From positions 1,079,612-1,143,611 of the forward strand of contig CP072660.1 of assembly GCA_029637525.1 (NCBI GenBank): a stretch of DNA of 64,000 nt. The letters run 5' to 3'. The notes under the pieces were generated by a model. That model had not been told where the DNA came from. It saw only the letters and a program-made list of their open reading frames with translations, and did no database searches. The DNA is from Desulfurococcaceae archaeon MEX13E-LK6-19. Its GTDB lineage: Archaea > Thermoproteota > Thermoprotei_A > Sulfolobales > Desulfurococcaceae. Positions 1-64,000 of the stretch are shown in pieces. A program made the translations under genes and the position numbers. Every line of letters begins with the position of its first letter. Position 1 is the first letter of the stretch.

Positions 1-2046
1 GATGAAGTCTACTAGAGGCATCCAAAGCATTTCATCGATGTATATATCGCCTTTAACCAGTCTATGGTAAATCCTTGGTATAAAGTAAATGGTTCCACTA
101 ATCCTTTCAGAGAACTTGTGTAATGCACATAGGATCCTTCTATAGCCAACACATATCCTAGGAGCACGCTTTAGCTTATCTGCTTCAGCAAGCAGCACTC
201 TAAGAGACTCCTCGTATCCACCAAACAGTGTGTTCTTAGCCTTGGACAAACCATTATGTAGTTCTTCACCGAAAGCATAGAGAGGCTCGATAGACTCCTC
301 GAAATCACCATAGTAATACTTTGCCTTAAGCTTGGTTTGTGCAACAGGAGCCTCGACACCACATAGCCATGAACCAGTGGTTCCCGGCACTCTTAGTGAT
401 GCTACATATACTACTGTAATAGTGGTTAAGACAAGTATCGTTATGGCCAATGTTATTGGCGAGAAGAATGATGGATACAACGGGCTACTCCACGGTGGTA
501 TGAACTGTATCACCAAGTAACTATAGGACACATAGTCGACTAGACTTGCTAGATCTAATCCTATTGACGAAGCACCTATACCTAATAGTACTGGAAGCAC
601 TATTGATGGAGTAACTCCTAGTACTACACATAGGATTGACAGGAAGTTTTGTGCAAAATTCATAGTCAACGGGACTTCCCTAGCCTCCTTTGTTACCTCA
701 TTTAGTTCGCCGCCGAAGGCGGTTGTATAGAACTTTATGAATGATGCCAATGTTGCAGCACTTATAAAGAGGGCCATGATACCACAGAATATTATGTACG
801 CGTTGTTTGAAAGGAATGTAGCTTGGTAAATCATCCACTTCGATATAAACCCGTTTAGAGGAGGAACACCTGCTATAGCGAGCGCGGCAATGATTGTTGC
901 TAGTGCTGTAAACGGCATGTTCTTGGCTAGACCACCGAGTCTATTGAGGTCACGTGTATGCACTCTATAAAGAATAGATCCAGCTGCAAGGAAGAGCGCT
1001 CCTTTGAATAACGCGTGGTTCAGGAGATGGAATAAACCTGCTGCAAGAGCTATTACGCCGAAGACTCTATACGGATCGCCTAGTGACAAGAATATTATGC
1101 CTACGCCAACACCCAGCCATATATAACCCATTTGTCCCACGCTATGGTATGCAAGCAGTCGTTTTCCATCCGTTTGTTTGAGCGCATATAATGTACCTAC
1201 TGTAAGCGTTATAGTACCCATGGTAGCGATTATGTAGCCGTACAAGGTGTTATAGGGCATCATGAAACATGTTGTCCTGATGAGACCATAGACCGCTACC
1301 TTGATCATTGCTCCCGAGAGGAGGGCTGATGCATTGCTTGGTGCAGCTGGATGGGCGTCGGGTAGCCAGAAGTGGAATGGTACTACACCAGCTTTACTAC
1401 CAAACCCCAGTAGGAACAGGAAGTAGAGAACAGGGTTGACTCCGGCAATACTACGTAGCACTACTATGTCTAGTGTCCTATAGGTGTCATAGACAGTTAT
1501 TACCGCTAGCAATAATGGTAGTGTGCTGAGTATGTGCATTGTGATGAAGTACTTTCTGCCAGTCTCTCTAACGCTATCGTTATCGTACTCCCATGTTATC
1601 AACAAGTAAGATGCTAGTGTCATAACTTCCCAGAAGAATATGAAGTACAGAAGATTCCTAGAGATAACTACTAGCACCATGGATAAGATGAACGTGTTAT
1701 GAATAGCGCCATAAAGCCAGTTGATGCTAAGTCTCCTATAGTGCTCCATGTACTGTGGAGTATAGACCAGCGTAGCAAAGCCGAGTAAGCTTAGCACTAT
1801 TAGTAATAGTATTGACAGGAAGTCTATGTAGATAGGTATATTGAATACAATGGCTTCAATAACCGTGTTATTGGCGGCGACTAGTATACAAAAAACTAGG
1901 AGAAATATTGATGCTATAGCGCCGAGCATACTAGATACTATGAGTGCTTTCTTTGATGATTTGTAGAGTATGAAACCAGCTAGTATACCAGCTACGAATA
2001 ACATTATCGAGTATTCTAGTACCTTTACGGGTACAGGGACTACCAT
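1..2046 (-). CDS. HyfB/HycC-like antiporter-type membrane subunit (3' end cut by window)
   Basis: An open frame of 682 codons starts with ATG at 2046 and is still open at base 1, so the C-terminus is missing. The product is a polytopic membrane protein of the NuoL/M/N-MrpA/D family. It shows the TM5 glutamate motif FFWEVMTLASYLLI and the TM7 lysine block GFGSKAGVVPFHFWLPDAHP, followed by a SNASALLSGAMIK segment; these residues carry ions in complex I and related hydrogenases. HPAAP and the long hydrophilic tail after about residue 560 fit HyfB/HycC better than NuoN. The start overlaps the stop of the upstream gene by 7 bases, so the two are probably translated together. Role inferred: ion-translocating arm of a formate-oxidising, possibly hydrogen-evolving complex. 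The exact paralogue name is uncertain. Confidence 0.85.
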   Translation of the reverse strand, partial: MVVPVPVKVLEYSIMLFVAGILAGFILYKSSKKALIVSSMLGAIASIFLLVFCILVAANNTVIEAIVFNIPIYIDFLSILLLIVLSLLGFATLVYTPQYMEHYRRLSINWLYGAIHNTFILSMVLVVISRNLLYFIFFWEVMTLASYLLITWEYDNDSVRETGRKYFITMHILSTLPLLLAVITVYDTYRTLDIVVLRSIAGVNPVLYFLFLLGFGSKAGVVPFHFWLPDAHPAAPSNASALLSGAMIKVAVYGLIRTTCFMMPYNTLYGYIIATMGTITLTVGTLYALKQTDGKRLLAYHSVGQMGYIWLGVGVGIIFLSLGDPYRVFGVIALAAGLFHLLNHALFKGALFLAAGSILYRVHTRDLNRLGGLAKNMPFTALATIIAALAIAGVPPLNGFISKWMIYQATFLSNNAYIIFCGIMALFISAATLASFIKFYTTAFGGELNEVTKEAREVPLTMNFAQNFLSILCVVLGVTPSIVLPVLLGIGASSIGLDLASLVDYVSYSYLVIQFIPPWSSPLYPSFFSPITLAITILVLTTITVVYVASLRVPGTTGSWLCGVEAPVAQTKLKAKYYYGDFEESIEPLYAFGEELHNGLSKAKNTLFGGYEESLRVLLAEADKLKRAPRICVGYRRILCALHKFSERISGTIYFIPRIYHRLVKGDIYIDEMLWMPLVDFI

Positions 2047-3359
2047 AGCTTCCAAACACCGCCCTTCATTATTAGTGATACTAGTGGGTAAGAGAGCATG
2101 GAGAGTATGAGGAGCATTATGATGGGAGCTGATATACTGAGAGGAAGTTTCCTCTTCGCCTCAGGAGAACCCTTGCTTAGAATGAATGTATGGATAATGT
2201 TTAGGAATACTATGAATACGAAACACCATATTATGGCGAGGAATCCGCCGAGCCAGTTATTGTAGTGGAACACCTTAAGTACAACGTATAGTTTTGCTAG
2301 GAATAAATTAAATGGTGGTACTCCTTCGAGAGCTAGTATAGAGAATATTGTGAGGAATGCTAGTGGTTTACATGTATTCACCATACCCTTGATTTCACTA
2401 AGGTTTCTTGTTCCATATACGTAGATTATTCCTCCTGATGAAAGGAATGCTGCTGCTTTAGCTAGTCCATGACATAGTACGTAGAGTCCTAGAGGCAAAG
2501 CAATGTCCGTGATGTCTTTTGATACTAGTACAATAAGCATCATCCATCCAGAGTTCTCTATAGTAGACCAGGCGAACAATCTCTTGACATCGAATTGAAG
2601 AGGATAAGTTAAGAGTGCTGCTACTATGTTCATGAAAGCCATTATGTATGCAACCAGGGTTATCCATGGGGTTATCGGGAATGCCGATAAGCTGAATACT
2701 CGTACGATACCGTAGATACCTAGCTCCACCATCGCACCAGATAGCAATGCCGATACTGGTGATGGCGCTGCTGGATGGGCTTCTGGTAGCCAGAAATGCA
2801 TCGGGAAGAGACCAGCCTTAGTGGCGAACCCTATTAGCGCTAGTAATGTTATGTAGATACAGAACTTGCTGTAGCTTGTGAAATCGAAGCTACTTGTAGA
2901 CATATAAATCAATGCTACCATGAGGAACAAAGGTAGTGCATTAAGTATATGCATTGCGACGAAGTACATCCACCCTGTTCTGAGCACTTTCTCGTCGGCA
3001 TAGTCATATATTATGAGGAAGTATGAGGAGAGAGTCATTATCTCCCAGAAGAACAGGAATAATATCCAGTTCCTCGAGGCAGGTATTACTACCATAGAGA
3101 GTATGAATATTAGCATAAGACCATAATATGGTATTAATGGATGAGTGTTCTTGTATAATTCTAAGTATCTATGTGAAGCCCATATACATGCTATTCCTAG
3201 TATACATGTGTTTACTATGAAGAACAGCGATAGTGTATCGATGGCTAGCTTTATACCATACAGCTCTATGGTGGAGCCTGTAAAGTAGATATAGAGGGAT
3301 GTGAGGAGTGCTGTAATACATACGAGGATGCATATAAGGGGTTTTAGAAAGCTAGACAA
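2040..3359 (-). CDS. HyfF/NuoN-like antiporter-type membrane subunit
   Basis: This 439-residue polytopic membrane protein is a second member of the proton-pumping NADH:quinone oxidoreductase/Mrp antiporter family. The TM5 glutamate motif FFWEIMTLSSYFLI is present, as are the lysine/histidine block ATKAGLFPMHFWLPEAHP and the SPVSALLSGAMVELGIYGIVR stretch. A second conserved lysine lies in FDVKRLFAWSTIENSGW, where complex I subunits have the TM8 lysine region. HyfF of hydrogenase-4 is a little longer, so it could equally be called MrpD-like. It lies 3 bases after the preceding gene and overlaps the next one by 7, so it belongs to the same transcript as the formate dehydrogenase. Role inferred: one of three ion-pumping modules. 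Confidence 0.85.
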   Translation of the reverse strand: MSSFLKPLICILVCITALLTSLYIYFTGSTIELYGIKLAIDTLSLFFIVNTCILGIACIWASHRYLELYKNTHPLIPYYGLMLIFILSMVVIPASRNWILFLFFWEIMTLSSYFLIIYDYADEKVLRTGWMYFVAMHILNALPLFLMVALIYMSTSSFDFTSYSKFCIYITLLALIGFATKAGLFPMHFWLPEAHPAAPSPVSALLSGAMVELGIYGIVRVFSLSAFPITPWITLVAYIMAFMNIVAALLTYPLQFDVKRLFAWSTIENSGWMMLIVLVSKDITDIALPLGLYVLCHGLAKAAAFLSSGGIIYVYGTRNLSEIKGMVNTCKPLAFLTIFSILALEGVPPFNLFLAKLYVVLKVFHYNNWLGGFLAIIWCFVFIVFLNIIHTFILSKGSPEAKRKLPLSISAPIIMLLILSMLSYPLVSLIMKGGVWKLW

Positions 3360-3362
3360 GGA

Positions 3363-4847
3363 CTATCCCCCGAGGAACCTTATTCTAGTGATCAAGGGGT
3401 AGGCGATGTAGTTTGATATGAGAGAAAATACTATTAGTGATAAAATACATAGCTTCATGAGTGTCGTTATGCTTATTGTAGATGGTTTCTTGCATTCCTT
3501 GAAAACCATTTCGTGTATCCATGAAAGCCCTACGATGAAGAATATTGTTGAGTCAAGTAGGACTACCAGCAATGGAATAATAGACCATGCTATGTGGTCT
3601 ACTATTGTAGCTGAAGAGATCACCATTAGTTTCCCGTAGAAAATCCCGAATGGTGGTACACCTGTCAATCCTAGTAGTGATAGCGTCCAAGCAGCGGCGA
3701 TGAGTGGTGATGACTTGATAAGCCCCTTAATCTTCTCCATCGAGTGTGTGCCAAGGGAGTATCCGAATACTCCAGCTGTAAGGAATGCAAGCCCCTTTAC
3801 GTAGGCATGGTTGAATAACTGGAGTATTGTTGCTTGCAAGCCTAGGAGAGAACCTGTTGTAGCATAGAGTACTCCAACATACATAACCATGGATTCGCCT
3901 ATAGTCGAGTAGGCGAGAAGTCTTTTCGCATCGCGCTGGACAGGATACATGAGCATACAGATAGCTCCTGTTATCATAATGAAGAACAACATCAGCCAGA
4001 AGATGCCCTGCGGTAATGGGGTAGCGAACTGTGCTAGTCTCGCCAGCAGGTATACACCCATCTCAACCATTGCGGCTCCATGCAGAAAAGCTGAGGCGGG
4101 TGTTGGCGCTACCATTGCGTCTGGCAACCATGAGTAGAAGGGGAACTGGGCCGACTTAGAGAAAGCAGCGATCATTGCAGCGGCGAACAACTGGTACTTC
4201 AGCATGGGTTCTAGTTTATTGATGGCAGTGAGACTGAAGTCGTGTAGGTGGAATAGGCATATTGATGAGGCAGTGAATAATCCTATCATGGCACCTACAT
4301 GTGTGTATATGAGAGCCTTATTTGCTGATCTCAGCGCTTTCTCTGTACCATAGTAGGATACGAGTCCCCAGCACGAGAAACTCATTACCTCGAAGAACAT
4401 GAGTAGCTGTATTATTGTTGAGGAGTGTATGAAGGCTAGTGTGGCTCCGATAAACAGTAGCATCCATCCGTAGAATCTTCCTTTACCACTATGTACTGGA
4501 TGGAATTTGTTGTTGGGGCTCATGTAGTCTATCGAGTATACTAGGAATATTGTTCCAGCTGTAATAACGACGAAGCCTACGGCAACTGACATAGGGTCGA
4601 TGATGAATCCATAGAATTCTCCTGTGTACTCCGTGTACGAGATGATGTAATGGAGTATTTCTTGTTTGCTTGTAATAAACAGGAATGTGCCAAAAATGTA
4701 TGAAGACAGGATCAGAGATAGGAGTATGAGAAGATATGAATCAGCCTTCCTTCCATCGAGTAGGAACAAGTATAAACCTATGGTGAAGGGGACTAGTATG
4801 GGTATTAAAAAAGCTATAAGTATGGGGTCCATGGGTAGCACCCTCAT
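3363..4847 (-). CDS. HyfD/NuoL-like antiporter-type membrane subunit
   Basis: A 494-residue membrane protein, the third antiporter-like subunit of the cluster. It is closest in look to NuoL/MrpA: DPMSVAVGFVVITAGTIFL near residue 80, then YSIDYM, the TM5-type glutamate in LLMFFEVMSFSCWGLV, and the lysine block FSKSAQFPFYSWLPDAM followed by PTPASAFLHGAAMVEMGVYL. Another lysine occurs in QRDAKRLLAYSTIGESM. The ATG at 4847 overlaps the stop of the ferredoxin-like gene by 4 bases. An ATG at 4832, 7 bases after a GGGTG Shine-Dalgarno-like sequence, is an equally good start. Absence of a long C-terminal lateral helix sets it apart from true NuoL. Confidence 0.85.
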   Translation of the reverse strand: MRVLPMDPILIAFLIPILVPFTIGLYLFLLDGRKADSYLLILLSLILSSYIFGTFLFITSKQEILHYIISYTEYTGEFYGFIIDPMSVAVGFVVITAGTIFLVYSIDYMSPNNKFHPVHSGKGRFYGWMLLFIGATLAFIHSSTIIQLLMFFEVMSFSCWGLVSYYGTEKALRSANKALIYTHVGAMIGLFTASSICLFHLHDFSLTAINKLEPMLKYQLFAAAMIAAFSKSAQFPFYSWLPDAMVAPTPASAFLHGAAMVEMGVYLLARLAQFATPLPQGIFWLMLFFIMITGAICMLMYPVQRDAKRLLAYSTIGESMVMYVGVLYATTGSLLGLQATILQLFNHAYVKGLAFLTAGVFGYSLGTHSMEKIKGLIKSSPLIAAAWTLSLLGLTGVPPFGIFYGKLMVISSATIVDHIAWSIIPLLVVLLDSTIFFIVGLSWIHEMVFKECKKPSTISITTLMKLCILSLIVFSLISNYIAYPLITRIRFLGG

Positions 4848-5359
4848 GGCGTTATGAAGTACTTGGTAAACTCTTTCAAGGAAGCAGCAGATCTACTGGA
4901 CTCAACAACCTGTAATGCAGCCTTCTTCCTCTTCTCGAACAGGAGTTCCTCGACGTCTCCATAGATTAGTGCATCAGTAGGACATGTAGCAACACATGCT
5001 GGTAGTTTTCCTTCGGCTCTTCTATGTGCACACAGGTCACACTTTATCATAACCTTGTTTACTTTATCGAGTATTGGTATACCGAATGGGCATACGACAC
5101 TGCATAAGAGACAGCCAATACACTTCAGTGGCGAGAGAATAACTGCTCCGTCATCGTCCCTATATAGTGCCCGAGTTGGACATACTTCTATACATGGAGC
5201 TTTTTCACAGTGCCTACAGTTCAGAGGTATTGCTGTTGTCTCCTGGTACTCGAAGACACTAATGAGTGACTGACCTTCATGTTCTCTTTCACAAGCTACT
5301 TCGCATGCACGGCATTCTATACATCTACTGAAATCTATTAATATGATCTTACGGCCCAT
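4844..5359 (-). CDS. HycB/HydN-like ferredoxin subunit with four 4Fe-4S clusters
   Basis: A soluble polyferredoxin of about 171 residues that should carry electrons from formate dehydrogenase to its partner. Four cysteine groups are visible in order: CIECRACEVAC, CRHCEKAPCIEVCP, CIGCLLCSVVCP and CDLCAHRRAEGKLPACVATCP. This is the pattern of HycB, HydN, FdhB and DmsB subunits. I chose ATG 5359, which lies 6 bases after GGGTGAG; a GTG at 5368 overlapping the upstream stop is the alternative. It sits between the catalytic formate dehydrogenase gene and the membrane subunits with overlaps at both ends. No C-terminal membrane anchor is seen, so it must dock on other subunits. Confidence 0.9.
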   Translation of the reverse strand: MGRKIILIDFSRCIECRACEVACEREHEGQSLISVFEYQETTAIPLNCRHCEKAPCIEVCPTRALYRDDDGAVILSPLKCIGCLLCSVVCPFGIPILDKVNKVMIKCDLCAHRRAEGKLPACVATCPTDALIYGDVEELLFEKRKKAALQVVESSRSAASLKEFTKYFITP

Positions 5360-5364
5360 GGGTC

Positions 5365-7425
5365 TCACCCTTCAAGCCTAATGATCTTACATGCACAAAC
5401 CTTTGTCTCAGGGATCTTGCTGATGGGGTCTAGTGCATCATTAGTCAATACATTAGCTCCCCAATGCCATGGAACAGCTACGACACCGGGTTTAATGGTC
5501 ATGGTAACCTTTGCTTTGCAGACATACTCTCCTCTGCGAGTAATGATCTTTACTTTATCACCAGTTTTGATCCCTAGTTTCTCCGCATCATCAGGATGGA
5601 TCTCTAGGTATGGTTCGGGCCATCTCTTCTTAAGTGACGGACTCCTACCGGTCATGGTGTTGGTGTGGTACATTCCTACAACACGAACAGTGGTTAGGAT
5701 AAACGGGTACTCGTCGTCAGGTTGTTCTGCTGGTGGCCTGTGCTCTACAGCAGCTAAATGAGCCTTACCATCGGGTGTCAGGAACTTGTCTTTGTATAGA
5801 ATAGGTGTTCCGGGATGATCTGGTGAAGGACATGGCCAGTGTATTCCAGCAATATTATTCTTAAGTCTCTCCGGGGTCATTCCACCATACTGTGGTACCA
5901 CTCTCGCGATCTCTAGCGTTATTTCCTCGACGCTTGTGTACGGGAATTGTTTCTCGTAGCCCATAGCTTTTGCTATCTCTGTTATAATCCACCAGTCGGG
6001 TCTTGCCTCACCTGGTGGCTCAACTGCTTTGAAAGACCATTGTACTCTTCTCTCCGTGTTTGTCAACGAGCCCTCGTTCTCTGGTAGTGCAGCTGCTGGT
6101 AACACTATGTCGGCGAACTGGGCTGTTTCAGTCAAGAAAATATCTTGTACTACTAGGAACTCGAGTTTCTTCAATGCTTTTACAACGTGGTTGGAGTTAG
6201 CGTCGCTGATAACAGGGTTTTCTCCCATGATATAGTAGGCTTTGACTTTTCCTTCTTCTATAGCATAGCTAGACTCTATTATTGTGTAGCCTGGTTTGTC
6301 GCTTAGGTAGTCGACGCCCCAGTGCTTCTTGAAGTACTCTATGTTCTCGCTGGCGGTTACGCTCTTATAGCCTGGGAACACATTGGGGAGTACACCGAGA
6401 TCACATGCTCCCTGTACGTTGTTCTGTCCACGCATCGGCGAGCAGCCAGTACCTTCCCTGCCTACATGACCGCATATCGCAGCCAATGTAGCGAGCAGTC
6501 TGACGTTGTCTGTTCCACAGGTATGTTGTGTAAGCCCCATACACCATGTGATCACTCCTTTTTCTGCTCTAGCAAACATTCTAGCTGCTTCACGTATCAG
6601 GCTAGCCGGTACTCCTGTTATCTTCTCTGCATACTCTGGAGTATACTTCTCAACAGTTTTCACAAGATCGTCGAAGCCCACTGTCCTCTTGGCAACGAAT
6701 TCTTTATCATAAAGATTCTCCTTTATGATGACATGTATCATCGCGTTTGCTAGCGCTATATCTGTTCCCGGATACAGTTGTAGATGTATGTCTGCAAACC
6801 ATGCCGTACGTGTACGCCTTGGGTCGACGACAATTAGTTTCGCGCCACGGTCCTTTGCTTTGAGCACATACCTGAATCCTACTGGGTGGGTTTCAGCGTA
6901 GTTGTGGCCCCAGACAATAATACAGTCGGCCATCGCTATGTCTCTATAAGTATTGGTCATCGCGCCAGCTCCAAAAACAGCCTTCAAGCCAGCTACTGTA
7001 GCTGAGTGACATAATCTGGCACAATGATCTACATTGTTTGTCCCATAGACCCTCGCTAGTTTTTGTATGAGATAGTTTGGTTCATTGAAGGTCCTAGCGC
7101 TTCCAAAGAACATTACGGCATCAGGGCCATACTGTTTCTTTATCTCTAGAAGCCTTTCCGAAACCTCTTTTATCGCTTCTTTCCAGCTGATTTCCCTAAA
7201 CTTTCCTTCTTCAACAGCCTTAAGTGGCTTCCTGAGCCTGTCTCGGCTGGTAAGATACTCTATGACAGCGTTTGCCTTTGGGCAAAGCTTGCCTTTCTCA
7301 TTAGGTATGCCATCCAGGTCTGTAGCATACTCTATACCTACAGGATATCCATCGACGCTCTTTATGTAAAGCCTGCATCCAACACCACAATAAGGACATA
7401 CAATTAATGTTAATTTCTCTGACAT
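5365..7425 (-). CDS. fdhF: Formate dehydrogenase catalytic subunit, Cys type (Mo/W-bisMGD)
   Basis: This 686-residue protein oxidises formate to CO2 at a molybdenum or tungsten bis-pyranopterin centre. The N-terminal 4Fe-4S site is C10, C13, C17 and C48 (CPYCGVGC and KGKLCPKA). The metal ligand is Cys139 followed by His140 in DHCARLCHSATVAGL, where E. coli FdhF has selenocysteine-histidine, so no recoding is needed. Other family signatures are CMGLTQHTCGTDNVR, GCSPMRGQNNVQGACDLG and MTGRSPSLKKRWPEPYLEI in the C-terminal dinucleotide-binding domain. The length is close to FdhF (715). A GGTGA precedes the ATG. It is the promoter-proximal gene of the operon; the neighbours indicate a membrane formate hydrogenlyase-like complex rather than an NAD-linked enzyme. 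Confidence 0.93.
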   Translation of the reverse strand: MSEKLTLIVCPYCGVGCRLYIKSVDGYPVGIEYATDLDGIPNEKGKLCPKANAVIEYLTSRDRLRKPLKAVEEGKFREISWKEAIKEVSERLLEIKKQYGPDAVMFFGSARTFNEPNYLIQKLARVYGTNNVDHCARLCHSATVAGLKAVFGAGAMTNTYRDIAMADCIIVWGHNYAETHPVGFRYVLKAKDRGAKLIVVDPRRTRTAWFADIHLQLYPGTDIALANAMIHVIIKENLYDKEFVAKRTVGFDDLVKTVEKYTPEYAEKITGVPASLIREAARMFARAEKGVITWCMGLTQHTCGTDNVRLLATLAAICGHVGREGTGCSPMRGQNNVQGACDLGVLPNVFPGYKSVTASENIEYFKKHWGVDYLSDKPGYTIIESSYAIEEGKVKAYYIMGENPVISDANSNHVVKALKKLEFLVVQDIFLTETAQFADIVLPAAALPENEGSLTNTERRVQWSFKAVEPPGEARPDWWIITEIAKAMGYEKQFPYTSVEEITLEIARVVPQYGGMTPERLKNNIAGIHWPCPSPDHPGTPILYKDKFLTPDGKAHLAAVEHRPPAEQPDDEYPFILTTVRVVGMYHTNTMTGRSPSLKKRWPEPYLEIHPDDAEKLGIKTGDKVKIITRRGEYVCKAKVTMTIKPGVVAVPWHWGANVLTNDALDPISKIPETKVCACKIIRLEG

Positions 7426-7454
7426 AATTTCACCGTATCAAGCAAAGATATCGT

Positions 7455-7468
7455 TTTTAAAATAGTAA
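7455..7468 (-). promoter_or_regulatory. Candidate TATA element for the formate dehydrogenase operon
   Basis: On the minus strand an AT block reading CTATTTTAAAA lies about 33 bases before the ATG of the formate dehydrogenase gene. Transcription would then begin close to the GGTGA ribosome binding site, giving a very short leader. The match to the archaeal TATA consensus is moderate and the site is inferred from position. Confidence 0.35.
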
Positions 7469-7577
7469 AGTATTTCGAGGTAAAGAAAGCGAGACAACCG
7501 AGTTTAAGGACAAACATGAGAGTAATAACGACACGGGAAAGTATATTCTGCATAAACAGCTGCATAGCCTATAGATA

Positions 7578-7589
7578 GGGTAATTACCC
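7578..7589. promoter_or_regulatory. Perfect 12-bp palindrome in the fdh/ModE-like intergenic region
   Basis: GGGTAATTACCC is a perfect inverted repeat, 26 bases before the start of the ModE-like gene and in the only spacer between it and the divergent formate dehydrogenase operon. Its place suggests an operator for autoregulation or for control of the operon. It does not resemble the classical bacterial ModE box, and binding by any protein is inference. Confidence 0.4.
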
Positions 7590-7614
7590 GTAAAGACGAT
7601 TATAGTTATCAAGG

Positions 7615-8829
7615 ATGGTATGTATGCTGGACACCAGCTACTCAGGAAACTACGATCCACTGGAATTGTTCGTCTATGCGGGAGATGACATCTGCAAGAA
7701 TCCTCTTTTACCGGTAAACAACGTCTCCATAGTGACTGAAAGATATCTTGACAAGATATCTCTTGCAAACACAATGGTTGAATTCATGAGTAAAATCAAG
7801 AGATGTAAAGTAAACATAATGGTTGATTCACCAAATAGCATCAAAGAAGCAAAGTTCTTCGCGGAAAAACTAGTCTCAAATAATGTAAAAGACATCAACA
7901 TTATTATTACATCTCGTATAGTGAAGGATTTCTCGAGAGAATTCTATCAAGATTTGTTAAGAGATGTCTACTCCATAATAATCTACTGTAATAAATTCAT
8001 CGAGCTATACAATGTTATAACCGAAGTAGCCTCCTTAAAGACAGTGAACAGCCGTTTATACATAATAAACCACTATGACCCAAGTAGTATTGATACAGAA
8101 TTATTGATGCTGGTATCGAGAAAATACAATGTAAACCAAGCGATAATAACTGATAAAAAGTGTTTAACCTATGTACGTAGCATAGAGGATCTTGTTGAGC
8201 AGCCATTGGAGCCTACTAAATGGCTTATATACGATGTATTTCTATACTATAACAAGACGCATAGGATCTATAAGTATATACTACAGCCTGACGGTAAAAC
8301 GAAGACGTATACATGGAAACTCGCTGAGCAACCAGTGTACACGTCTATACTAGTACATGACAATAGATTGTTGAGTAACATCAATATACGTGAGCCATTG
8401 TCTTCTGTACTACGTGGTTTCCTAGAGAAACTTGTTAGCAAGGAATCTCTCAGCAAGATAGGTGAGGTAAGAGTTGATATCGTACTCAAAATAAATGATG
8501 ACGTCCTGGTTGACGAGAAATTTGTTAAAGCACTAAAGCTCATCGAGAAATATAAGAGTCTCAAGAAAGTTAGCCAAAAACTAGCCGTACCATACATAAC
8601 ACTAAAGAAGAAAATAGAGTCGCTGGAAAGAAGCCTCGGTACACAAATTGTTGTCATAAAGAGAGGAGGTATCAGTAGAGGAGAAACAGTCTTGACCAGC
8701 GTGGGAAGAGACCTTGTGAACGTGCTAGACGAGGTTTACCAAGACCTGAGAAACAGGTTGACCGAGCAACTATGGTTCATAAGTAGTGATGTTACAAGAA
8801 AAGGATTACTCGTAGTAAAATTCCCCTAG
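7615..8829 (+). CDS. Unknown N-terminal domain fused to a C-terminal ModE-like DNA-binding domain
   Basis: A 404-residue protein transcribed divergently from the formate dehydrogenase operon. The last ~120 residues match the winged-helix domain of ModE-type molybdenum regulators: DDVLVDEKFVKALKLIEKY, then KKVSQKLAVPYITLKKKIESL as the recognition helices, an RRLG-like SLGTQIVV, a glycine-containing KRGGISRGET and LTSVGRDLVNVL. The N-terminal ~280 residues alternate predicted strands and helices (NIMVDSP, INIIITSR, SIIIYCN, RLYIINHYDP) like a Rossmann or TIM-barrel fold, but I do not recognise the family. There is no radical-SAM CxxxCxxC motif and no TOBE/Mop molybdate-binding domain. Role inferred: local regulator of the adjacent molybdo- or tungsto-enzyme operon. 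An ATG at 7624 is an alternative start. Confidence 0.6.
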   Translation: MVCMLDTSYSGNYDPLELFVYAGDDICKNPLLPVNNVSIVTERYLDKISLANTMVEFMSKIKRCKVNIMVDSPNSIKEAKFFAEKLVSNNVKDINIIITSRIVKDFSREFYQDLLRDVYSIIIYCNKFIELYNVITEVASLKTVNSRLYIINHYDPSSIDTELLMLVSRKYNVNQAIITDKKCLTYVRSIEDLVEQPLEPTKWLIYDVFLYYNKTHRIYKYILQPDGKTKTYTWKLAEQPVYTSILVHDNRLLSNINIREPLSSVLRGFLEKLVSKESLSKIGEVRVDIVLKINDDVLVDEKFVKALKLIEKYKSLKKVSQKLAVPYITLKKKIESLERSLGTQIVVIKRGGISRGETVLTSVGRDLVNVLDEVYQDLRNRLTEQLWFISSDVTRKGLLVVKFP

Positions 8830-8991
8830 CATAGAATTCTTTGTTGATATAACGTTGTTAGTTAAGATAGAAACGTATTATCTATTATGTGGTATCATTG
8901 TGTATTGTATAGCTTATAGTTAACACGCGTTTTCTCAACCTCAACAACGATGTAGTGACTAGTAGATCTCGAATGTTATCTCTGTGTTACT

Positions 8992-9035
8992 ATGTAATAG
9001 AAAACTTTATATGTAATCTTTTTATTACATGTAAT
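8992..9035. promoter_or_regulatory. Promoter of the ArsR-type gene with four ATGTAAT repeats
   Basis: ATGTAAT occurs at 8992-8998, 9011-9017 and 9029-9035, and inverted as ATTACAT at 9024-9030. The 9011/9024 pair forms an inverted repeat with a 6-base spacer. The cluster overlaps an AT-rich TATA candidate (CTTTATATG, about 9005-9013), and a GGGG ribosome binding site follows at 9039. This is the expected arrangement for repression by a dimeric winged-helix protein, here probably autoregulation by the next gene. The repeats are seen; binding is inferred. Confidence 0.55.
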
Positions 9036-9052
9036 CTAGGGGTTTAGTATGC

Positions 9053-9358
9053 ATGGGGTCTCTAGAAGAACTTGCCAAGAAGCTGGAGGCATTGGGTCAT
9101 CCGTTGAGGCTACGTATCCTAGCTGTACTTGCTAGGGAGGGGAGGAGTATGTACTTGAGCGAGATAGCTGGTATGCTTGGTATTAGCCGGGCGCTAGCCA
9201 AGATTCATCTCAAGAAGCTTGAGAAAGCCGGGCTTGTCAAAAGCCGTATTGTTGTCCTAGAGGATGAGGCACGTGCACTCAGGTACTATGAGCTAGTTGA
9301 TTTCGATATACATGTCTCTCCACAAAAACTGAAGGAGATGATCCGTGATGATAAGTAG
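9053..9358 (+). CDS. ArsR-family winged-helix transcription regulator
   Basis: A 101-residue DNA-binding protein with the ArsR/SmtB layout: LGHPLRLRILAVLAREG near residue 17, then YLSEIAGMLGISRALAKIHLKKLEKAGLVKSRI as helix-turn-helix, and a wing ending in ALRYYELVDFDIHVSP. No cysteine pair for metal sensing is present, so it is unlikely to be a classical arsenite or zinc sensor. The ATG at 9053 follows a GGGG ribosome binding site. Its 3' end overlaps a small membrane protein gene by 14 bases, so the two are translationally coupled, and the promoter has repeated ATGTAAT boxes. Such regulator-membrane protein pairs are common in archaea, but the signal they sense is not known. Confidence 0.85.
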   Translation: MGSLEELAKKLEALGHPLRLRILAVLAREGRSMYLSEIAGMLGISRALAKIHLKKLEKAGLVKSRIVVLEDEARALRYYELVDFDIHVSPQKLKEMIRDDK

Positions 9359-9629
9359 GACAACCGCTATAATAATCGTTGTCTGTTGGATCACAATAGC
9401 AATCCTATCATCAATATACCTCTGGATCGGTGGCGTGAACTTCTGGACAAACATAATGGTGCTGCTGTTTCTAGGCGTGGCTTTTGTCGTAACCTTCGGG
9501 CTAACAGCAATGTGGCCACCATCGTCTCTACCCGAGAAAAAACTTGAGAAGGAGCTCTCTGAGCTTAAGAAGGAAGTCCATGAGCTTAAGAAGAAGATCG
9601 ATGAGTTAAGGAAGATCATTGAAGAGTAA
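9345..9629 (+). CDS. Small two-helix membrane protein with a cytoplasmic coiled coil
   Basis: A 94-residue protein of unknown family. Two hydrophobic segments are clear, TAIIIVVCWITIAILSSIYL (about residues 6-25) and TNIMVLLFLGVAFVVTFGL (about 34-52). They are followed by a charged heptad-repeat tail, ELSELKKEVHELKKKIDEL, typical of a parallel coiled coil. It starts with GTG 9345 or ATG 9348 after AAGGAG and overlaps the ArsR-type gene, so the pair is one unit. The layout suggests a membrane sensor or anchor that controls the regulator through its coiled coil; this is inference from gene order and topology only. It ends 20 bases from the convergent helicase gene. Confidence 0.75.
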   Translation: MMISRTTAIIIVVCWITIAILSSIYLWIGGVNFWTNIMVLLFLGVAFVVTFGLTAMWPPSSLPEKKLEKELSELKKEVHELKKKIDELRKIIEE

Positions 9630-9649
9630 ACGTAGTTTATAAAACCAGA

Positions 9650-12600
9650 CTATTTTTTATCACTGCTTTTTGAAGATGCTAACATGTATAGTAGGTAGAG
9701 TGCTTTAACACGTGCTTCCATATGTTTTGTTATTTCATCTTTCTCCGAGTCTAGGAGTTTTGTGTACTTGTTTTCACGTATTTTCTCCACGATCCTATGT
9801 ATTCTGGGTAGCCTCGGTATTTTCATGTCCCCGTAGATTCTTGGTAGTACTTCGAACAAGTCCTCGATAGTTATATTCTTTAGTTCCTCCCGTGTAAGAC
9901 TATAGGCTTCAATACCCGTATTCCTTATTAGGACAGGTAGTTTCTTTAGACCAGTCTTCTCAAGAGAGTCGGCAATGTTTCTCGCTGGAACCACTATCTT
10001 GAAGTTATTATAGTACACGAGGTCTTCTACGAGATTCTCTATCTCTCTCAGCTCTTGTTTAGGCTTGAGCCCCGGTATATTGAGGACTAAGTCTATGTAG
10101 GTCCTCGTTTCTTCCCCATCAAAGACAGCTACTGCTATGAGTAGTAGTGGTGGCGAAAACACGTCTTCACCACCGATCTCTTCGACTATAGCGTCCAAGG
10201 CCACGATTTTCTGGGCCTTGCTGGGCTTCGGTATTGCCTCTATTAGCCCACTGATTTCTACAACAATTTTCTCCTTAGACAGAATGTAGTCTAGGATCTT
10301 TAGTGCGTATTCTCTTACGGGCTCCCAGTCTACTCCTAGTGTGAGCATATCGGCGTAGGCGAGCTCGTCTATCTGGTTCAAGAGTATGAGGTCTAGTTCA
10401 TCGGGCTTGTACTCCATAACACTCTTCCTGACATCAAGCCAGTCAAGCTCGTCTATGAGGGCTGTTGCTTCTGGTTCGTGGAGCTCGAAGAACTTCTTGT
10501 CACCGATTTTCTCGACACCATACATTATGGTCTCGAATGCTATCCCATAGACTCTCCTCAGCACGATCATGATATAGGCTAGCCCTAGTCTAAGCAGTGC
10601 TGTATCGAGACGCTCGTCAACCTCGTATATGTATCCATAGGTATAGTCACGGTACTCGCCGTGAACTGGTGTTGGCACATATATCGTCTTCTTATCCCTG
10701 GTTACAACATGTCTTCCCTTGATTTTTATGACACGTGGTTTCTCCGATGACACGATCCATACAACGCGGTTCGGGACTTTTATGAGGAGTCCGAAACCGT
10801 GTCTAGGCGGGTAGACTACACAGTGAACATGAGTATTGATCTTGCCTCTCATCAAGTCCTTGACGAGACTAGGTTCTTCACCCCACCTCGTTTTTATGTC
10901 AAGGTATTCCTCGTAGGCTTCGGCGAGTGCCTCGTCTTCCCAGAACCTGATCTCCCATAGGGGCTTCTCGTAGACTGCTGTGACTGTTCTCCCGCGAGCC
11001 GAGATACTGTGTCTAACAACCATTGCATCGCTTGAATAGTCTATGCATCCGATCTGGAATCTCTCGACGAGGTCGCAGTGGCCTATCGGTTCCAGGGAGC
11101 GTACTCCATCTTTTGTCTCAAGGTACCGTTTGATACCATATGGTGGCGCGAACTCGTAGAAGCCCATGCGATCCCATATCCACTTTAGTTTCTTCTTGTC
11201 AACCCCTGTTTTCTTGAGTACCCCGGCTTTCTCGAGGGCTTCTTTCTCGTGGTCGGACAACTCTAGTCCAAGCCATGGCGATAACAGCTTTACTATGCCT
11301 GTGAAGAGTTTTATGTAGAGATTCCTCGGTATTATAATGGTTTTTTCTAGTGGTAGTGAAAGCCATTTCTTGAGTGCATCCAAGCCTTTGGTCAATAGAT
11401 CCCAGTCCCAGCGGCTGCTAGGTATAACTATTGACTCGGTGAATGGTATCTCTAGTCTCCTCCCCTTGCGTCCTTCGCGTTGAATAAACTCTCTAACATC
11501 CTCGGGGAGCCCCAGGTGCACGATCCTAACTATAGTGCCTATGTCAATGCCTTGGGATAGAGTCCTTGGGCTAACGATGATCTTCATTTCTCCTCTACGT
11601 GCAGCCTCCTCGATCTGTCTACGTTGTTCTTTTGATACAAGGTGGTGGTGTGATGCAATACGATTGCTGTGCTCCTGGTATACGGTCTTCAGTCTCTTGG
11701 CTACTTCCTCGGCTTTAGCAATACTCTTGGTGAAAACAAGAGTGACGCCATCGTCCTCCAGGTATGCTCCTAGGATCTCACTATAGTCTATACCAATACT
11801 CGGTACATCATAGCCTAGTGCCTCAAGGTAGGATAGGACTCGATAGGGGTTCTTAACGAACTCCTTGTAGTCTCTAAGAGCCTTGATGATATCCTCGTCT
11901 ACATCGCTTCTCCTAGACAAGCTACCGAGGTATCCTCTGATCTTCTTCCACACGTTTTCCAGGTCTTTACCTAGAACAACGATCAATCTGTTCTCCACGT
12001 GGAAGGGCTTGCCATCGATTACAACATAGTCCCTACCAGTAATGTCCTTGAGGTAGGAACCTAGCTCGTCAGGGTTTGCCAGCGTAGCGGTCAATAATAC
12101 TACTTGGGGCTTGACGTTGCTCACAATAGACAAAAGCTCGATCATAGCCATTAGTAACGCTAGACTACGAGGACCATAGAAGTCGAGCTCATCAATAATA
12201 ATTAAGTCTATTTTCCTGAAGAAGCTCTCCAGGAGACTACTCGATTGCTTGATGAAATACTTTTTGAGCTCATGAAGTAGGAAAGCAGGGTTTGTCACAA
12301 CAATATTGGCACTAGAGATCATTTGCCTTAGCTTTGTTCTACCAAGCTCCCTCATGTACATGTCTCTATGAGGAGCGTCAAGCTGTACCACATTAGCTCC
12401 AATAGCTCTGGAGTACAGGGTTATCCTACGGATCTGGTCGTTAGCAAGAGCAAGTGTTGGATATACAGCGATCGCCTTAAAGCTCTTGTCCTGCTTGACC
12501 TTGTTTAGGAAGTACATAACCCAGGCTTCAGTCTTACCCGAGCCAGTACCAGACCTGAGGATCACGTTCGAGCCTTTTAGCAGGGCATTATAGGCTTCAA

Positions 12601-12778
12601 ACTGGTGTAGATAAAGCCTGTTACTCGCGAACTCTTTGAGTTCCTGAAGATTGCCAAGTTCCTCGACTATATCGGTAAATCTCTTGTCGACACGCTCAGG
12701 CTCAATGAAAGGCTCTACTTCATAGACTATACTGTAGCCACGGGACTCCAAGTACTTTATACTATCAGTAATCCTCAA
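9650..12778 (-). CDS. Large superfamily 2 helicase (Lhr/Hrq1-like)
   Basis: A 1042-residue ATP-dependent helicase. Motif I is RSGTGSGKTEAW, motif Ib VVTNPAFLLHEL, motif II DELD (not DEAH or DEAD), motif III TATLANPDELG, motif V SPRTLSQGIDIG and motif VI FIQREGRKGRR. These lie in the first ~440 residues and resemble the COG1205 (Hrq1/YprA) and Lhr groups. The remaining ~580 residues have no recognisable motif; the four-cysteine metal site and DUF1998 typical of COG1205 are not visible. Likely role: DNA or RNA unwinding in repair, inferred from family. The start is TTG 12778 right after TAGGAG, so the true start is uncertain by a few codons. It is convergent with the ArsR-membrane pair and stands alone. 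Confidence 0.85.
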   Translation of the reverse strand: MRITDSIKYLESRGYSIVYEVEPFIEPERVDKRFTDIVEELGNLQELKEFASNRLYLHQFEAYNALLKGSNVILRSGTGSGKTEAWVMYFLNKVKQDKSFKAIAVYPTLALANDQIRRITLYSRAIGANVVQLDAPHRDMYMRELGRTKLRQMISSANIVVTNPAFLLHELKKYFIKQSSSLLESFFRKIDLIIIDELDFYGPRSLALLMAMIELLSIVSNVKPQVVLLTATLANPDELGSYLKDITGRDYVVIDGKPFHVENRLIVVLGKDLENVWKKIRGYLGSLSRRSDVDEDIIKALRDYKEFVKNPYRVLSYLEALGYDVPSIGIDYSEILGAYLEDDGVTLVFTKSIAKAEEVAKRLKTVYQEHSNRIASHHHLVSKEQRRQIEEAARRGEMKIIVSPRTLSQGIDIGTIVRIVHLGLPEDVREFIQREGRKGRRLEIPFTESIVIPSSRWDWDLLTKGLDALKKWLSLPLEKTIIIPRNLYIKLFTGIVKLLSPWLGLELSDHEKEALEKAGVLKKTGVDKKKLKWIWDRMGFYEFAPPYGIKRYLETKDGVRSLEPIGHCDLVERFQIGCIDYSSDAMVVRHSISARGRTVTAVYEKPLWEIRFWEDEALAEAYEEYLDIKTRWGEEPSLVKDLMRGKINTHVHCVVYPPRHGFGLLIKVPNRVVWIVSSEKPRVIKIKGRHVVTRDKKTIYVPTPVHGEYRDYTYGYIYEVDERLDTALLRLGLAYIMIVLRRVYGIAFETIMYGVEKIGDKKFFELHEPEATALIDELDWLDVRKSVMEYKPDELDLILLNQIDELAYADMLTLGVDWEPVREYALKILDYILSKEKIVVEISGLIEAIPKPSKAQKIVALDAIVEEIGGEDVFSPPLLLIAVAVFDGEETRTYIDLVLNIPGLKPKQELREIENLVEDLVYYNNFKIVVPARNIADSLEKTGLKKLPVLIRNTGIEAYSLTREELKNITIEDLFEVLPRIYGDMKIPRLPRIHRIVEKIRENKYTKLLDSEKDEITKHMEARVKALYLLYMLASSKSSDKK

Positions 12779-12980
12779 CTCCTAAGTAAACCCCCTATTA
12801 ATACAGATGATATACAAAAATAAAACAATGTATGAACAAAGACCAGTCATAGCCTCTACAAGGTCTTCACTACGGCCAGCCTGGGTAATGACCCCCAACC
12901 AGGAGTTTTAACTACGGCTTAGTAATTGTAAGATAAGTGTTTGAAGCTAGGTTAATTTTAGTAGAACAACATAGTTTCTC

Positions 12981-13010
12981 TCACCCCAGGCATCCTGGTT
13001 GGAGGGGTGA
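12981..13010 (+). promoter_or_regulatory. Hairpin that can mask the ribosome binding site of the next gene
   Basis: TCACCCC (12981-12987) pairs perfectly with GGGGTGA (13004-13010), which contains the ribosome binding site GGAGGGGTGA of the gene starting at 13020. A small AGG-CAT-CCT hairpin can form inside the loop. If the transcript starts upstream of 12981, translation could depend on opening this stem. The TATA candidate near 12955-12962 would place the transcription start near 12985, so the 5' arm may not be transcribed. Confidence 0.3.
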
Positions 13011-13019
13011 CGGCATCAA

Positions 13020-13718
13020 GTGGTATCTAATGCTACTCTTGTAGTAGTTGTTGATAATACGTCTTCTCCTGGGCTCAGGAGTGAATGGGGTTGGTCTGCC
13101 TATATTGAATCGCCTTCTTGGAGAGTATTGTTTGATGCCGGTGGTGATCCCGATGTTATTGAGTGTAATATGGAGGCTCTTGGTATTAATCCCGAGGATC
13201 TTGATTTTGCTGTATTGAGTCATCATCATGGAGATCATTGTGGTGGCTTCGAGTTTATTGGACGTGTCCATAGGGGGCTTAAAGTCTATGTTCCGCCTGG
13301 TGATACAGGGTATCTTAGGGAATGGGGTCTAGAACCTATTGTTGTCAAGAGCTCTGAGAAAGTTGCTGATGATGCTTGGGTAATAGGTGCCTTCAGGAGC
13401 AGCCCCTTGAGTAGTCTTTGGGAGATAGCATTTGCCTTTAAGGTCGACGGCAAAGGTCTCGTGGTTGTCGTTGGTTGTTCTCATCCTGGTGTGGAGAAGT
13501 TTGTTGAAGAAGCCGTTAGGGTTTCCGGGGAAAAGGAGGTATACATGGTTATAGGTGGTCTCCATAATGCTTCTAGGAGGATAATCGATAGACTTGCTAG
13601 TAGAGTAAAATATATTGGAGCAGCCCATTGTAGTGGTGACGAGTTAAGAGATTATATCAGGAGGAGATTTATAGACAAGTATGTTCCTGTGCATGTGGGT
13701 CTACGACTAGTTTTTTAG
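13020..13718 (+). CDS. Metallo-beta-lactamase-fold hydrolase, DHPP-synthase-like
   Basis: A 232-residue enzyme of the MBL fold with motif LSHHHGDHCGG (residues ~65-75), a later histidine in GCSHPGVEKFV, GGLHNA and a C-terminal AAHCSGDEL. The N-terminal VVDNTSS and GWSAYIE segments and the FDAGGDPDVIECNMEALGI stretch are typical of the MJ0888-type proteins related to the 5'-phosphate synthase that acts on dihydropterin-ribofuranosylaminobenzene in methanopterin synthesis. A non-methanogen would use it for something else, so the substrate is open. GTG 13020 is chosen because GGAGGGGTGA ends 9 bases before it. It overlaps the convergent transporter gene by 12 bases. Confidence 0.8.
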   Translation: MVSNATLVVVVDNTSSPGLRSEWGWSAYIESPSWRVLFDAGGDPDVIECNMEALGINPEDLDFAVLSHHHGDHCGGFEFIGRVHRGLKVYVPPGDTGYLREWGLEPIVVKSSEKVADDAWVIGAFRSSPLSSLWEIAFAFKVDGKGLVVVVGCSHPGVEKFVEEAVRVSGEKEVYMVIGGLHNASRRIIDRLASRVKYIGAAHCSGDELRDYIRRRFIDKYVPVHVGLRLVF

Positions 13719-14966
13719 GATTATTTTATCCTCTACTTCTTTCGCTATAGAGGCTAGTGGCGGTCTTATCGGTTTTACAAGGAATACTATCCCTACTGGG
13801 AGACAAAGTATTGACGCAAGTATCATTGTATAGAATGGGCTAATAGGGTATAGTGTACCCGAGACAAGTCCTGCTACGAGTGATGATATATCTAGTGATG
13901 CTAGTGCGAAACTAGAAAATCTTGCTCGTAGTCTATTGCTTATGTACTCGTGCAGGAGAGCATTGCCTATAGCGAACCTCATCACTATACCGGACTGGGC
14001 TAGTACACCACCAATAACTATCCATGGCATTCCATCTAGTGCAAACAATACGATCCCTAGGGACATCATGAGCACTATTATGCCAAGGGGCCGCGTATCC
14101 TTTACACTGATTTGTTTCTTGGTTACATAGACTGTTATAGCCATTGATATAGTGATCCCCATTGTAACAATCCATCCATACAGCATGTTATTGTATCCAC
14201 GGTGAACAACATACCTTATACCATAGTATGTGTACATCATTACAGGGATCGATAAAACAACGTAGTTCAAGAAAAGATACCTCTTTAGCCAACGTGGCAT
14301 CACCAGCATGAGGTTATAGACACCCTTGACACCGTCCATGAGTTTTGCGCCAGGTATCTTGAGAGGCTTTATCGTCTCCTCAAGGAACATATGCCTTATG
14401 ATCGCTACTATTGTTAGGAATACGGCGTTAATAGTGAAGACTATACGGTACCCTGTGACATCATTGACACCGTAGAGACTTGTTATGAAGCCACCGATTA
14501 GTGGTGCTGGTATACTCAATAACTCGGGTATGATATTGGCATAGAGGAATCCAAGTGTCCGTTTCCCAGGAGGCATGCTCTCGGCAAGTGTTGCCTGGAG
14601 TGCTGGCGTATAGAGTAATGTGATGCTGTTGATGAGCATTGCCATGAGCAGGATTCTCCAGTCGGGTGCAAAGGCTATTAAGTAGCTTGTTATGGCCAAT
14701 ACCCATGTGTATTTTACTATAATCTTCTTCCTGCCATAAACATCACTATATGCTCCACCAAGAATCCTTACAATAGCCGTTGGAATCGCTGCTACCCCCA
14801 GTACGTACCCTACGAGTCTCTCGTCACCACCCAGCACGTAGACATAGTTGCTCATGTATGTCATGGCTATTCTTGAGCCGAATACCACGAGAACCCATGT
14901 AGATACTATGACCCAGTAGTTTCGCTTAAACCCGGTTAACCCTATTCTGTCAAGCATTGCTGGCAC
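13707..14966 (-). CDS. Major facilitator superfamily transporter
   Basis: A 419-residue protein with about 12 hydrophobic segments in two halves. The signature after TM2 is RILGGAYSDVYGRKKIIV (about residues 67-85), the GxxxDRxGRR-type loop of the major facilitator superfamily. A second half begins near residue 215 after a charged linker (KPLKIPGAKLMDGVKG). PALQATLAESMPPGKRTLGF resembles the TM4-TM5 loop of drug-efflux and sugar-efflux members. Substrate cannot be read from sequence. The start is GTG 14966 or ATG 14957, both after GGGGCGT. It is convergent with the metallo-hydrolase gene and has no operon partner. Confidence 0.85.
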   Translation of the reverse strand: MPAMLDRIGLTGFKRNYWVIVSTWVLVVFGSRIAMTYMSNYVYVLGGDERLVGYVLGVAAIPTAIVRILGGAYSDVYGRKKIIVKYTWVLAITSYLIAFAPDWRILLMAMLINSITLLYTPALQATLAESMPPGKRTLGFLYANIIPELLSIPAPLIGGFITSLYGVNDVTGYRIVFTINAVFLTIVAIIRHMFLEETIKPLKIPGAKLMDGVKGVYNLMLVMPRWLKRYLFLNYVVLSIPVMMYTYYGIRYVVHRGYNNMLYGWIVTMGITISMAITVYVTKKQISVKDTRPLGIIVLMMSLGIVLFALDGMPWIVIGGVLAQSGIVMRFAIGNALLHEYISNRLRARFSSFALASLDISSLVAGLVSGTLYPISPFYTMILASILCLPVGIVFLVKPIRPPLASIAKEVEDKIILKN

Positions 14967-15112
14967 ACGCCCCTATTGCAACGAACAAGTCAAGTATAGT
15001 CATATAGTATAATAGGTTTCTAAAGAATAGGATTATTAGGGTTAAAGAGTTTTCTTTACATGAAAACAATAGATAGTAGTCTACTAAGACAACAATAACG
15101 GCGGCGAGCCCT

Positions 15113-15700
15113 ATGGCGGTATATGGTAGGAGGATGACACCACACAACAGCTGGCACCCTATATCAGTACCTTATCTGCCAACTAACCCCGATCTATTCG
15201 ACTTGATCTTCTCTGTTGCAAAACTTAGTGAGAAAGACGTATTCTACGACCTAGGATGTGGTGATGGAAGAATAGTTATTGAGGCTGCCAAGAGAGCTAA
15301 TGTCAAGAAAGCTGTTGGTATAGAGATTGACGAGAATCTCGTAAAAGTAGCTAGAGAATACGCGAGAAAAGCTGGTGTAGAGGATCGTGTCGAGATTATT
15401 CACGGAGACTTCTTCACCGTACCAATAAGAGATGCCACAGTAGTATACATGTACTTAACCAAGCGTGCCAACGAGCTCTTGAAGCCCAAGCTTATACGTG
15501 AACTAAAAATCGGTACTAGGATAGTGACTCTAGACTTCGAGATACCTGGCTGGAAACCAGTATCAATAATCAATAAAAACAGGCTCATCCAGGGTACAAT
15601 ATACCTGTATGTCAGAGGGGTATCAGATATCTATGACATAATGGGCTATAGTCCAGTCCGTAAAGTCATCGGTACCGTGTATAGAAGTTTGATTTTATAG
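15113..15700 (+). CDS. SAM-dependent class I methyltransferase
   Basis: A 195-residue protein with the Rossmann methyltransferase core: motif I FYDLGCGDGRIVIEAAK (about residues 44-60), motif II AVGIEIDENLVKVAREYA, and motif III/IV VEIIHGDFFTVPIRDATVVYMYL. Instead of the DPPY or NPPY of DNA and rRNA enzymes it has an aliphatic VVYMYLTK, so the target could be a lysine on a protein or a small molecule. It resembles short archaeal methyltransferases including the aKMT-type protein lysine enzymes of crenarchaea; that link is tentative. ATG 15113 is used; ATG 15134 directly follows GGTAGGAGG. The 3' end overlaps the convergent gene by 35 bases. Confidence 0.8.
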   Translation: MAVYGRRMTPHNSWHPISVPYLPTNPDLFDLIFSVAKLSEKDVFYDLGCGDGRIVIEAAKRANVKKAVGIEIDENLVKVAREYARKAGVEDRVEIIHGDFFTVPIRDATVVYMYLTKRANELLKPKLIRELKIGTRIVTLDFEIPGWKPVSIINKNRLIQGTIYLYVRGVSDIYDIMGYSPVRKVIGTVYRSLIL

Positions 15701-16679
15701 TTGCCTCAAGATTGCTTCCTGTCCTTGTAGTTAGAGTCTTGTTTAATACCTGTCTCTTTTGTTTATAGAGCCTATACATTATGTATAAGTACAAAACTAC
15801 AAGTGCTTGAAGTATAGTTATCTTTAGCCAGCCACTAACTTCTGAAGCTATTCCACCTAAAACTCTCATACCCTCTTTATGTTTCATTGAATGGACTATA
15901 TCGAGGAGTACAATTGTTGTGGTTGTATAGTTATTGATGAAATCATTTGCTTGAATAACTAACTGGAGTAACGTGCCGAGATTAGGTGTAGGCTTGAAAT
16001 ATACAATATACGTGGCATATCCTCCGGCACCCATGAATAACACATCTTCTATTGAGAACCAGTCAAAAGGATCTATTCTTTCCACTAGTCTAGACTTATT
16101 AAACACGTATACGGCTGTATTATTGAAGCTCATTACTAATTGGTCCACCCATCTCCATCCCCATGGATCCCATATAAGTACTTCCAGTACACAGACCTCA
16201 TTAATAATGCATACATTCTCTCCGACATTACTATACACAGTAATGTATTGTATACTATAATTTCCACCTAGGTAAACACTTGAGACTCCTTCTTCGTTGA
16301 ATCTGCCTGTGTATGTACGTGCTATTGTAGTATTTGCATAGCCGTAGAAAACATGTTTTTCTTTATATGAGTACGGTATTGTAGTTGATACCGTGCCGTT
16401 GAAAATGTATTTTTGTCTTGTATACTTGGGGGTGGTAGTTGTTATTGTGCCTGAAACAGTGTACTTTCCTATGTATGTTGTTGTAGGATATACATTGGTT
16501 ACATAACCTGATGCTGTATAGTCTATTATTACTGTTTGTTCTCCCTTATGCTGGTATTGGATATGTCTGAATAGAATGGTGTTCATGCTAAAACCTACTA
16601 TGTATCCCATGAAAAGTGATATGAACATTAATATTATGAGTGTTCTAAAGTATCCACTGTCCATTATATCTCTATTCAC
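15666..16679 (-). CDS. Membrane-anchored surface protein with five short Tyr/Thr-rich repeats
   Basis: A 337-residue protein with one N-terminal (LIILMFISLFMGYIVGFSM) and one C-terminal (LKITILQALVVLYLYIMYRL) membrane segment and a large outside domain. After residue ~45 there are about five imperfect repeats of 17-20 residues, each with a Y-x-x-x-G core followed by a Thr-rich strand (YTASGYVTN, YTVSGTITTT, YIFNGTVSTT, VFYGYANTT, FNEEGVSSV). Several N-x-S/T sequons fit archaeal glycosylation. The family is not recognised. GTG 16679 overlaps the stop of the upstream gene by 4 bases, so the two form a unit and may build one surface structure. Confidence 0.6.
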   Translation of the reverse strand: MNRDIMDSGYFRTLIILMFISLFMGYIVGFSMNTILFRHIQYQHKGEQTVIIDYTASGYVTNVYPTTTYIGKYTVSGTITTTTPKYTRQKYIFNGTVSTTIPYSYKEKHVFYGYANTTIARTYTGRFNEEGVSSVYLGGNYSIQYITVYSNVGENVCIINEVCVLEVLIWDPWGWRWVDQLVMSFNNTAVYVFNKSRLVERIDPFDWFSIEDVLFMGAGGYATYIVYFKPTPNLGTLLQLVIQANDFINNYTTTTIVLLDIVHSMKHKEGMRVLGGIASEVSGWLKITILQALVVLYLYIMYRLYKQKRQVLNKTLTTRTGSNLEATIKSNFYTRYR

Positions 16680-17842
16680 CCTTCCTGCGAGTAATAGAGT
16701 ATGATCTTTACGCCATGTATACCAGGACCAGTTAGCGTGGTGTCGAGAGGGATGTAGAGTATGTTAATCCATGCTGGATACCAAGAGTAATCCCATACCC
16801 CATCAGTTTTGAGTAGTAGTCCCACCTCCGTAGCCGTTTCTTCTGCATCTAATTCAATCCATCCATGAATGATGACCCATATGCTTGTTTTATTGTATCC
16901 GTATGTTACTCTTGGCGTCTTTGATGTTTCAGCTATTTTTGTGGAGACATCATATTTGTACATGGTAAACAATGGCGATGGATTGTTTCCAAGCCACATT
17001 AGTATGTCCTCTTTTATAAGATCATCCCCTGCCCCATCAACACCAAAATCAGGGCACCTCGTGATCCTATTGATGTCTACTATATAGGCGTATTGGAGCC
17101 CGGATAAGACAAGTCGTGTGATCAGCACAGCAAAATTGTATGTAAATGGTTTTGTAAACGTGAATACGTACTTTACAACGATGGCATCATAGGTTTTGGC
17201 GATTATATATACTGTATCATGTGCTAGTAATATGTACTTATATGTAGAACCTATTCTTGTTTTCAAAAGTAAACCAACTTCAGTGATATTCATGTCTTCA
17301 TCGATTATGAAGTATGCTTCAATTACGGCAATGTAATGTGTCATATTATGTGTTTCCTGTGTGAGGACAGTTCTTGACATGTACACGCTATTGAACATGT
17401 TGTAATCTGTGAAACTTGGAGTACCTGTACCGTTACCTATGGCTATGTATGTGCCTTTTAGCTTGTTATTGTAGGCGTTATCCAGTATGAAATCATTTAG
17501 TATTGTTCCGTCTGTGAATGTTATTGGTACTGGTGTACCCTGATATTTCATTGCTAGAAAAGTATTGATTATGATTGCTATGAAGTTTCTTGTAAGTGGG
17601 TCGTTTTCCTTCTTATACACGGCGATCAGTTTATTGTCGCGGTACTGTTCGATCTCTATTGAGGCTGTAATGGCGTTATTGAGTTTAACTGTTTCCTCGG
17701 CAGTATCTTTATTATTTATGACGAGAGAACCAGTATACCATCCTATACAATAGCCTACAACCGCTGACATGACCACCAGTATGATGCTTAGCACTAGTAG
17801 GTTACGTCTATACTGTCTACTGGTAGAGTATACTTTAAGCAA
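16676..17842 (-). CDS. Membrane-anchored surface protein with two related beta domains
   Basis: About 388 residues with an N-terminal membrane anchor (LLVLSIILVVMSAVVGYCIG) and a long extracellular part. IAIGNGTGTPSFTDY followed by a long beta-rich segment recalls surface and virus-like fibre proteins that start with an aiGtGtt-type turn. The phrase TEVGLLLKT occurs twice (ITEVGLLLKTRIG and ATEVGLLLKTDGV), pointing to two copies of one beta domain. Function is unknown. TTG 17842 is preferred because GGGGG lies 8 bases upstream; TTG 17857 is an alternative. It is the first gene of a two-gene unit with the repeat protein downstream and is divergent from the EamA-type transporter gene. Confidence 0.6.
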   Translation of the reverse strand: MLKVYSTSRQYRRNLLVLSIILVVMSAVVGYCIGWYTGSLVINNKDTAEETVKLNNAITASIEIEQYRDNKLIAVYKKENDPLTRNFIAIIINTFLAMKYQGTPVPITFTDGTILNDFILDNAYNNKLKGTYIAIGNGTGTPSFTDYNMFNSVYMSRTVLTQETHNMTHYIAVIEAYFIIDEDMNITEVGLLLKTRIGSTYKYILLAHDTVYIIAKTYDAIVVKYVFTFTKPFTYNFAVLITRLVLSGLQYAYIVDINRITRCPDFGVDGAGDDLIKEDILMWLGNNPSPLFTMYKYDVSTKIAETSKTPRVTYGYNKTSIWVIIHGWIELDAEETATEVGLLLKTDGVWDYSWYPAWINILYIPLDTTLTGPGIHGVKIILYYSQEG

Positions 17843-18038
17843 AATAAGAACCCCCAATGATTACATGTTTGATAGGTTAGGTTATATACTTTGGTACATA
17901 TGAGTATAATTTGCACATAGTATCAAGTATCAGTAAATCGATCTTGAGGGATTAGAAAGTACAACCATATGGAAGTGCTCTATATTATTCAATAGGTTGT
18001 CTTAATGGTAAAGAATTTATCTGACTATTAAAGTCGTA

Positions 18039-18929
18039 GTGAATGGTGGTTCTTTGGGTAGCATTAGTGTGTTCTTAGTGCTACTGCTGTCAAGTATAGT
18101 GCTAGTTAGTATTTCGTCGGCTTCTATCTTGGTGTTGTTGTCTGGAGCACCATCGTATGCTTGTGCTTTCTGGAGACTCACGATATCACTTATAGTGCTT
18201 TTCTCTTATGGCGTCCTTTCCGGGAAAAGGATTATACCGTGTATCAGGAAACTACTGCTATATTCTATGGTTTCAGGAGTTTTCCTTGGAGCACATTTCT
18301 TGTTGTGGATGGAGTCGTTGTTCCATATTCCTGTTGCAGTCAGCACTACTATTGTTGTAGCTTTTCCTCTATACAATATTGTTATTGATAAAGTATTGTT
18401 TAGAGAAAGTATTACGAGGCTGCAGTTGATAGGGTTTGTCATGGGTTTCACGGGGGTTCTACTCTTTCTCCACCCGAGTATTATTGGCGACTATAGTGTT
18501 TATGGTGTGCTGCTTGCTATGGGTGGTTCTCTTGCTGTGGCTGTCTACTTTTGTATAGGTAGGTTTGTACGTAGATACGAAGAGTTGCTGCCATATGTTA
18601 TACCAGCTTATTCTTGCGGTGTTTTCACGGTTCTAATCTACATTATTGTTATAGGCGGTGAGCTTCTCGGCTATAGTCTTCGCTCTTATGTCTTCTTTGT
18701 ACTACTTGCTTTGATCCCGATGATTGGTGGCCATACTGTTATGAATTACCTGTTGCGGTTCATGAAGACGAGTAGTGTTACAGCGATTGCTTTGGGCGAG
18801 CCTATTGGTGCCTCGATTCTAGCCTATATTCTCCTCGGCCAGACCATAGGGTTTAGTGAAGCTGTCTTGATGGCTGTGGTGCTGTCTTCTGTTTTCCTTA
18901 TTGTCTACGAGGAGGCTCGGGGGAAGTAA
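18039..18929 (+). CDS. EamA/DMT-family transporter
   Basis: A 296-residue membrane protein with about 10 hydrophobic segments in two EamA repeats. ASILVLLSGAPSYACAFWRLTISL is the first-repeat signature, HFLLWMESLFHIPVAVSTTIVVAFPLY marks its end, and GHTVMNYLLRFMKTSSVTAIALGEPIGASILAYILLG marks the second repeat. Members export amino acids, nucleobases or sugar phosphates; the substrate here cannot be read. GTG 18039 lies about 27 bases after a TATA-like TTTAT element, so the mRNA may be leaderless. The next gene, glycerate 2-kinase, begins within about 30 bases of its stop, which suggests cotranscription. Confidence 0.82.
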   Translation: MNGGSLGSISVFLVLLLSSIVLVSISSASILVLLSGAPSYACAFWRLTISLIVLFSYGVLSGKRIIPCIRKLLLYSMVSGVFLGAHFLLWMESLFHIPVAVSTTIVVAFPLYNIVIDKVLFRESITRLQLIGFVMGFTGVLLFLHPSIIGDYSVYGVLLAMGGSLAVAVYFCIGRFVRRYEELLPYVIPAYSCGVFTVLIYIIVIGGELLGYSLRSYVFFVLLALIPMIGGHTVMNYLLRFMKTSSVTAIALGEPIGASILAYILLGQTIGFSEAVLMAVVLSSVFLIVYEEARGK

Positions 18930-18960
18930 TGTTTTTCATGTTGTGGCTCGTGTAAAGTTT

Positions 18961-20337
18961 ATGTTGGGTGATATCATTTCCTCGGCTATAAAGAACTATG
19001 ATGAACTAGTTGGTCATGGTGTTCTCTATAGGCATGTCCTGGATATTCTCCTTGAGGGATTGAAGGCTGCTGACCCCGTGGAGGCTGTCTCTAGGAGTGT
19101 GACAGTCAAGGATTGGGATATCGTTGTTGCCGACAGGGTCTTCAGAGACTTTGATAGAGTGCATGTTGTTGGCTTCGGCAAGGCCTCAGTTGGGATGGCC
19201 CGTGGGTTGCATCGGGTCCTAGGCGATGCCATTTATGGTGGAGTTGTTATATCGCCTTTCCCTAGCGGGGACATTGGGCCAGTCAAGGTTGTTGTAGGCG
19301 ATCACCCTATACCTGGGGATAGGACTCTTGAGGCTTCCCGTAGACTAGTAGAGTATGTCAAGGAGACTGTTGAGCCCAGTGACTTATTGTTCGTACTGAT
19401 ATCTGGTGGTGGCTCAGCGTTATTCGAGGTACCCGTAGACGATATTAGTCTCGGTGACATTGGGTGGGTTGCCAGGGAGCTCATGAAGGCTGGTGCTGAC
19501 ATATTTGAGCTGAATACTGTGAGGAAGCATTTGTCGATGGTTAAGGGCGGTGGCTTACTCAAACTAGCGAGGGCGAAACATGTTGTATCGCTGATTATAA
19601 GTGATGTTGTCGGCGATAGGCTCGACACTATTGCCTCCGGTCCAACGGTGCCTGACGAGACAACGTTTCTCGACGCCAAGAACATCCTGGTTAAGTATGG
19701 TCTATGGGATAGAGCGCCCGTGAACGTGAGGAAATGGATTGAAGCAGGTATCAGGGGAGAGGTCCCGGAGACTCTGAAGCCCGGTGACCCCTTGGCTGGG
19801 AAAGCCTATAACGTCATTGTTGCAAGCAACTACATCTCTCTCAAGGCAATGGAGGATAAGGCTAGGAGCCTAGGCTACAACACGTTGTTGCTAACACCAT
19901 TCCTGCATGGTGAGGCCCGGGAAACAGCCAAAACAATAGGCTCTATTGCCTGGAGCATACTCGAGCACGATAAGCCAGTAGCCAAGCCAGCAGTTGTTAT
20001 AGCTGGTGGAGAAACAACAGTCACGGTCAAAGGCAGTGGTGTTGGTGGACGAAACCAGGAACTATGCTTGAGCCTAGCGATAGACCTCAAGCACCTACGT
20101 GGAAGAAACATTGTCTTCGCTTGTATGGGTAGCGACGGGGTAGACGGGAATAGCCCAGCAGCAGGAGCAATCATTGACATCGAGACGTACTGGGAGGCAC
20201 GAGAGAAAGGACTAGCCCCAGAAGAATACCTAGAGAACAATGACAGCTACACATTCTTCCGCAAGCTAGGTAGAACCATCGAGACAGGGTACACGGGCAC
20301 GAACGTCAACGACTTCATAGTAGGTATCATCAAGTAG
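18961..20337 (+). CDS. Glycerate 2-kinase (GckA/MOFRL family)
   Basis: Phosphorylates D-glycerate to 2-phosphoglycerate, the last step of the non-phosphorylative or semi-phosphorylative Entner-Doudoroff routes of archaea. From ATG 18961 it has about 458 residues. Visible are VHVVGFGKASVGMARGLH, DHPIPGDRTLEASRRLVEY, LLFVLISGGGSALFEVPVDD, NTVRKHLSMVKGGGLLKLA and SDVVGDRLDTIASGPTVPDE, and in the C-terminal MOFRL domain AGGETTVTVKGSGVGGRNQE and GSDGVDGNSPAAGA. GTG 18943 is an alternative start. It follows the EamA transporter gene closely and overlaps the convergent phospholipase-D-like gene by 8 bases. Glycerate could also come from breakdown of glyceryl glycosides, a possible link to the GT81/GH38 locus. 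Confidence 0.9.
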   Translation: MLGDIISSAIKNYDELVGHGVLYRHVLDILLEGLKAADPVEAVSRSVTVKDWDIVVADRVFRDFDRVHVVGFGKASVGMARGLHRVLGDAIYGGVVISPFPSGDIGPVKVVVGDHPIPGDRTLEASRRLVEYVKETVEPSDLLFVLISGGGSALFEVPVDDISLGDIGWVARELMKAGADIFELNTVRKHLSMVKGGGLLKLARAKHVVSLIISDVVGDRLDTIASGPTVPDETTFLDAKNILVKYGLWDRAPVNVRKWIEAGIRGEVPETLKPGDPLAGKAYNVIVASNYISLKAMEDKARSLGYNTLLLTPFLHGEARETAKTIGSIAWSILEHDKPVAKPAVVIAGGETTVTVKGSGVGGRNQELCLSLAIDLKHLRGRNIVFACMGSDGVDGNSPAAGAIIDIETYWEAREKGLAPEEYLENNDSYTFFRKLGRTIETGYTGTNVNDFIVGIIK

Positions 20338-21949
20338 CTTGTTCCCTAAGACCAACAGCCTCCTCAATCTCCTCCACGAGATTCTTGTCTTCAACCCTGA
20401 TCATGTAGTCGTTGCTTTTAAGAGGTATTGTACTGAGGGGATTCACTGACCCTATATACACTATATGATCGTCTACGAGAACTGCTTTAAAGTGCATGTT
20501 GTTCTTCAACACGACGTCTACACCACTCTCTGTGAGCAACTTAATACACTCTTCTTGCTCCCGTACCCGTAGTTCACCGCGTTCTCTTATCCCACGTGAA
20601 CTCGGAGACAATGTAACGACTTTAACACTGATCTTTTTCTCAAGAGCTCTAGCTAGCACTCCATCACCAATAGATCTTGCGACAATACTCTTCTTCAAGA
20701 ACGGCGATATCACTACTAGTCGTTGTCTAGCCCTCTCAATATCCTTGATTAAGTTTCTCCTGAAACTCATTGGGTTTAGTAACCGGCTCCTAGTATATGG
20801 CAGCTGTATGACTAGAGTCTTGCCGTTAAACCTTCTGGTCGTCTCCTCGGCTATCATCTTGAATAATGGGTTACTGGCATCCCTAGTTATGATCAGCGCT
20901 TCTCTATACTCACCTACTATATAGACCCATAGTGTGTTCGGCACATTCAGTGCAGGTGTATAAACCAGGTACTCATGTATACTCGGCTCTAAGCCCTTCA
21001 TCACGATTATGTTTATATCATACGTTGGATACAGTGTATTCAATGCATATGGGCACACATAAACTCCTACCTGTTGTCCATTGTATTCGGCTTGGTATAG
21101 TGTACATAGTGTTTTTGACAAGAAGAACTTCTTCCCATAATCAATTTTTACACGAGATTTCTCGAGGACATCCCCTATCCTCTTAATGATCTCTCTCGTC
21201 TTCTCCATAGTAATCTTCTTAACGATATCAACAACTATTTGTGTCAGCAATCTATTGCTGATACCCTTATACACTATACCCTTGACGGCAAGCGTGTTCA
21301 GTACTTCATCCCGTTCTACACCATAGGTCTTCTTATACAACAACTTGTTGGCATGTACCCTGGTGTACACACTATAGACTAGTGGGATCAAGTGGTCTTC
21401 GAGCTTCTTAAGCGTCTTGTATACCTCCTTCTGGCTTGGGATCTTTTTCTTTGACCCGAACTTCCTAGCTACTCTCCAGGCGTGAGGCAACAATATAATG
21501 TACTCGTCGTGTCTAACCCCGAGTAAAGTCTCCTCAAAAAGACTGGCGACAACTCTCGTGCTTATATTTCTGCAGAGCATTACGGTGGAAAACCTAGCTA
21601 GGTCACCAAGGTGTATTTTATCGCGTAAGTTATCGCCGTATCTACTATGGATCCATAGGAGGCTGTAGAACAGGATATCCTTATCGCCATCAGCGAGCTC
21701 CCTGATCCTATTAACAGATAGCTTATAGATCCCCTTATCCCTCCGAAGTCTCTCCCGGAGACACTTAAGCAGTTCATCTCTACTAGACTCCCTAAGGACT
21801 CTCTCATACTCTTCAACAAAATCAACAACACGATCCTGGCCAACACCAAGAAACCCAAGTACACGAGAAACACAATCCCTAGAACCAGTCACTATAAAAA
21901 CATACAAACCCGTACAAAACACGGGATCACGTGAAACGACACCACACAT
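20330..21949 (-). CDS. Phospholipase-D-like protein with a single HKD motif
   Basis: About 539 residues. Near the C-terminus HFKAVLVDDHIVYIGSVNPLS fits the HxKxxxxD-plus-GSxN motif of the phospholipase D superfamily (nucleases, transferases). Upstream LIKDIERARQRLVVISPFLKKS resembles the N-terminal half of such a domain but lacks a second HxK, so the enzyme may work as a dimer as Nuc and BfiI do. The first ~350 residues are charged, helical and unrecognised. The start is unclear: an in-frame ATG exists at 21985, ATG 21949 lies downstream of a TATA-like TTTATATTT, and GTG 21892 would remove an odd Cys-rich N-terminus. Role inferred: nucleic-acid processing. Confidence 0.6.
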   Translation of the reverse strand: MCGVVSRDPVFCTGLYVFIVTGSRDCVSRVLGFLGVGQDRVVDFVEEYERVLRESSRDELLKCLRERLRRDKGIYKLSVNRIRELADGDKDILFYSLLWIHSRYGDNLRDKIHLGDLARFSTVMLCRNISTRVVASLFEETLLGVRHDEYIILLPHAWRVARKFGSKKKIPSQKEVYKTLKKLEDHLIPLVYSVYTRVHANKLLYKKTYGVERDEVLNTLAVKGIVYKGISNRLLTQIVVDIVKKITMEKTREIIKRIGDVLEKSRVKIDYGKKFFLSKTLCTLYQAEYNGQQVGVYVCPYALNTLYPTYDINIIVMKGLEPSIHEYLVYTPALNVPNTLWVYIVGEYREALIITRDASNPLFKMIAEETTRRFNGKTLVIQLPYTRSRLLNPMSFRRNLIKDIERARQRLVVISPFLKKSIVARSIGDGVLARALEKKISVKVVTLSPSSRGIRERGELRVREQEECIKLLTESGVDVVLKNNMHFKAVLVDDHIVYIGSVNPLSTIPLKSNDYMIRVEDKNLVEEIEEAVGLREQAT

Positions 21950-22057
21950 ACACACCACACAAAAACAAACACAATAAAGAAACAAATATAAACATCACTA
22001 CATCAATGAAAATCAACTAGTTTTAATGTAATATTTAATAATTGTAAAGAATTAAAG

Positions 22058-22082
22058 CCAGCGGATCTTGAGTCCGCTGCTC
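22058..22082 (-). pseudogene. Remnant of tRNA-Leu(CAA): D-stem 3' strand plus anticodon arm
   Basis: On the minus strand this 25-base stretch contains a perfect stem CAGCGGA/TCCGCTG closing the 7-base loop CTCAAGA. The loop has U33, anticodon CAA and G37, as in tRNA-Leu(CAA). GAGCA just before it matches positions 22-26. The sequence upstream gives only a poor D-arm, and no T-arm or acceptor stem follows downstream, so it is not a functional tRNA. It lies between the phospholipase-D-like gene and the secreted protein gene. It could be a leftover of integration at a tRNA gene or a small structured RNA. Confidence 0.45.
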
Positions 22083-22203
22083 TTTCGTCAGATCAGTAAT
22101 CAAAAATATTATGATTTTTGTAGTACTTAATAAGAAAAAGTGTTTCTTGTTAAGGAGAAAGAAAAAAGTATTATTTTCAAGTATAATAAAAACATTCCTT
22201 ATC

Positions 22204-23439
22204 TTAAGGTTTTCCGTGTTTGTGGTGTCCGCTGTGTGCATGGATGTGGACGACTGCCATTGTATAGAATATGTGGAGTAGATCTACTTGTACGCCTGTG
22301 GCATTGTATATGTCTTGGGATAGTGTGGTTAGTGTTATGTTGAGTAGCTTGAATCCTGTAACATTGTATGTTGTCGCTGTCTCGTTGACTAGGTTTAGGA
22401 TATAGTCAAAGAGTTCTCTTGGAGTTTTTATGTTGTGTTCTCTCATCCATGTTCTCACGGCACGACCTGTCTCGGTAGGCATTTTGGATGTTATTAGGAT
22501 CACTCTTGTTGTAACCTTTGCGATTACTTTTATGTCGGCATGTTTCATTCTCTTTTGGATCTCTCTTATAGTTTCCCTGATTGCTTTACGGAGCTCCATT
22601 ATATCGTGGTGTCTCTTCACTTTCTCCATGATCTTTTGCCTAGCGTGTTCTGGGAGTCTCTCAAGTAGCTTCCCTAGTCTCCTCTGGAGATCCTCCTTGT
22701 GGCGCCCAAGCATCATTGTCAAGAACCTAGGCTTGCTGATGTCTAGACCAAGCTTTTCAGCATAGATCGCTTTGATGAGGACGGCGTACGCCCTAGTCAC
22801 GTCATGGTAGCTCCTTACTGCGAACGAGAAGGCTCTGCCGAGTCTGCCTTCATTAAGTAGTTCTCTACTCTTCAACTCCTTTTCTTCTGACTCATTAAGT
22901 AGCTTGTAGAAGACAACAGGAATCGTAACGTTTAGATCCTCTGATACATTGTGTACAATACTTCGTAGCTCACTTGCCCTAGCTAGAACGGCTTCAACTG
23001 TCTCGTTGGTGAGGGTCTTGTTGGCTATGTTCTCTCTTATAGTGACACCGAGGATGATGTGTGCGGCAATGAGTTCTCTACTATAAAATACTGATGCTGT
23101 GAAGGCATAGGCTGTTGCTAGAGTCTCGTTGACCTCGCTAACGTTCTCGGCTTTCTCAAGGAAGTAGTCTCCACGCTCCCACATCTTCTCATGAATAGTT
23201 ATGTTTGTGTCTGCTAGCTGTACCTTGGCCCACCCGTAGAGAGGTTCCACGGCAGCCCTAACAGTATAAGCTAGATCAAGCGCTGTATCCAAGGATATAT
23301 TGAGCCTAGCCCACGCTGGAGCATCTTCGTTATCAGTAGTGGATACTGGTAAAGCAACGGATAGCATAGTAGCTGGTGTAGTTGTAATCGATGCGACAAC
23401 TAGGGCAACTAGGAGTAAACCCATGAGCTTGAGATGCAT
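22204..23439 (-). CDS. Secreted helical protein with a histidine-rich C-terminus
   Basis: A 411-residue protein beginning with a signal peptide (MHLKLMGLLLVALVVASITT) and probably released or surface bound. The mature part is almost entirely helical and charged, with several N-x-S/T sequons (NISL, NITI, NVSEV, NETL). The C-terminus ends in HIHAHSGHHKHGKP, six histidines in 14 residues, a plausible metal-binding tail. No known domain is recognised. ATG 23439 is preceded by GGTGACA about 10 bases upstream. It is monocistronic: about 140 bases separate it from the protease remnant on its 5' side and about 120 bases from the tRNA-like remnant on its 3' side. Confidence 0.65.
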   Translation of the reverse strand: MHLKLMGLLLVALVVASITTTPATMLSVALPVSTTDNEDAPAWARLNISLDTALDLAYTVRAAVEPLYGWAKVQLADTNITIHEKMWERGDYFLEKAENVSEVNETLATAYAFTASVFYSRELIAAHIILGVTIRENIANKTLTNETVEAVLARASELRSIVHNVSEDLNVTIPVVFYKLLNESEEKELKSRELLNEGRLGRAFSFAVRSYHDVTRAYAVLIKAIYAEKLGLDISKPRFLTMMLGRHKEDLQRRLGKLLERLPEHARQKIMEKVKRHHDIMELRKAIRETIREIQKRMKHADIKVIAKVTTRVILITSKMPTETGRAVRTWMREHNIKTPRELFDYILNLVNETATTYNVTGFKLLNITLTTLSQDIYNATGVQVDLLHIFYTMAVVHIHAHSGHHKHGKP

Positions 23440-23580
23440 TATGCTGTCACCTTTCTCCCATATTCTCTAGTCATGTATACTATGCTATCGTTCAGACTTT
23501 AAGGAGATTATTCCCTAGAGTGATGACGTGGTGCAACGAGATACTGTTCCAGCCAATTGGGACAGTGCACTAGTAATTAT

Positions 23581-24243
23581 CTACGGTTGTCTACTAATGA
23601 TTCTACCTACTGTAAATCCGGTGATGTTGAAAAGTGAGTGTATTACTATGGCGGGTAACAGGGAGCCACTTACTGCTCTATAGTACCCAGCTAGGAGACC
23701 AACAATTAATGCCGTAAACAGTATTGTTACCAAGACCTTTTTTGGAGCTGAGGAAAACGGCGTTATATGTATTAGAGAGAATAGTATTCCTGGCATAGCT
23801 ATAGAGATCCAGAAGCCTATTCTCTGGAGCAATAGATAACTCTCAACAATACCTCTGAAAACAACTTCTTCACCAATGGGAGCGAGTATGGCCAGGACAA
23901 GGACTACTTCAGACAGGCTCTTTGGGGGCAAAAGGTGGCTCGTAATTTTCTGTCTTATTAAGGTATGCTGATAAAATCGCTAAGAAAAGAGCTATCGGAA
24001 AAGAAACAATTACAGCATTAAACAACCAGTGAAGCTTAGTTATAGTGAAACCAAAGCTTTTGAAGTCGCTGTTAAACAAGAATATTATCACGAGAATAGA
24101 AAAGATAATGAACACAATTTGCTAACAGTGCCAGCCCAAAGAGGTCTGTCCTTAAATTTCTTCGTCAAAACACTGCCAACAATAGCCCCTGGCAAGAATG
24201 CTAGAAGCCATAGTCCAAGACTTATGATCAGAATATGAATCAC
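23581..24243 (-). pseudogene. CPBP-family intramembrane protease, broken by two frameshifts
   Basis: Three consecutive segments in two frames together make one CPBP (Abi/CAAX-type) membrane protease of about 220 residues. Segment A starts at GTG 24243 after GGTGG and gives a first membrane helix (ILIISLGLWLLAFLPGAIVG), then hits TGA at 24088. Segment B (24115-23909) carries the next helices in another frame. Segment C (about 23931-23581) returns to the first frame and holds the catalytic motifs GEEVVFRG, FSLIHI and VIHSLFNITG. The shifts fall near AAATTG and TTTTGCCCCCAAA, so one lost and one gained base would explain it. Either the gene is decayed or the sequence has two homopolymer errors. 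The catalytic part is intact. Confidence 0.7.
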
Positions 24244-24297
24244 TATCCCACCTAATCAGCTACTGTCTTGGTACCTTTACAATAATAAACAACGTCT

Positions 24298-25458
24298 TTA
24301 TATTTTCCAGTCGTCTAGCTTATTTATAATTTCTTTGTTCCGCAGTATGAAGACCTTTATGAGAGCTACTATTATCGTGAATAGTACTAATGGTGAGTAC
24401 ACGAAATAGTAGGCTAGGAACTCGTATGTCTTGAAGTTGAAGTCTAGTTTCTTGGACAAAGCCATGAATATTAGTGTGAAAGCCAGGAAGCTTATTAGGA
24501 GTATCGCGAGGTTTTTCATAAAGCCTATACCTAGTGTTGTCAGTAATAGTAGCGGGAATATTATGTTGAATTTTACTGCGATGAAGAATAGTATTGAGGT
24601 AAACAGCTTGTAGATGATCATGTCTGGTATGAAGAAGTTTGCCACGATATACACTATAGAGGGGATTAGGGCAAGAAGGGCTGGTATGAATACCTGTAGG
24701 TTCCTCAGACACTCTTTGAGTAAGGATTTCCACCATTCTCGGAGCCAAAGTGCGCAACCCAGAGACCACCGCTTCCTCTGTACAATCCATTTCTGCCAAC
24801 TAGAGTGCACGTAATTGTAGATGAAGACCCTTGTGGTGTACTTGAACTTGTATTTCTTGAGGAAAGCCCTTGTGGCAAAATCAAAGTCTTCGCTAATAAC
24901 TCTCCGGAACCCATCTAGCTCAACAAAAGCACTTCTCCTTACAGCAAACCCTGAGCCATTTATCGCAGGACATCTTCCCAGACACCTTGTTGTAAGCCAT
25001 GAAGCTGTGTTTGCACCAACATACTCGTAGTAAGTCATTTTAGCCAATAGGGAGTTCTTGACCACAACCTTCTTGAAATCAAGTATATCACAATCCCTCA
25101 TCTCCTCAACGATTTTTTCGAGAAACTCAGGGTCATCAGGTATATCGACATCAGAATCCAGGAAGACAATTATTTCCCCACTAGAAAATCCCACGGCTTT
25201 ATTCAGTGCCATAGCCTTACCTACTCTCTCCTCATTAACAATAAACACTACTCTGTCCCAGAAATGCTTCATCAGGTCTCGGAAACTCTCCGTAGGTTCA
25301 TCGACAACAACAATTACCTCACAGTCAATACTCTGTCTGGACAGCTTTTCAAGCAGTCGCGGCAAAATCCTTGACTCACGATACACAGGTATTATCACGC
25401 TCACTAGAGACTTCAATACACTGGCACCATGAACAACCCATACAAGCCCGATAGCCAT
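24298..25458 (-). CDS. Membrane family 2 glycosyltransferase (processive type)
   Basis: A 386-residue enzyme. The GT-A domain starts LVSVIIPVYRESRILPRLLE; the DxD-like motif is VFLDSDVDIPDD (about residue 97), the acceptor block NGSGFAVRRSAFVELDGFR, the catalytic ED in VISEDFDFATRAF and QRKRWSLG as the QxxRW motif found in processive synthases such as hyaluronan and cellulose synthases. Three or four membrane helices follow from about residue 250. Such proteins make cell-surface polysaccharides or glycolipids, so this one probably sits in the cytoplasmic membrane. The start may be the TTG at 25416, 8 bases after GGTG, which would begin the protein right at the strand. It is a single gene with no sugar-nucleotide enzymes nearby. 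Confidence 0.83.
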   Translation of the reverse strand: MAIGLVWVVHGASVLKSLVSVIIPVYRESRILPRLLEKLSRQSIDCEVIVVVDEPTESFRDLMKHFWDRVVFIVNEERVGKAMALNKAVGFSSGEIIVFLDSDVDIPDDPEFLEKIVEEMRDCDILDFKKVVVKNSLLAKMTYYEYVGANTASWLTTRCLGRCPAINGSGFAVRRSAFVELDGFRRVISEDFDFATRAFLKKYKFKYTTRVFIYNYVHSSWQKWIVQRKRWSLGCALWLREWWKSLLKECLRNLQVFIPALLALIPSIVYIVANFFIPDMIIYKLFTSILFFIAVKFNIIFPLLLLTTLGIGFMKNLAILLISFLAFTLIFMALSKKLDFNFKTYEFLAYYFVYSPLVLFTIIVALIKVFILRNKEIINKLDDWKI

Positions 25459-25678
25459 CGGGGAGACGATACTTGTTGATCATTAGCAGGCAAGGAATTA
25501 ATACTCTTTGGTCCCGGAGACAAGGAAATCTGTTGAGGATACTACGTGTAAGACTAAAGTCGTGAAGACTATTATGGTGCAATAAAACTATGGGTATATG
25601 GCTACAAGTGTTTTTACTTATTGTCGTTGACATATCGGAGTAAATAATGAAGAAAATAATGATACCTAGTCCGCTGAC

Positions 25679-26644
25679 CTAATCTCTGGTATAGATGCTG
25701 TATGATGGTAGGGATTGTGGTAGTGAAGGTAGTGTTGTGGTGAATCTTATCCATCTAGAGTATTCTTTGAAACCAAGTTTAGCGTAAAGTGCCTCTAGCC
25801 CCTTGACCCCATCAAGATATATCCTCTTGACGCTCTTGTTCTCTAGCTCCTTAACGATGGTTGCCACCAATGCTTTACCGAGTCCTCTACGTTGGTGGTT
25901 TGGATCCACAGCTACCGTAGCTACAACACCTGTCTCCCTATCGTCGACAGCCTTAAACACCATGGCATCAGCATACCCAACAATCTCTCCATTCCTGTCT
26001 ACTGCAACATACAGTATCGGTTTGTATCTCTCAAAGTATCTACGTGCATCCTCTAGATCCCATGGATGGAACCAATCATATATAGAGAAAGCCTTGTTAA
26101 ATATCTCGACAACACGTGGTATATCACTCATTGATCCACGCTTAATCATGTACCCCTCTGGTACACTAGGTTTAGACTTCAGGCCCACGTAAACCATTAA
26201 CGTAGCAACATAATCTTCCAGGAGAAGAACACCATCAAGTATCCTCCGCAACAACCTATACATGAAGCCAAACTGATCCCAGCCACCAATAGTAACAACT
26301 CCTCTAGCACCACGTTTCTCAAAACTATGGCGAGCCCAAGCCAATAGCATCCTAGTAGCTTCTTCGACAACCCACGGAGGCTGGTAAGGATCAATACATA
26401 AGCCTATACGACAATTTCTCTCAATTAAAGCCCAGGCACACCCCACAATCCTATTGTCAAACATAACTAAAGCAAACTCCCTAGGATCAAACCATGTCGA
26501 CTTAAACATATCCCTTACATTATCAACACTCTTAGCCCTCATAGCCCACGCGATACTAGCTAACCTACACTTATTGTAAAGCAGAGCAATACCATTATCG
26601 ACCCAGTCGTTACCGCCACAATACCCCTCAACAAGCCGGAGCAA
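25679..26644 (-). CDS. Protein with two GNAT acetyltransferase domains
   Basis: A 321-residue protein. The C-terminal half is a clear GNAT domain: YMIKRGSMSDIPRVVEIFNK, VDRNGEIVGYADAMVFK, then the acetyl-CoA loop VDPNHQRRGLGKALVATIV and KRIYLDGVKGLEALYAKLGF. The N-terminal half shows a weaker copy (RMLLAWARHSFEKRGARGVVTIG after DNRIVGCAWALIE) lacking a proper Q/RxxGxG loop, so it is probably a non-catalytic acetyltransferase fold. Substrate unknown; double-GNAT proteins include mycothiol synthase, but that pathway is not archaeal. The TTG start at 26644 is uncertain. It stands alone between the glycosyltransferase and the divergent clostripain-like gene. Confidence 0.8.
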   Translation of the reverse strand: MLRLVEGYCGGNDWVDNGIALLYNKCRLASIAWAMRAKSVDNVRDMFKSTWFDPREFALVMFDNRIVGCAWALIERNCRIGLCIDPYQPPWVVEEATRMLLAWARHSFEKRGARGVVTIGGWDQFGFMYRLLRRILDGVLLLEDYVATLMVYVGLKSKPSVPEGYMIKRGSMSDIPRVVEIFNKAFSIYDWFHPWDLEDARRYFERYKPILYVAVDRNGEIVGYADAMVFKAVDDRETGVVATVAVDPNHQRRGLGKALVATIVKELENKSVKRIYLDGVKGLEALYAKLGFKEYSRWIRFTTTLPSLPQSLPSYSIYTRD

Positions 26645-26912
26645 AACACAACACCCACATACACACGATAATAGTCTACTTCACTTAGATAACAGTTACT
26701 GTAAATAATACTTTGTCTAATAAACTTATGGTGGTACAGGAACCTTACAAGCCTAGTTCATTGTCTGTACAATCATAGTAGATGTTATGATGTTCCCACA
26801 GACTTTGTTTTAACGAATACATATTTGTTTGTGATTATAGTGGGAGAAAATATTTTTCTGCCACTCCTCCGTATCTCCTTCCTCACCGTATAGTGGTCGT
26901 GGGGTGGGATAC

Positions 26913-29027
26913 ATGGAGAATTGGTATAAGACTCTACTACTAGGTTTACTGATACTCTCACTACTGCCTATCAACACAATGTTCGCTAGTGCGCAGACCA
27001 CGCCAGAGTATAAGTGGGTCTTCATGGTATATCTTGATGCTGATAATAACCTTGAGGGTGCCGGTATATCAGACTTCAATGAGATGGAGATGGCTGGGTC
27101 AACAGATGAAGTCGCTATAGTTGTTATGATCGATAGGCACCCTGGCTATGATACCAGTAACGGTAACTGGACGACAACAAGAATATACCTTGTACAACAT
27201 GACGTTGATCCAAATGTTATAAACTCAACGCTGCTTGTTGACCTTGGAGAAACAAATATGGGTGATCCAAATACACTAGTATTCTTCGTAAACTACACCG
27301 TAACACACTTCCCAGCAGAACACTATGCACTAGTCCTATGGGACCATGGAAACGCGTGGAGACGGGGACTAGCGCCTGGCCAGAAAGGTGTTTGCTGGGA
27401 TTACAGTGACGGCTATGACTATATCACAGAGCAGGAGCTACTATGGGCTCTCGACAAGATCTCCAGTCTAGGCATACACCTAGACCTAATAGGATTTGAT
27501 GTATGTCTTCTCGGCATGGTTGAAATAGCATACGACATAGCTTCAAGAGGATATGCTGATGTACTTGTCGCATCACAAGAATTCGAGCCATGGGACGGAT
27601 GGTACTATACACCATTCCTACAGGAACTAGTAGCTAAACCAAACATGACAGCCCAAGAACTGGCCGCAAAGATAGTTGAAGCATACAAAACATTCTATAC
27701 AACAATAAAGCCGTTAGATTACCCAACACTAGCAGCCATAGACCTCAACAAGTTCATATCAACAGTTGTACCAAACCTAGACATGGCATCACTATACCTG
27801 TTAATAGACGTATACCTATCTCCAGAACTATCAGACACCATAAAGACACTAAGAGATGATAGCGAGAAGACTGGCGAGGGAGAGTTCATAGACATATACG
27901 ACTTCTTCGAGAAAATCAATGAGACAGATGTATGGCCGTCAAGCTATGATCCAAGACCATACGTTAATGCCACACTATACTACCTAGATGAAGCAATAAT
28001 AGCACAATGGGCTGCATCAGGGCACCCTAACGCACACGGTCTCTCAATCTACATACCACCAACAGTAGACTGGTATCTAGAAGAAAGATACTGGTACTTC
28101 CAGCAGACACTCTTCCCAACAGAGACATACTGGGGCTTGTTCCTAGACTACTACTTCAAAGCATTCACACCAACAGAGGAGTTCGTAGTAAGAATAAGTG
28201 CACCAACACAGATTAACGCTGGTGAAGAAGACTATGCACTCGTTCAGATAACCTTTGGTAACAAGAAAGTAGACCCCGACTACCTAACAGTAACACTGAT
28301 GACACCAACAGGAGAATCAATACCATTATCTTACACCAAGGTAGCAAGTGGAACATATCTAGTAGCAATACCTCCGATAGAGAACGTATCAACGGTATTC
28401 ATAATCGTGGATACAGGGTACTGGTTCCTTGAGAGAACAACATCAGCAGCGGTAAAAGTCACAGATATAGCCGAGAAAATAAGCGAGCAAACAAGCGAGA
28501 TAAAGAGTGTTATCAATGAGAGTACAGCATCATTAGAGAATTTGATCGAGAACAAAATTGCTGAACTAAGTAGCTTATTAAACGAGACCAATGCCCAAGT
28601 ACTGGCGGTCAAGAAGGGAGTAGCATACATCAATACAACACTTGGGCTAGTGGAGCTAAAACTAACAGATATAGGAGCTACAATAGAGGCAATAAACAAT
28701 GATACTGTAACGATCAAGACAATACTAGGTGAAATCAAGGTCGAACTTGCAGACCTCAATACAACAATAACCTACATAGGAGAAAACATAGTAGCAATAA
28801 ACACGACACTAGGTACAATCTACGGCAAAATTGTTAGCATAGAAGGAGATGTAGCAACGATAAAGACAGACATCGGGACAATCAAGACAACAGTAGACAA
28901 GATCACGGGGTTATCAGAACAATTATCAGATAAGCAAAGCACAGCAATAAACCTAAGCTATGCTATAGCAGCATTGGTAGTACTAGCACTAGTACTTTCT
29001 GGAGTATCAATCCTAAGAAGAGGCTAG
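26913..29027 (+). CDS. Surface-anchored clostripain-like (C11) cysteine peptidase with coiled-coil stalk
   Basis: A ~704-residue exported protease. A signal peptide (LLLGLLILSLLPINTMFASA) is followed by the C11 domain, WVFMVYLDADNNLEGAGIS, with the likely catalytic dyad His145 (LVLWDHGNAW) and Cys198 (GFDVCLLGMVE). After about residue 430 comes a beta-rich domain, then ~150 residues of heptad repeats (EQTSEIKSVINESTASLENL and similar) and a C-terminal membrane anchor (AIAALVVLALVLSGVSI) with a short basic end. This is a protease head held off the membrane by a stalk, similar in plan to the stalk-bound proteases of Staphylothermus. ATG 26913 follows GGGGTGGG. Role inferred: peptide scavenging outside the cell. 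Confidence 0.85.
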   Translation: MENWYKTLLLGLLILSLLPINTMFASAQTTPEYKWVFMVYLDADNNLEGAGISDFNEMEMAGSTDEVAIVVMIDRHPGYDTSNGNWTTTRIYLVQHDVDPNVINSTLLVDLGETNMGDPNTLVFFVNYTVTHFPAEHYALVLWDHGNAWRRGLAPGQKGVCWDYSDGYDYITEQELLWALDKISSLGIHLDLIGFDVCLLGMVEIAYDIASRGYADVLVASQEFEPWDGWYYTPFLQELVAKPNMTAQELAAKIVEAYKTFYTTIKPLDYPTLAAIDLNKFISTVVPNLDMASLYLLIDVYLSPELSDTIKTLRDDSEKTGEGEFIDIYDFFEKINETDVWPSSYDPRPYVNATLYYLDEAIIAQWAASGHPNAHGLSIYIPPTVDWYLEERYWYFQQTLFPTETYWGLFLDYYFKAFTPTEEFVVRISAPTQINAGEEDYALVQITFGNKKVDPDYLTVTLMTPTGESIPLSYTKVASGTYLVAIPPIENVSTVFIIVDTGYWFLERTTSAAVKVTDIAEKISEQTSEIKSVINESTASLENLIENKIAELSSLLNETNAQVLAVKKGVAYINTTLGLVELKLTDIGATIEAINNDTVTIKTILGEIKVELADLNTTITYIGENIVAINTTLGTIYGKIVSIEGDVATIKTDIGTIKTTVDKITGLSEQLSDKQSTAINLSYAIAALVVLALVLSGVSILRRG

Positions 29028-29071
29028 ACAAAAACACCGCACAGCTGTTTTTAACCTAGTCTTTTTCTTTA

Positions 29072-32000
29072 TTACTTACCAAGAAGTACTATTGTTTTAA
29101 CCTCAAAGGAACCCAGGCTGACAGAGTTAGTAATTTCTCTTTCAAGTCTATTAATCAAGTCTGTCTCATAGATATTGCTTATATCCCACTTATCGATAAC
29201 GAGTCTGGCAAGATCGTTTTCGCGCCATGTATTGAAGAGACGAGCTAGAATCTTGTTTCTGTCCAGTATCCTCAAAGCCTCTAACACCGTGTACTTAGAG
29301 TCTAGTGATACGAGGATTCTAGACTTTGTATTAATACTATGTTCCTTACCTTGTTTCTTTATGAGCGCTATTACATTGTGTAGTAGCTCACGCGATCTCT
29401 TATAGGCTTCAGTATAGTTGTCTGCAAACCCTATCTCTATAGTGAAGTTCGTAGAGCCAGTACTCGACACGGGGTCAGGGTACAATGGGTGTTTAACAAG
29501 CGACAAACCTATCATGTTATTGTAGAAGAGTATTCCTCGCGGAGTATCAGTAGCTATGTAGAGACCCTGTGATGGAATATAGAGAAGCGTATGAAGTAGT
29601 TTCTCTTTGAACCAAGATTCTTTGGACAAGAACTCTGAACCATAGGGTACAGCCAAGACGATACTATCTATGCTGTTCTTCAATTTGAACCATGCTTTAG
29701 CCAATGTCCCTGGGTTCCTCCAATCTATAACGTACTCTATACGGAGACTCGGTATGCCACGGTAGAGAACATACCTTGTTTTCACTATGGAGTCAAGAAC
29801 ACTATAAGTATACTCGACGACAACACGGAGAGGACCTTGTTCAACAACACGTCTTCCTACAAGCCGGGGTTTATCGAGTTGGTTATAGAGGTTATCTAGA
29901 TCGATATCCCATGCATTCCAAACACCCGGGTAATCAGAGTATACTGCGACAACATTACTAGGCCCATTAATAGCTTCTCTATTGTGTTTCTTTTTAGTAA
30001 GAGACTCAATGAACCCGTTGGGGCCAAGTATTAGCTCGAGATAATTGTTCTCGAGAATAATCTTGTCACCTATACTATAGACCCGTGCACAAGAACGCGT
30101 ATCCAGCTCTGGTTGATTATAGTGGTTGCTGAGAGCATAAACACTATAACCAATACCGGGTACATTTCCTTCAACAAGAATCTTCGTCTTCTCTTCATCT
30201 TCCTCCAAGATCTGGAATGGACAGCGGGGCTTTAATCCACGGGGAACCAATACCTCGGCATAACCCACTCTGTTCCACGATAACGTGTTGAATAAAACGA
30301 GTCCTTCATCACCATCAGTTATTTCCTCGATAAGTCTCTCTATAGTCCTATCAGCCTTAGCCAGTAGACTCTTGATCCTCTCGATATAATGCTCTGTTAC
30401 CTCTCTGCGAGATACACCCGTGACAACATCATGGAACATTGTTTCTAGGATAGTAAGCCAGTACTCATCAAGGAAGCCAGGGTCGCATTTATCGTCACTA
30501 CTAAGTATACATTTAAGACTGTAAAGTAACTCGAGATCTCTAGTAGTGGTCTCTAGTCTACGGAACAATCTCTTCAACAAAGTACCAGTAGTATAAACGC
30601 CATGATGCACGTCCACAGGCAGTTCTTTCCCACTCCATACAGGGAAACTCTTGTTGAGCGCTTCATTGAAGAACTCGTGAAGCCCATGGGTCTCTATCCT
30701 GGGTAAAACAGGTGCTTTAGAATAGACCTCAAGCTTGGCTACATCATCGTAACCGGGACCTCCGCCACCATCACAGTACCCGTATACAGAGAGAGTCTTT
30801 GGATAGACATCCTTTTCCCCGTAGTCTCTCCATAGGCTATAGATCTTCGATGCATTGACTCCGCCGCCGTAAGTTTTCTTTAATACGTGGACAAGAATCT
30901 TTGAACCATCGCATCCAATCCAGTAGAAAGTAGTGTAGGGGAAGGGGTTCTCCTTATTCCATTCAAGCTTATGTGTCACAAGAACCTTGATCCCGGCTTT
31001 AGTCATGATCTGTGGTAGGCTGGATGGATAGCTAAAAGAGTCTGGAAGCCATGCAATCCACGATGGCTCCCCGAATTTCTTCCTGAAGAACTCTTGTCCA
31101 TAAACAAATTGCCTGACAATACTCTCGCCCAACGGGAGGGCTACATCAGCTTCAAGCCACATACCACCAACGGGAATCCATTTACCTTTTCTGTACGTCT
31201 TCATAACACTCTGGTAAGTCTCTCTACTAGTCTCCTCAAGTAACTTGTAGTAAAACGCACTGCTCTGCACAAACGCAAGCCACCTAAACTCCTCCATAAG
31301 CCGAAGAACATTAAGTGTTGTCCTAAACACTTTCCTACGTGTAGCATCAACATCCCATAGCCAAGCCATATCGAGATGTGAGTGTGCAAACAGATATACA
31401 ATACCTTGTTTACCATAAACACTGGATAGCCTATCCAGCTCATTATAGAGCTCATCAAGTATTTTCTTTGAAACATGTGAGACAACACTATGGTTAATTT
31501 CCCTAAATCCTGTTGCGGCAAGTAGACCAGGATTCTTCACGGCATACCAGTATATACCGTCGACAAGCTTCCTCAAGTCATAGTCAATACCCCAGATCTC
31601 ATCAACACAATCCACTAGGTAAGTAATATTAGCGGGATCAAGACCTATATGGCTCAAAATGTTTCGAACAGCATACTCAGCTAGATAAAGCAGGTCATAA
31701 GCAGCATCCCGCCTATTTATTCTAGCCAAAAAGGAAGCCGTATCAATAAAGGCTTCTAATGCATAAACGAGTCTTAGGAGATCCCTGTTTACCTGAAGAA
31801 ACATTATCTTTTCGAGAATACAACTACGGGGTTTCTCACCCCATAAGCCATGGCACTCCAGCTCTATGGTAACCTCTTTGGTTCCATAAGGTATCCTGAA
31901 GATTCTATGGAACCTATCGAGGCCATAATAGGGTTTACCGTCGAGATAGATTATGCCATCACTATTTGTTTTTACGTAGACAAGTGTATCCAAGTAATCT

Positions 32001-32212
32001 TTATAGTTAAGTCTTGGGATAGTTATCTTCACGGTAAATAATGTTGTATCCGGGCTCTTGCTAATGGGTAAAGCAAGAATCTCTCCAGTTGTTGTGTCGA
32101 CAACATGGTCTTGTTCGCATATATTTGCTATAGCTAGTGCTTTCAACAGAGTAGTGTTTACACGCAGTTTCTCTAATCTATTCTTCAAGCCTATAGCCTT
32201 ATCACCATACAA
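29072..32212 (-). CDS. GH38 alpha-mannosidase
   Basis: A 1046-residue retaining alpha-mannosidase. The zinc and substrate motifs of family 38 are clear: FAHSHLDMAWLWDVDATRRK, WIPVGGMWLEADVALPLGES, and the nucleophile block AWLPDSFSYPSSLPQ with Asp about residue 391. YWIGCDGSKILVH and TMFHDVVTGVSRREV also match, and a large beta-sandwich C-terminal half completes the usual length. No signal peptide is seen, so it acts in the cytoplasm on imported mannosides. Alpha-mannosidases of this group trim N-glycan-like or mannan oligosaccharides, and the bacterial MngB subgroup cleaves mannosylglycerate. It is the last gene of the sugar-import operon running from 40053 and lies 16 bases after the GT81-like gene. 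The start codon (TTG 32212) is uncertain. Confidence 0.9.
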   Translation of the reverse strand: MYGDKAIGLKNRLEKLRVNTTLLKALAIANICEQDHVVDTTTGEILALPISKSPDTTLFTVKITIPRLNYKDYLDTLVYVKTNSDGIIYLDGKPYYGLDRFHRIFRIPYGTKEVTIELECHGLWGEKPRSCILEKIMFLQVNRDLLRLVYALEAFIDTASFLARINRRDAAYDLLYLAEYAVRNILSHIGLDPANITYLVDCVDEIWGIDYDLRKLVDGIYWYAVKNPGLLAATGFREINHSVVSHVSKKILDELYNELDRLSSVYGKQGIVYLFAHSHLDMAWLWDVDATRRKVFRTTLNVLRLMEEFRWLAFVQSSAFYYKLLEETSRETYQSVMKTYRKGKWIPVGGMWLEADVALPLGESIVRQFVYGQEFFRKKFGEPSWIAWLPDSFSYPSSLPQIMTKAGIKVLVTHKLEWNKENPFPYTTFYWIGCDGSKILVHVLKKTYGGGVNASKIYSLWRDYGEKDVYPKTLSVYGYCDGGGGPGYDDVAKLEVYSKAPVLPRIETHGLHEFFNEALNKSFPVWSGKELPVDVHHGVYTTGTLLKRLFRRLETTTRDLELLYSLKCILSSDDKCDPGFLDEYWLTILETMFHDVVTGVSRREVTEHYIERIKSLLAKADRTIERLIEEITDGDEGLVLFNTLSWNRVGYAEVLVPRGLKPRCPFQILEEDEEKTKILVEGNVPGIGYSVYALSNHYNQPELDTRSCARVYSIGDKIILENNYLELILGPNGFIESLTKKKHNREAINGPSNVVAVYSDYPGVWNAWDIDLDNLYNQLDKPRLVGRRVVEQGPLRVVVEYTYSVLDSIVKTRYVLYRGIPSLRIEYVIDWRNPGTLAKAWFKLKNSIDSIVLAVPYGSEFLSKESWFKEKLLHTLLYIPSQGLYIATDTPRGILFYNNMIGLSLVKHPLYPDPVSSTGSTNFTIEIGFADNYTEAYKRSRELLHNVIALIKKQGKEHSINTKSRILVSLDSKYTVLEALRILDRNKILARLFNTWRENDLARLVIDKWDISNIYETDLINRLEREITNSVSLGSFEVKTIVLLGK

Positions 32213-32228
32213 CCAGTTGATTATTTGT

Positions 32229-33488
32229 CTATATGGGGAGGAATTCCTCTAAAAAATACTTCCTCTTGGAGACAAAAACCTTGACCTCATTCTTCAAAAA
32301 CTCCTCGACCTCCTTGTCACTTAATCTCTCTGCTTCACTGTAGTATTTGTATAAACGCCCTTGCCATAGAGGGAACAGTGTTTCGATCACAATAGCACGC
32401 TTACTCATAGCTGGCTCGCGAACGAAATACTTGAAGAACTCTAGCACTATAGTTGACCATAGTTCTGTGTCAATACCTTCGTTATACACTTGGCTCGAGT
32501 ATAGTTTTTCGAACAAGTCTTTGCCAAGTATTTTCTCGTAGACAACCCTGTACTCGTGGAGTCCGTGGTGGAAAACTTTCTTAGCATTCTCGGGATCAAC
32601 ACGCACCTCCCATGGAGCAAGATCAGGTACTTCGGGCTTGTCTATTACTGGTGGAGACTCTAGTTCTGTGAAACGTCTCTTGGTCCAGGAGTCTCTGTAC
32701 TCTATAAGCATTGTAAAGAGGCTTCCTGTGACTTCGACGAACATGTTCTTGAGACCCTTAGACGGATCTTTTGCTTCATGTATTTTCGCTTTAAGTAATG
32801 CTTCGCATACATTTACTCCATTTGCTAGAGCCGTGTGTGTCAAGAATATGTCTACGCCGAACAGGTGTGTCCATGGATTAGAAGTCCATAGTATATTGTT
32901 GGCTAGAACATCGACTAATCCACGGTTGAGCCCGAAGTCGCCTCCTATCGGTTGTTTTATATCGATACCATAGGCCATAGCGGTTAATGGTCGTGCTATA
33001 AAATTCGTTATTGTTGCGTCGAATCTGTGTCTTCTGTACAGGGGTGCAGTAAAGCCACACTCGATTGCACCATGAGCTAGTAGGGGGATCCATTCGGGTG
33101 TTATGCTCCGCAGGTCGCTGTCGATGAAAACAAGTGTGTCGGCTTCACTATTCATTGCAATCAACTCGATAATAGTTCTCATTGCAGCTCCTTTACCTGG
33201 TGCTCTGAGATTAGGTATTATCGTCAATGGGATCTTGATGTTCTTCTTCATAACATTAACAACATCGACGGTCCCGTCATCGGATAATCCATCGCAGACA
33301 ACAATAGCTGTCTTCCTGCCACCATAGTATTTCTCGAGGCCAATAGCTGCTTGTTTCAATACATAGGCGATGGTGTGAGCAACGTTTCTCGAGGGAATAC
33401 CTACTACGATCTCAGCGTTCTCTACAACAGCTACGGCATCTCTCCAACTATCATAGCCCTCTACCTTGGGGAAAAGCTCCTTGGGCAT
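32229..33488 (-). CDS. GT81-like glycosyltransferase (glucosyl/mannosyl-3-phosphoglycerate synthase family)
   Basis: A 419-residue GT-A enzyme. It follows the GpgS layout: VVGIPSRNVAHTIAYVLK, CDGLSDDGTVDVV, the APGKGAAMRT loop, the metal motif LVFIDSDLRSITPEW, then PLYRRHRFDATITNFIARPL, QPIGGDFGLNRGLVD, FGVDIFLTHTALANG and KIHEAKDPSKGLKNMF. Family members transfer glucose or mannose from a nucleotide sugar to 3-phosphoglycerate or glycerate, making precursors of compatible solutes. The C-terminal ~130 residues are extra. Finding it between a GH38 mannosidase gene and a GHL6 gene, in an import operon, is unusual for a biosynthetic enzyme. No matching phosphatase gene lies beside it, so free glycerate or a different acceptor is possible. 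ATG 33488 follows GGGTG. Confidence 0.72.
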   Translation of the reverse strand: MPKELFPKVEGYDSWRDAVAVVENAEIVVGIPSRNVAHTIAYVLKQAAIGLEKYYGGRKTAIVVCDGLSDDGTVDVVNVMKKNIKIPLTIIPNLRAPGKGAAMRTIIELIAMNSEADTLVFIDSDLRSITPEWIPLLAHGAIECGFTAPLYRRHRFDATITNFIARPLTAMAYGIDIKQPIGGDFGLNRGLVDVLANNILWTSNPWTHLFGVDIFLTHTALANGVNVCEALLKAKIHEAKDPSKGLKNMFVEVTGSLFTMLIEYRDSWTKRRFTELESPPVIDKPEVPDLAPWEVRVDPENAKKVFHHGLHEYRVVYEKILGKDLFEKLYSSQVYNEGIDTELWSTIVLEFFKYFVREPAMSKRAIVIETLFPLWQGRLYKYYSEAERLSDKEVEEFLKNEVKVFVSKRKYFLEEFLPI

Positions 33489-33502
33489 GACGACACCCTA
33501 TT

Positions 33503-35752
33503 TTATCTCTTGGGCTCAAACACGAGTACCTCGTATTCACCCAAAGACTCGACCTTAACTACAACATAGCCATTCTTGAAATCGTAACTGTACTCCTTGC
33601 CTGTAAGAGGACTATAAACCCTGTATTCATATCCTCCCTTAACCTTGGCTTTGACGACTACGTTCGAGACGGGCACTACTTCACGTGGAGGATGGACAGC
33701 TTCATTACTACTATATGGTGGTATCGGTTGTTTCGTTCTCCCGATCCCTATTGCCATAATCCTCTGGTTATATGTGTGGTTAAGCAGGTGCACGATAACT
33801 CTGTTCCCCTGGGTAAACGCTTCTACAGCCACGGTCTCAGGTGCGTCAACGACTACATTTGGCTCGCCGCCAAGGTACTTAATAGTATTAACTATGAGCT
33901 TCATGTACTCCGGCAACCCTGTCCTCCAGTAATGCCTGCCTAGTTGACCGCTATAGTAGACCGATAACCCTACACCATACTTGTTCTCAACAATAGCGGG
34001 ACCCTTGGTCTCAATGCCTAGTGGTGGAGGTGATCTACCTAGAGTATACTCGTAACCCCATTCACCGCCTGGAATACCTATTGTTGCTAGTACACGTGCA
34101 TCACCAATAGTTTCAACTAGTACATGCCATCCGATACTCCTAGCAGTTCTGGATCCAGTGAAATCATAGCTCATATCACCCCATAGGATGAGCTTCTTGT
34201 CTACATTATTGAATACTGGATGTTTGTCTCCAGGGATCACGTAGCTCCATGGTTGTTTCAGCAAGCCCTTCTCTTCAACGCCGAGTACGTCGCGTAACCC
34301 GAAATCATATCTCTCAATACACTCTTCGTTACATGTTGAAGCAAGGTATGTGGCAATAATCCTGCCTCCACTTGCAACATACTCTCTTATATTTGATAAC
34401 ACTTTATCGCTCATACAAACAGTGTTGGCCAGTACTAGTACACGATACTTCTTCAAAAACATGGGGTTTGCAGCGTCTTTCTCCGAGATAAACTCTACTG
34501 GTATGTGGTTATGTACGAGAGCGTAGTAGAAGCCGCGAATCTCGTCAACATAGTCCTCCGGGTGATCGCGTCCATAGAAATCTCTCGTATTATTAGACAC
34601 AATTATTCCAACGTGGTGGAGAGGCTCAGCTCCATCGAGGTATTCTTCGAGTTTTTTGTGTTCCTCAAATACTTTCTTAGCAGCCTCAAGAACTGATGGG
34701 TCTTGTCTATAGGATATGGAGAATACGAGAAGCCATGGAGACCCGCCGCCTAGAATAGCTTCTCTGAGTCCTTGTCTTATAGCTAATGGTGTTGTCGAAG
34801 AGACTGTTCTGTACAAGTGGAAGTAGTTGCGTGAAGCCCAAACAGGTTTACCGCCGTTCATTGCTTTCGTTAACTTTACCATCTCTGTGATGAATCCTGG
34901 TGGCTGGTGGTCGGCTTCGCTGCATTCAGCGAACACGACGTCTATGTAGTCTCTAGCCATCTCGACAACCTTGTTGGTTCTACCAGCCCATCCTCCTGGA
35001 TGACTATTATACATGAACAAGGTGTTTGGCGAGATCTTTTTGGTATACTCATAGAGTCTCTTAAGCTTCTCGACTACAACCTTGTATCTCCATTTCCAAA
35101 GCTCCCGCCAACGGCTATCATTCCATTTGGGTTCACGTGGCATTTCATATCCGTGTTCTTTCATGAATTTTTCTTGGCACCATTTACAGTAACAGGCTCT
35201 CTCTAAATCTGGCTGGTACCTGAAGCTATCCAGGAAAACTCCGTCAACACCTAGTTTCATGACCTCACTTATCTCCTTCTCAATAAAGTCTATGAATGGA
35301 GAGTTAAGGCACATTTGCGGCCATTCGGGATCATAATTCTCCTCATTATATGGTACATGCTCGAGGAGAATGGTTTCACCACGATAATTTACTTGAGCCC
35401 AATCGCTATGGAGTCTATACATGTATTTGTTGGCTGTATGTCCTATCATAACAACTACTTTGACGCCATTTCTTCTCCCAGCTTCAATAGCTTCTCTAAC
35501 AAGATCTCCTCTAAGCTTCTGGTGTACAGGATTAATACTGCTTCCTCTATAGAACGCTCTACCCCATGGGTCTCTAGCAAAAATAACAAGTACATTAGCT
35601 CCTATCTTCTTAGCTAGATCAACGAGTTCTCTACCCGATAAAGATGATACTACAGTACCATGTCTATCCTCAATATTGAATTGTAGAACTCTCACAGGTT
35701 TCTCGAACCAGTTTTTGCTAGGAGTACTACTTTCATCCAATATCTGGTACAC
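33503..35752 (-). CDS. Putative glycoside hydrolase, GHL6 type with trimerisation-like domain
   Basis: A 749-residue protein. The first ~370 residues form a TIM barrel of the 'hypothetical glycosyl hydrolase 6' kind: VRVLQFNIEDRHGTVV, GANVLVIFARDPWGRAFY, GVKVVVMIGHTANKY, LGVDGVFLDSFRY (candidate nucleophile Asp), a cysteine pair in CYCKWCQEKF, and VFAECSEADHQPPGF. From about 385 a flavodoxin-like domain resembles the beta-galactosidase trimerisation domain (HHVGIIVSNNTRDFYG, YRVLVLANTVCMSDK), followed by a beta-sandwich. No signal peptide. It lies in the import operon 100 bases after the ATPase gene and 14 bases before the GT81-like gene. Substrate unknown; alpha-L-fucoside- or galactoside-like linkages are possible. 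Confidence 0.7.
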   Translation of the reverse strand: MYQILDESSTPSKNWFEKPVRVLQFNIEDRHGTVVSSLSGRELVDLAKKIGANVLVIFARDPWGRAFYRGSSINPVHQKLRGDLVREAIEAGRRNGVKVVVMIGHTANKYMYRLHSDWAQVNYRGETILLEHVPYNEENYDPEWPQMCLNSPFIDFIEKEISEVMKLGVDGVFLDSFRYQPDLERACYCKWCQEKFMKEHGYEMPREPKWNDSRWRELWKWRYKVVVEKLKRLYEYTKKISPNTLFMYNSHPGGWAGRTNKVVEMARDYIDVVFAECSEADHQPPGFITEMVKLTKAMNGGKPVWASRNYFHLYRTVSSTTPLAIRQGLREAILGGGSPWLLVFSISYRQDPSVLEAAKKVFEEHKKLEEYLDGAEPLHHVGIIVSNNTRDFYGRDHPEDYVDEIRGFYYALVHNHIPVEFISEKDAANPMFLKKYRVLVLANTVCMSDKVLSNIREYVASGGRIIATYLASTCNEECIERYDFGLRDVLGVEEKGLLKQPWSYVIPGDKHPVFNNVDKKLILWGDMSYDFTGSRTARSIGWHVLVETIGDARVLATIGIPGGEWGYEYTLGRSPPPLGIETKGPAIVENKYGVGLSVYYSGQLGRHYWRTGLPEYMKLIVNTIKYLGGEPNVVVDAPETVAVEAFTQGNRVIVHLLNHTYNQRIMAIGIGRTKQPIPPYSSNEAVHPPREVVPVSNVVVKAKVKGGYEYRVYSPLTGKEYSYDFKNGYVVVKVESLGEYEVLVFEPKR

Positions 35753-35852
35753 CCGTTATTATTGAGTGTCTTGAGTAGTTGCATTGATTACCAGCTCGTT
35801 GACAGGTGTGTTTCAAAAACTATTTTGTGTTTAATATTCATGCTAGGTTAAC

Positions 35853-36956
35853 TCATATTATTGCTTTCTCGGTATTCTTATCGAAGACATGCAGTTTATC
35901 TAGATCGATCATGAACTTCATTCTATCGCCTACGTTCGCATGGTAGGTACCGCTAATCTTCATTACTATGATGTGGCTGCCTGTATTGATATGTACTATT
36001 GTATCAGAACCTAGTGCTTCAACAAAATCTACTACTCCCTCTGCTTCAGCAAGCTCTTTTGCCCTACTGGGTACGGCGTCTTGTGGATAGATATGCTCCG
36101 GCCTTATACCCATTATAACAGTCTTACCACTGTAGTTCCTGAGTAGTTCAGCGAATTTGGGGTCAAGTTTTATCCTAAAATCACCTGTGTCGAGAACCAC
36201 TTCACTATCCTTGATCTCTACTGTAGCTTCAATGAAGTTCATTTGGGGTGTTCCAACGAACCCTGCTACGAAGATGTTCGCGGGTTTCAAGTAGATCTCG
36301 CTGGGAGTCCCTACTTGCATGATCTTCCCGGCATTCATAACAGCTATGCGGTCACCCATAGTCATTGCTTCTACTTGGTCGTGTGTAACATAGATCGTTG
36401 TTACCTTGATCCTCCTCTGTAGCTTCTTGATCTCACTCCTCATTTTTACACGTAGTAGTGCATCCAAGTTACTCAGAGGCTCATCCATCAACAGTACATC
36501 TGGCTCTACGACTATCGCGCGGGCAACAGCTACACGTTGTCTCTGACCACCACTAAGCTGGTGTGGATATCTATCAAGAAGCTCAGAGATCTGGAGCAGC
36601 TCAGCAGCCCATTTAACCTTCCTATCAATCTCGTCTTTAGGAAGCTTCTTTATCTTCAGTGGGAACGCTATGTTGTCATATACTTTCATGTGGGGCCATA
36701 TAGCATAGTTCTGGAAAACCATTGATACATTCCTTAGTCTCGGCGGCAGATACGTCACGTCTTTATCGCCGAACAATACTCTTCCTTGGTCTGGTTTCTC
36801 GAGACCGGCTATGATTCTTAGTGTTGTGGTTTTACCGCACCCACTTGGGCCTAGGAATACTATGAATTCTCCATCACGTACATCCAGGTCTATACCGTTT
36901 ACAGCTATTGTTTTACCGAATTTTTTCACGATACCTTTTAGATGCACGTCTACCAT
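35853..36956 (-). CDS. Sugar ABC transporter ATPase (module 1, MalK-like)
   Basis: A 367-residue ATPase that powers the module 1 importer. Walker A is GPSGCGKTT (residues ~36-44), the Q-loop MVFQNYAIWPHM, the signature LSGGQRQRVAVARA, Walker B VLLMDEPLSNLDA and the switch histidine YVTHDQVEA. The C-terminal ~130 residues form the TOBE/regulatory domain, with FVGTPQMNFIEA and GIRPEHIYP. GAGGTGA, formed by the end of the permease gene, precedes ATG 36956. It is the fourth gene of an operon with a binding protein and two permeases upstream and three carbohydrate-active enzymes downstream. MalK-type ATPases often serve more than one importer, so it could be shared. Confidence 0.93.
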   Translation of the reverse strand: MVDVHLKGIVKKFGKTIAVNGIDLDVRDGEFIVFLGPSGCGKTTTLRIIAGLEKPDQGRVLFGDKDVTYLPPRLRNVSMVFQNYAIWPHMKVYDNIAFPLKIKKLPKDEIDRKVKWAAELLQISELLDRYPHQLSGGQRQRVAVARAIVVEPDVLLMDEPLSNLDALLRVKMRSEIKKLQRRIKVTTIYVTHDQVEAMTMGDRIAVMNAGKIMQVGTPSEIYLKPANIFVAGFVGTPQMNFIEATVEIKDSEVVLDTGDFRIKLDPKFAELLRNYSGKTVIMGIRPEHIYPQDAVPSRAKELAEAEGVVDFVEALGSDTIVHINTGSHIIVMKISGTYHANVGDRMKFMIDLDKLHVFDKNTEKAII

Positions 36957-36962
36957 GGGGTT

Positions 36963-37793
36963 TCACCTCAGGGTAATACCCCACATGGATATGAGGTATC
37001 TTCTAGCTATGAACACGAAGATCATAGCCGGGAAGATTATGATGAATGCTCCAGCGAATTTTATGAAGTCGACTGCAGCCATCGCGGTATTTAGTATGAA
37101 CGCTGTTAGGGTCCTGTTTGTCAGAGTCAGCACGGATGCTATGAAGACCTCGTTCCATGACATCAGGAAGGTGAATATTGCTGCAGCTGTTAGCCCCGGT
37201 AGAGCCAGCGGCATGGTGACATGAATGAATGCTCCTTTTCTATCAAGACCAAAAACCATAGCCGCCTCCTCTAGCTCTTTTGGTATACCAGCTATAATAC
37301 TTGACGTGATCAGTATCACGAAGGGCAGTGCCATTGATGTATGGGCTAGTGCTACACCCAGTAGGGTGTCGTTGAGACCTAGTCTAAGGTACAGTGTTAC
37401 GAGTGGTACAGCTATCACCATTATTGGGAACATTCTAAGTCCTATAATGAATAGTTTTAATGAATCCTTGCCTTTGAACGTATACCTGGCGAAAGCATAA
37501 CCTGCAGGTAAGCCCAACGCGAAACTAAATATGATCGTTAGTACGGCCACTATAATGCTGTTCATGATAGCCTTGTCGGCACCTAGTGCAAGCAGCATCT
37601 TAACGTGGTCAGCTGTAAAAGATGTTGGAAACACTACACTAATACTATAGTATTGATCAGGGTCGGTGAAAGCATAAGCTATCGCTATGACAAATGGTGT
37701 TATTACCCATAAGATAGCTATGGTTACAAGTCCTGCGATAACTATTTTGTTAAGGTAATATCTAACTATAGAATACTCTTCATGGGGCATCAT
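36963..37793 (-). CDS. Sugar ABC transporter permease (module 1, MalG-like)
   Basis: A 276-residue inner permease with six membrane helices. The EAA loop that docks on the ATPase reads KELEEAAMVFGLDRKGAFIHVTMPLALPGL. The first helix (IVIAGLVTIAILWVITPFVI) and a periplasm-type loop with TDPDQYYSISVVFPTSF match MalG-type carbohydrate permeases. ATG 37793 overlaps the stop of the MalF-like gene by 4 bases (ATGA), and the stop lies 6 bases before the ATPase gene, so the three are one transcript. It forms the pore with its MalF partner; the substrate is probably a mannose-containing oligosaccharide given the enzymes downstream (inference). Confidence 0.92.
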   Translation of the reverse strand: MMPHEEYSIVRYYLNKIVIAGLVTIAILWVITPFVIAIAYAFTDPDQYYSISVVFPTSFTADHVKMLLALGADKAIMNSIIVAVLTIIFSFALGLPAGYAFARYTFKGKDSLKLFIIGLRMFPIMVIAVPLVTLYLRLGLNDTLLGVALAHTSMALPFVILITSSIIAGIPKELEEAAMVFGLDRKGAFIHVTMPLALPGLTAAAIFTFLMSWNEVFIASVLTLTNRTLTAFILNTAMAAVDFIKFAGAFIIIFPAMIFVFIARRYLISMWGITLR

Positions 37794-38671
37794 GTACCAG
37801 CCTCCAGGTACTTTGCTTTAAACAATTTTATGTAGAGAGCGCCAACAGCCACGGATATACCAGCTATTATTAACGCGTAGATCGCGGCTACACCAGTATG
37901 TTTCAAGAAGACTTGCTCGTAGTATGCCTCACCGGCTAGTACCGGGATATCTCTACCAGCAAGGATCCATACAACACCAAAGATCTGTAGTGCAAAGAGG
38001 GTTCTGATTATTAGGGCTGCTTGTAGACTTGGTAGGAGCATTGGGAAGACTATGTAGCGTAGACGCTGCCAGACATTAGCGCCAAAGACTTCTGCTGCTT
38101 CGATGTGTTCCTGGCTAATCATCTGGAGTCCAGCGAACAATATGACGAATACTATGGCTGTTGCTCTCCACACTTCTGTCAGTACTATAGCTAGGAACTC
38201 CATGTTACGGTACTGGTAGCCAAAGAAGTATATGGGCTGGCTTATAAGCCCCATGTTTATGAGTAGTTTGTTGAGGAAGCCATAGCTTGATAGCATGGAG
38301 TACCATATCAAGCCGGCTGCAACATCACTTATCGTCAATGGTAGTATCACTAAGTATAGGGCGGCGTTTCTTCCAGGGAACTTGATGTTAAATAGCATTG
38401 CAAGACCTAGTGCTATAGCTACTTGTATAGGAATTATTGTTATTGCTAGTAGGAAAGTATACTTCAGCGCCTCTTTAAACATGGAAAACGGGCTATTGAG
38501 GAGGTAGTCTAGGTTTTCTGTAGAGAAAGCACCTTTCTCAGTGAATGCTAGGTATATTGCTTGAGCTATTGGTATGCCTATGAAGAACAATAAGTAAGTA
38601 AGAGCTGGCAGTATCAGCAGGTATGGTGTGTATTTTTCAAATAACGAGGGTTTATTCAAAAGTTTAGTCAT
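37790..38671 (-). CDS. Sugar ABC transporter permease (module 1, MalF-like)
   Basis: A 293-residue permease of the carbohydrate uptake family 1 type. The N-terminal helix YLLILPALTYLLFFIGIPIAQAIYLAF is typical, and the EAA loop is EHIEAAEVFGANVWQRLRYIVFPMLLPSL. It lacks the large extra loop of enterobacterial MalF. AGGAGG lies 8 bases before ATG 38671, a strong ribosome binding site. A 59-base gap separates it from the binding-protein gene and its end overlaps the MalG-like gene. It pairs with that protein to form the membrane channel. Confidence 0.92.
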   Translation of the reverse strand: MTKLLNKPSLFEKYTPYLLILPALTYLLFFIGIPIAQAIYLAFTEKGAFSTENLDYLLNSPFSMFKEALKYTFLLAITIIPIQVAIALGLAMLFNIKFPGRNAALYLVILPLTISDVAAGLIWYSMLSSYGFLNKLLINMGLISQPIYFFGYQYRNMEFLAIVLTEVWRATAIVFVILFAGLQMISQEHIEAAEVFGANVWQRLRYIVFPMLLPSLQAALIIRTLFALQIFGVVWILAGRDIPVLAGEAYYEQVFLKHTGVAAIYALIIAGISVAVGALYIKLFKAKYLEAGT

Positions 38672-38730
38672 AAGCGTAAAAACCTCCTAGCCTAACATAG
38701 TAGGGGGTCGGGAGGAAAAAACTATTGTAT

Positions 38731-40053
38731 TTAACCGGACATCGAGTCTGGTGGTGGTAGAGGAGCACCTGTTTCTTCGAATAAGCTGAGGAGCTGTGGT
38801 GCTAGTTCGTCTAGTACTGTTTTGATATCCTCGTTGTTGAGTACGATTCTCTGGAATGCTGTTATGTAGACGTTCTTGAAGTCACCGCCCTTGGCTCCAA
38901 GGCTTGGGATTAATGCTACTAGGGCGTCAGGTGTGTTGAGCTGGTTGTTGACACCATCGGCTAGTACTTTTAATGGGCCGCTAGTGATCTTTGCTGATGC
39001 CTCTTTGACTGTTGGGAAGAATCCTACGTTCTCTAGTACCTTGACTTGAGTCTCTGGTCTTGTCAGGTATTCAATGAGTTTCCAGGCAGCGTCCTGGTCT
39101 GGAGCACCCTTAGGTATTGCTAGACCAGCTATTACTAGGATGAAGCCTCTGCCCTTGGGGCCGGCTGGTACAGGCACTACTACGAATTGATCGGGCTTCT
39201 GTACGATAGCGTCTTTGATTCTAGCTGTGTGGTCCCATGCAATCCATACTTCTTCTTTCAATAATGGGTCTGCCATAGCGTCCCATGTGGTACTGCTTGG
39301 GTGCACGTATTGCCATAGGTTCTTCAAGTACTCCCAGAGGGCAACAGCATCATCGCTATTGAAGTTCTTGACTTGAGCGCCTGTGAATGCTGGGTATAGG
39401 TAGCCGTGTAGGAATCTCACGAACAAGCCGTTGGGTCCTGCTGGGAACCCTAGTTTAGGTCCACCAGTCTCCTCGTATAGCTTCTTAGCCCAAGCAAGTA
39501 GTGCGTCATAGGTCCACTTGCTGGTACCGTGGATTACATCGTCTTCAGTTAATCCCTCTGGTAGGTAGTCGAAAGCCTTCTTGTTTACAACCATTACGTA
39601 GGTAGCAGTCATCCATGGTATGTATGCTTTGATACCATGTAGTCTACTATAATCCTCGAGTACTTGTGGGAAGGTTCTATCTGGCAGTGTACCAAACTTA
39701 CTTAAGTCTTCAAGCCATCCTTGAGAAGCGAAATAATCAATACCACCATGGAGTTCTCCAATAACACTAATTGTTACTTTACCAGCTTCCTCCTCTGACT
39801 GGAGACGTGTAGCCAGATCCTCATAGCTTATGGGAACGAACTCAACTTCAATACCTGTCTCTTCTGTAAACTCCTTTAACAATGTATCCTTAACGAATGC
39901 CTGCTCTTGAGCTGGAACAAGCTGTGTGGATGCCCAGATGATCTTAACACCTTTTGGTTGTTGCATATAATACCAGGCTACTCCTCCTCCAATAGCGGCG
40001 ATAACTATGATCGCTATTATAAGGGCTTGTAGTTTAGTTAAGGCTTCTGACAT
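38731..40053 (-). CDS. Sugar-binding protein of ABC transporter (module 1)
   Basis: A ~440-residue extracellular binding protein of the MalE type. It has an N-terminal membrane segment (LQALIIAIIVIAAIGGGVAWYY) without a lipobox cysteine, followed by WASTQLVPAQEQAFVKDTLL, FTEETGIEVEFVPISYEDL, a MVVNKKAFDYLPEGL segment and the C-lobe motif EYLTRPETQVKVLENVGFFP. ATG 40053 is chosen because GGTGGGTGGATC ends just before it; an in-frame ATG at 40101 has no ribosome binding site. A TATA-like TATAAATAC lies on the minus strand near 40124-40132. It should deliver oligosaccharides to the module 1 permeases. Being first in the operon fits its need in excess. Confidence 0.9.
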   Translation of the reverse strand: MSEALTKLQALIIAIIVIAAIGGGVAWYYMQQPKGVKIIWASTQLVPAQEQAFVKDTLLKEFTEETGIEVEFVPISYEDLATRLQSEEEAGKVTISVIGELHGGIDYFASQGWLEDLSKFGTLPDRTFPQVLEDYSRLHGIKAYIPWMTATYVMVVNKKAFDYLPEGLTEDDVIHGTSKWTYDALLAWAKKLYEETGGPKLGFPAGPNGLFVRFLHGYLYPAFTGAQVKNFNSDDAVALWEYLKNLWQYVHPSSTTWDAMADPLLKEEVWIAWDHTARIKDAIVQKPDQFVVVPVPAGPKGRGFILVIAGLAIPKGAPDQDAAWKLIEYLTRPETQVKVLENVGFFPTVKEASAKITSGPLKVLADGVNNQLNTPDALVALIPSLGAKGGDFKNVYITAFQRIVLNNEDIKTVLDELAPQLLSLFEETGAPLPPPDSMSG

Positions 40054-40242
40054 AAGATCCACCCACCATAGTCCGGGGTTTATTCTAACTAGGTATTTCA
40101 CTACATTATTTCTGATTAAGGAATAGTATTTATACCTTGTTGTTTTATTATATATCTAATGTATTATGCAAAATACGTATTAGTAAAAAAATTTTTGTAC
40201 TATTCCCCTACGGGTAGTAAGATCATTGGTAGGGGATGTAGA

Positions 40243-41328
40243 GTGGACCTAGAGAAAAAGATCAGTGAGTTGTTCAAGAAAATAGGGCTTGGAGAACCCA
40301 GCATCAAGACGTATTTATCGCTTATATATCTCGGCGGTAAAGCTACGGCAGACCAGATAATAGCTCATACTGGGTTGCCTGCAAGCAGTGTATACAAGGC
40401 CTTAAAGAATCTTGAGGAACACGGTCTCGTAATGACTCTTGCTACGAAGCCTAGGATGTTTATTGTTATTCCGCCTGACAAGAAACTCAACATGTTGATC
40501 GAGGAGCGTATGAGGAAGTTATTGGATTTAGCTAAAGAAGTGTCGACAGCTATTGAGCACAGTATAACTGGTGCACATGGTTTCGAGACTGTGTTCAGCA
40601 TTGTAGATGGCTGGGAGGATATACTGAGAATGATAAAATTTATGATAAAAACAGCTGAGAACGAAATACTCGTGTTTATGCCTAAGAACATTATATTTGA
40701 GGTTGCAGAGGAGCTGGGAGAAGCTCTTGATAGGAACATCTATGTTAGCCTTGTTGCCTCCAATACTATCTCGGGGAGGCACTTAAAGACAATATATGGA
40801 TATAGTGGTATAGCAACAATATCTAGAGAAAGACCGCATGGTTCTAGAATACTTGTAATAACTGATAGCAAATCATCCCTTATTACCCCCTTATCACCAG
40901 GTGATCAAGCAATCTACATACCTAGAGCAACATACATAGAAGACATTGAGCTAGGATTTATATTGACATCATACTTTTACAACAGGATCGTAGCTAGCTC
41001 GATAGAAGTGTATAGCAGTATTAGACCTGGAGACAAGTATGTTTTCAAGAACATACAGTCTGCTGTAGACTTTATACAACATGCTCTTCAGAACAAGTAT
41101 GAAGTATACGCCAAGGTTAAGGGGTATATGACGGCAGGGTTGACCGAAGTAGCTCTTGAAGGAATAGTATATAATGTTGTGTCGAACCCCACTAAAGGAA
41201 TATACTCGATACTCCTTGATACAGGTGGTAGCATATACTCTGTTGGAGGACATAGGGCATTCATGGAAGACGTTATGGCAAAAGAAATTATGGTTGAAGT
41301 AAAAGATATGGTTGGAGATAAGGAGTAG
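40243..41328 (+). CDS. TrmB-family sugar-responsive regulator (module 1)
   Basis: A ~361-residue transcription regulator. The N-terminal winged helix reads LGEPSIKTYLSLIYLGGKATADQIIAHTGLPASSVYKALKNLEEHGLV; a short coiled region follows, and the C-terminal half is the TrmB sugar-binding domain ending in YSVGGHRAFMEDVMAKE. TrmB proteins bind sugars directly and repress or activate sugar transporter operons. GTG 40243 is chosen because AGGGGAT lies just before it; in-frame codons upstream to 40159 read poorly and overlap promoter-like sequence. It is divergent from the module 1 operon, the expected place for its regulator. TACTA and TAGTA half sites flank 40198-40219 in its leader. Confidence 0.9.
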   Translation: MDLEKKISELFKKIGLGEPSIKTYLSLIYLGGKATADQIIAHTGLPASSVYKALKNLEEHGLVMTLATKPRMFIVIPPDKKLNMLIEERMRKLLDLAKEVSTAIEHSITGAHGFETVFSIVDGWEDILRMIKFMIKTAENEILVFMPKNIIFEVAEELGEALDRNIYVSLVASNTISGRHLKTIYGYSGIATISRERPHGSRILVITDSKSSLITPLSPGDQAIYIPRATYIEDIELGFILTSYFYNRIVASSIEVYSSIRPGDKYVFKNIQSAVDFIQHALQNKYEVYAKVKGYMTAGLTEVALEGIVYNVVSNPTKGIYSILLDTGGSIYSVGGHRAFMEDVMAKEIMVEVKDMVGDKE

Positions 41329-41338
41329 ATACGATATT

Positions 41339-42574
41339 TTATGTTCTGAAAACCATGTCTAGTATTTTCAGGTAGTTCAACAGGTGTCTCGTTATCAAAT
41401 ACTTTTCTTTAACGAGCTTGTAGCCGTTTTCACCCATGGTTCTTCTTAGATCAGGGTTCTTTATCAAATAGATTATCTTCTCAGCAGCTTCGGCAACATC
41501 CTTAACGAGGAAACCATTATATCCATCAATAACCTGTAGTTTTATACCACCACTAGGTCTAGCGACAACGGGTTTCTTTTTCCATAAAGCCTCTGTTACA
41601 GCTAACCCGAATCCCTCACGTGTAGACATCTGAATCACTACTGTCGAAGCACGCTGAAGAGCATTCACTTCAAGGGGGCCTACGCCAACTAGATTAGTCA
41701 AGAAGTGTATATCATAGTCTTCGCCAGCATGCCTTACAGTTTTCTCATAATAAATCCATCCCTCAGGGTCATCAGAAGCCATGCTGGCTATGAGAAGTAG
41801 TTGTACTCCTGGTATCTTCTTTTTCACAAGCCTGTAAACATCGATTGCACCAATAGGATCCTTCCAAGGATCAAAGCGTGCTACCTGTGTTATGATGGGT
41901 CTCTCGGGATCGATATCGTATCTACTTAATATTTTATATACTGTATCGGGGTCTAGCTCTCTATTTTTGTCGCTTAATGGATCGATTGATGGTGGCATAA
42001 CGTATTTTATTGGAGTGGGTGTCCCGGGATGTATATACTCCTTCATATGATATATTGAAGCATTATATCCATTGAGTAGATCCCTGATAAACGACCATAC
42101 TGGTTCATACGGTTTACTTAAATCTATATGGCATCTCCATAACCATTTCCTATGGTTGCTCGAATACTTCTTGATCGCAAGAGGCTGGGGGTCATGAACT
42201 ATAACTGCTTCTCCATGTAGCTTCAATACTTCCTCAGCATTGCGCTTGTTTATACTTAGGTAGAGTTTCTTCTCATCTTTACTGAGATCAATAGGAGCTC
42301 CTTGAAGTGCATTATGGATCTTCTTAGTAACATTAAAGAATTCTTGAGGAGCCTCGATTACCTCCCATTCAGTATTTAATCCAACACTATTCATTAAGGG
42401 TACTAGACTATGGAGAATCTCTGCTACACCGCCTCCGAATGATGTAGAGTTTACATGTGTTACCTTCAATCCTTTGAGGCTATTGGCGACATTAATGATC
42501 TCTTCTATAACAGGTGTTCCAACAATATCCTTGTAATCCCAGATATTTCTCTTCTGATTAGGTTTTACTATCAA
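41339..42574 (-). CDS. treT: Trehalose synthase (glycosyl-transferring), GT4
   Basis: A 411-residue retaining glycosyltransferase that makes trehalose reversibly from ADP- or UDP-glucose and glucose. It closely follows TreT of Thermococcus and Pyrococcus: VTHVNSTSFGGGVAEILHSLVPL at the N-terminus, HDPQPLAIKKY, WRCHIDLSKPYEPVW, ITQVARFDPWKDPIGAIDVYRL at the second lobe, and the EX7E motif in STREGFGLAVTEALWKKKPVVA. The length agrees with the family. The start is TTG 42574 after GGAG. In Thermococcales treT lies in the trehalose/maltose importer operon; here it is alone, 10 bases from the convergent TrmB gene of module 1 and divergent from that of module 2. Confidence 0.88.
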   Translation of the reverse strand: MIVKPNQKRNIWDYKDIVGTPVIEEIINVANSLKGLKVTHVNSTSFGGGVAEILHSLVPLMNSVGLNTEWEVIEAPQEFFNVTKKIHNALQGAPIDLSKDEKKLYLSINKRNAEEVLKLHGEAVIVHDPQPLAIKKYSSNHRKWLWRCHIDLSKPYEPVWSFIRDLLNGYNASIYHMKEYIHPGTPTPIKYVMPPSIDPLSDKNRELDPDTVYKILSRYDIDPERPIITQVARFDPWKDPIGAIDVYRLVKKKIPGVQLLLIASMASDDPEGWIYYEKTVRHAGEDYDIHFLTNLVGVGPLEVNALQRASTVVIQMSTREGFGLAVTEALWKKKPVVARPSGGIKLQVIDGYNGFLVKDVAEAAEKIIYLIKNPDLRRTMGENGYKLVKEKYLITRHLLNYLKILDMVFRT

Positions 42575-42662
42575 GGCGTCTCTCCACAGTTTAATTAATC
42601 ATTTAAGTACGCCACATATATATTCTTTCCATATCTAACTTATTAATGATATCGGAAAATAT

Positions 42663-42680
42663 TTACTAACTGGTAGTTAT
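42663..42680. promoter_or_regulatory. Candidate TrmB operator before the module 2 regulator
   Basis: TTACTA-ACTGG-TAGTTA is an imperfect inverted repeat (one mismatch in 6-base arms) about 30 bases before the start of the module 2 regulator and in the only spacer between it and the divergent treT gene. Its CTGGTAGT half is identical to that of the stronger repeat at 56387-56410. Regulation of treT and the regulator itself is inferred. Confidence 0.45.
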
Positions 42681-42707
42681 TTCGAGAAGACTCATTGGTG
42701 ATAGCCA

Positions 42708-43763
42708 ATGGTCCCTGAAGACGAGGAACATATGATACGTGAAGCCCTCGAGAAACTAGATATACGTGGTTATGAACTAAAAGCTTATCTAACAATACTC
42801 AAGCTTGGAGAAGAAACAGCTCCAACAATAGCTTCTAAAGCGGGTATCCCTCTCCCAAGAATCTATAGTGTACTAGAATCCCTCTTGAAGAAAGGCTTGA
42901 TCGAGGTAAGAATGGGGAGGCCCCGTAAGTATCGTGCACTACCACCTAGGATCTCTTTAATACACTATGTGAGAAAGAGGATTAACGAGTTAACGGAGTT
43001 GACTAATGCTGTTGTCGAGAAACTATCATCTTACTACCAGGAGTCTGAAGGGGAAAGAGAACCTGTTCTATGGATGATGTACAATATTGATGTTGGTGTC
43101 GAGAGAATGAGGCATATGATAACGAGCATGGATACAGATGGATTTACATCTCTCAACGTAAATGTGCTGAAGAAAGTAATCAACACTTTGGCGAAGACAT
43201 TAGCAGCAAAGAAAAGTAGTATCTTCGGAATAGCTGTTATCTCTGAAGATATACCAGCTAGTATCAAGGAAATTGTTGAGCGTACAAAGAACATTGAAGT
43301 AAAAATCCTGCCTACAGGAATAGTAAACATGTTTGAGGTGGATCTATCAAACCTTATGCTATTCGGCAAAAACTATGTAATACATTCAGCCGAGTGGGAG
43401 CTCATTGTCCTGGCCAATGAGTCTTTTTACCATGGGTACTGGCGTTTAGCAAAGAAAATCAAGGATTTCGATGTAGAAAAAGGAGCAACATACAGGACAG
43501 CCCATCACTGGCTTGCACTAGACATCATACAGAAAGCACTACAAAACGGGTATAACGTCTTTGCTAAAATAAAGGGCTTTAAGGTAAAAACACATGAACC
43601 AGTAGAAGTTGAAGGCTATATTAAAAAGTTACTAATAACTAACGACGGTGGTATAAGATCAATATACATTGAAGATAAAGAAGGAAACATTATAAGTGCA
43701 GGCGGAATAGGTGCATCAATAGAAGATATTGAATCTAGGTACCTAGAGCTAACAGTGCAATAA
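42708..43763 (+). CDS. TrmB-family sugar-responsive regulator (module 2)
   Basis: A 351-residue member of the TrmB family. The winged helix is DIRGYELKAYLTILKLGEETAPTIASKAGIPLPRIYSVLESLLKKGLI, followed by RMGRPRKYRALPP, a linker helix and the sugar-binding domain ending in ISAGGIGASIEDIESRYLEL. The central region differs clearly from the other two TrmB proteins in the window, which suggests a different ligand. ATG 42708 is supported by GGTGAT 7 bases upstream. It is divergent from treT and lies 340 bases before the module 2 importer, so it may control both. Confidence 0.9.
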   Translation: MVPEDEEHMIREALEKLDIRGYELKAYLTILKLGEETAPTIASKAGIPLPRIYSVLESLLKKGLIEVRMGRPRKYRALPPRISLIHYVRKRINELTELTNAVVEKLSSYYQESEGEREPVLWMMYNIDVGVERMRHMITSMDTDGFTSLNVNVLKKVINTLAKTLAAKKSSIFGIAVISEDIPASIKEIVERTKNIEVKILPTGIVNMFEVDLSNLMLFGKNYVIHSAEWELIVLANESFYHGYWRLAKKIKDFDVEKGATYRTAHHWLALDIIQKALQNGYNVFAKIKGFKVKTHEPVEVEGYIKKLLITNDGGIRSIYIEDKEGNIISAGGIGASIEDIESRYLELTVQ

Positions 43764-44104
43764 CAATGTAGTCTTACTCAAGACATTATATCTTTTAAAG
43801 GAAATTTAAACGAGAACTCTGTATTTCTGGTCAATAAATCATTTTTATTACTTGATTGTTTAGACCATGTATTTTATGTCCTGTAGTAGTGCCGAGTTAG
43901 AATACTGTATAACATGTACCTGCCTTTACGTTTATCTAGACAGACTTTACCACTAGCCAGTAATTTATTTTATGTATCTAATTCAGAAGGTTATATTATT
44001 TAACTAAACCATGAAAGGCGTTTAAAGATAATAATAGTAGTAAAGGTTTTATATCTTCTCTTATAAAACAAAATGGTAGGATACACGTGGACAGGTGGTT
44101 TCTT
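43764..44104. promoter_or_regulatory. Spacer and promoter of the module 2 importer
   Basis: This 341-base spacer holds no convincing gene. A TATA-like TTTTATATC lies at about 44047-44055 and a GGTGG ribosome binding site at 44094-44098. AGTAGTAAA at 44036-44044, just before the TATA element, resembles the half site seen near the other importer promoters. TTTACCACTAGCCAGTAA at 43946-43963 is a further imperfect inverted repeat (TTAC-N9-GTAA). The rest is AT-rich and featureless. Confidence 0.45.
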
Positions 44105-45370
44105 GTGATCGCGCAAACTAAGGTTCTAGCCGGAATAGCTATAGTAGCAATCATATTATCTATAGCAAGTATTGCATTCACCTTCATGTTATGGCAAGAA
44201 GTGAAGACATTAAAAGAAACAGGAGCACCAGGCAAGGTAACACTAGTAGTCTACGGCCCATGGTCTGGTAAAGAAGAGGAATACTTCAGAGCAGTTATCA
44301 ATGAGTACATGAAAGAGCATCCAGACATTGAGATAAAGTATGTTGTCATGAGAGCAGAGGATCTAGCAACAGTGATGCCTGCACAGTTCGCAGCAGGAAT
44401 CTCTTCAGCAGACGTCATAATCACGCCATGGGCCTGGTGGATTGTAGAGATGGCTAAGAAAGGCTATGTAGAAGAAGTCACGGGCCTCATTAACGAAGAC
44501 GAGTATGTATCAGGTATTGTCGACAAAGTTAAGTGGGATGGCAAGCTCTGGGGAGTACCATTCACGATGTGGCTTAAGCCAGGATTCTGGTACAGGAAAT
44601 CATTCTTCCAGCAGCACGGTCTACAGGAGCCCAAGACTTGGGATGAATTCATGAGCTTACTAGATAAGCTAAAGAATATCGAGGGTGTCAAGAACCCGAT
44701 CGTAACAGGCGATAGCGTAGGATGGCCTATAAGCGATATTGTTGAACACTTCATCATCACATTCGGTGGAACAGACCTACAGTTAAAGCTTATAAAAGGT
44801 GAAGTAAAGTTCAACGACCCACAAGTCAAACAGATCTTCGAGAACTACATAGTTCCATTAATAAAGAATGGCTACTTCAGCGAGCCAATCGAGTGGACAA
44901 CAGCTGTCTCAAAGTGGTGGAACGGCGAGTACGGTCTATACTTCATGGGTACATGGATTACCGGTATGGTTGACGACCCCAACGACCTAGGCTTCTTCCC
45001 ACTACCAGGCTGCAAGGGCGTCGTAGGAGGAGCTGACTACGCATTCGTACCAAAGTTTGCTGCACACAAGGAAGAGGCTCTTGACTTCCTCAAGTTCCTA
45101 GCAACCAAAGGACAAGAAATACATGCTGCACAACCAGCAGGTAAGATACCAACATGGACAAAGGTGCCAGAAGACAAGCTATGGGGTCCAATGCAGCAAG
45201 TCTACAGGAAGATCAAAGAGCTTAACCTGGCCATACTACCAGACCTAGACGACAGCGTTGGTGGTGACTGGCAGACACTATTCTGGGACCAGCTAAAACT
45301 ACTATGGGTTGAACCAGACAAACTAGACGAAGTACTAAACACTCTCACAGAGAACTTCCCAAGCTCCTAA
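44105..45370 (+). CDS. Sugar-binding protein of ABC transporter (module 2)
   Basis: A ~421-residue extracellular solute-binding protein. An N-terminal membrane segment (VLAGIAIVAIILSIASIAFTFML) is followed by a short linker and KVTLVVYGPWSGKEEEYFRAV, HPDIEIKYVVMRAEDLATVM, the hinge IITPWAWWIVEMAKKGYVEE, LWGVPFTMWLKPGFWYRKSFF and the C-lobe FVPKFAAHKEEALDFLKFLA. The many tryptophans are typical of oligosaccharide-binding sites. GTG 44105 is chosen for the GGTGG 6 bases upstream; GTG 44087 lies close to the predicted transcription start. A hairpin follows the stop, and the permease genes come 194 bases later, which fits higher expression of the binding protein. Confidence 0.9.
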   Translation: MIAQTKVLAGIAIVAIILSIASIAFTFMLWQEVKTLKETGAPGKVTLVVYGPWSGKEEEYFRAVINEYMKEHPDIEIKYVVMRAEDLATVMPAQFAAGISSADVIITPWAWWIVEMAKKGYVEEVTGLINEDEYVSGIVDKVKWDGKLWGVPFTMWLKPGFWYRKSFFQQHGLQEPKTWDEFMSLLDKLKNIEGVKNPIVTGDSVGWPISDIVEHFIITFGGTDLQLKLIKGEVKFNDPQVKQIFENYIVPLIKNGYFSEPIEWTTAVSKWWNGEYGLYFMGTWITGMVDDPNDLGFFPLPGCKGVVGGADYAFVPKFAAHKEEALDFLKFLATKGQEIHAAQPAGKIPTWTKVPEDKLWGPMQQVYRKIKELNLAILPDLDDSVGGDWQTLFWDQLKLLWVEPDKLDEVLNTLTENFPSS

Positions 45371-45403
45371 AGGCAGCGAGAATAACAGAAAACCACAAGC
45401 ACT

Positions 45404-45419
45404 ATGAGGAAAACCTCAT
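45404..45419 (+). terminator. Hairpin between the binding-protein and permease genes (module 2)
   Basis: ATGAGG-AAAA-CCTCAT forms a 6-bp stem with a 4-base loop 33 bases after the stop of the binding-protein gene, followed by A-rich and then CTTTTTAC sequence. Such elements usually stabilise the upstream message or stop most transcripts before the permease genes. A separate TATA-like sequence near 45530 could drive the permeases. Confidence 0.4.
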
Positions 45420-45564
45420 GGTGAAAAATAAAAATCAAAACTTTTTACATTTCCCCCCACTACTCCACCTCTTATTTCCACCACAGGTTTTCTTTCACAA
45501 CCACACTAGATTAAACGGTCTTACTTATACGATACATTATGAAGACTGTTTCAGGTGATTAATT

Positions 45565-46485
45565 GTGTCGAGAGAGAAGCATCTACGAGCACTAACAATG
45601 AGAGAAATAAAGCATGCACTATTCTTCATGAGCCCAGGTTTGATAATGATTGCGATCTTTGTGATAACGCCAATCATAGGGACTTTATACATAAGCTTTG
45701 TTACTGATAACGGTATTGGTTTAGATAACTATGCTGCTGTAATCTCAGAGAGTTCGCCGGATAAAGCACTTATTAAACTAGAGGATATGCCTAGGCCACC
45801 ACCATGGGGTGCTTTAATACATAACTTTGTATGGATAGCTATTCACCTGCCTTTAACGACATTCTTAGGTTTAATACTAGCCTACATGTTGAAAATGGTT
45901 TACGGAAGATCTATTGTCAAGTCGATAATGTTCATAGGAATGGTTATCCCAATGGTTATAGGAGGACTTATTATAAGATTCATGTTCGATAAATACATAG
46001 GCATTGTGCCAAGACTTTTCGGGTTCCTAGGGATTACAATGTTAGACAAGACATGGACGTCATATCCAGATACTGCACTGCTATCACTGATACTTGGCTC
46101 AATATGGTTATGGACGGGATTTAGCTTAACGATACACGCTGCAGCAATAGACTCTTTGCCGCAAAGCTATATAGAAGCAGCGAAAATTGATGGTGCATCA
46201 ACGTGGCAGATCTTCTATAAAGTTGTTGCACCCTCAGTAAGATCAGCGACACTAACAGTAGTAGTAATGACCATGCTATGGGACCTGAAGATATTCGACA
46301 TAGTCTATGCTGCAACTAAAGGAGGACCAGGCGGTTCATCTACAGTTTTGGCGTTAGTCATGTGGTTGTATTTTGCTAGAGCATTAGACTATGGAAGAGC
46401 TGCTGCAACAGCAATTATTCTCACTCTCCTAACCCTCGTTCCAGCAACAATATTCATAAAGAGGGTGGTGAAGAGAAGTGCTTAG
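45565..46485 (+). CDS. Sugar ABC transporter permease (module 2, MalF-like)
   Basis: A 306-residue membrane permease. The first helix is LFFMSPGLIMIAIFVITPIIGTLYI, and the EAA loop reads PQSYIEAAKIDGASTWQIFYKVVAPSVRSA with KGGPGGSSTVLALVMWLYFARAL after it, a common MalF-type ending. GTG 45565 is well supported by GGTGAT 6 bases upstream. It overlaps the MalG-like gene by 8 bases. Together they form the module 2 channel. Trehalose or maltose-type disaccharides are plausible substrates because treT is next door and this is how the Thermococcales trehalose/maltose operon is built, but this is inference. Confidence 0.92.
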   Translation: MSREKHLRALTMREIKHALFFMSPGLIMIAIFVITPIIGTLYISFVTDNGIGLDNYAAVISESSPDKALIKLEDMPRPPPWGALIHNFVWIAIHLPLTTFLGLILAYMLKMVYGRSIVKSIMFIGMVIPMVIGGLIIRFMFDKYIGIVPRLFGFLGITMLDKTWTSYPDTALLSLILGSIWLWTGFSLTIHAAAIDSLPQSYIEAAKIDGASTWQIFYKVVAPSVRSATLTVVVMTMLWDLKIFDIVYAATKGGPGGSSTVLALVMWLYFARALDYGRAAATAIILTLLTLVPATIFIKRVVKRSA

Positions 46486-47365
46486 GCACGTCTCTCTAAA
46501 AAAGGAATACCTAAAGAATAGGATTAGGAGAATATTAAAACCATCAATAATAATAAGCAATATTATAGCTTGGACTGTAGCATTCATATGGTTGCTGCCA
46601 TTCATAGGATTATTCATGACATCTGTTAGACCATATAGTGAAGTTGTGATACATGGATGGTGGACGCCATCAGCTCACATATCTTTCGAGAACTATGTGG
46701 AAGTACTTGAGAACCCGTTATATGACCTGTCAAGAGGCTACATGAACTCGTTCATAATAACGATACCAAGCACCATAATCCCATTAATAATAGCAGCTAT
46801 GATGGCATACGGGTTCTCTAGATTCAGCTTCCCATTGAAAAACTACTTGTTTGTACTAATACTGTTCATAATGGCTGTACCACAGCAGACCATGGTCATA
46901 CCATTGTTCTTCATGATGAAGTCATTCGGATTACTAGACCAACTAGCGGGCTTGATACTAATCCATAGTGCATGGGGTATAGCGTGGATAACATTCTTCA
47001 TGAAAAACTACTTCAGCATGTTGCCCAAGGAGATAGAGGAGGCAGCACGTGTAGACGGTGCATCATATCTGACAATATTCTTCAGGATAGTGTTGCCAGT
47101 AAGCCTTCCAGCAATAGCGTCAGCAGCGGCAATACAGTTCACATGGGTTTGGAGCGACTTCTTCTTCGCATTAATGTTCATATACAGTCCCGACAAAATG
47201 GTTATTACACAAAAAGTAGTCACGATCAAGGGAGAATATCATATTGACTGGGGTCTTTTAACTGCAGGCTCCATATTAGCAATGCTCCCTCCACTCCTCA
47301 TCTACGTATTCCTTCAGAAGTACTACTTGAGAGGTATGATTGGATGGGCTTCGGGTAAGGGGTGA
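46478..47365 (+). CDS. Sugar ABC transporter permease (module 2, MalG-like)
   Basis: A 295-residue permease with six membrane helices. The N-terminal part is TVAFIWLLPFIGLFMTSVRPYSEVV, typical of MalG, and the EAA loop is MLPKEIEEAARVDGASYLTIFFRIVLPVSLPAI. The end, YVFLQKYYLRGMIGWASGKG, is the common C-terminus that contacts the ATPase. GTG 46478 overlaps the MalF-like gene, and its stop TGA lies 5 bases before the ATPase start. Pairs with the upstream permease. Confidence 0.92.
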   Translation: MLRHVSLKKEYLKNRIRRILKPSIIISNIIAWTVAFIWLLPFIGLFMTSVRPYSEVVIHGWWTPSAHISFENYVEVLENPLYDLSRGYMNSFIITIPSTIIPLIIAAMMAYGFSRFSFPLKNYLFVLILFIMAVPQQTMVIPLFFMMKSFGLLDQLAGLILIHSAWGIAWITFFMKNYFSMLPKEIEEAARVDGASYLTIFFRIVLPVSLPAIASAAAIQFTWVWSDFFFALMFIYSPDKMVITQKVVTIKGEYHIDWGLLTAGSILAMLPPLLIYVFLQKYYLRGMIGWASGKG

Positions 47366-47370
47366 TCCAT

Positions 47371-48477
47371 ATGGGTGAAGTAGTATTAGAAAATGTTACA
47401 AAAAGATTCGGTAAGGTAGTAGCTGTAGACAACGTGAATTTAAAGATTAAAGACAAAGAGTTCTTCGTCTTACTAGGCCCCAGTGGATGCGGTAAAACCA
47501 CGACACTAAGACTAATAGCTGGGCTCGAGTACCCGGATGAAGGAAGAATATACATTGATGGCGTGGACGTAACTTTCACCGAGCCCAAGGACAGAGATAT
47601 AGCAATGGTTTTCCAGAACTATGCCCTCTATCCACACATGACAGTTTTCGACAATATAGCATTCCCGTTGGCGATCAAGAAGAAGCAATTAGGTTTAACA
47701 AAAGAGGATATTAAAAAGAGAGTCCTAGAGGTAGCTAAACTACTCAGAATAGAGGAGTTATTGAATAGAAAACCAGGACAGTTAAGCGGTGGACAACAGC
47801 AGAGAGTAGCATTGGCAAGAGCTCTTATAAGAAGACCAAAAGTATGGCTTATGGATGAGCCATTATCAAACCTAGATGCACTGCTTAGGCTTGCGATGAG
47901 AGCAGAGATCAAGAGACTCCAGAAGAAACTAGGCATAACAACAATATATGTTACGCACGACCAAGCCGAAGCACTAAGTATGGCTGACCGCATAGCAGTA
48001 ATGAACCAAGGAAAAGTAATGCAAGTTGGCACACCAGATGAAATCTACCTGAAGCCCCAGCATGTGTTTGTGGGAACATTCATTGGCGCCCCACCAATGA
48101 ACATTATTGAATGTATTGTAGAAGAAACGAAAGAAGGATATAAACTCAAGTGCCCAGGTTTCGAGAGAAAAATCCCGAGTGAAGCAGCAAAGTATGTGAA
48201 ACCCGAACAGAAAATACTGTTGGGAATGAGACCAGAGTTCGTGGATGTCTACAAGGAGCCTGTAGAAGACTCGATCAAAGCAAAAGTACTTGTAGTAGAA
48301 CCCCTGGGTTCAGAGACTATATTGAACGTTGATATAAACCCAGGCGGCGAAGAATCTTTGGTCAAGATAAAGCTAGTGAAAGGAGGGAAATTCAATACTG
48401 GCGACATAGTATACCTCAAGCCAGACTGGACCAAAATAGTACTATTCGATGCAACAACAGGTAAGGCTCTTGCATAA
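47371..48477 (+). CDS. Sugar ABC transporter ATPase (module 2, MalK-like)
   Basis: A 368-residue ATPase. Motifs: Walker A GPSGCGKTT, Q-loop MVFQNYALYPHM, signature LSGGQQQRVALARA, Walker B VWLMDEPLSNLDA, switch YVTHDQAEALSM; then the TOBE domain with FIGAPPMNIIEC and GMRPEFVDVY. ATG 47371 is preferred because the protein then starts at the same point as its two paralogues and GGGGTGA lies 5 bases before; a GTG at 47362 overlapping the permease stop is the alternative. It has QAEALS where modules 1 and 3 have QVEAMT. It completes the module 2 importer. Confidence 0.93.
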   Translation: MGEVVLENVTKRFGKVVAVDNVNLKIKDKEFFVLLGPSGCGKTTTLRLIAGLEYPDEGRIYIDGVDVTFTEPKDRDIAMVFQNYALYPHMTVFDNIAFPLAIKKKQLGLTKEDIKKRVLEVAKLLRIEELLNRKPGQLSGGQQQRVALARALIRRPKVWLMDEPLSNLDALLRLAMRAEIKRLQKKLGITTIYVTHDQAEALSMADRIAVMNQGKVMQVGTPDEIYLKPQHVFVGTFIGAPPMNIIECIVEETKEGYKLKCPGFERKIPSEAAKYVKPEQKILLGMRPEFVDVYKEPVEDSIKAKVLVVEPLGSETILNVDINPGGEESLVKIKLVKGGKFNTGDIVYLKPDWTKIVLFDATTGKALA

Positions 48478-48568
48478 CATAAATATTTTTAAAATAATAC
48501 ATAATCTCACAATTATGTGTTTATTAAACGTTATTTCAATATCGGTTATTGTAATTTTAAACTAAATT

Positions 48569-48588
48569 GATACAAGGTGATACAAGGT
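48569..48588. repeat. Tandem 10-base direct repeat
   Basis: GATACAAGGT occurs twice in direct tandem about 90 bases before the unknown membrane-anchored protein gene. It is followed by TATAACC. It may be an activator or repressor site on one face of the helix (10-base period), but no protein can be named. Confidence 0.4.
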
Positions 48589-48674
48589 ATAACCAGCCCA
48601 TAGGCAAAGATATATCATTGTATCTGTTTTTAATATTATAATGTTATAGCTGATACCTAACATATCATATACTG

Positions 48675-50114
48675 ATGGTGATAAAAGTGATTAGTCCACT
48701 TGCTAAGGGCTTTCTGTCGGCATTACTAGCACTACTTATCGCAGGCTCTTTTCTCGTACCCATGCTTCTCAACTATGTTATACGACCATGGCCTGGGGTA
48801 GAGATACATATAACGCTTTTATCTGATAAGGGTAGAGTGTTTACTGCCGAAAACCTTGGTTTATCTCTCTATGCTCAAGTATGGGCTGTTATGCCTCCAG
48901 GAAGTAGTGAAGAGAGTATTGTCACAGTGTATGAGGGGAGGGTTCTAGGTAATGTATTGTTCATCAAAAGCGATGATATAAAAAATGTTGTTGACTCCTG
49001 GATAAAATATATCACAGAACATGGTGTTAGTCTTGAGCCTCCTCTTCTCATCTCACTATACATATACAATCCATCTACAGGTTATGTTCTCCAAAGAGTG
49101 CCATTAAGAACAATAACGTACAATCCTCTCGTAATTGCTTCAGGGAAGAAAATCATAGTAGACTTGACCGTGGTTGTTCCTCTCACAGAGAAAGGCTTGG
49201 AGCTTAAGATTTGGGAAAATAGGATTTGCGAGAGGAGATACTATTGGTTAATAACCAAGGTGATCACATTAGATGATATGGAGAATACTCTAGGTAGTAA
49301 TGTAACATCGGTATATCATGGAGAAAAATTCTTGAAGACACCAGTAATTACTATTCAGCAGACTAAGGGCGATGTTAAAACAAGAATTGTTATGACGTAT
49401 AACGGTGTTGGAGACATTAGTTTCCATACATATATTGTAGTAGAAAATACAAGTACTGGATCCTTCAGACAGTATATAGCGGGACCGTGCCTCAAAGGAG
49501 ATTTTAGGATAGCTATGGACATGGATGTAGGAATAGAAGCTAATGCCGGATACATTTACTTACTTACAAAACCTCTGGTCTTAGTCATGGAGGAATACTA
49601 TTATGATTCTTGTGCAGTAGAACAGGTAAAGCCAACGGGATACAAACAAATTATCTATTTAACGCAAACAGTTGCTCTTCATGATAAATATATTATTAGT
49701 GGAACAGAAAACACCTTACCGATGTTTCTAAGCAATATAGTCGATAGAGAAATCAATATGACAAGAATTACCGTGCCGCAAACACCATTAGACGAGGGCT
49801 ACCTTGATCAAGGTGAAGCCATAGTGATTAATGACATAATACGGTCTATACTAAAGAACAGCAGCGAGTACATGTTGTTTTCACCAATAACTACGATTGA
49901 TAAACTAAATATAAGTAATCTGAATGTATTAGTCGGTTCAATAATATCTCTTGAACATGGCTTAGAAGGGTATATCAGAAACATTGGAGAAGAGCCCATC
50001 GAAGTGTACTATAATTCTATTGACATAGGAGTAGTTGACGAGATTTTATGTAGAGAAGAACAGTGGATTAAGCACGGCAACATAGCTATCTTGTATTTCA
50101 CTATTTCTCGCTAA
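48675..50114 (+). CDS. Unknown membrane-anchored extracellular protein
   Basis: A 479-residue protein with an N-terminal anchor or signal (GFLSALLALLIAGSFLVPMLL) and an otherwise beta-rich outside part with several sequons (NVTSV, NMTRI, NISNL). I do not recognise the family. Motif-like stretches such as VEIHITLLSDKGRVFTAENL and LVVENTSTGSFRQYI-type strands suggest beta-sandwich domains like those of archaeal envelope proteins. ATG 48675 or GTG 48687 (after GGTGATAAAA) may be the start. It follows the module 2 ATPase gene by about 200 bases with its own promoter region, so a role in sugar uptake is not shown. It overlaps the convergent Nudix gene by 14 bases. Confidence 0.6.
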   Translation: MVIKVISPLAKGFLSALLALLIAGSFLVPMLLNYVIRPWPGVEIHITLLSDKGRVFTAENLGLSLYAQVWAVMPPGSSEESIVTVYEGRVLGNVLFIKSDDIKNVVDSWIKYITEHGVSLEPPLLISLYIYNPSTGYVLQRVPLRTITYNPLVIASGKKIIVDLTVVVPLTEKGLELKIWENRICERRYYWLITKVITLDDMENTLGSNVTSVYHGEKFLKTPVITIQQTKGDVKTRIVMTYNGVGDISFHTYIVVENTSTGSFRQYIAGPCLKGDFRIAMDMDVGIEANAGYIYLLTKPLVLVMEEYYYDSCAVEQVKPTGYKQIIYLTQTVALHDKYIISGTENTLPMFLSNIVDREINMTRITVPQTPLDEGYLDQGEAIVINDIIRSILKNSSEYMLFSPITTIDKLNISNLNVLVGSIISLEHGLEGYIRNIGEEPIEVYYNSIDIGVVDEILCREEQWIKHGNIAILYFTISR

Positions 50115-50580
50115 CAATAACAGCTCTTGTGTAAGGTAATGGTTTTATTCCATGTTCTCTTATATAGCTAAGCAGTTTTTTCATGGTAAGTGTCGTCCTT
50201 AGTTTACTCCAGTCTGTATCTATTGGGAACCACTTAGCTTCAACAGCATCACCTCCAGGAGTGACCTCTAGGCTATGGGGTTTAATGAGGAAATCAATTA
50301 TCACGTAATGGTACTTTGGCTTCTTGTTATCATCAAGAATAATAGCTTCATCGATCCACAGAATACCTTCTACAACACCCTTGATTCCTGTTTCTTCATA
50401 TAGCTCGCGTAGAACAGCTTGTTCAAGGGTCTCGCCAACTCTCTGAACACCACCTGGAATAGACCAACATCCTTTACATGGCTCATGCCCTCTCTTGATA
50501 AGTAGTATCTTGTTGCAGTCAATAACTACTGCTCCAACACCTATAATAGGCTTAGTTGGATAAACTCTATCACAACTCAT
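50101..50580 (-). CDS. Nudix hydrolase
   Basis: A 159-residue pyrophosphohydrolase acting on nucleoside diphosphates linked to another group. The Nudix box is complete: GGVQRVGETLEQAVLRELYEETG (G-x5-E-x7-REUxEExGU) at about residues 43-65. It is preceded by VGAVVIDCNKILLIKRGHEP and followed by a strand-rich C-terminus with GGDAVEAKWFPIDTDW. ADP-ribose, sugar-nucleotide or oxidised-nucleotide substrates are possible; the sequence does not decide. Two cysteines (CKGC) lie just before the box. ATG 50580 follows GGGGTC. It stands between two sugar modules but is probably housekeeping. Confidence 0.88.
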   Translation of the reverse strand: MSCDRVYPTKPIIGVGAVVIDCNKILLIKRGHEPCKGCWSIPGGVQRVGETLEQAVLRELYEETGIKGVVEGILWIDEAIILDDNKKPKYHYVIIDFLIKPHSLEVTPGGDAVEAKWFPIDTDWSKLRTTLTMKKLLSYIREHGIKPLPYTRAVIVSEK

Positions 50581-50712
50581 CTATCTAGACCCCAGATAAG
50601 TAGCTTAGATAGGCATTCCATAATATATACAGTCATAGACGCTCCTATAATAGCACTTGGGGTATTCTATGAAATTGTATTTGGGCATGTAATAATAAAT
50701 AGGCGTATTGAT

Positions 50713-51807
50713 TTATGTTATTGCTTTCCCCGTATTCTTATCAAAGAAATACAGTTTGTCAGGTCTTGGTGTCCAGTATATTATACCTCCTAGTTCGAGT
50801 TGTATGTTCCCTTTAACCACGGCAACATAGTCTGTTAGTCTACCTACTGTGAAGTGTATGTATGTCTCGGTGCCAAGAGGCTCATAGCCTACTATTCTAC
50901 CTTTATAATAACCTTCCATAGGCTTTGTTGAAACAATTATGTCCTGGGGTCTAACTCCCAAGACAATGCTTTTACCAACGTACTTACTTAGAGGTTCTTT
51001 ATATACACTAGGGATCTCTATGGAGACTTCTCCTATATCGAGATATAGCTTATTCTCCTTTTCTACTAAAGTACCTTCCATAAAATTCATTGGAGGTACT
51101 CCAATGAAACCTGCCACGAACATATTAGCTGGTTTCTCAAAGACCTCTATTGGAGTACCTACTTGCATTACTTTACCTTCATTCATTACTGCTATTCTAT
51201 CAGCCATGGTCATAGCCTCTACCTGGTCGTGTGTAACATAGATCGTTGTAATCCCTAATTTCTCGTGGAGCAATTTACGTAGCTCAAACCTCATTTTAAC
51301 TCTAAGTTTTGCATCGAGATTACTGAGAGGCTCGTCTAACAAGAATACTTCCGGTTCTCTAACAATAGCTCTAGCTAAAGCTACACGTTGTTGCTGGCCA
51401 CCACTTAATTGCTTTGGATATCTATTCAATAGATTCTCTATGCCAAGGAATCTAGCAACTTCTATGACTTTACGTTTACGTTCTTCCTTAGGTACACGAG
51501 CCATCTTCAATGGGAATTCTATGTTCTGGAATACCGTCATATGAGGATAGAGGGCATAGCTTTGGAAAACCATAGCTACATTTCTTTCAACAGGATCGAT
51601 TTCATTGACTAGTCTTTCACCAATCCATATCTCTCCCTCATCGGGATCTTCAAGTCCTGCTATTAGTCTTAGTGTAGTTGTTTTACCGCATCCACTGGGG
51701 CCAAGCAGAACCATAAACTCTTTGTCTCTAACCTCTAATGTTACGTGGTCAACAGCTACTACTTTCCCGAAGCGCTTAGTTACATTCTTGAGAAAAACTC
51801 TAGCCAA
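50713..51807 (-). CDS. Sugar ABC transporter ATPase (module 3, MalK-like)
   Basis: A 364-residue ATPase with Walker A GPSGCGKTT, Q-loop MVFQSYALYPHM, signature LSGGQQQRVALARA, Walker B VFLLDEPLSNLDA, switch YVTHDQVEAMTM and a C-terminal TOBE region with FIGVPPMNFMEG and GVRPQDIIV. The start is TTG 51807, with GGGGTGACC just upstream, formed by the end of the permease gene. It is the last gene of the module 3 importer operon. Of the three MalK paralogues it shares the MTMADRIAVMN stretch with module 1 (MTMGDRIAVMN); the C-terminal domains differ most. Confidence 0.93.
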   Translation of the reverse strand: MARVFLKNVTKRFGKVVAVDHVTLEVRDKEFMVLLGPSGCGKTTTLRLIAGLEDPDEGEIWIGERLVNEIDPVERNVAMVFQSYALYPHMTVFQNIEFPLKMARVPKEERKRKVIEVARFLGIENLLNRYPKQLSGGQQQRVALARAIVREPEVFLLDEPLSNLDAKLRVKMRFELRKLLHEKLGITTIYVTHDQVEAMTMADRIAVMNEGKVMQVGTPIEVFEKPANMFVAGFIGVPPMNFMEGTLVEKENKLYLDIGEVSIEIPSVYKEPLSKYVGKSIVLGVRPQDIIVSTKPMEGYYKGRIVGYEPLGTETYIHFTVGRLTDYVAVVKGNIQLELGGIIYWTPRPDKLYFFDKNTGKAIT

Positions 51808-51814
51808 TCCAAGG

Positions 51815-52657
51815 TCACCCCTTACCTGCTGTTATAACAATTCCCCTGATCAAGTATTTGTTTAATGCTATGAAGAGGAGTATTGTTGGAGCAGCGGCTA
51901 TAAGTGACCCAGCTATGATCGGAGTATATTCTGTCCACATGCTGCGTTGAAAAGCAAAACTAAGTCCTACTGGAAGCGTAAAGTTTTCAGGGGATCTAAG
52001 GAAGACTAGTGGGCCAAGGAAAGCATTCCATGCACCGAGAAACTGGTATACAGCTACTGCGCCAAGAGCAGGCTTGGCTAAAGGCAAGCCTATGTAGAAG
52101 AAGGTCTTAACAGGACCACAACCATCTAATCTAGCTGCGTCAAATACGTCTTGTGGTAATGAGAGAAAGTATTGTCTCATAAGGAATATGCTTGATACAT
52201 TGGCTAATCCTAGAAGAGCTAGTCCTAGTATGTTGTCGATAAGCCCAAGCCTATAGACTATAATGTAGTTCGGTACGAGAGTTACAAAAGCAGGTATCAT
52301 GAGAAGGGCTAGTAAGGCTGAAAACAAAGCATCTTTGCCAGGGAACTTTAGTCTAGCGAAAGCATATCCTGCCATGCTAGTAAATAATATGTTACCGGCC
52401 ACGATTAACCCGGCGTAGATAGCTGAATTAAGTATCCATCTAGGGAAAAGCTCTAGCCTAAACACCTTAATGTAGTTCTCTAAAGTAAATGGATCAGGGA
52501 TCCATTCAGGCGGATAACGTGAAGCCTGCTCCCATGTCATAAATGATGCAATAAATGATCTTATGAAAGGAGTTAAGTATACTAAAGCAAATACTGTTAG
52601 CACGGTGTATACAAGTATTTTCCAAGCAAATCTAGATAAGATTCTTTTAATCTTCAT
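51815..52657 (-). CDS. Sugar ABC transporter permease (module 3, MalG-like)
   Basis: A 280-residue permease. The N-terminal helix (ILVYTVLTVFALVYLTPFIRSF) is followed by the RYPPEWIPDPFTLENYIKVF loop typical of this family. The EAA loop is LPQDVFDAARLDGCGPVKTFFYIGLPLAKPAL and the end is LNKYLIRGIVITAGKG. ATG 52657 overlaps the MalF-like stop by 4 bases. It forms half of the module 3 channel. Confidence 0.92.
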   Translation of the reverse strand: MKIKRILSRFAWKILVYTVLTVFALVYLTPFIRSFIASFMTWEQASRYPPEWIPDPFTLENYIKVFRLELFPRWILNSAIYAGLIVAGNILFTSMAGYAFARLKFPGKDALFSALLALLMIPAFVTLVPNYIIVYRLGLIDNILGLALLGLANVSSIFLMRQYFLSLPQDVFDAARLDGCGPVKTFFYIGLPLAKPALGAVAVYQFLGAWNAFLGPLVFLRSPENFTLPVGLSFAFQRSMWTEYTPIIAGSLIAAAPTILLFIALNKYLIRGIVITAGKG

Positions 52658-53643
52658 CGGGGCACCACCTTATACTTCTTCTGGAAAATATATGTTGATA
52701 CAAAGATTAGTGTGAACAGGAACATACTTTTGGCGGCTGCTACACCAGGTCTAAGGTTTATAAAGGCTTCACGATATATGTCGAGGGCCATTGTATAGCC
52801 TGCGCCACCTGGCCCTCCACTAGGTCCTGCCATAACCCATGCTAGATCGAACATTTGCAGAGCACCGATCATTCCCATAACAACTACATAAACAATCATA
52901 GGTTTGAGCATAGGTATAGTTATGTATATGAATCTCCGGATAGGCCCTGCTCCATCCAGCATTGCTGCTTCATATAGTTCTCTCGGGATTGACTGCATGG
53001 CAGCCAGGAAGGATACCATGAAGTGGCCGCTTGTACCCCATATTGCTACTAATGCTATGGCGTAGAGCAAGTAGTTCTTGTCATGTATCCAATCTGGAGC
53101 AAAACCGGGTATGATTAATTGTATCATATAGTTTATGAATCCGTACTTCATAAATAACCATATGAATATAAGTGATATTATTACTGGGCATGTCACGGCT
53201 GGCAGGAAGTATGATACTTTATAGAATTGTACACCCTTGATCTTCTGGTTAGCGAAAGCAGCAAGCACCATTGCTAGAAAGGTTTGTGTAGGGACAACTA
53301 TTAGTGTATACAAAACTATATTCTTTAAGCCTGTATAGAATGGTGCTAGGAAGTAATGTGCTCCCGAGATTCCTCTTAAGAGATCGCGTAGAAGGATCTC
53401 ATAGTTTTTAAGACCAACAAACTTCATGGGGCCTATGTAATTCCACTCAAAGAAGCTTAAGTAAACTGCGAAGAGAGCAGCAAAGTATCCAAAGACAAAG
53501 TTTAAGAGGGTGGCGATGGAGACTAAAAGAAGACCCGATAGGGCTTCACGGTACTTTTTCTTAACTATTATCTTCGAGAATTTCTTCTGAACTATTTCTT
53601 TTGATTCAAAAAATATTTGGGATTTGAATATAGGTTTAGCCAT
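52654..53643 (-). CDS. Sugar ABC transporter permease (module 3, MalF-like)
   Basis: A 329-residue permease with a basic N-terminal extension of about 30 residues before the first helix (ALSGLLLVSIATLLNFVFGYF). The EAA loop reads PRELYEAAMLDGAGPIRRFIYITIPMLKPMI and is followed by GPSGGPGGAGYTMALDIYREAF. It lies 24 bases after the binding-protein gene, a much shorter gap than in module 2. The extension is charged and cytoplasmic by prediction; its role is unknown. It pairs with the MalG-like protein. Confidence 0.92.
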   Translation of the reverse strand: MAKPIFKSQIFFESKEIVQKKFSKIIVKKKYREALSGLLLVSIATLLNFVFGYFAALFAVYLSFFEWNYIGPMKFVGLKNYEILLRDLLRGISGAHYFLAPFYTGLKNIVLYTLIVVPTQTFLAMVLAAFANQKIKGVQFYKVSYFLPAVTCPVIISLIFIWLFMKYGFINYMIQLIIPGFAPDWIHDKNYLLYAIALVAIWGTSGHFMVSFLAAMQSIPRELYEAAMLDGAGPIRRFIYITIPMLKPMIVYVVVMGMIGALQMFDLAWVMAGPSGGPGGAGYTMALDIYREAFINLRPGVAAAKSMFLFTLIFVSTYIFQKKYKVVPR

Positions 53644-53667
53644 TTATTTTGTCCCCCGAGAGCTTAT

Positions 53668-54990
53668 CTAGCCCTGGAACATTTCTTGTACAACTTGTTT
53701 CATAGACTCTAGTGCTTCATCTATAGTAATTTCGCCTCTCATAGCAGCGGCCATGATGTCACTTATCTTTGATTCTAATTCGCCAGACTTTGGTCCCCAC
53801 AGGAATATTTGTACCATAGTGTACTCGTCTAGGAACGATAGAGATTTCCTGTGTTGAGGCCACATATCTGGATCATTTTCAAGCCCTTTGATCGATGGTA
53901 GTGTGTGTCCCATTTTGACAACGAGAGTCTTCTGTCCCTCTTTGCCTACAACGAATTTCACAAACTCAACAGCTGCCTCAGGGTTCTCTGTCTTAGAGTT
54001 TATTGCTAGAGCAACTGTATATGCCATAGTTACTCTTCCTTTTGTTCCTCTTGGCACAGGAGCAATGTCCCAGTCTTCGCCAAACTTGAAGTCTGGGTAC
54101 TGGTCTGCAAGGAATGGTATCATCCAGTTCCCACTAATGACCATGGCTACTTTCTGGCTACCAAAAGCGTCGCCAAGCCATCCTGCACCGACATCACTTG
54201 GCGCGACAACATATGGAGGTAATCCCTTCTGCTCTCTCTCAATCTTACCCTTTAAGTAGAGGTTGATATACCATTCCATAGTTTCTCTAACAACAGGGTG
54301 GTCAAACCAAGATGCGTCATCAGGGCTATCAAACCATGGTTTAGGAGCTCCATTACTTAGCGCAACAGGCATATACCTGTTGAAGCCGCCAAGGTATATT
54401 GCTAGTCCAGGTACACCGGTCTTATTAGTTATGATTTCAGCATACTTTACAAGTTCATCCCATGTGTCAGGAGGTCTAGTTAAGCCTGCTTGCTGGAACA
54501 ACTTCTTATTATAGAATAACATTAACATACTCCAGTCTTTGGGGAGACCATAGATTTTCCCGTCAGCTCCCTTGAAAGGCTCTAGTAGGAAGCTATAGAA
54601 CTGGTTTATGAATTCCTCATCAACATAATCAGAGATTGGTAAAACAGCTCCCTTATCAATGAATATGGGCGCCCATGATGAATCAAGATAGAATACGTCA
54701 GGTGCGACTCCAGCACCATATGACGCTAAAATGTTCTCATGAAACATCTGTGTAATAACTTCATACTTTATTATTATATCGGGGTGTTGTTCTTGGAATA
54801 ATGATATTATTTTTTCATAATTCTTCATTTCTGTTTCTCCAGCACTCCATCCAGCAAATCTAATATAGATCTTTTCTGTTGGTCGTTGCATCTGAGTCCA
54901 TATGTACCATCCTGCTAGTGCTGCAGCAATAATTATGACTAAAACAATTAAGGCTATGATACTTTTTGCCAGGGCTTTAGATCTGGCCAA
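53668..54990 (-). CDS. Sugar-binding protein of ABC transporter (module 3)
   Basis: A 440-residue extracellular binding protein. The N-terminus MARSKALAKSIIALIVLVII looks like a class III (pilin-type) signal, basic residues followed directly by a hydrophobic stretch, as in the Sulfolobus sugar-binding proteins. Then come IYIRFAGWSAGETEMKNYEKI, HPDIIIKYEVITQMFHENIL, DVFYLDSSWAPIFIDKGAVL, IYGLPKDWSMLMLFYNKKLF, and the C-lobe FVKFVVGKEGQKTLVVKMGH. The start is TTG 54990. Its promoter carries an inverted repeat over the TATA element (55031-55052). It should import the substrate of the GH65 phosphorylase encoded across the divergent region. Confidence 0.9.
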   Translation of the reverse strand: MARSKALAKSIIALIVLVIIIAAALAGWYIWTQMQRPTEKIYIRFAGWSAGETEMKNYEKIISLFQEQHPDIIIKYEVITQMFHENILASYGAGVAPDVFYLDSSWAPIFIDKGAVLPISDYVDEEFINQFYSFLLEPFKGADGKIYGLPKDWSMLMLFYNKKLFQQAGLTRPPDTWDELVKYAEIITNKTGVPGLAIYLGGFNRYMPVALSNGAPKPWFDSPDDASWFDHPVVRETMEWYINLYLKGKIEREQKGLPPYVVAPSDVGAGWLGDAFGSQKVAMVISGNWMIPFLADQYPDFKFGEDWDIAPVPRGTKGRVTMAYTVALAINSKTENPEAAVEFVKFVVGKEGQKTLVVKMGHTLPSIKGLENDPDMWPQHRKSLSFLDEYTMVQIFLWGPKSGELESKISDIMAAAMRGEITIDEALESMKQVVQEMFQG

Positions 54991-55030
54991 GACCTATCTC
55001 CCCATGGAGAACTTGAGTATCTGACAAGAA

Positions 55031-55052
55031 CTTATTACCAGTGGGTAGTATA
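55031..55052. promoter_or_regulatory. Candidate TrmB operator over the module 3 importer promoter
   Basis: CTTATTAC-CAGTGG-GTAGTATA has the same 6-base spacing and an identical right half (GTAGTATA) to the perfect repeat at 56387-56410; the left half matches at 5 of 8 positions. On the minus strand TTTATACTAC doubles as the TATA element, with transcription expected near 55025. Binding here would block the TATA-binding protein, consistent with repression in the absence of sugar. Inferred. Confidence 0.5.
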
Positions 55053-55228
55053 AATTCTTTATCGTAATGAGTAATATAACTGATCTTCTGTTGTGAAAAA
55101 GTAGTATACAATACTCTTGATTAAATAACATAATCTATATACTCTTTATTGTATAAGAGAACGTAGTAGTATTTAATAAGAAGTAGCAAAACATCTTCTA
55201 CAAAAATATGATTATACGAAGTGTACTC

Positions 55229-56269
55229 CTAGGATATAACTTCTATGACATCAGATTCAATATCTTCTAGATAAGCACCCCATCCTCCTACGCTATATTT
55301 TAGCCCAGTACTTGTCTTAACAATTATTCTTGCAATACCAGCATAGACATCATAGAGTGTGTCAATAGGTTCTCCTTCAACTACTATCGGTTTCTTATTT
55401 TTCACGAGTTTTCCTTTGACTCTAACAACTACTTTTCTTCCCTTCTTCTTTAAGGAGTCGATCATTACTATGGCTCTGGGTACATTAACAAACCTTCTTA
55501 GAAAGACTTTTTCTCCAAAAGCGGTGTAGACAGGTTTAGCTAAATCTCTTATGTTGTGGAGGAAGTATTCTGTGAATAATTTGACTAGCTCCTTGTTTTC
55601 AGTATAGTACCCCGAAGGAGTATGCTCTGAGGGCTCATACCAGTCTGTAGCAAAAACCACCATTTTCCTATCAGGAAGCGCGACAACTATACCGTAAGTC
55701 TTCTTGATCCTGTGTTCGTCGACATAGGTAATGGGCTCTATTTCGTCATAAGTGACAAGACATGTTGAGACACCTCTCTTGTATGCTTTGATCAATGGTT
55801 TCTCTATGAATGAGAACATATGCTTATAGCATGATACTAGAAGCTCGTGCTCAGCCGCCTCAATGGCTTCGATTATGCTATTCTTTATCTTGGCTAATGG
55901 TTCAAGCCTCCATATTATACCTGTGCCAGGCCTAGGTTTCTCCTTGCTTAAAACCTCAAGTAAACCAACAACATTCTCGTAGCTCTCCTTAATTTTCTCT
56001 TGTATTTTTTCAACAAGTCTTTGTAAGGCAGTTTTTGGCTCTATCGCACGATAAAGCTTAGGTCTACCTTCACTAGACACGATAAGACCTTTTTCTTCAA
56101 GTCCATGAAGTACATCGTATACTCTTGGTTGAGGTATATGGGCTTTTTTAGCGATCTCTGTACTAGTTAATACTCCTTCACGTAAGAGTATAATGTAGGC
56201 TTTAGCTTCATAAGATGATAAACCAAGGGTTTTGAGTTTAGCAATAATCTCCTCGATATCTACATTCAT
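55229..56269 (-). CDS. TrmB-family sugar-responsive regulator (module 3)
   Basis: A ~346-residue TrmB protein. The winged helix is LGLSSYEAKAYIILLREGVLTSTEIAKKAHIPQPRVYDVLHGLEEKGLI, then EGRPKLYRAIEPKTALQRL, a helical linker and the sugar-binding half ending in YSVGGWGAYLEDIESDVIEV. ATG 56269 is chosen because GGAGTG lies 8 bases upstream; GTG 56278 is too close to it. It sits between the importer operon and the HAD/GH65 pair, with inverted repeats in both flanking promoters, so it most likely controls both and perhaps itself. Confidence 0.9.
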   Translation of the reverse strand: MNVDIEEIIAKLKTLGLSSYEAKAYIILLREGVLTSTEIAKKAHIPQPRVYDVLHGLEEKGLIVSSEGRPKLYRAIEPKTALQRLVEKIQEKIKESYENVVGLLEVLSKEKPRPGTGIIWRLEPLAKIKNSIIEAIEAAEHELLVSCYKHMFSFIEKPLIKAYKRGVSTCLVTYDEIEPITYVDEHRIKKTYGIVVALPDRKMVVFATDWYEPSEHTPSGYYTENKELVKLFTEYFLHNIRDLAKPVYTAFGEKVFLRRFVNVPRAIVMIDSLKKKGRKVVVRVKGKLVKNKKPIVVEGEPIDTLYDVYAGIARIIVKTSTGLKYSVGGWGAYLEDIESDVIEVIS

Positions 56270-56386
56270 ATTTTTCACACTCCGTTCAGACTCTGTATAA
56301 CAAGATAATCTTATGGTATGAGTTGTTTCCAGGCACTCTCATGTGCCCTTTCTCTTCTATATAGTACTCAAATATACATATTTTTT

Positions 56387-56410
56387 ATATACTACAGACT
56401 GGTAGTATAT
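56387..56410. promoter_or_regulatory. Perfect inverted repeat in the TrmB/HAD-GH65 divergent promoter
   Basis: ATATACTAC-AGACTG-GTAGTATAT is a perfect repeat with 9-base arms and a 6-base spacer, in the 196-base region between the module 3 regulator and the HAD gene. It overlaps the 3' end of the TTTTTTATATA element that probably serves as TATA box for the HAD/GH65 transcript, so a bound protein should repress it. It is the strongest of the repeated TAC-N6-GTA-type sites in the window. Confidence 0.6.
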
Positions 56411-56465
56411 TATTGTTCTGGTATAGTAGTGCAGAGACAAGGAGCTATGAAGGTAGGGTACTTCC

Positions 56466-57170
56466 ATGATTTACGTGTTTATATGGGATTTCGATGGTGT
56501 CATAGTGTTTACTCCTCATGAGGAAGCATGGAGGATTGCTGCTGAAACATATGGTGCCAAGGGTTTTACACATGATTTCTACTTAAAGCATGTAGCTGGA
56601 CGCCCGAGATTTGAAGGGGGGCATGCGATCTTAGAGCTTCTGGGAGTCTATAAAGCAAAAGGTCTTGTAGACAGTGAATCTAAGAAGAAGCTTTTGAGAG
56701 AATTTACTAATTTCAAGAATAAAGTCTTTCGCGAGCTCATTGAGAGAGGTGTCTATGAAGTTAATTGGAGTGTTATAGACTTCATTATCCGGGCTAAGAG
56801 AGAAGGCATAATTCAAGTACTTGCTTCTGCCTCGAAAAACGCTAGCCCCATAGCTTACAAAGTTATCATTAAAGGCTATGGCGTCTTGGCAAACCTATTT
56901 GATATAGATGTTAGTGGGACAGGCCGCTCTAAAGAAGAGGTTTTCAAGAATGCTGTAGAGTATGTTAAAGAAAACTATGGTACAATAGACTGTGCTATAG
57001 TTTTTGACGATGCACCCTCGGGAGTCAAAGCTGGTAAGAAACTTGGCTTAAAAGTCGTTGGCTATGGTGGTAATGAATTACTTGAAGCTGGAGCAGATCT
57101 TGTTGTTAAAGAATTCAAAGACCTTAACCCCCTGGTTCTGATCAAAGAGCTTGGGTGTATTTTAAAATGA
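56466..57170 (+). CDS. HAD phosphatase/mutase, beta-phosphoglucomutase-like
   Basis: A 234-residue HAD hydrolase with a helical cap. Motif I is IWDFDGVIVF (nucleophile Asp9, general acid Asp11), the cap substrate motif AGRPRFEGGHAIL, motif II LASASKN, motif III lysine in GTGRSKEEVF and motif IV FDDAPSGVKAGKKLG. The cap motif and the ASASKN string are those of beta-phosphoglucomutase, which turns beta-glucose-1-phosphate into glucose-6-phosphate. The next gene encodes a GH65 phosphorylase that releases beta-glucose-1-phosphate, and the two overlap by 4 bases, so the assignment is strong by context. A plain sugar phosphatase is the alternative. GGTAGGG precedes ATG 56466. Confidence 0.82.
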   Translation: MIYVFIWDFDGVIVFTPHEEAWRIAAETYGAKGFTHDFYLKHVAGRPRFEGGHAILELLGVYKAKGLVDSESKKKLLREFTNFKNKVFRELIERGVYEVNWSVIDFIIRAKREGIIQVLASASKNASPIAYKVIIKGYGVLANLFDIDVSGTGRSKEEVFKNAVEYVKENYGTIDCAIVFDDAPSGVKAGKKLGLKVVGYGGNELLEAGADLVVKEFKDLNPLVLIKELGCILK

Positions 57171-59335
57171 AGTTTATTTACAAACAAAATAAGCTTGATT
57201 ACCGTATGGAAGAAAAGTTGGGTACATTACTTACTCTAGCTAATGGTAGGTTTTCTATTCGTGGAGAACTAGAGCTTATACCATCACGGTATGGAATCTT
57301 TGTCAGTAATGTATACGATTACGCTCCGGTTTACTATAGGGAAATAGTTAATCTCCCAAGACCTATCGGAGTATATATCATAGTTAATGGGGAACCTTTG
57401 GTATTCAGTAAAGAAGCTAAGTACCACATAGAGCGTATATTAGATATAAACAAAGGTGTCTTATCAACGAAGATTACTTGGGAGCGTGGAGGCAAGAAAG
57501 TACTCTATGAAAGTACGAGAATAGTCCATAAGAAGAATAAGTTTCTTGCAGGGCTTCGTTTCAAGATAAAAACCATGGGTTTTAATGGGAAATTAACCAT
57601 TATATCACCAATAGAACTTGATAAGACAAATCCTTCTTTTCCTGAACACGTTACTATAAGACACTATAAAGTTCTGGACAAAGTTGATAGCAAGCAAGGT
57701 GTTGGCGTTATAGTTGAGACTCATGACAAAAAATATAGAGTCGGTATAGCATCGCTTCTAAGACCTAGTGGAAGAAATGATTTCGAGAGAATTTTCATAG
57801 AGACGGGCAATGTTGTTGGAGAATCTATTATTCTTGATGTAAATGACGGGGATGAACATGTGTTTACAAAATACATTAGTGTGGTAAGAAATATTGATGT
57901 AGATAATGTTCTCGAGAATGCATTGAATGTACTTGTTGATGCTCTAGATAAAGGATGGAATACCGTATATGAAGAACATGTTGAAGCATGGGAGTCTATT
58001 TGGAGAGAAATAGACTTATCTATAGAAGGTGACCCATACGCTGAGAAGTTGTTGAAGTTTAATGCATTTCATCTACTACAGTTAGTTGATGATGAGAAGG
58101 ATTATATTATGATCCCTGCTCGCGGACTACATGGCATAGGTTATAGAGGGCATGTTTTCTGGGATACAGATATCTATACACTCCCGTTCTACACGCTAAT
58201 AGTTGGCAAAGCAGGTAGATTGGTGCTTAACTATAGATGTAATCTTCTCGGTAAGGCAATAGAGTATGCTAGATCCCTTGGATATAATGGAGCCAGATTC
58301 CCGTGGGAATGTGCTGACGATGGTTATGAGGCAGCACCTAACGAGATTCCTCTCGATGTCCTTGGCAAGGAGAAGATACCGATCTATACTGGTATAGAGG
58401 AAGAACATATTACGGCTGATATAGCTTTTGCTGTAGACTATTATTACAATGCTACAGGAGACGACTACTTCATGGAAAGATGTGGTTTGAAGATAATATT
58501 TGAGTCTGCTAGGTATTGGGCTAGTCGTGTAAAGATGAAGAATGGATTCTACGTATTGGAGAAAGTGATGGGCCCCGATGAATACCATGGACATGTAAAT
58601 AATAGTTTTTATACAAATATTCTTGTTAAGAAGAATATGGATCTAGCCATAAGATATTATTATGCCTCACGGAGAAAGAAGAAGTGGTTGCAAGTTGTTA
58701 GAGAACTAGGTATAACTCTCAACGAAGTTAATTTATGGAAGGAAATAAGAGACAAGATCTACATACCCTGCAATAAAGATGGTTTTTGTGAGGAATTCGA
58801 AGGTTATATGGAGCTCAAAGATTACGTTATTGAAGATGAGTGTTTTGGTGAACAATGCGTTCCAAGAGAGATTCTCAATAGAGTTGAAGAAACAAAGTTA
58901 GTTAAGCAAGCCGATGTTGTTGCTGCGATGTTTATCCTCTACGATGAGTTCAAGAAAGATGTTATCAGGAAGAATTTTGAGTACTATGTTAAGAGGACCA
59001 CACATGCTTCATCGCTTTCACTACCATTTTATGCTGGTTTAGCTGCCCGCCTCGGATTGATAGATCTAGCTTACAAGTACTTTATTAGAGCAGCAGAAAC
59101 AGACCTAAATGATATCTATGGAAATACTGAACATGGATTCCATGTTGGAGCAGCAGGCGGGGTATGGTACGCATTCCTACATGGATTCCTGGGTATAACA
59201 TTGAAGAATGGTGAAATAAAAAGTATCGAGCCAAGACTTCCTGATCACTGGAAGAGAGTATCATTGAACATAATTGTTGGTGGCAATAAGAAGAAAGTGG
59301 TAGTAGAGAATAAAGAAAATGTAATACATGTATAA
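57167..59335 (+). CDS. GH65 glycoside phosphorylase (maltose/trehalose/kojibiose type)
   Basis: A 722-residue inverting phosphorylase or hydrolase. An N-terminal beta-sandwich (to about 270) is followed by an alpha6/alpha6 barrel with GHVFWDTDIYTLPFY, GARFPWECADDGYE and the catalytic acid Glu472 in VMGPDEYHGHVNNSFYTN; HASSLSLPFYAGLAARLG and NTEHGFHVGAAGGVW lie near the phosphate site. The length is near the usual 750-790. The protein cannot be assigned to one disaccharide by eye; trehalose, kojibiose, nigerose and maltose phosphorylases share these motifs. ATG 57167 overlaps the HAD stop (ATGA); GTG 57155 is an alternative. With the HAD protein it should split imported disaccharide without spending ATP. 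Confidence 0.88.
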   Translation: MKFIYKQNKLDYRMEEKLGTLLTLANGRFSIRGELELIPSRYGIFVSNVYDYAPVYYREIVNLPRPIGVYIIVNGEPLVFSKEAKYHIERILDINKGVLSTKITWERGGKKVLYESTRIVHKKNKFLAGLRFKIKTMGFNGKLTIISPIELDKTNPSFPEHVTIRHYKVLDKVDSKQGVGVIVETHDKKYRVGIASLLRPSGRNDFERIFIETGNVVGESIILDVNDGDEHVFTKYISVVRNIDVDNVLENALNVLVDALDKGWNTVYEEHVEAWESIWREIDLSIEGDPYAEKLLKFNAFHLLQLVDDEKDYIMIPARGLHGIGYRGHVFWDTDIYTLPFYTLIVGKAGRLVLNYRCNLLGKAIEYARSLGYNGARFPWECADDGYEAAPNEIPLDVLGKEKIPIYTGIEEEHITADIAFAVDYYYNATGDDYFMERCGLKIIFESARYWASRVKMKNGFYVLEKVMGPDEYHGHVNNSFYTNILVKKNMDLAIRYYYASRRKKKWLQVVRELGITLNEVNLWKEIRDKIYIPCNKDGFCEEFEGYMELKDYVIEDECFGEQCVPREILNRVEETKLVKQADVVAAMFILYDEFKKDVIRKNFEYYVKRTTHASSLSLPFYAGLAARLGLIDLAYKYFIRAAETDLNDIYGNTEHGFHVGAAGGVWYAFLHGFLGITLKNGEIKSIEPRLPDHWKRVSLNIIVGGNKKKVVVENKENVIHV

Positions 59336-59346
59336 AAAATCATGAA

Positions 59347-59778
59347 CTACCTTACAATTAGTACAGGGCAGGGAGCTAGTCTGGCTACAGAATCAGATAC
59401 ACTACCGAGAAGCAATTTCTCGAATCCTCCGAGACCACGACTACCCATTATTATGAGGTCTGCTTTCCACTCCTTGGCTTCCCTAATGATTTCGTCAGCT
59501 GGATGTCCGCGCCGTAAAGAAACCTCTACATCAACACCATGTTTTTTAGCTAGTTCTTTAGCTTCAATAATGAGGCTCCTACCTTTCTCTAAAAGACTTT
59601 TCTCAAGAACTATACCTATGCCTGACACCATTATGCCTACATGAGTAGTATCGACAACGTGGACGACTCTAACTCTACAGCCTAGCGCAAGTGATAATGC
59701 GCAAGCAATGTTGAGGGCTTTCTTAGCGTAGACACTGCCATCAAAAGCAACTAGTATTCGGGAAAATGGATGTTCCAA
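59347..59778 (-). CDS. Universal stress protein (UspA family)
   Basis: A 143-residue cytoplasmic protein of the ATP-binding Usp type. RILVAFDGSVYAKKALNIA opens the fold, GHPADEIIREAKEWKADLIIMGSRGLGG follows, and the nucleotide loop GSRGLGGFEKLLLGSVS fits G-x2-G-x9-GS. It probably forms dimers. The start is TTG 59778 with GAGGTGT about 12 bases upstream. It is convergent with the GH65 gene (11 bases apart) and about 120 bases downstream of pyrB. No functional link to either is evident. Confidence 0.87.
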   Translation of the reverse strand: MEHPFSRILVAFDGSVYAKKALNIACALSLALGCRVRVVHVVDTTHVGIMVSGIGIVLEKSLLEKGRSLIIEAKELAKKHGVDVEVSLRRGHPADEIIREAKEWKADLIIMGSRGLGGFEKLLLGSVSDSVARLAPCPVLIVR

Positions 59779-59899
59779 GACTATCTATACACCTCAAAAT
59801 CGGTAACTACCATGGGTATATTATGTCAGCTATAGCAAAAATACCAATCGGTGTGATTTACGTGATTAATCATAAAAAAGATTCCATTAATTCCTTAGG

Positions 59900-60826
59900 C
59901 TATACGCCAAGAACCTCCTTTATAAGAGCCGCGCGTACATATAGACCGTTTCTTGCTTGTTCAAAGTATTTTGCTTGAGGCAATTTATCAACGCTTGAGT
60001 CTAGTTCCCATGTACGGGGTAGAGGATGCATTATTATTGGTATCTTCCTATATTTCATAAGCATATTGGCTGTTATCCTGTAGCTCCCCTTTAGTTCTTC
60101 GTACATACTCTTGTCGGGTAATCGTTCCTTCTGTAGCCTAGTAACATAGAGTACGTCAAGTTTCTCGATAACTTCTTCAACATTGTCCACCAGATAGTAA
60201 TCGATCTTGCCTTCTATCTTCTTGAGCACTTCTTCTCTTATTTGCAGTGGCTTTGGTGCAATGTAGTAAATAGTGATGTTATTGAATTTTGAGAGAAGAT
60301 ACGATAAACTACTAGGTGTACGACCATACTTAAGATCCCCCATGATACCAATAGTCAACCCGTCGACATGACCTAGTTCTCTCCAAATAGTATAGACGTC
60401 GAGGAGTGCCTGGGTGGGATGCTCATTCCATCCATCTCCAGCATTAATTATAGGAGCATTGATAATGTCCTTGATCTGCTCTGGGAACCCAGGTTTACTC
60501 TGCCTCAATACTATAACGTCAGGATCATATCCATCAATTATTCTTAGCGTGTCTACATCGGTTTCACCTTTTGCCAAACTAGAAGTAGTAACATCGAAAT
60601 CAATAACGTCGCCGCCAAGCCTCTTCATGGCAAACTGGAAACTTAGCTTTGTCCTCGTGCTTGGCTCGAGAAATACTGTAGCCATGATTTTTCCTCTAGC
60701 ATAGTCCAGAATACCTTTATCTCTAATTTCAGAACGTAGTTTCTCCGCTAGTTCGAAAAGATAGAGAACAGTGTCTCTGTCGAATTGTAGAGCAGAAACT
60801 ATGTCTTGGTTCTTCAGACTAACCAT
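59900..60826 (-). CDS. pyrB: Aspartate carbamoyltransferase catalytic subunit
   Basis: Joins carbamoyl phosphate and aspartate to make carbamoyl-aspartate, the first committed step of pyrimidine synthesis. The 308-residue protein has FLEPSTRTKLSFQFAMKRLG (carbamoyl phosphate loop), SSLAKGETDVDTLRI (80s loop with Ser/Lys), GDGWNEHPTQALLDVYTI, GDLKYGRTPSSL and HPLPRTWELDSSVDKLPQA. The length matches. ATG 60826 lies about 35 bases after a CATATAAATA element. In most archaea pyrI, the regulatory subunit, follows; here a UspA gene follows instead, so pyrI must lie elsewhere or be absent. Confidence 0.95.
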   Translation of the reverse strand: MVSLKNQDIVSALQFDRDTVLYLFELAEKLRSEIRDKGILDYARGKIMATVFLEPSTRTKLSFQFAMKRLGGDVIDFDVTTSSLAKGETDVDTLRIIDGYDPDVIVLRQSKPGFPEQIKDIINAPIINAGDGWNEHPTQALLDVYTIWRELGHVDGLTIGIMGDLKYGRTPSSLSYLLSKFNNITIYYIAPKPLQIREEVLKKIEGKIDYYLVDNVEEVIEKLDVLYVTRLQKERLPDKSMYEELKGSYRITANMLMKYRKIPIIMHPLPRTWELDSSVDKLPQAKYFEQARNGLYVRAALIKEVLGV

Positions 60827-60873
60827 GAGAGTCGAACCTCTATAAACACATATCTTTATTTATATGATAAAAA

Positions 60874-61350
60874 CTATTTCTTTGTTGTTGAACTTATTTG
60901 CTCGGCAGCCTTAAGTATAGCTCTTAATATATTAACGTAGCCTGTACATCTACATATATTACCACGTAGATACTCTTTTACATGATCTATAGTTGGTTTG
61001 GGATTCTTTCTCAAGAGACTCCAAGCCATCAACACAAATCCTGGAGTACAATAACCACACTGTATAGCGCCTTCCTCGAGAAATGCTTTCTTGATTATAT
61101 TGAATAATGGGTCGTCTTGAAGTCCCTCAACGGTTATTACATTTCTTCCATCAACTTCTACCGCTAAAGTTAAACAGGAGAGAACAGGCTCGCCATCAAC
61201 TATTACTGTACATGCTCCACACTCACCTATACCGCATCCATACTTAACACTCGTTATTCCAAGTTTATCTCTAAGCACATTGATCAGTAGCTCATTAGGC
61301 TCAACATCAACTTCCACAGGGCTCCCATTAAGTCTGAACTTGATCCTCAT
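60874..61350 (-). CDS. Molybdenum hydroxylase small subunit (two 2Fe-2S clusters)
   Basis: A 158-residue iron-sulfur subunit of the xanthine dehydrogenase/CO dehydrogenase family. The plant-type cluster uses C39, C44, C47 and C59 (YGCGIGECGACT), and the second cluster C98, C101, C133 and C135 (CGYCTPG and NICRCTGY). It passes electrons from the molybdenum centre to FAD. ATG 61350 follows GAGGTGATC; the gene starts 7 bases after the FAD subunit gene. The gene order is large-medium-small on the minus strand. Confidence 0.93.
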   Translation of the reverse strand: MRIKFRLNGSPVEVDVEPNELLINVLRDKLGITSVKYGCGIGECGACTVIVDGEPVLSCLTLAVEVDGRNVITVEGLQDDPLFNIIKKAFLEEGAIQCGYCTPGFVLMAWSLLRKNPKPTIDHVKEYLRGNICRCTGYVNILRAILKAAEQISSTTKK

Positions 61351-61356
61351 ATATGA

Positions 61357-62262
61357 TCACCTCTTCGCTCTCTCGAAAGCTTTTAACAACACGTCATAAA
61401 CAATAGTCTTTGCGACACTACGGCGATACTCGGCAGTAGATCTAATATCAGTTATTGGACTGATATCGTTAACAACAAGCTTGGCGGCATTCCAAGCAGT
61501 TTCTTTGGTGAAAACTCTTCCTCTCAGATACTCTTCAACACTCTTTGCTCTAACAGGTGTTGGCGCGACAGAGCCTAGTGCTACAGCAACATCTCTAACA
61601 ACACCGTCTTTGTCTACAACAAGCTTAGCAGCAGCATTAACTTTGGCTAAATCCATTGAAGTCCTCGCGATCTTTATAAATGCCGAGCCTACATGCCCAG
61701 TTGGGTATGGTATAATGATCTCTGTTAGTATCTCATCATAGTTAAGAATAGTCTTCTTAGGTCCTCTGAAGAACTCTGTTATAGGCACATCTTTTACTCC
61801 ATAGGGCCCGGCGATCCTGAGTTTTGCGTTAAACACCATTAATGGTGGTGCTGTGTCGGCTGCTGGCGAGGCGTTACACAAGTTACCACCAATAGTAGCC
61901 ATATTACGGATCTGTGGGCTAGCCATAGATTTAACGGCTTCATGCAGGGCTGTGAATTTTTCCTTGATAATATTGTTCTCCTCTAGCTCTTTGAGCCTGG
62001 TCAAAGCTCCTATGGACAAGTGTTCCCCATAATCTTTTAATCCATAAAGCTCCTTGATCTTCTTGATATTAATAATGTACTTGGGGTTGATTTGCTTCAT
62101 TTTAATTTGTACAAGAAGGTCTGTTCCGCCTGCCAGGATCTTTGCATCCGGACCTAGTTTACCAAGAAGCTTAATGGCTTCATGGATTGATGTTGGCTCG
62201 TAGTACTCGAATTCACATGGTAGTATACGTGTGTTGACACGGTTAATCCATGGAACACCCAT
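61357..62262 (-). CDS. Molybdenum hydroxylase medium subunit (FAD-binding)
   Basis: A 301-residue FAD subunit. FEYYEPTSIHEAIKLLGKLG leads to the FAD loops AKILAGGTDLLVQ (about residues 36-48) and TIGGNLCNASPAADTAPPL (about 120-138), and the C-terminal domain includes PTPVRAKSVEEYLRGR. It takes electrons from the small subunit and passes them to an acceptor, possibly ferredoxin or a quinone in this organism. ATG 62262 follows GAGGGGTGATC. It lies 7 bases after the large subunit gene. Confidence 0.92.
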   Translation of the reverse strand: MGVPWINRVNTRILPCEFEYYEPTSIHEAIKLLGKLGPDAKILAGGTDLLVQIKMKQINPKYIINIKKIKELYGLKDYGEHLSIGALTRLKELEENNIIKEKFTALHEAVKSMASPQIRNMATIGGNLCNASPAADTAPPLMVFNAKLRIAGPYGVKDVPITEFFRGPKKTILNYDEILTEIIIPYPTGHVGSAFIKIARTSMDLAKVNAAAKLVVDKDGVVRDVAVALGSVAPTPVRAKSVEEYLRGRVFTKETAWNAAKLVVNDISPITDIRSTAEYRRSVAKTIVYDVLLKAFERAKR

Positions 62263-62268
62263 GACCGA

Positions 62269-64000
62269 TCACCCCTCTTTCCCGGAAAGTGCTTTAAGGA
62301 TCTTCTCTGGTGTAATTGGTAGCTCGTAGAATCTTATGCCAATAGCATTATAGATCGCGTTGGCAATAGCTGCTGCAACAGGGTTTTTGGCTGCTTCACC
62401 AAGACCTTTTGCGCCGAAAGGACCTGTAGGTTCATGTGTCTCAGCGAAGATTACCTTGAAGTCATCTGGGTTAGGGAGGTCTTGTGACGATGGTATCTTG
62501 TAGTCGGTTATGAAGCCATGTGACAGGAGATCACCTGTAACAGGATCGTATGGTGTATCCTCGAGTAAAGCCATTGACAACCCCATGGCAAAGCCTCCAT
62601 GTATTTGTCCTTCAGCTAGCTCGGGATTGATTACTGTGCCACAGTCGACTCCAGCTACGACTCTAACAGGCTTTACAACACCAGTATAGGTGTCAACTTC
62701 TACTTCAACAAAGTAGACTAGGTAAGCTGGTGGAGCTGCTGGAGCACGATAGGAAAGCGATACTGATAACGTGCCCCAGTTCTTCTGCCATAGAGTCCTG
62801 GCTAGTTCTCTAAGTGTGATCCTTTTATCGGGGCTGCCTTCAACATAAATAATAGTCTCGCCGCTTTCCTCATCGTACTCCATTCTAAGCCCTTCAGGTG
62901 TCGCAACAACACCAAGTATACGGGCTGCATAATTAAGTATCTTCTCTTTAAGCAATCGTGCAGCACGTCTAGCAGCCTCGCCGCCAACGAATACGCCACG
63001 GGATGCATGTGTACATACATCGTATAGTGTTGTGTTGGTATCACTCCATACAATGTTTATTTTCTCGACCGGCACCTGTAGTTCTTCAGCTATAATCTTG
63101 GCGTGAGCATCGAGCGTTCCACCGCCATGGTCTTGTAGTGCAGTGATATAATCTATTGTCCCGTCATCGTTGAGCTTCAATATAACACCAGTATAATCAA
63201 TGACAGTGCCCGACAAGGGGCCTCCAGCACCACTTGTATGGAATCCACGTGCAACTCCTATTCCACGGCGATATCTTCCCTTCTTATCTCTTGGATCTCC
63301 TCTCTTGCTCCAGCCTATTAGCTCGGCTCCTTTTCTCATCAACTCGGGGACTCCATCACTCCTAATAATAGACCTTACAGTTGGCCCTTGTCCCCAAAAT
63401 AGGTCGCCTTTACCAACATAGTTCTTGAGCCTAAACTCAATAGGGTCGATGCCTAGTTTTTCAGCGAGCTCATCAATAACGGTTTCAACAGCCCATGTTA
63501 CCTGGGGGTTCCCGAAACCACGCATAGCACAGCTGGGTACCTTATTGGTGTAAACAGCTATTCCGCGATACCGTATATTCTTCCATTTATACAGTGATAC
63601 AAACCAGCCTAGGGCAACACCGAGTAGGGGATAGGGTTGGATCTGGTGTGCACCAATATCCATTATGTTCTCTAGCTCGCCGGCAATAATAGTGCCATCT
63701 CTCTTAGCGCCAGCTTTGATCCTCAAGTACATTTCGTAACTACAATGCTCATGCATATCTTCTTCACGCGTAAGAGCGATCTTGACAGGCCGCTTGGCTT
63801 TGAGAGCCAATGCCACGGCAACAAGGACAACAGGGTTTGTCTGTATGCTAGAGCCAAAACTTCCGCCTATAGGGATCTTGACTACATTGACTTTACTTAA
63901 TGGTATGTTGAAGACTTGTGATACAAGTATTCTCGTGTTATGAATTGTCTGTGTTGTAGTCCATATAGTCACGCCACCATTGGGCTCTGGCCGCACTACA
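62269..64000 (-). CDS. Molybdenum hydroxylase large subunit (5' end outside the window)
   Basis: The frame is open to base 64000, so the N-terminal part is missing; 577 codons are visible. It is the molybdopterin-cytosine-dinucleotide subunit of the xanthine dehydrogenase family: IPIGGSFGSSIQTNPV, AMRGFGNPQVTWAVETVIDELA, LQDHGGGTLDAHAKI (glutamine-type loop), DVCTHASRGVFVGGEAARRA, and the base glutamate in FGAKGLGEAAKNPVAAAIANA. The CO dehydrogenase active-site loop with the copper-binding cysteine (VAYRCSF) is absent; the equivalent CAMRGFG is hydroxylase-like. So it probably oxidises an aldehyde, purine or N-heterocycle rather than CO. The canonical GGGFGGK of this family is changed to GGSFGSS. 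Confidence 0.9.
   Translation of the reverse strand, partial: VVRPEPNGGVTIWTTTQTIHNTRILVSQVFNIPLSKVNVVKIPIGGSFGSSIQTNPVVLVAVALALKAKRPVKIALTREEDMHEHCSYEMYLRIKAGAKRDGTIIAGELENIMDIGAHQIQPYPLLGVALGWFVSLYKWKNIRYRGIAVYTNKVPSCAMRGFGNPQVTWAVETVIDELAEKLGIDPIEFRLKNYVGKGDLFWGQGPTVRSIIRSDGVPELMRKGAELIGWSKRGDPRDKKGRYRRGIGVARGFHTSGAGGPLSGTVIDYTGVILKLNDDGTIDYITALQDHGGGTLDAHAKIIAEELQVPVEKINIVWSDTNTTLYDVCTHASRGVFVGGEAARRAARLLKEKILNYAARILGVVATPEGLRMEYDEESGETIIYVEGSPDKRITLRELARTLWQKNWGTLSVSLSYRAPAAPPAYLVYFVEVEVDTYTGVVKPVRVVAGVDCGTVINPELAEGQIHGGFAMGLSMALLEDTPYDPVTGDLLSHGFITDYKIPSSQDLPNPDDFKVIFAETHEPTGPFGAKGLGEAAKNPVAAAIANAIYNAIGIRFYELPITPEKILKALSGKEG

Follow-up and report, generated by a model that had tools for sequence, protein, structure and literature searches.

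A probable two-operon TrmB regulon with inverted-repeat operators at the TATA boxes of a sugar importer and a GH65 operon in a Desulfurococcaceae archaeon

Introduction

Transcriptional regulators of the TrmB family have been characterised mainly in Euryarchaeota. The operator of TrmB at the TM operon of Pyrococcus furiosus and Thermococcus litoralis is TACT-N3-AGTA, and P. furiosus TrmB blocks TBP/TFB at this operon from a position between the TATA box and the transcription start (PMC4158304). The Thermococcales Glycolytic Motif (TGM) of TrmBL1/Tgr is TATCAC-N5-GTGATA, and TrmBL1 blocks RNA polymerase from a position between the TATA box and the start (PMC4706686). The motif of Halobacterium salinarum TrmB, which acts globally on gluconeogenesis and further pathways, is TACT-N7-8-GAGTA, and the activator MalR of Sulfolobus acidocaldarius has two ATAATACT repeats in direct orientation far upstream of malE, at -139/-106 (PMC4158304). 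For Crenarchaeota, a 2014 review reports only one studied TrmB case, which is an activator whose repeats are direct (PMC4158304). Our literature search, which covered few subscription papers, found no reported TrmB regulon of Desulfurococcales.

The DNA analysed here, called the window, is a stretch of 64,000 nucleotides from Desulfurococcaceae archaeon MEX13E-LK6-19, in which three TrmB proteins (TrmB-1 to TrmB-3) and sugar importers of modules 1 to 3 are encoded. An initial annotation had proposed a shared inverted-repeat operator family for these three regulators.

Results and Discussion

Two inverted repeats at the HAD/GH65 and importer promoters

Operator A, ATATACTAC-agactg-GTAGTATAT, consists of two 9-bp arms and an N6 spacer (Table 1). 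The initial annotation had described it as a perfect 9-base inverted repeat with an N6 spacer over the HAD/GH65 TATA region at 56387-56410, and the sequence agrees exactly. The overlap between the TATA box and the left arm is also present in orthologues. The search for perfect 9-bp repeats with spacers of 3-10 gave six overlapping matches at five places in the window, of which operator A is the sole intergenic one, and TACTACN3-9GTAGTA has a single exact occurrence in the 1.91-Mb genome, which is again operator A.

Operator B reads TATTAC-cagtgg-GTAGTA on the forward strand (55033-55050) and TTTATACTAC-ccactg-GTAATAA in the reading direction of the importer. A related repeat with an identical half had been placed at the TATA box of the module-3 importer; this was confirmed, as GTAGTATA lies at 55045-55052 and is part of operator B. 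The arrangement of this operator and its TATA box recurs in orthologues. With TATA boxes and transcription starts assigned from sequence, A and B overlap the box or lie just downstream of it, which is the position of repressor-type sites. Within the window's clade, every importer copy is imperfect (GTAATA) and nearly all HAD copies are perfect; the importer may therefore be under looser repression than the HAD operon.

Table 1. Positions of the predicted operators, promoter elements and genes in the window
Feature	Position	Strand	Remarks
Operator A	56387..56410	.	Perfect inverted repeat ATATACTAC-N6-GTAGTATAT; HAD/GH65 promoter
Predicted TATA box of HAD/GH65 operon (TTTTATATA)	56383..56391	+	From sequence; overlaps left arm of operator A
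HAD hydrolase, beta-phosphoglucomutase-like	56466..57170	+	Subfamily match below cut-off
GH65 alpha-glucoside phosphorylase/hydrolase	57155..59335	+	PF03632, PF03636
TrmB-3, probable binder	55229..56278	-	TrmB HTH PF01978 and sugar-binding domain PF11495
Operator B	55031..55052 (core 55033-55050)	.	TACTAC-ccactg-GTAATA in importer direction
Predicted TATA box of module-3 importer (AATTTATA on - strand)	55049..55056	-	From sequence; abuts operator B
Module-3 importer, solute-binding protein, sugar-type	53668..54990	-	Profile match; orthologues 77-84% identical in conserved clusters
Module-3 importer, two permeases and ATPase	50713..53643 (52654-53643, 51815-52657, 50713-51807)	-	
Weak module-2-type site TTACCACT-AGCC-AGTAATTT	43947..43966	.	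Upstream of module-2 importer; third-ranked in 64 kb by the module-2 matrix built on other genomes
Weak module-2-type site TATTTACT-AACT-GGTAGTTA	42660..42679	.	Before TrmB-2; rank 7 of 64 kb, module-2 matrix

Conservation of the two operators

Sixteen gene clusters with homologues of HAD-GH65-TrmB3 or importer-3 were compared from 15 genomes, several of the relatives being draft or incomplete genomes. The inverted repeat was present at both promoters wherever these were visible, and it usually abuts the TATA box. The arms were kept and the spacers were not, the information content being 1.8-1.9 bits per column in the arms versus 0.43 in the spacer (15 sites). A close TrmB-3 occurs in seven genomes, that of the window and those of six relatives (47-60% identity), and each of them has TACTAC-N6-GTAATA at the importer promoter; G035 was an eighth genome showing this site, so that eight of eight close orthologous importer-3 promoters have it. 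The repeat of operator A was found in 6/6 close orthologous HAD promoters, and TACTAC-N6-GTAGTA in all six of those genomes showing this promoter, with one base altered in one of them. The chance probability of each exact site within its promoter was about 0.001 or less, and a matrix built without the window gave operator A the highest and operator B the second-highest rank in the 64 kb. In G115, G517 and G015, whose TrmB-3 is 34-37% identical, the repeat was again detected at both promoters, the HAD copy lying at or over the start codon. On this comparative evidence, A and B are taken to be real, functional sites.

TrmB-3 as the probable binder

TrmB-3 matched the TrmB HTH domain with 83.3 bits (cut-off 25.6) and the TrmB sugar-binding domain with 149.9 bits (cut-off 22.2), and remained below the NCBIfam equivalog cut-offs for TrmB, TrmBL1 and haloarchaeal TrmB (94/600, 102/650 and 111/500 bits, respectively). 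The G-x5-E pattern of 3QPH, which holds the sugar-site Gly and Glu, is kept in TrmB-3, and the recognition-helix Tyr-Asp is also present, PQPRVYDVL being aligned with PYNRVYDTI of 3QPH. The orthologues of TrmB-3 sit in one common type of gene cluster, composed of HAD, GH65, TrmB-3 and a sugar importer.

Among 211 genomes of the order, at least two TATA-linked sites (TATACTAC-N6-GTARTA) were found in 4/4 genomes with TrmB-3 and in 0/207 without it (Fisher p about 1e-8, counting genomes and not independent events). Ten other genomes of the order showed a single TATA-linked match, one of them being the importer-3 promoter in a genome that is incomplete. The sequence data thus point to A and B as the operators of one local regulon, with TrmB-3 as the probable binder.

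Spacer length and TrmB clades

Five genomes of another class contain a HAD-GH65-TrmB cluster and an importer with the same repeat, but with a 5-base spacer. Here the importer form is TACTAC-N5-GTAGTA and the HAD forms are TAYYAC-N5-GTRRTA variants, usually directly behind the TATA box. When exact matches were sorted by spacer, the loci of the first group gave 12 with spacer 6 and at most one with any other, and those of the second group gave seven with spacer 5 and none with other spacers. In the TrmB tree, the N5 proteins form one clade (support 97/93) separate from two N6 clades. Spacer length tracks TrmB clade, including two HAD-GH65-TrmB systems of different spacer length inside one genome (G297; L193, L194), one with a sugar-type and the other with an oligopeptide-type ABC importer. 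The first combines an N5-clade TrmB with N5 sites; the second has a TrmB of the deep N6 clade, N6 sites and the importer of the unrelated oligopeptide-type family. The HAD site of this N6 system, read by eye as CACTAC-N6-GTAGCA, matches weakly, and the pair is therefore suggestive of the link between spacer and clade and not conclusive.

Linker length was rejected as an explanation for the N5/N6 difference, since the deep N6 clade has the same shorter linker as the N5 clade. Tentatively, and at slightly less than even odds, spacer length could serve as a specificity code, in which half-sites and two-operon regulon would stay constant, with one clade reading N5 and two clades N6. Co-resident systems such as those of G297 would consequently be insulated by one base pair.

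Comparison with described TrmB operators

Like the TM operon, the locus has a local TrmB beside a sugar ABC importer and an inverted repeat at BRE/TATA, and the repression by blocking of the transcription machinery described there is predicted here. The TM motif TACT-N3-AGTA can be written as TAC-N5-GTA, whereas the window sites have N6 and thus another spacing; their inner spacer is 6 bases long and TAC is repeated on the outside (TACTAC-N6-GTAGTA). A further difference is the regulon, GH65/HAD plus importer, and TrmB-3 reaches only 94 of the 600 bits set for TrmB. In the second class, TACT-N3-AGTA is exactly contained in three of the five importer operators (G302, G242 and G332; TAC-TACT-N3-AGTA-GTA), and the other two are off by one base.

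The TGM is likewise an inverted repeat, hexamer-N5-hexamer, just downstream of the TATA box and used for repression. Its half-site TATCAC is matched by module 2, with an N6 spacer in the module-2 relatives, and the HAD site of G332 is a TGM hybrid, TATCAC-N5-GTAGTA. The window sites, in contrast, have the half-site TACTAC with N6 and belong to a local two-operon regulon, whereas the regulon of the TGM is global and concerns glycolysis. Halobacterium salinarum TrmB has TACT/AGTA half-sites in common with the window, but its spacing is longer and the regulator is global. MalR is a TrmB-family regulator of the same phylum whose repeats include the TACT half-site; its direct repeats and activator role differ from the inverted repeats on the TATA box and the expected repressor of the window.

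The core had been noted as unlike the TGM, from which a crenarchaeal TrmB code was proposed. The core does differ, but the known TACT-N3-AGTA was overlooked and an independent code did not emerge. Because three of the N5 importer operators contain TACT-N3-AGTA and one N5 HAD site has a TGM half, the window operator is, as judged by these motifs, a version of the known TrmB/TGM operator that varies in spacing and half-site and not a separate crenarchaeal code. A predicted repressor-type TrmB operator can here be followed across two classes within a single archaeal phylum, together with its regulator, two target operons and a one-base spacing change. This ties the crenarchaeal sites to TACT-N3-AGTA and the TGM and provides a natural series for how TrmB dimers measure operator spacing, and the matrix is usable to find sugar regulons in uncultured archaea.

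Weak sites of modules 2 and 1

The TrmB-2 and importer-2 promoters of nine other genomes carry TYAC-N6-GTRA (TYACT-N4-AGTRA; best TATCAC-N6-GTGATA), which corresponds to TATCAC, the half-site of the TGM, at a spacing of 6 bases. The best sites of this type in the window, both weak, were those at 43947 and 42660, and the latter aligns with the TrmB-2 promoter motif of the orthologues. As the two module-2 intergenic regions make up only about 0.7% of the window, the location there of two of the five matches other than site B has a p value of about 5e-4. These results partly support a TrmB-2 motif that is related but distinct. The recognition helix of TrmB-2 (42708-43763) contains Tyr-Ser in place of the Tyr-Asp of most orthologues, and the TrmB-2 sites are degenerate; co-divergence of the two is possible.

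The individual sites proposed earlier fared differently. The site at 42663-42680 is real sequence and obtains modest support from its rank of 7 with the module-2 matrix (start 42660), but scored very low with the module-3 matrix. The site at 44036-44044 (TAGTAGTAA) contains no palindrome and was unranked by either matrix, and the better module-2 site at 43947 had been overlooked. The TrmB-1 site at 40198-40219 ranked sixth, at 40201, with the module-2 matrix, but TrmB-1/importer-1 orthologues have no conserved counterpart. A search of the window and of four divergent intergenic regions from orthologous loci yielded no conserved TrmB-1 operator. In five genomes (window 40102-40242; L185, L186, L187 and L189) the genes of importer-1 and TrmB-1 point away from each other, and in several of these a AATAAATTATTC-like element precedes the importer-1 TATA box, which is a candidate for a different TrmB-1 operator.

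When the 64 kb were scanned with the module-3 matrix, a kind of check that the initial annotation had suggested, A and B came out on top but the module-2 sites scored poorly. A single matrix for all three modules was rejected because of this failure and because site A scored about 0 with the module-2 matrix. One operator code common to all three TrmB proteins would fit the YAC-N6-GTR core found in all motifs, the ranks of 7, 3 and 6 obtained by 42660, 43947 and 40201 under the module-2 matrix, and the moderate score of site B under the same matrix. It is nevertheless unlikely in view of the scores across matrices, the lack of a conserved site in module 1 and the failure of 44036-44044, and no evidence was obtained for one code read by all three proteins. 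What stands of the proposed shared family is that A and B would form one regulon; module 2 has its own motif and module 1 no conserved version.

Proposed mechanism

The favoured reading, with a probability of about 0.86, is that a local repressor, TrmB-3, has A and B as its operators and would block transcription until imported alpha-glucoside binds. Its computational basis is the conserved sites, their geometry and their linkage to TrmB-3, from which we infer binding, repression and inducer. A TrmB-3 dimer would occupy two TAC half-sites, in TACTAC-N6-GTAGTA at HAD/GH65 and in TACTAC-N6-GTAATA at the importer, and the operators would span the TATA box to just short of the probable transcription start. 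Bound TrmB-3 would block TBP/TFB or RNA polymerase. Imported alpha-glucoside in the sugar-binding domain would release TrmB-3 from the operators, allowing the joint expression of the importer and the phosphorolysis enzymes (GH65 and the beta-phosphoglucomutase-like HAD). Module 2 would be under TrmB-2 through a related yet distinct motif.

Alternatively, TrmB-3 might simply be encoded nearby, and the operators might serve TrmB-1, TrmB-2 or a regulator outside the TrmB family. The genome has four TrmB-like matches, TrmB-family proteins other than TrmB-3 could also bind A and B, and in G003 the palindrome also precedes three other sugar importers; however, the presence of the site and its spacer length track the TrmB-3 clade, TrmB-2 promoters have a different motif and TrmB-1 promoters have none, which leaves this alternative improbable by a wide measure. 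Chance inverted repeats in AT-rich promoter DNA might be suspected from the perfect 9-bp repeats at five places in the window and the frequent weak matches inside genes. For A and B, chance is refuted by the footprints, as both promoters are conserved over 15 genomes, arms but not spacers are kept, and the leave-window-out ranks are 1 and 2; for the weak sites 40201, 42660 and 44036 it is possible. An RNA feature (leader hairpin or terminator) instead of a DNA site can practically be dismissed: although the HAD repeat covers the start codon in some deep relatives and would thus be transcribed there, it overlaps the TATA box in the window and most relatives and would therefore lie mostly outside the transcript, and its AT-rich, weak arms have a fixed sequence and no compensating pairs.

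Other occurrences of the motif

With up to three mismatches, the motif gave 62 matches in the window versus 46 expected. At one mismatch or fewer, 38 matches were counted genome-wide from pattern searches and selected stretches, 30 of them within genes at a coding share of 88% (p=0.06). An equal frequency inside genes had been named as an argument against the motif, and the weak matches are indeed not significantly enriched outside genes, but A and B are set apart by being exact, TATA-linked and conserved. The bare motif alone is too common to be decisive, and the sequence of a single genome would be no more than suggestive.

Elsewhere in the window's genome (G000), an exact TATTAC-N6-GTAATA at 1780264 (L180 4001-4018) directly follows TTTATATA and is a possible third target; the gene that begins 63 bp further on encodes a predicted secreted protein to which no Pfam family matched. 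Another promoter-like site, with one mismatch, was seen at 1195362 before a protein without Pfam match. A fourth TrmB-like HTH protein is encoded at 317951-318451 (open frame 247 aa).

In the Pyrodictiaceae MAG G003, exact TACTAC-N6-GTAGTA precedes three further sugar ABC importers (L054 7159, L055 8957 and L053 7896), and its regulon seems to be larger. The excess of matches over the reversed pattern in this genome (101 vs 29) was set aside as evidence, because the reversed control is unmatched in dinucleotide content and most of the inspected TATA-linked near-matches are inside genes. G003 and G518, MAGs of different families, have a near-identical stretch (L064 and L152) with the same genes and the same 20-mer, which may reflect cross-binning or recent transfer.
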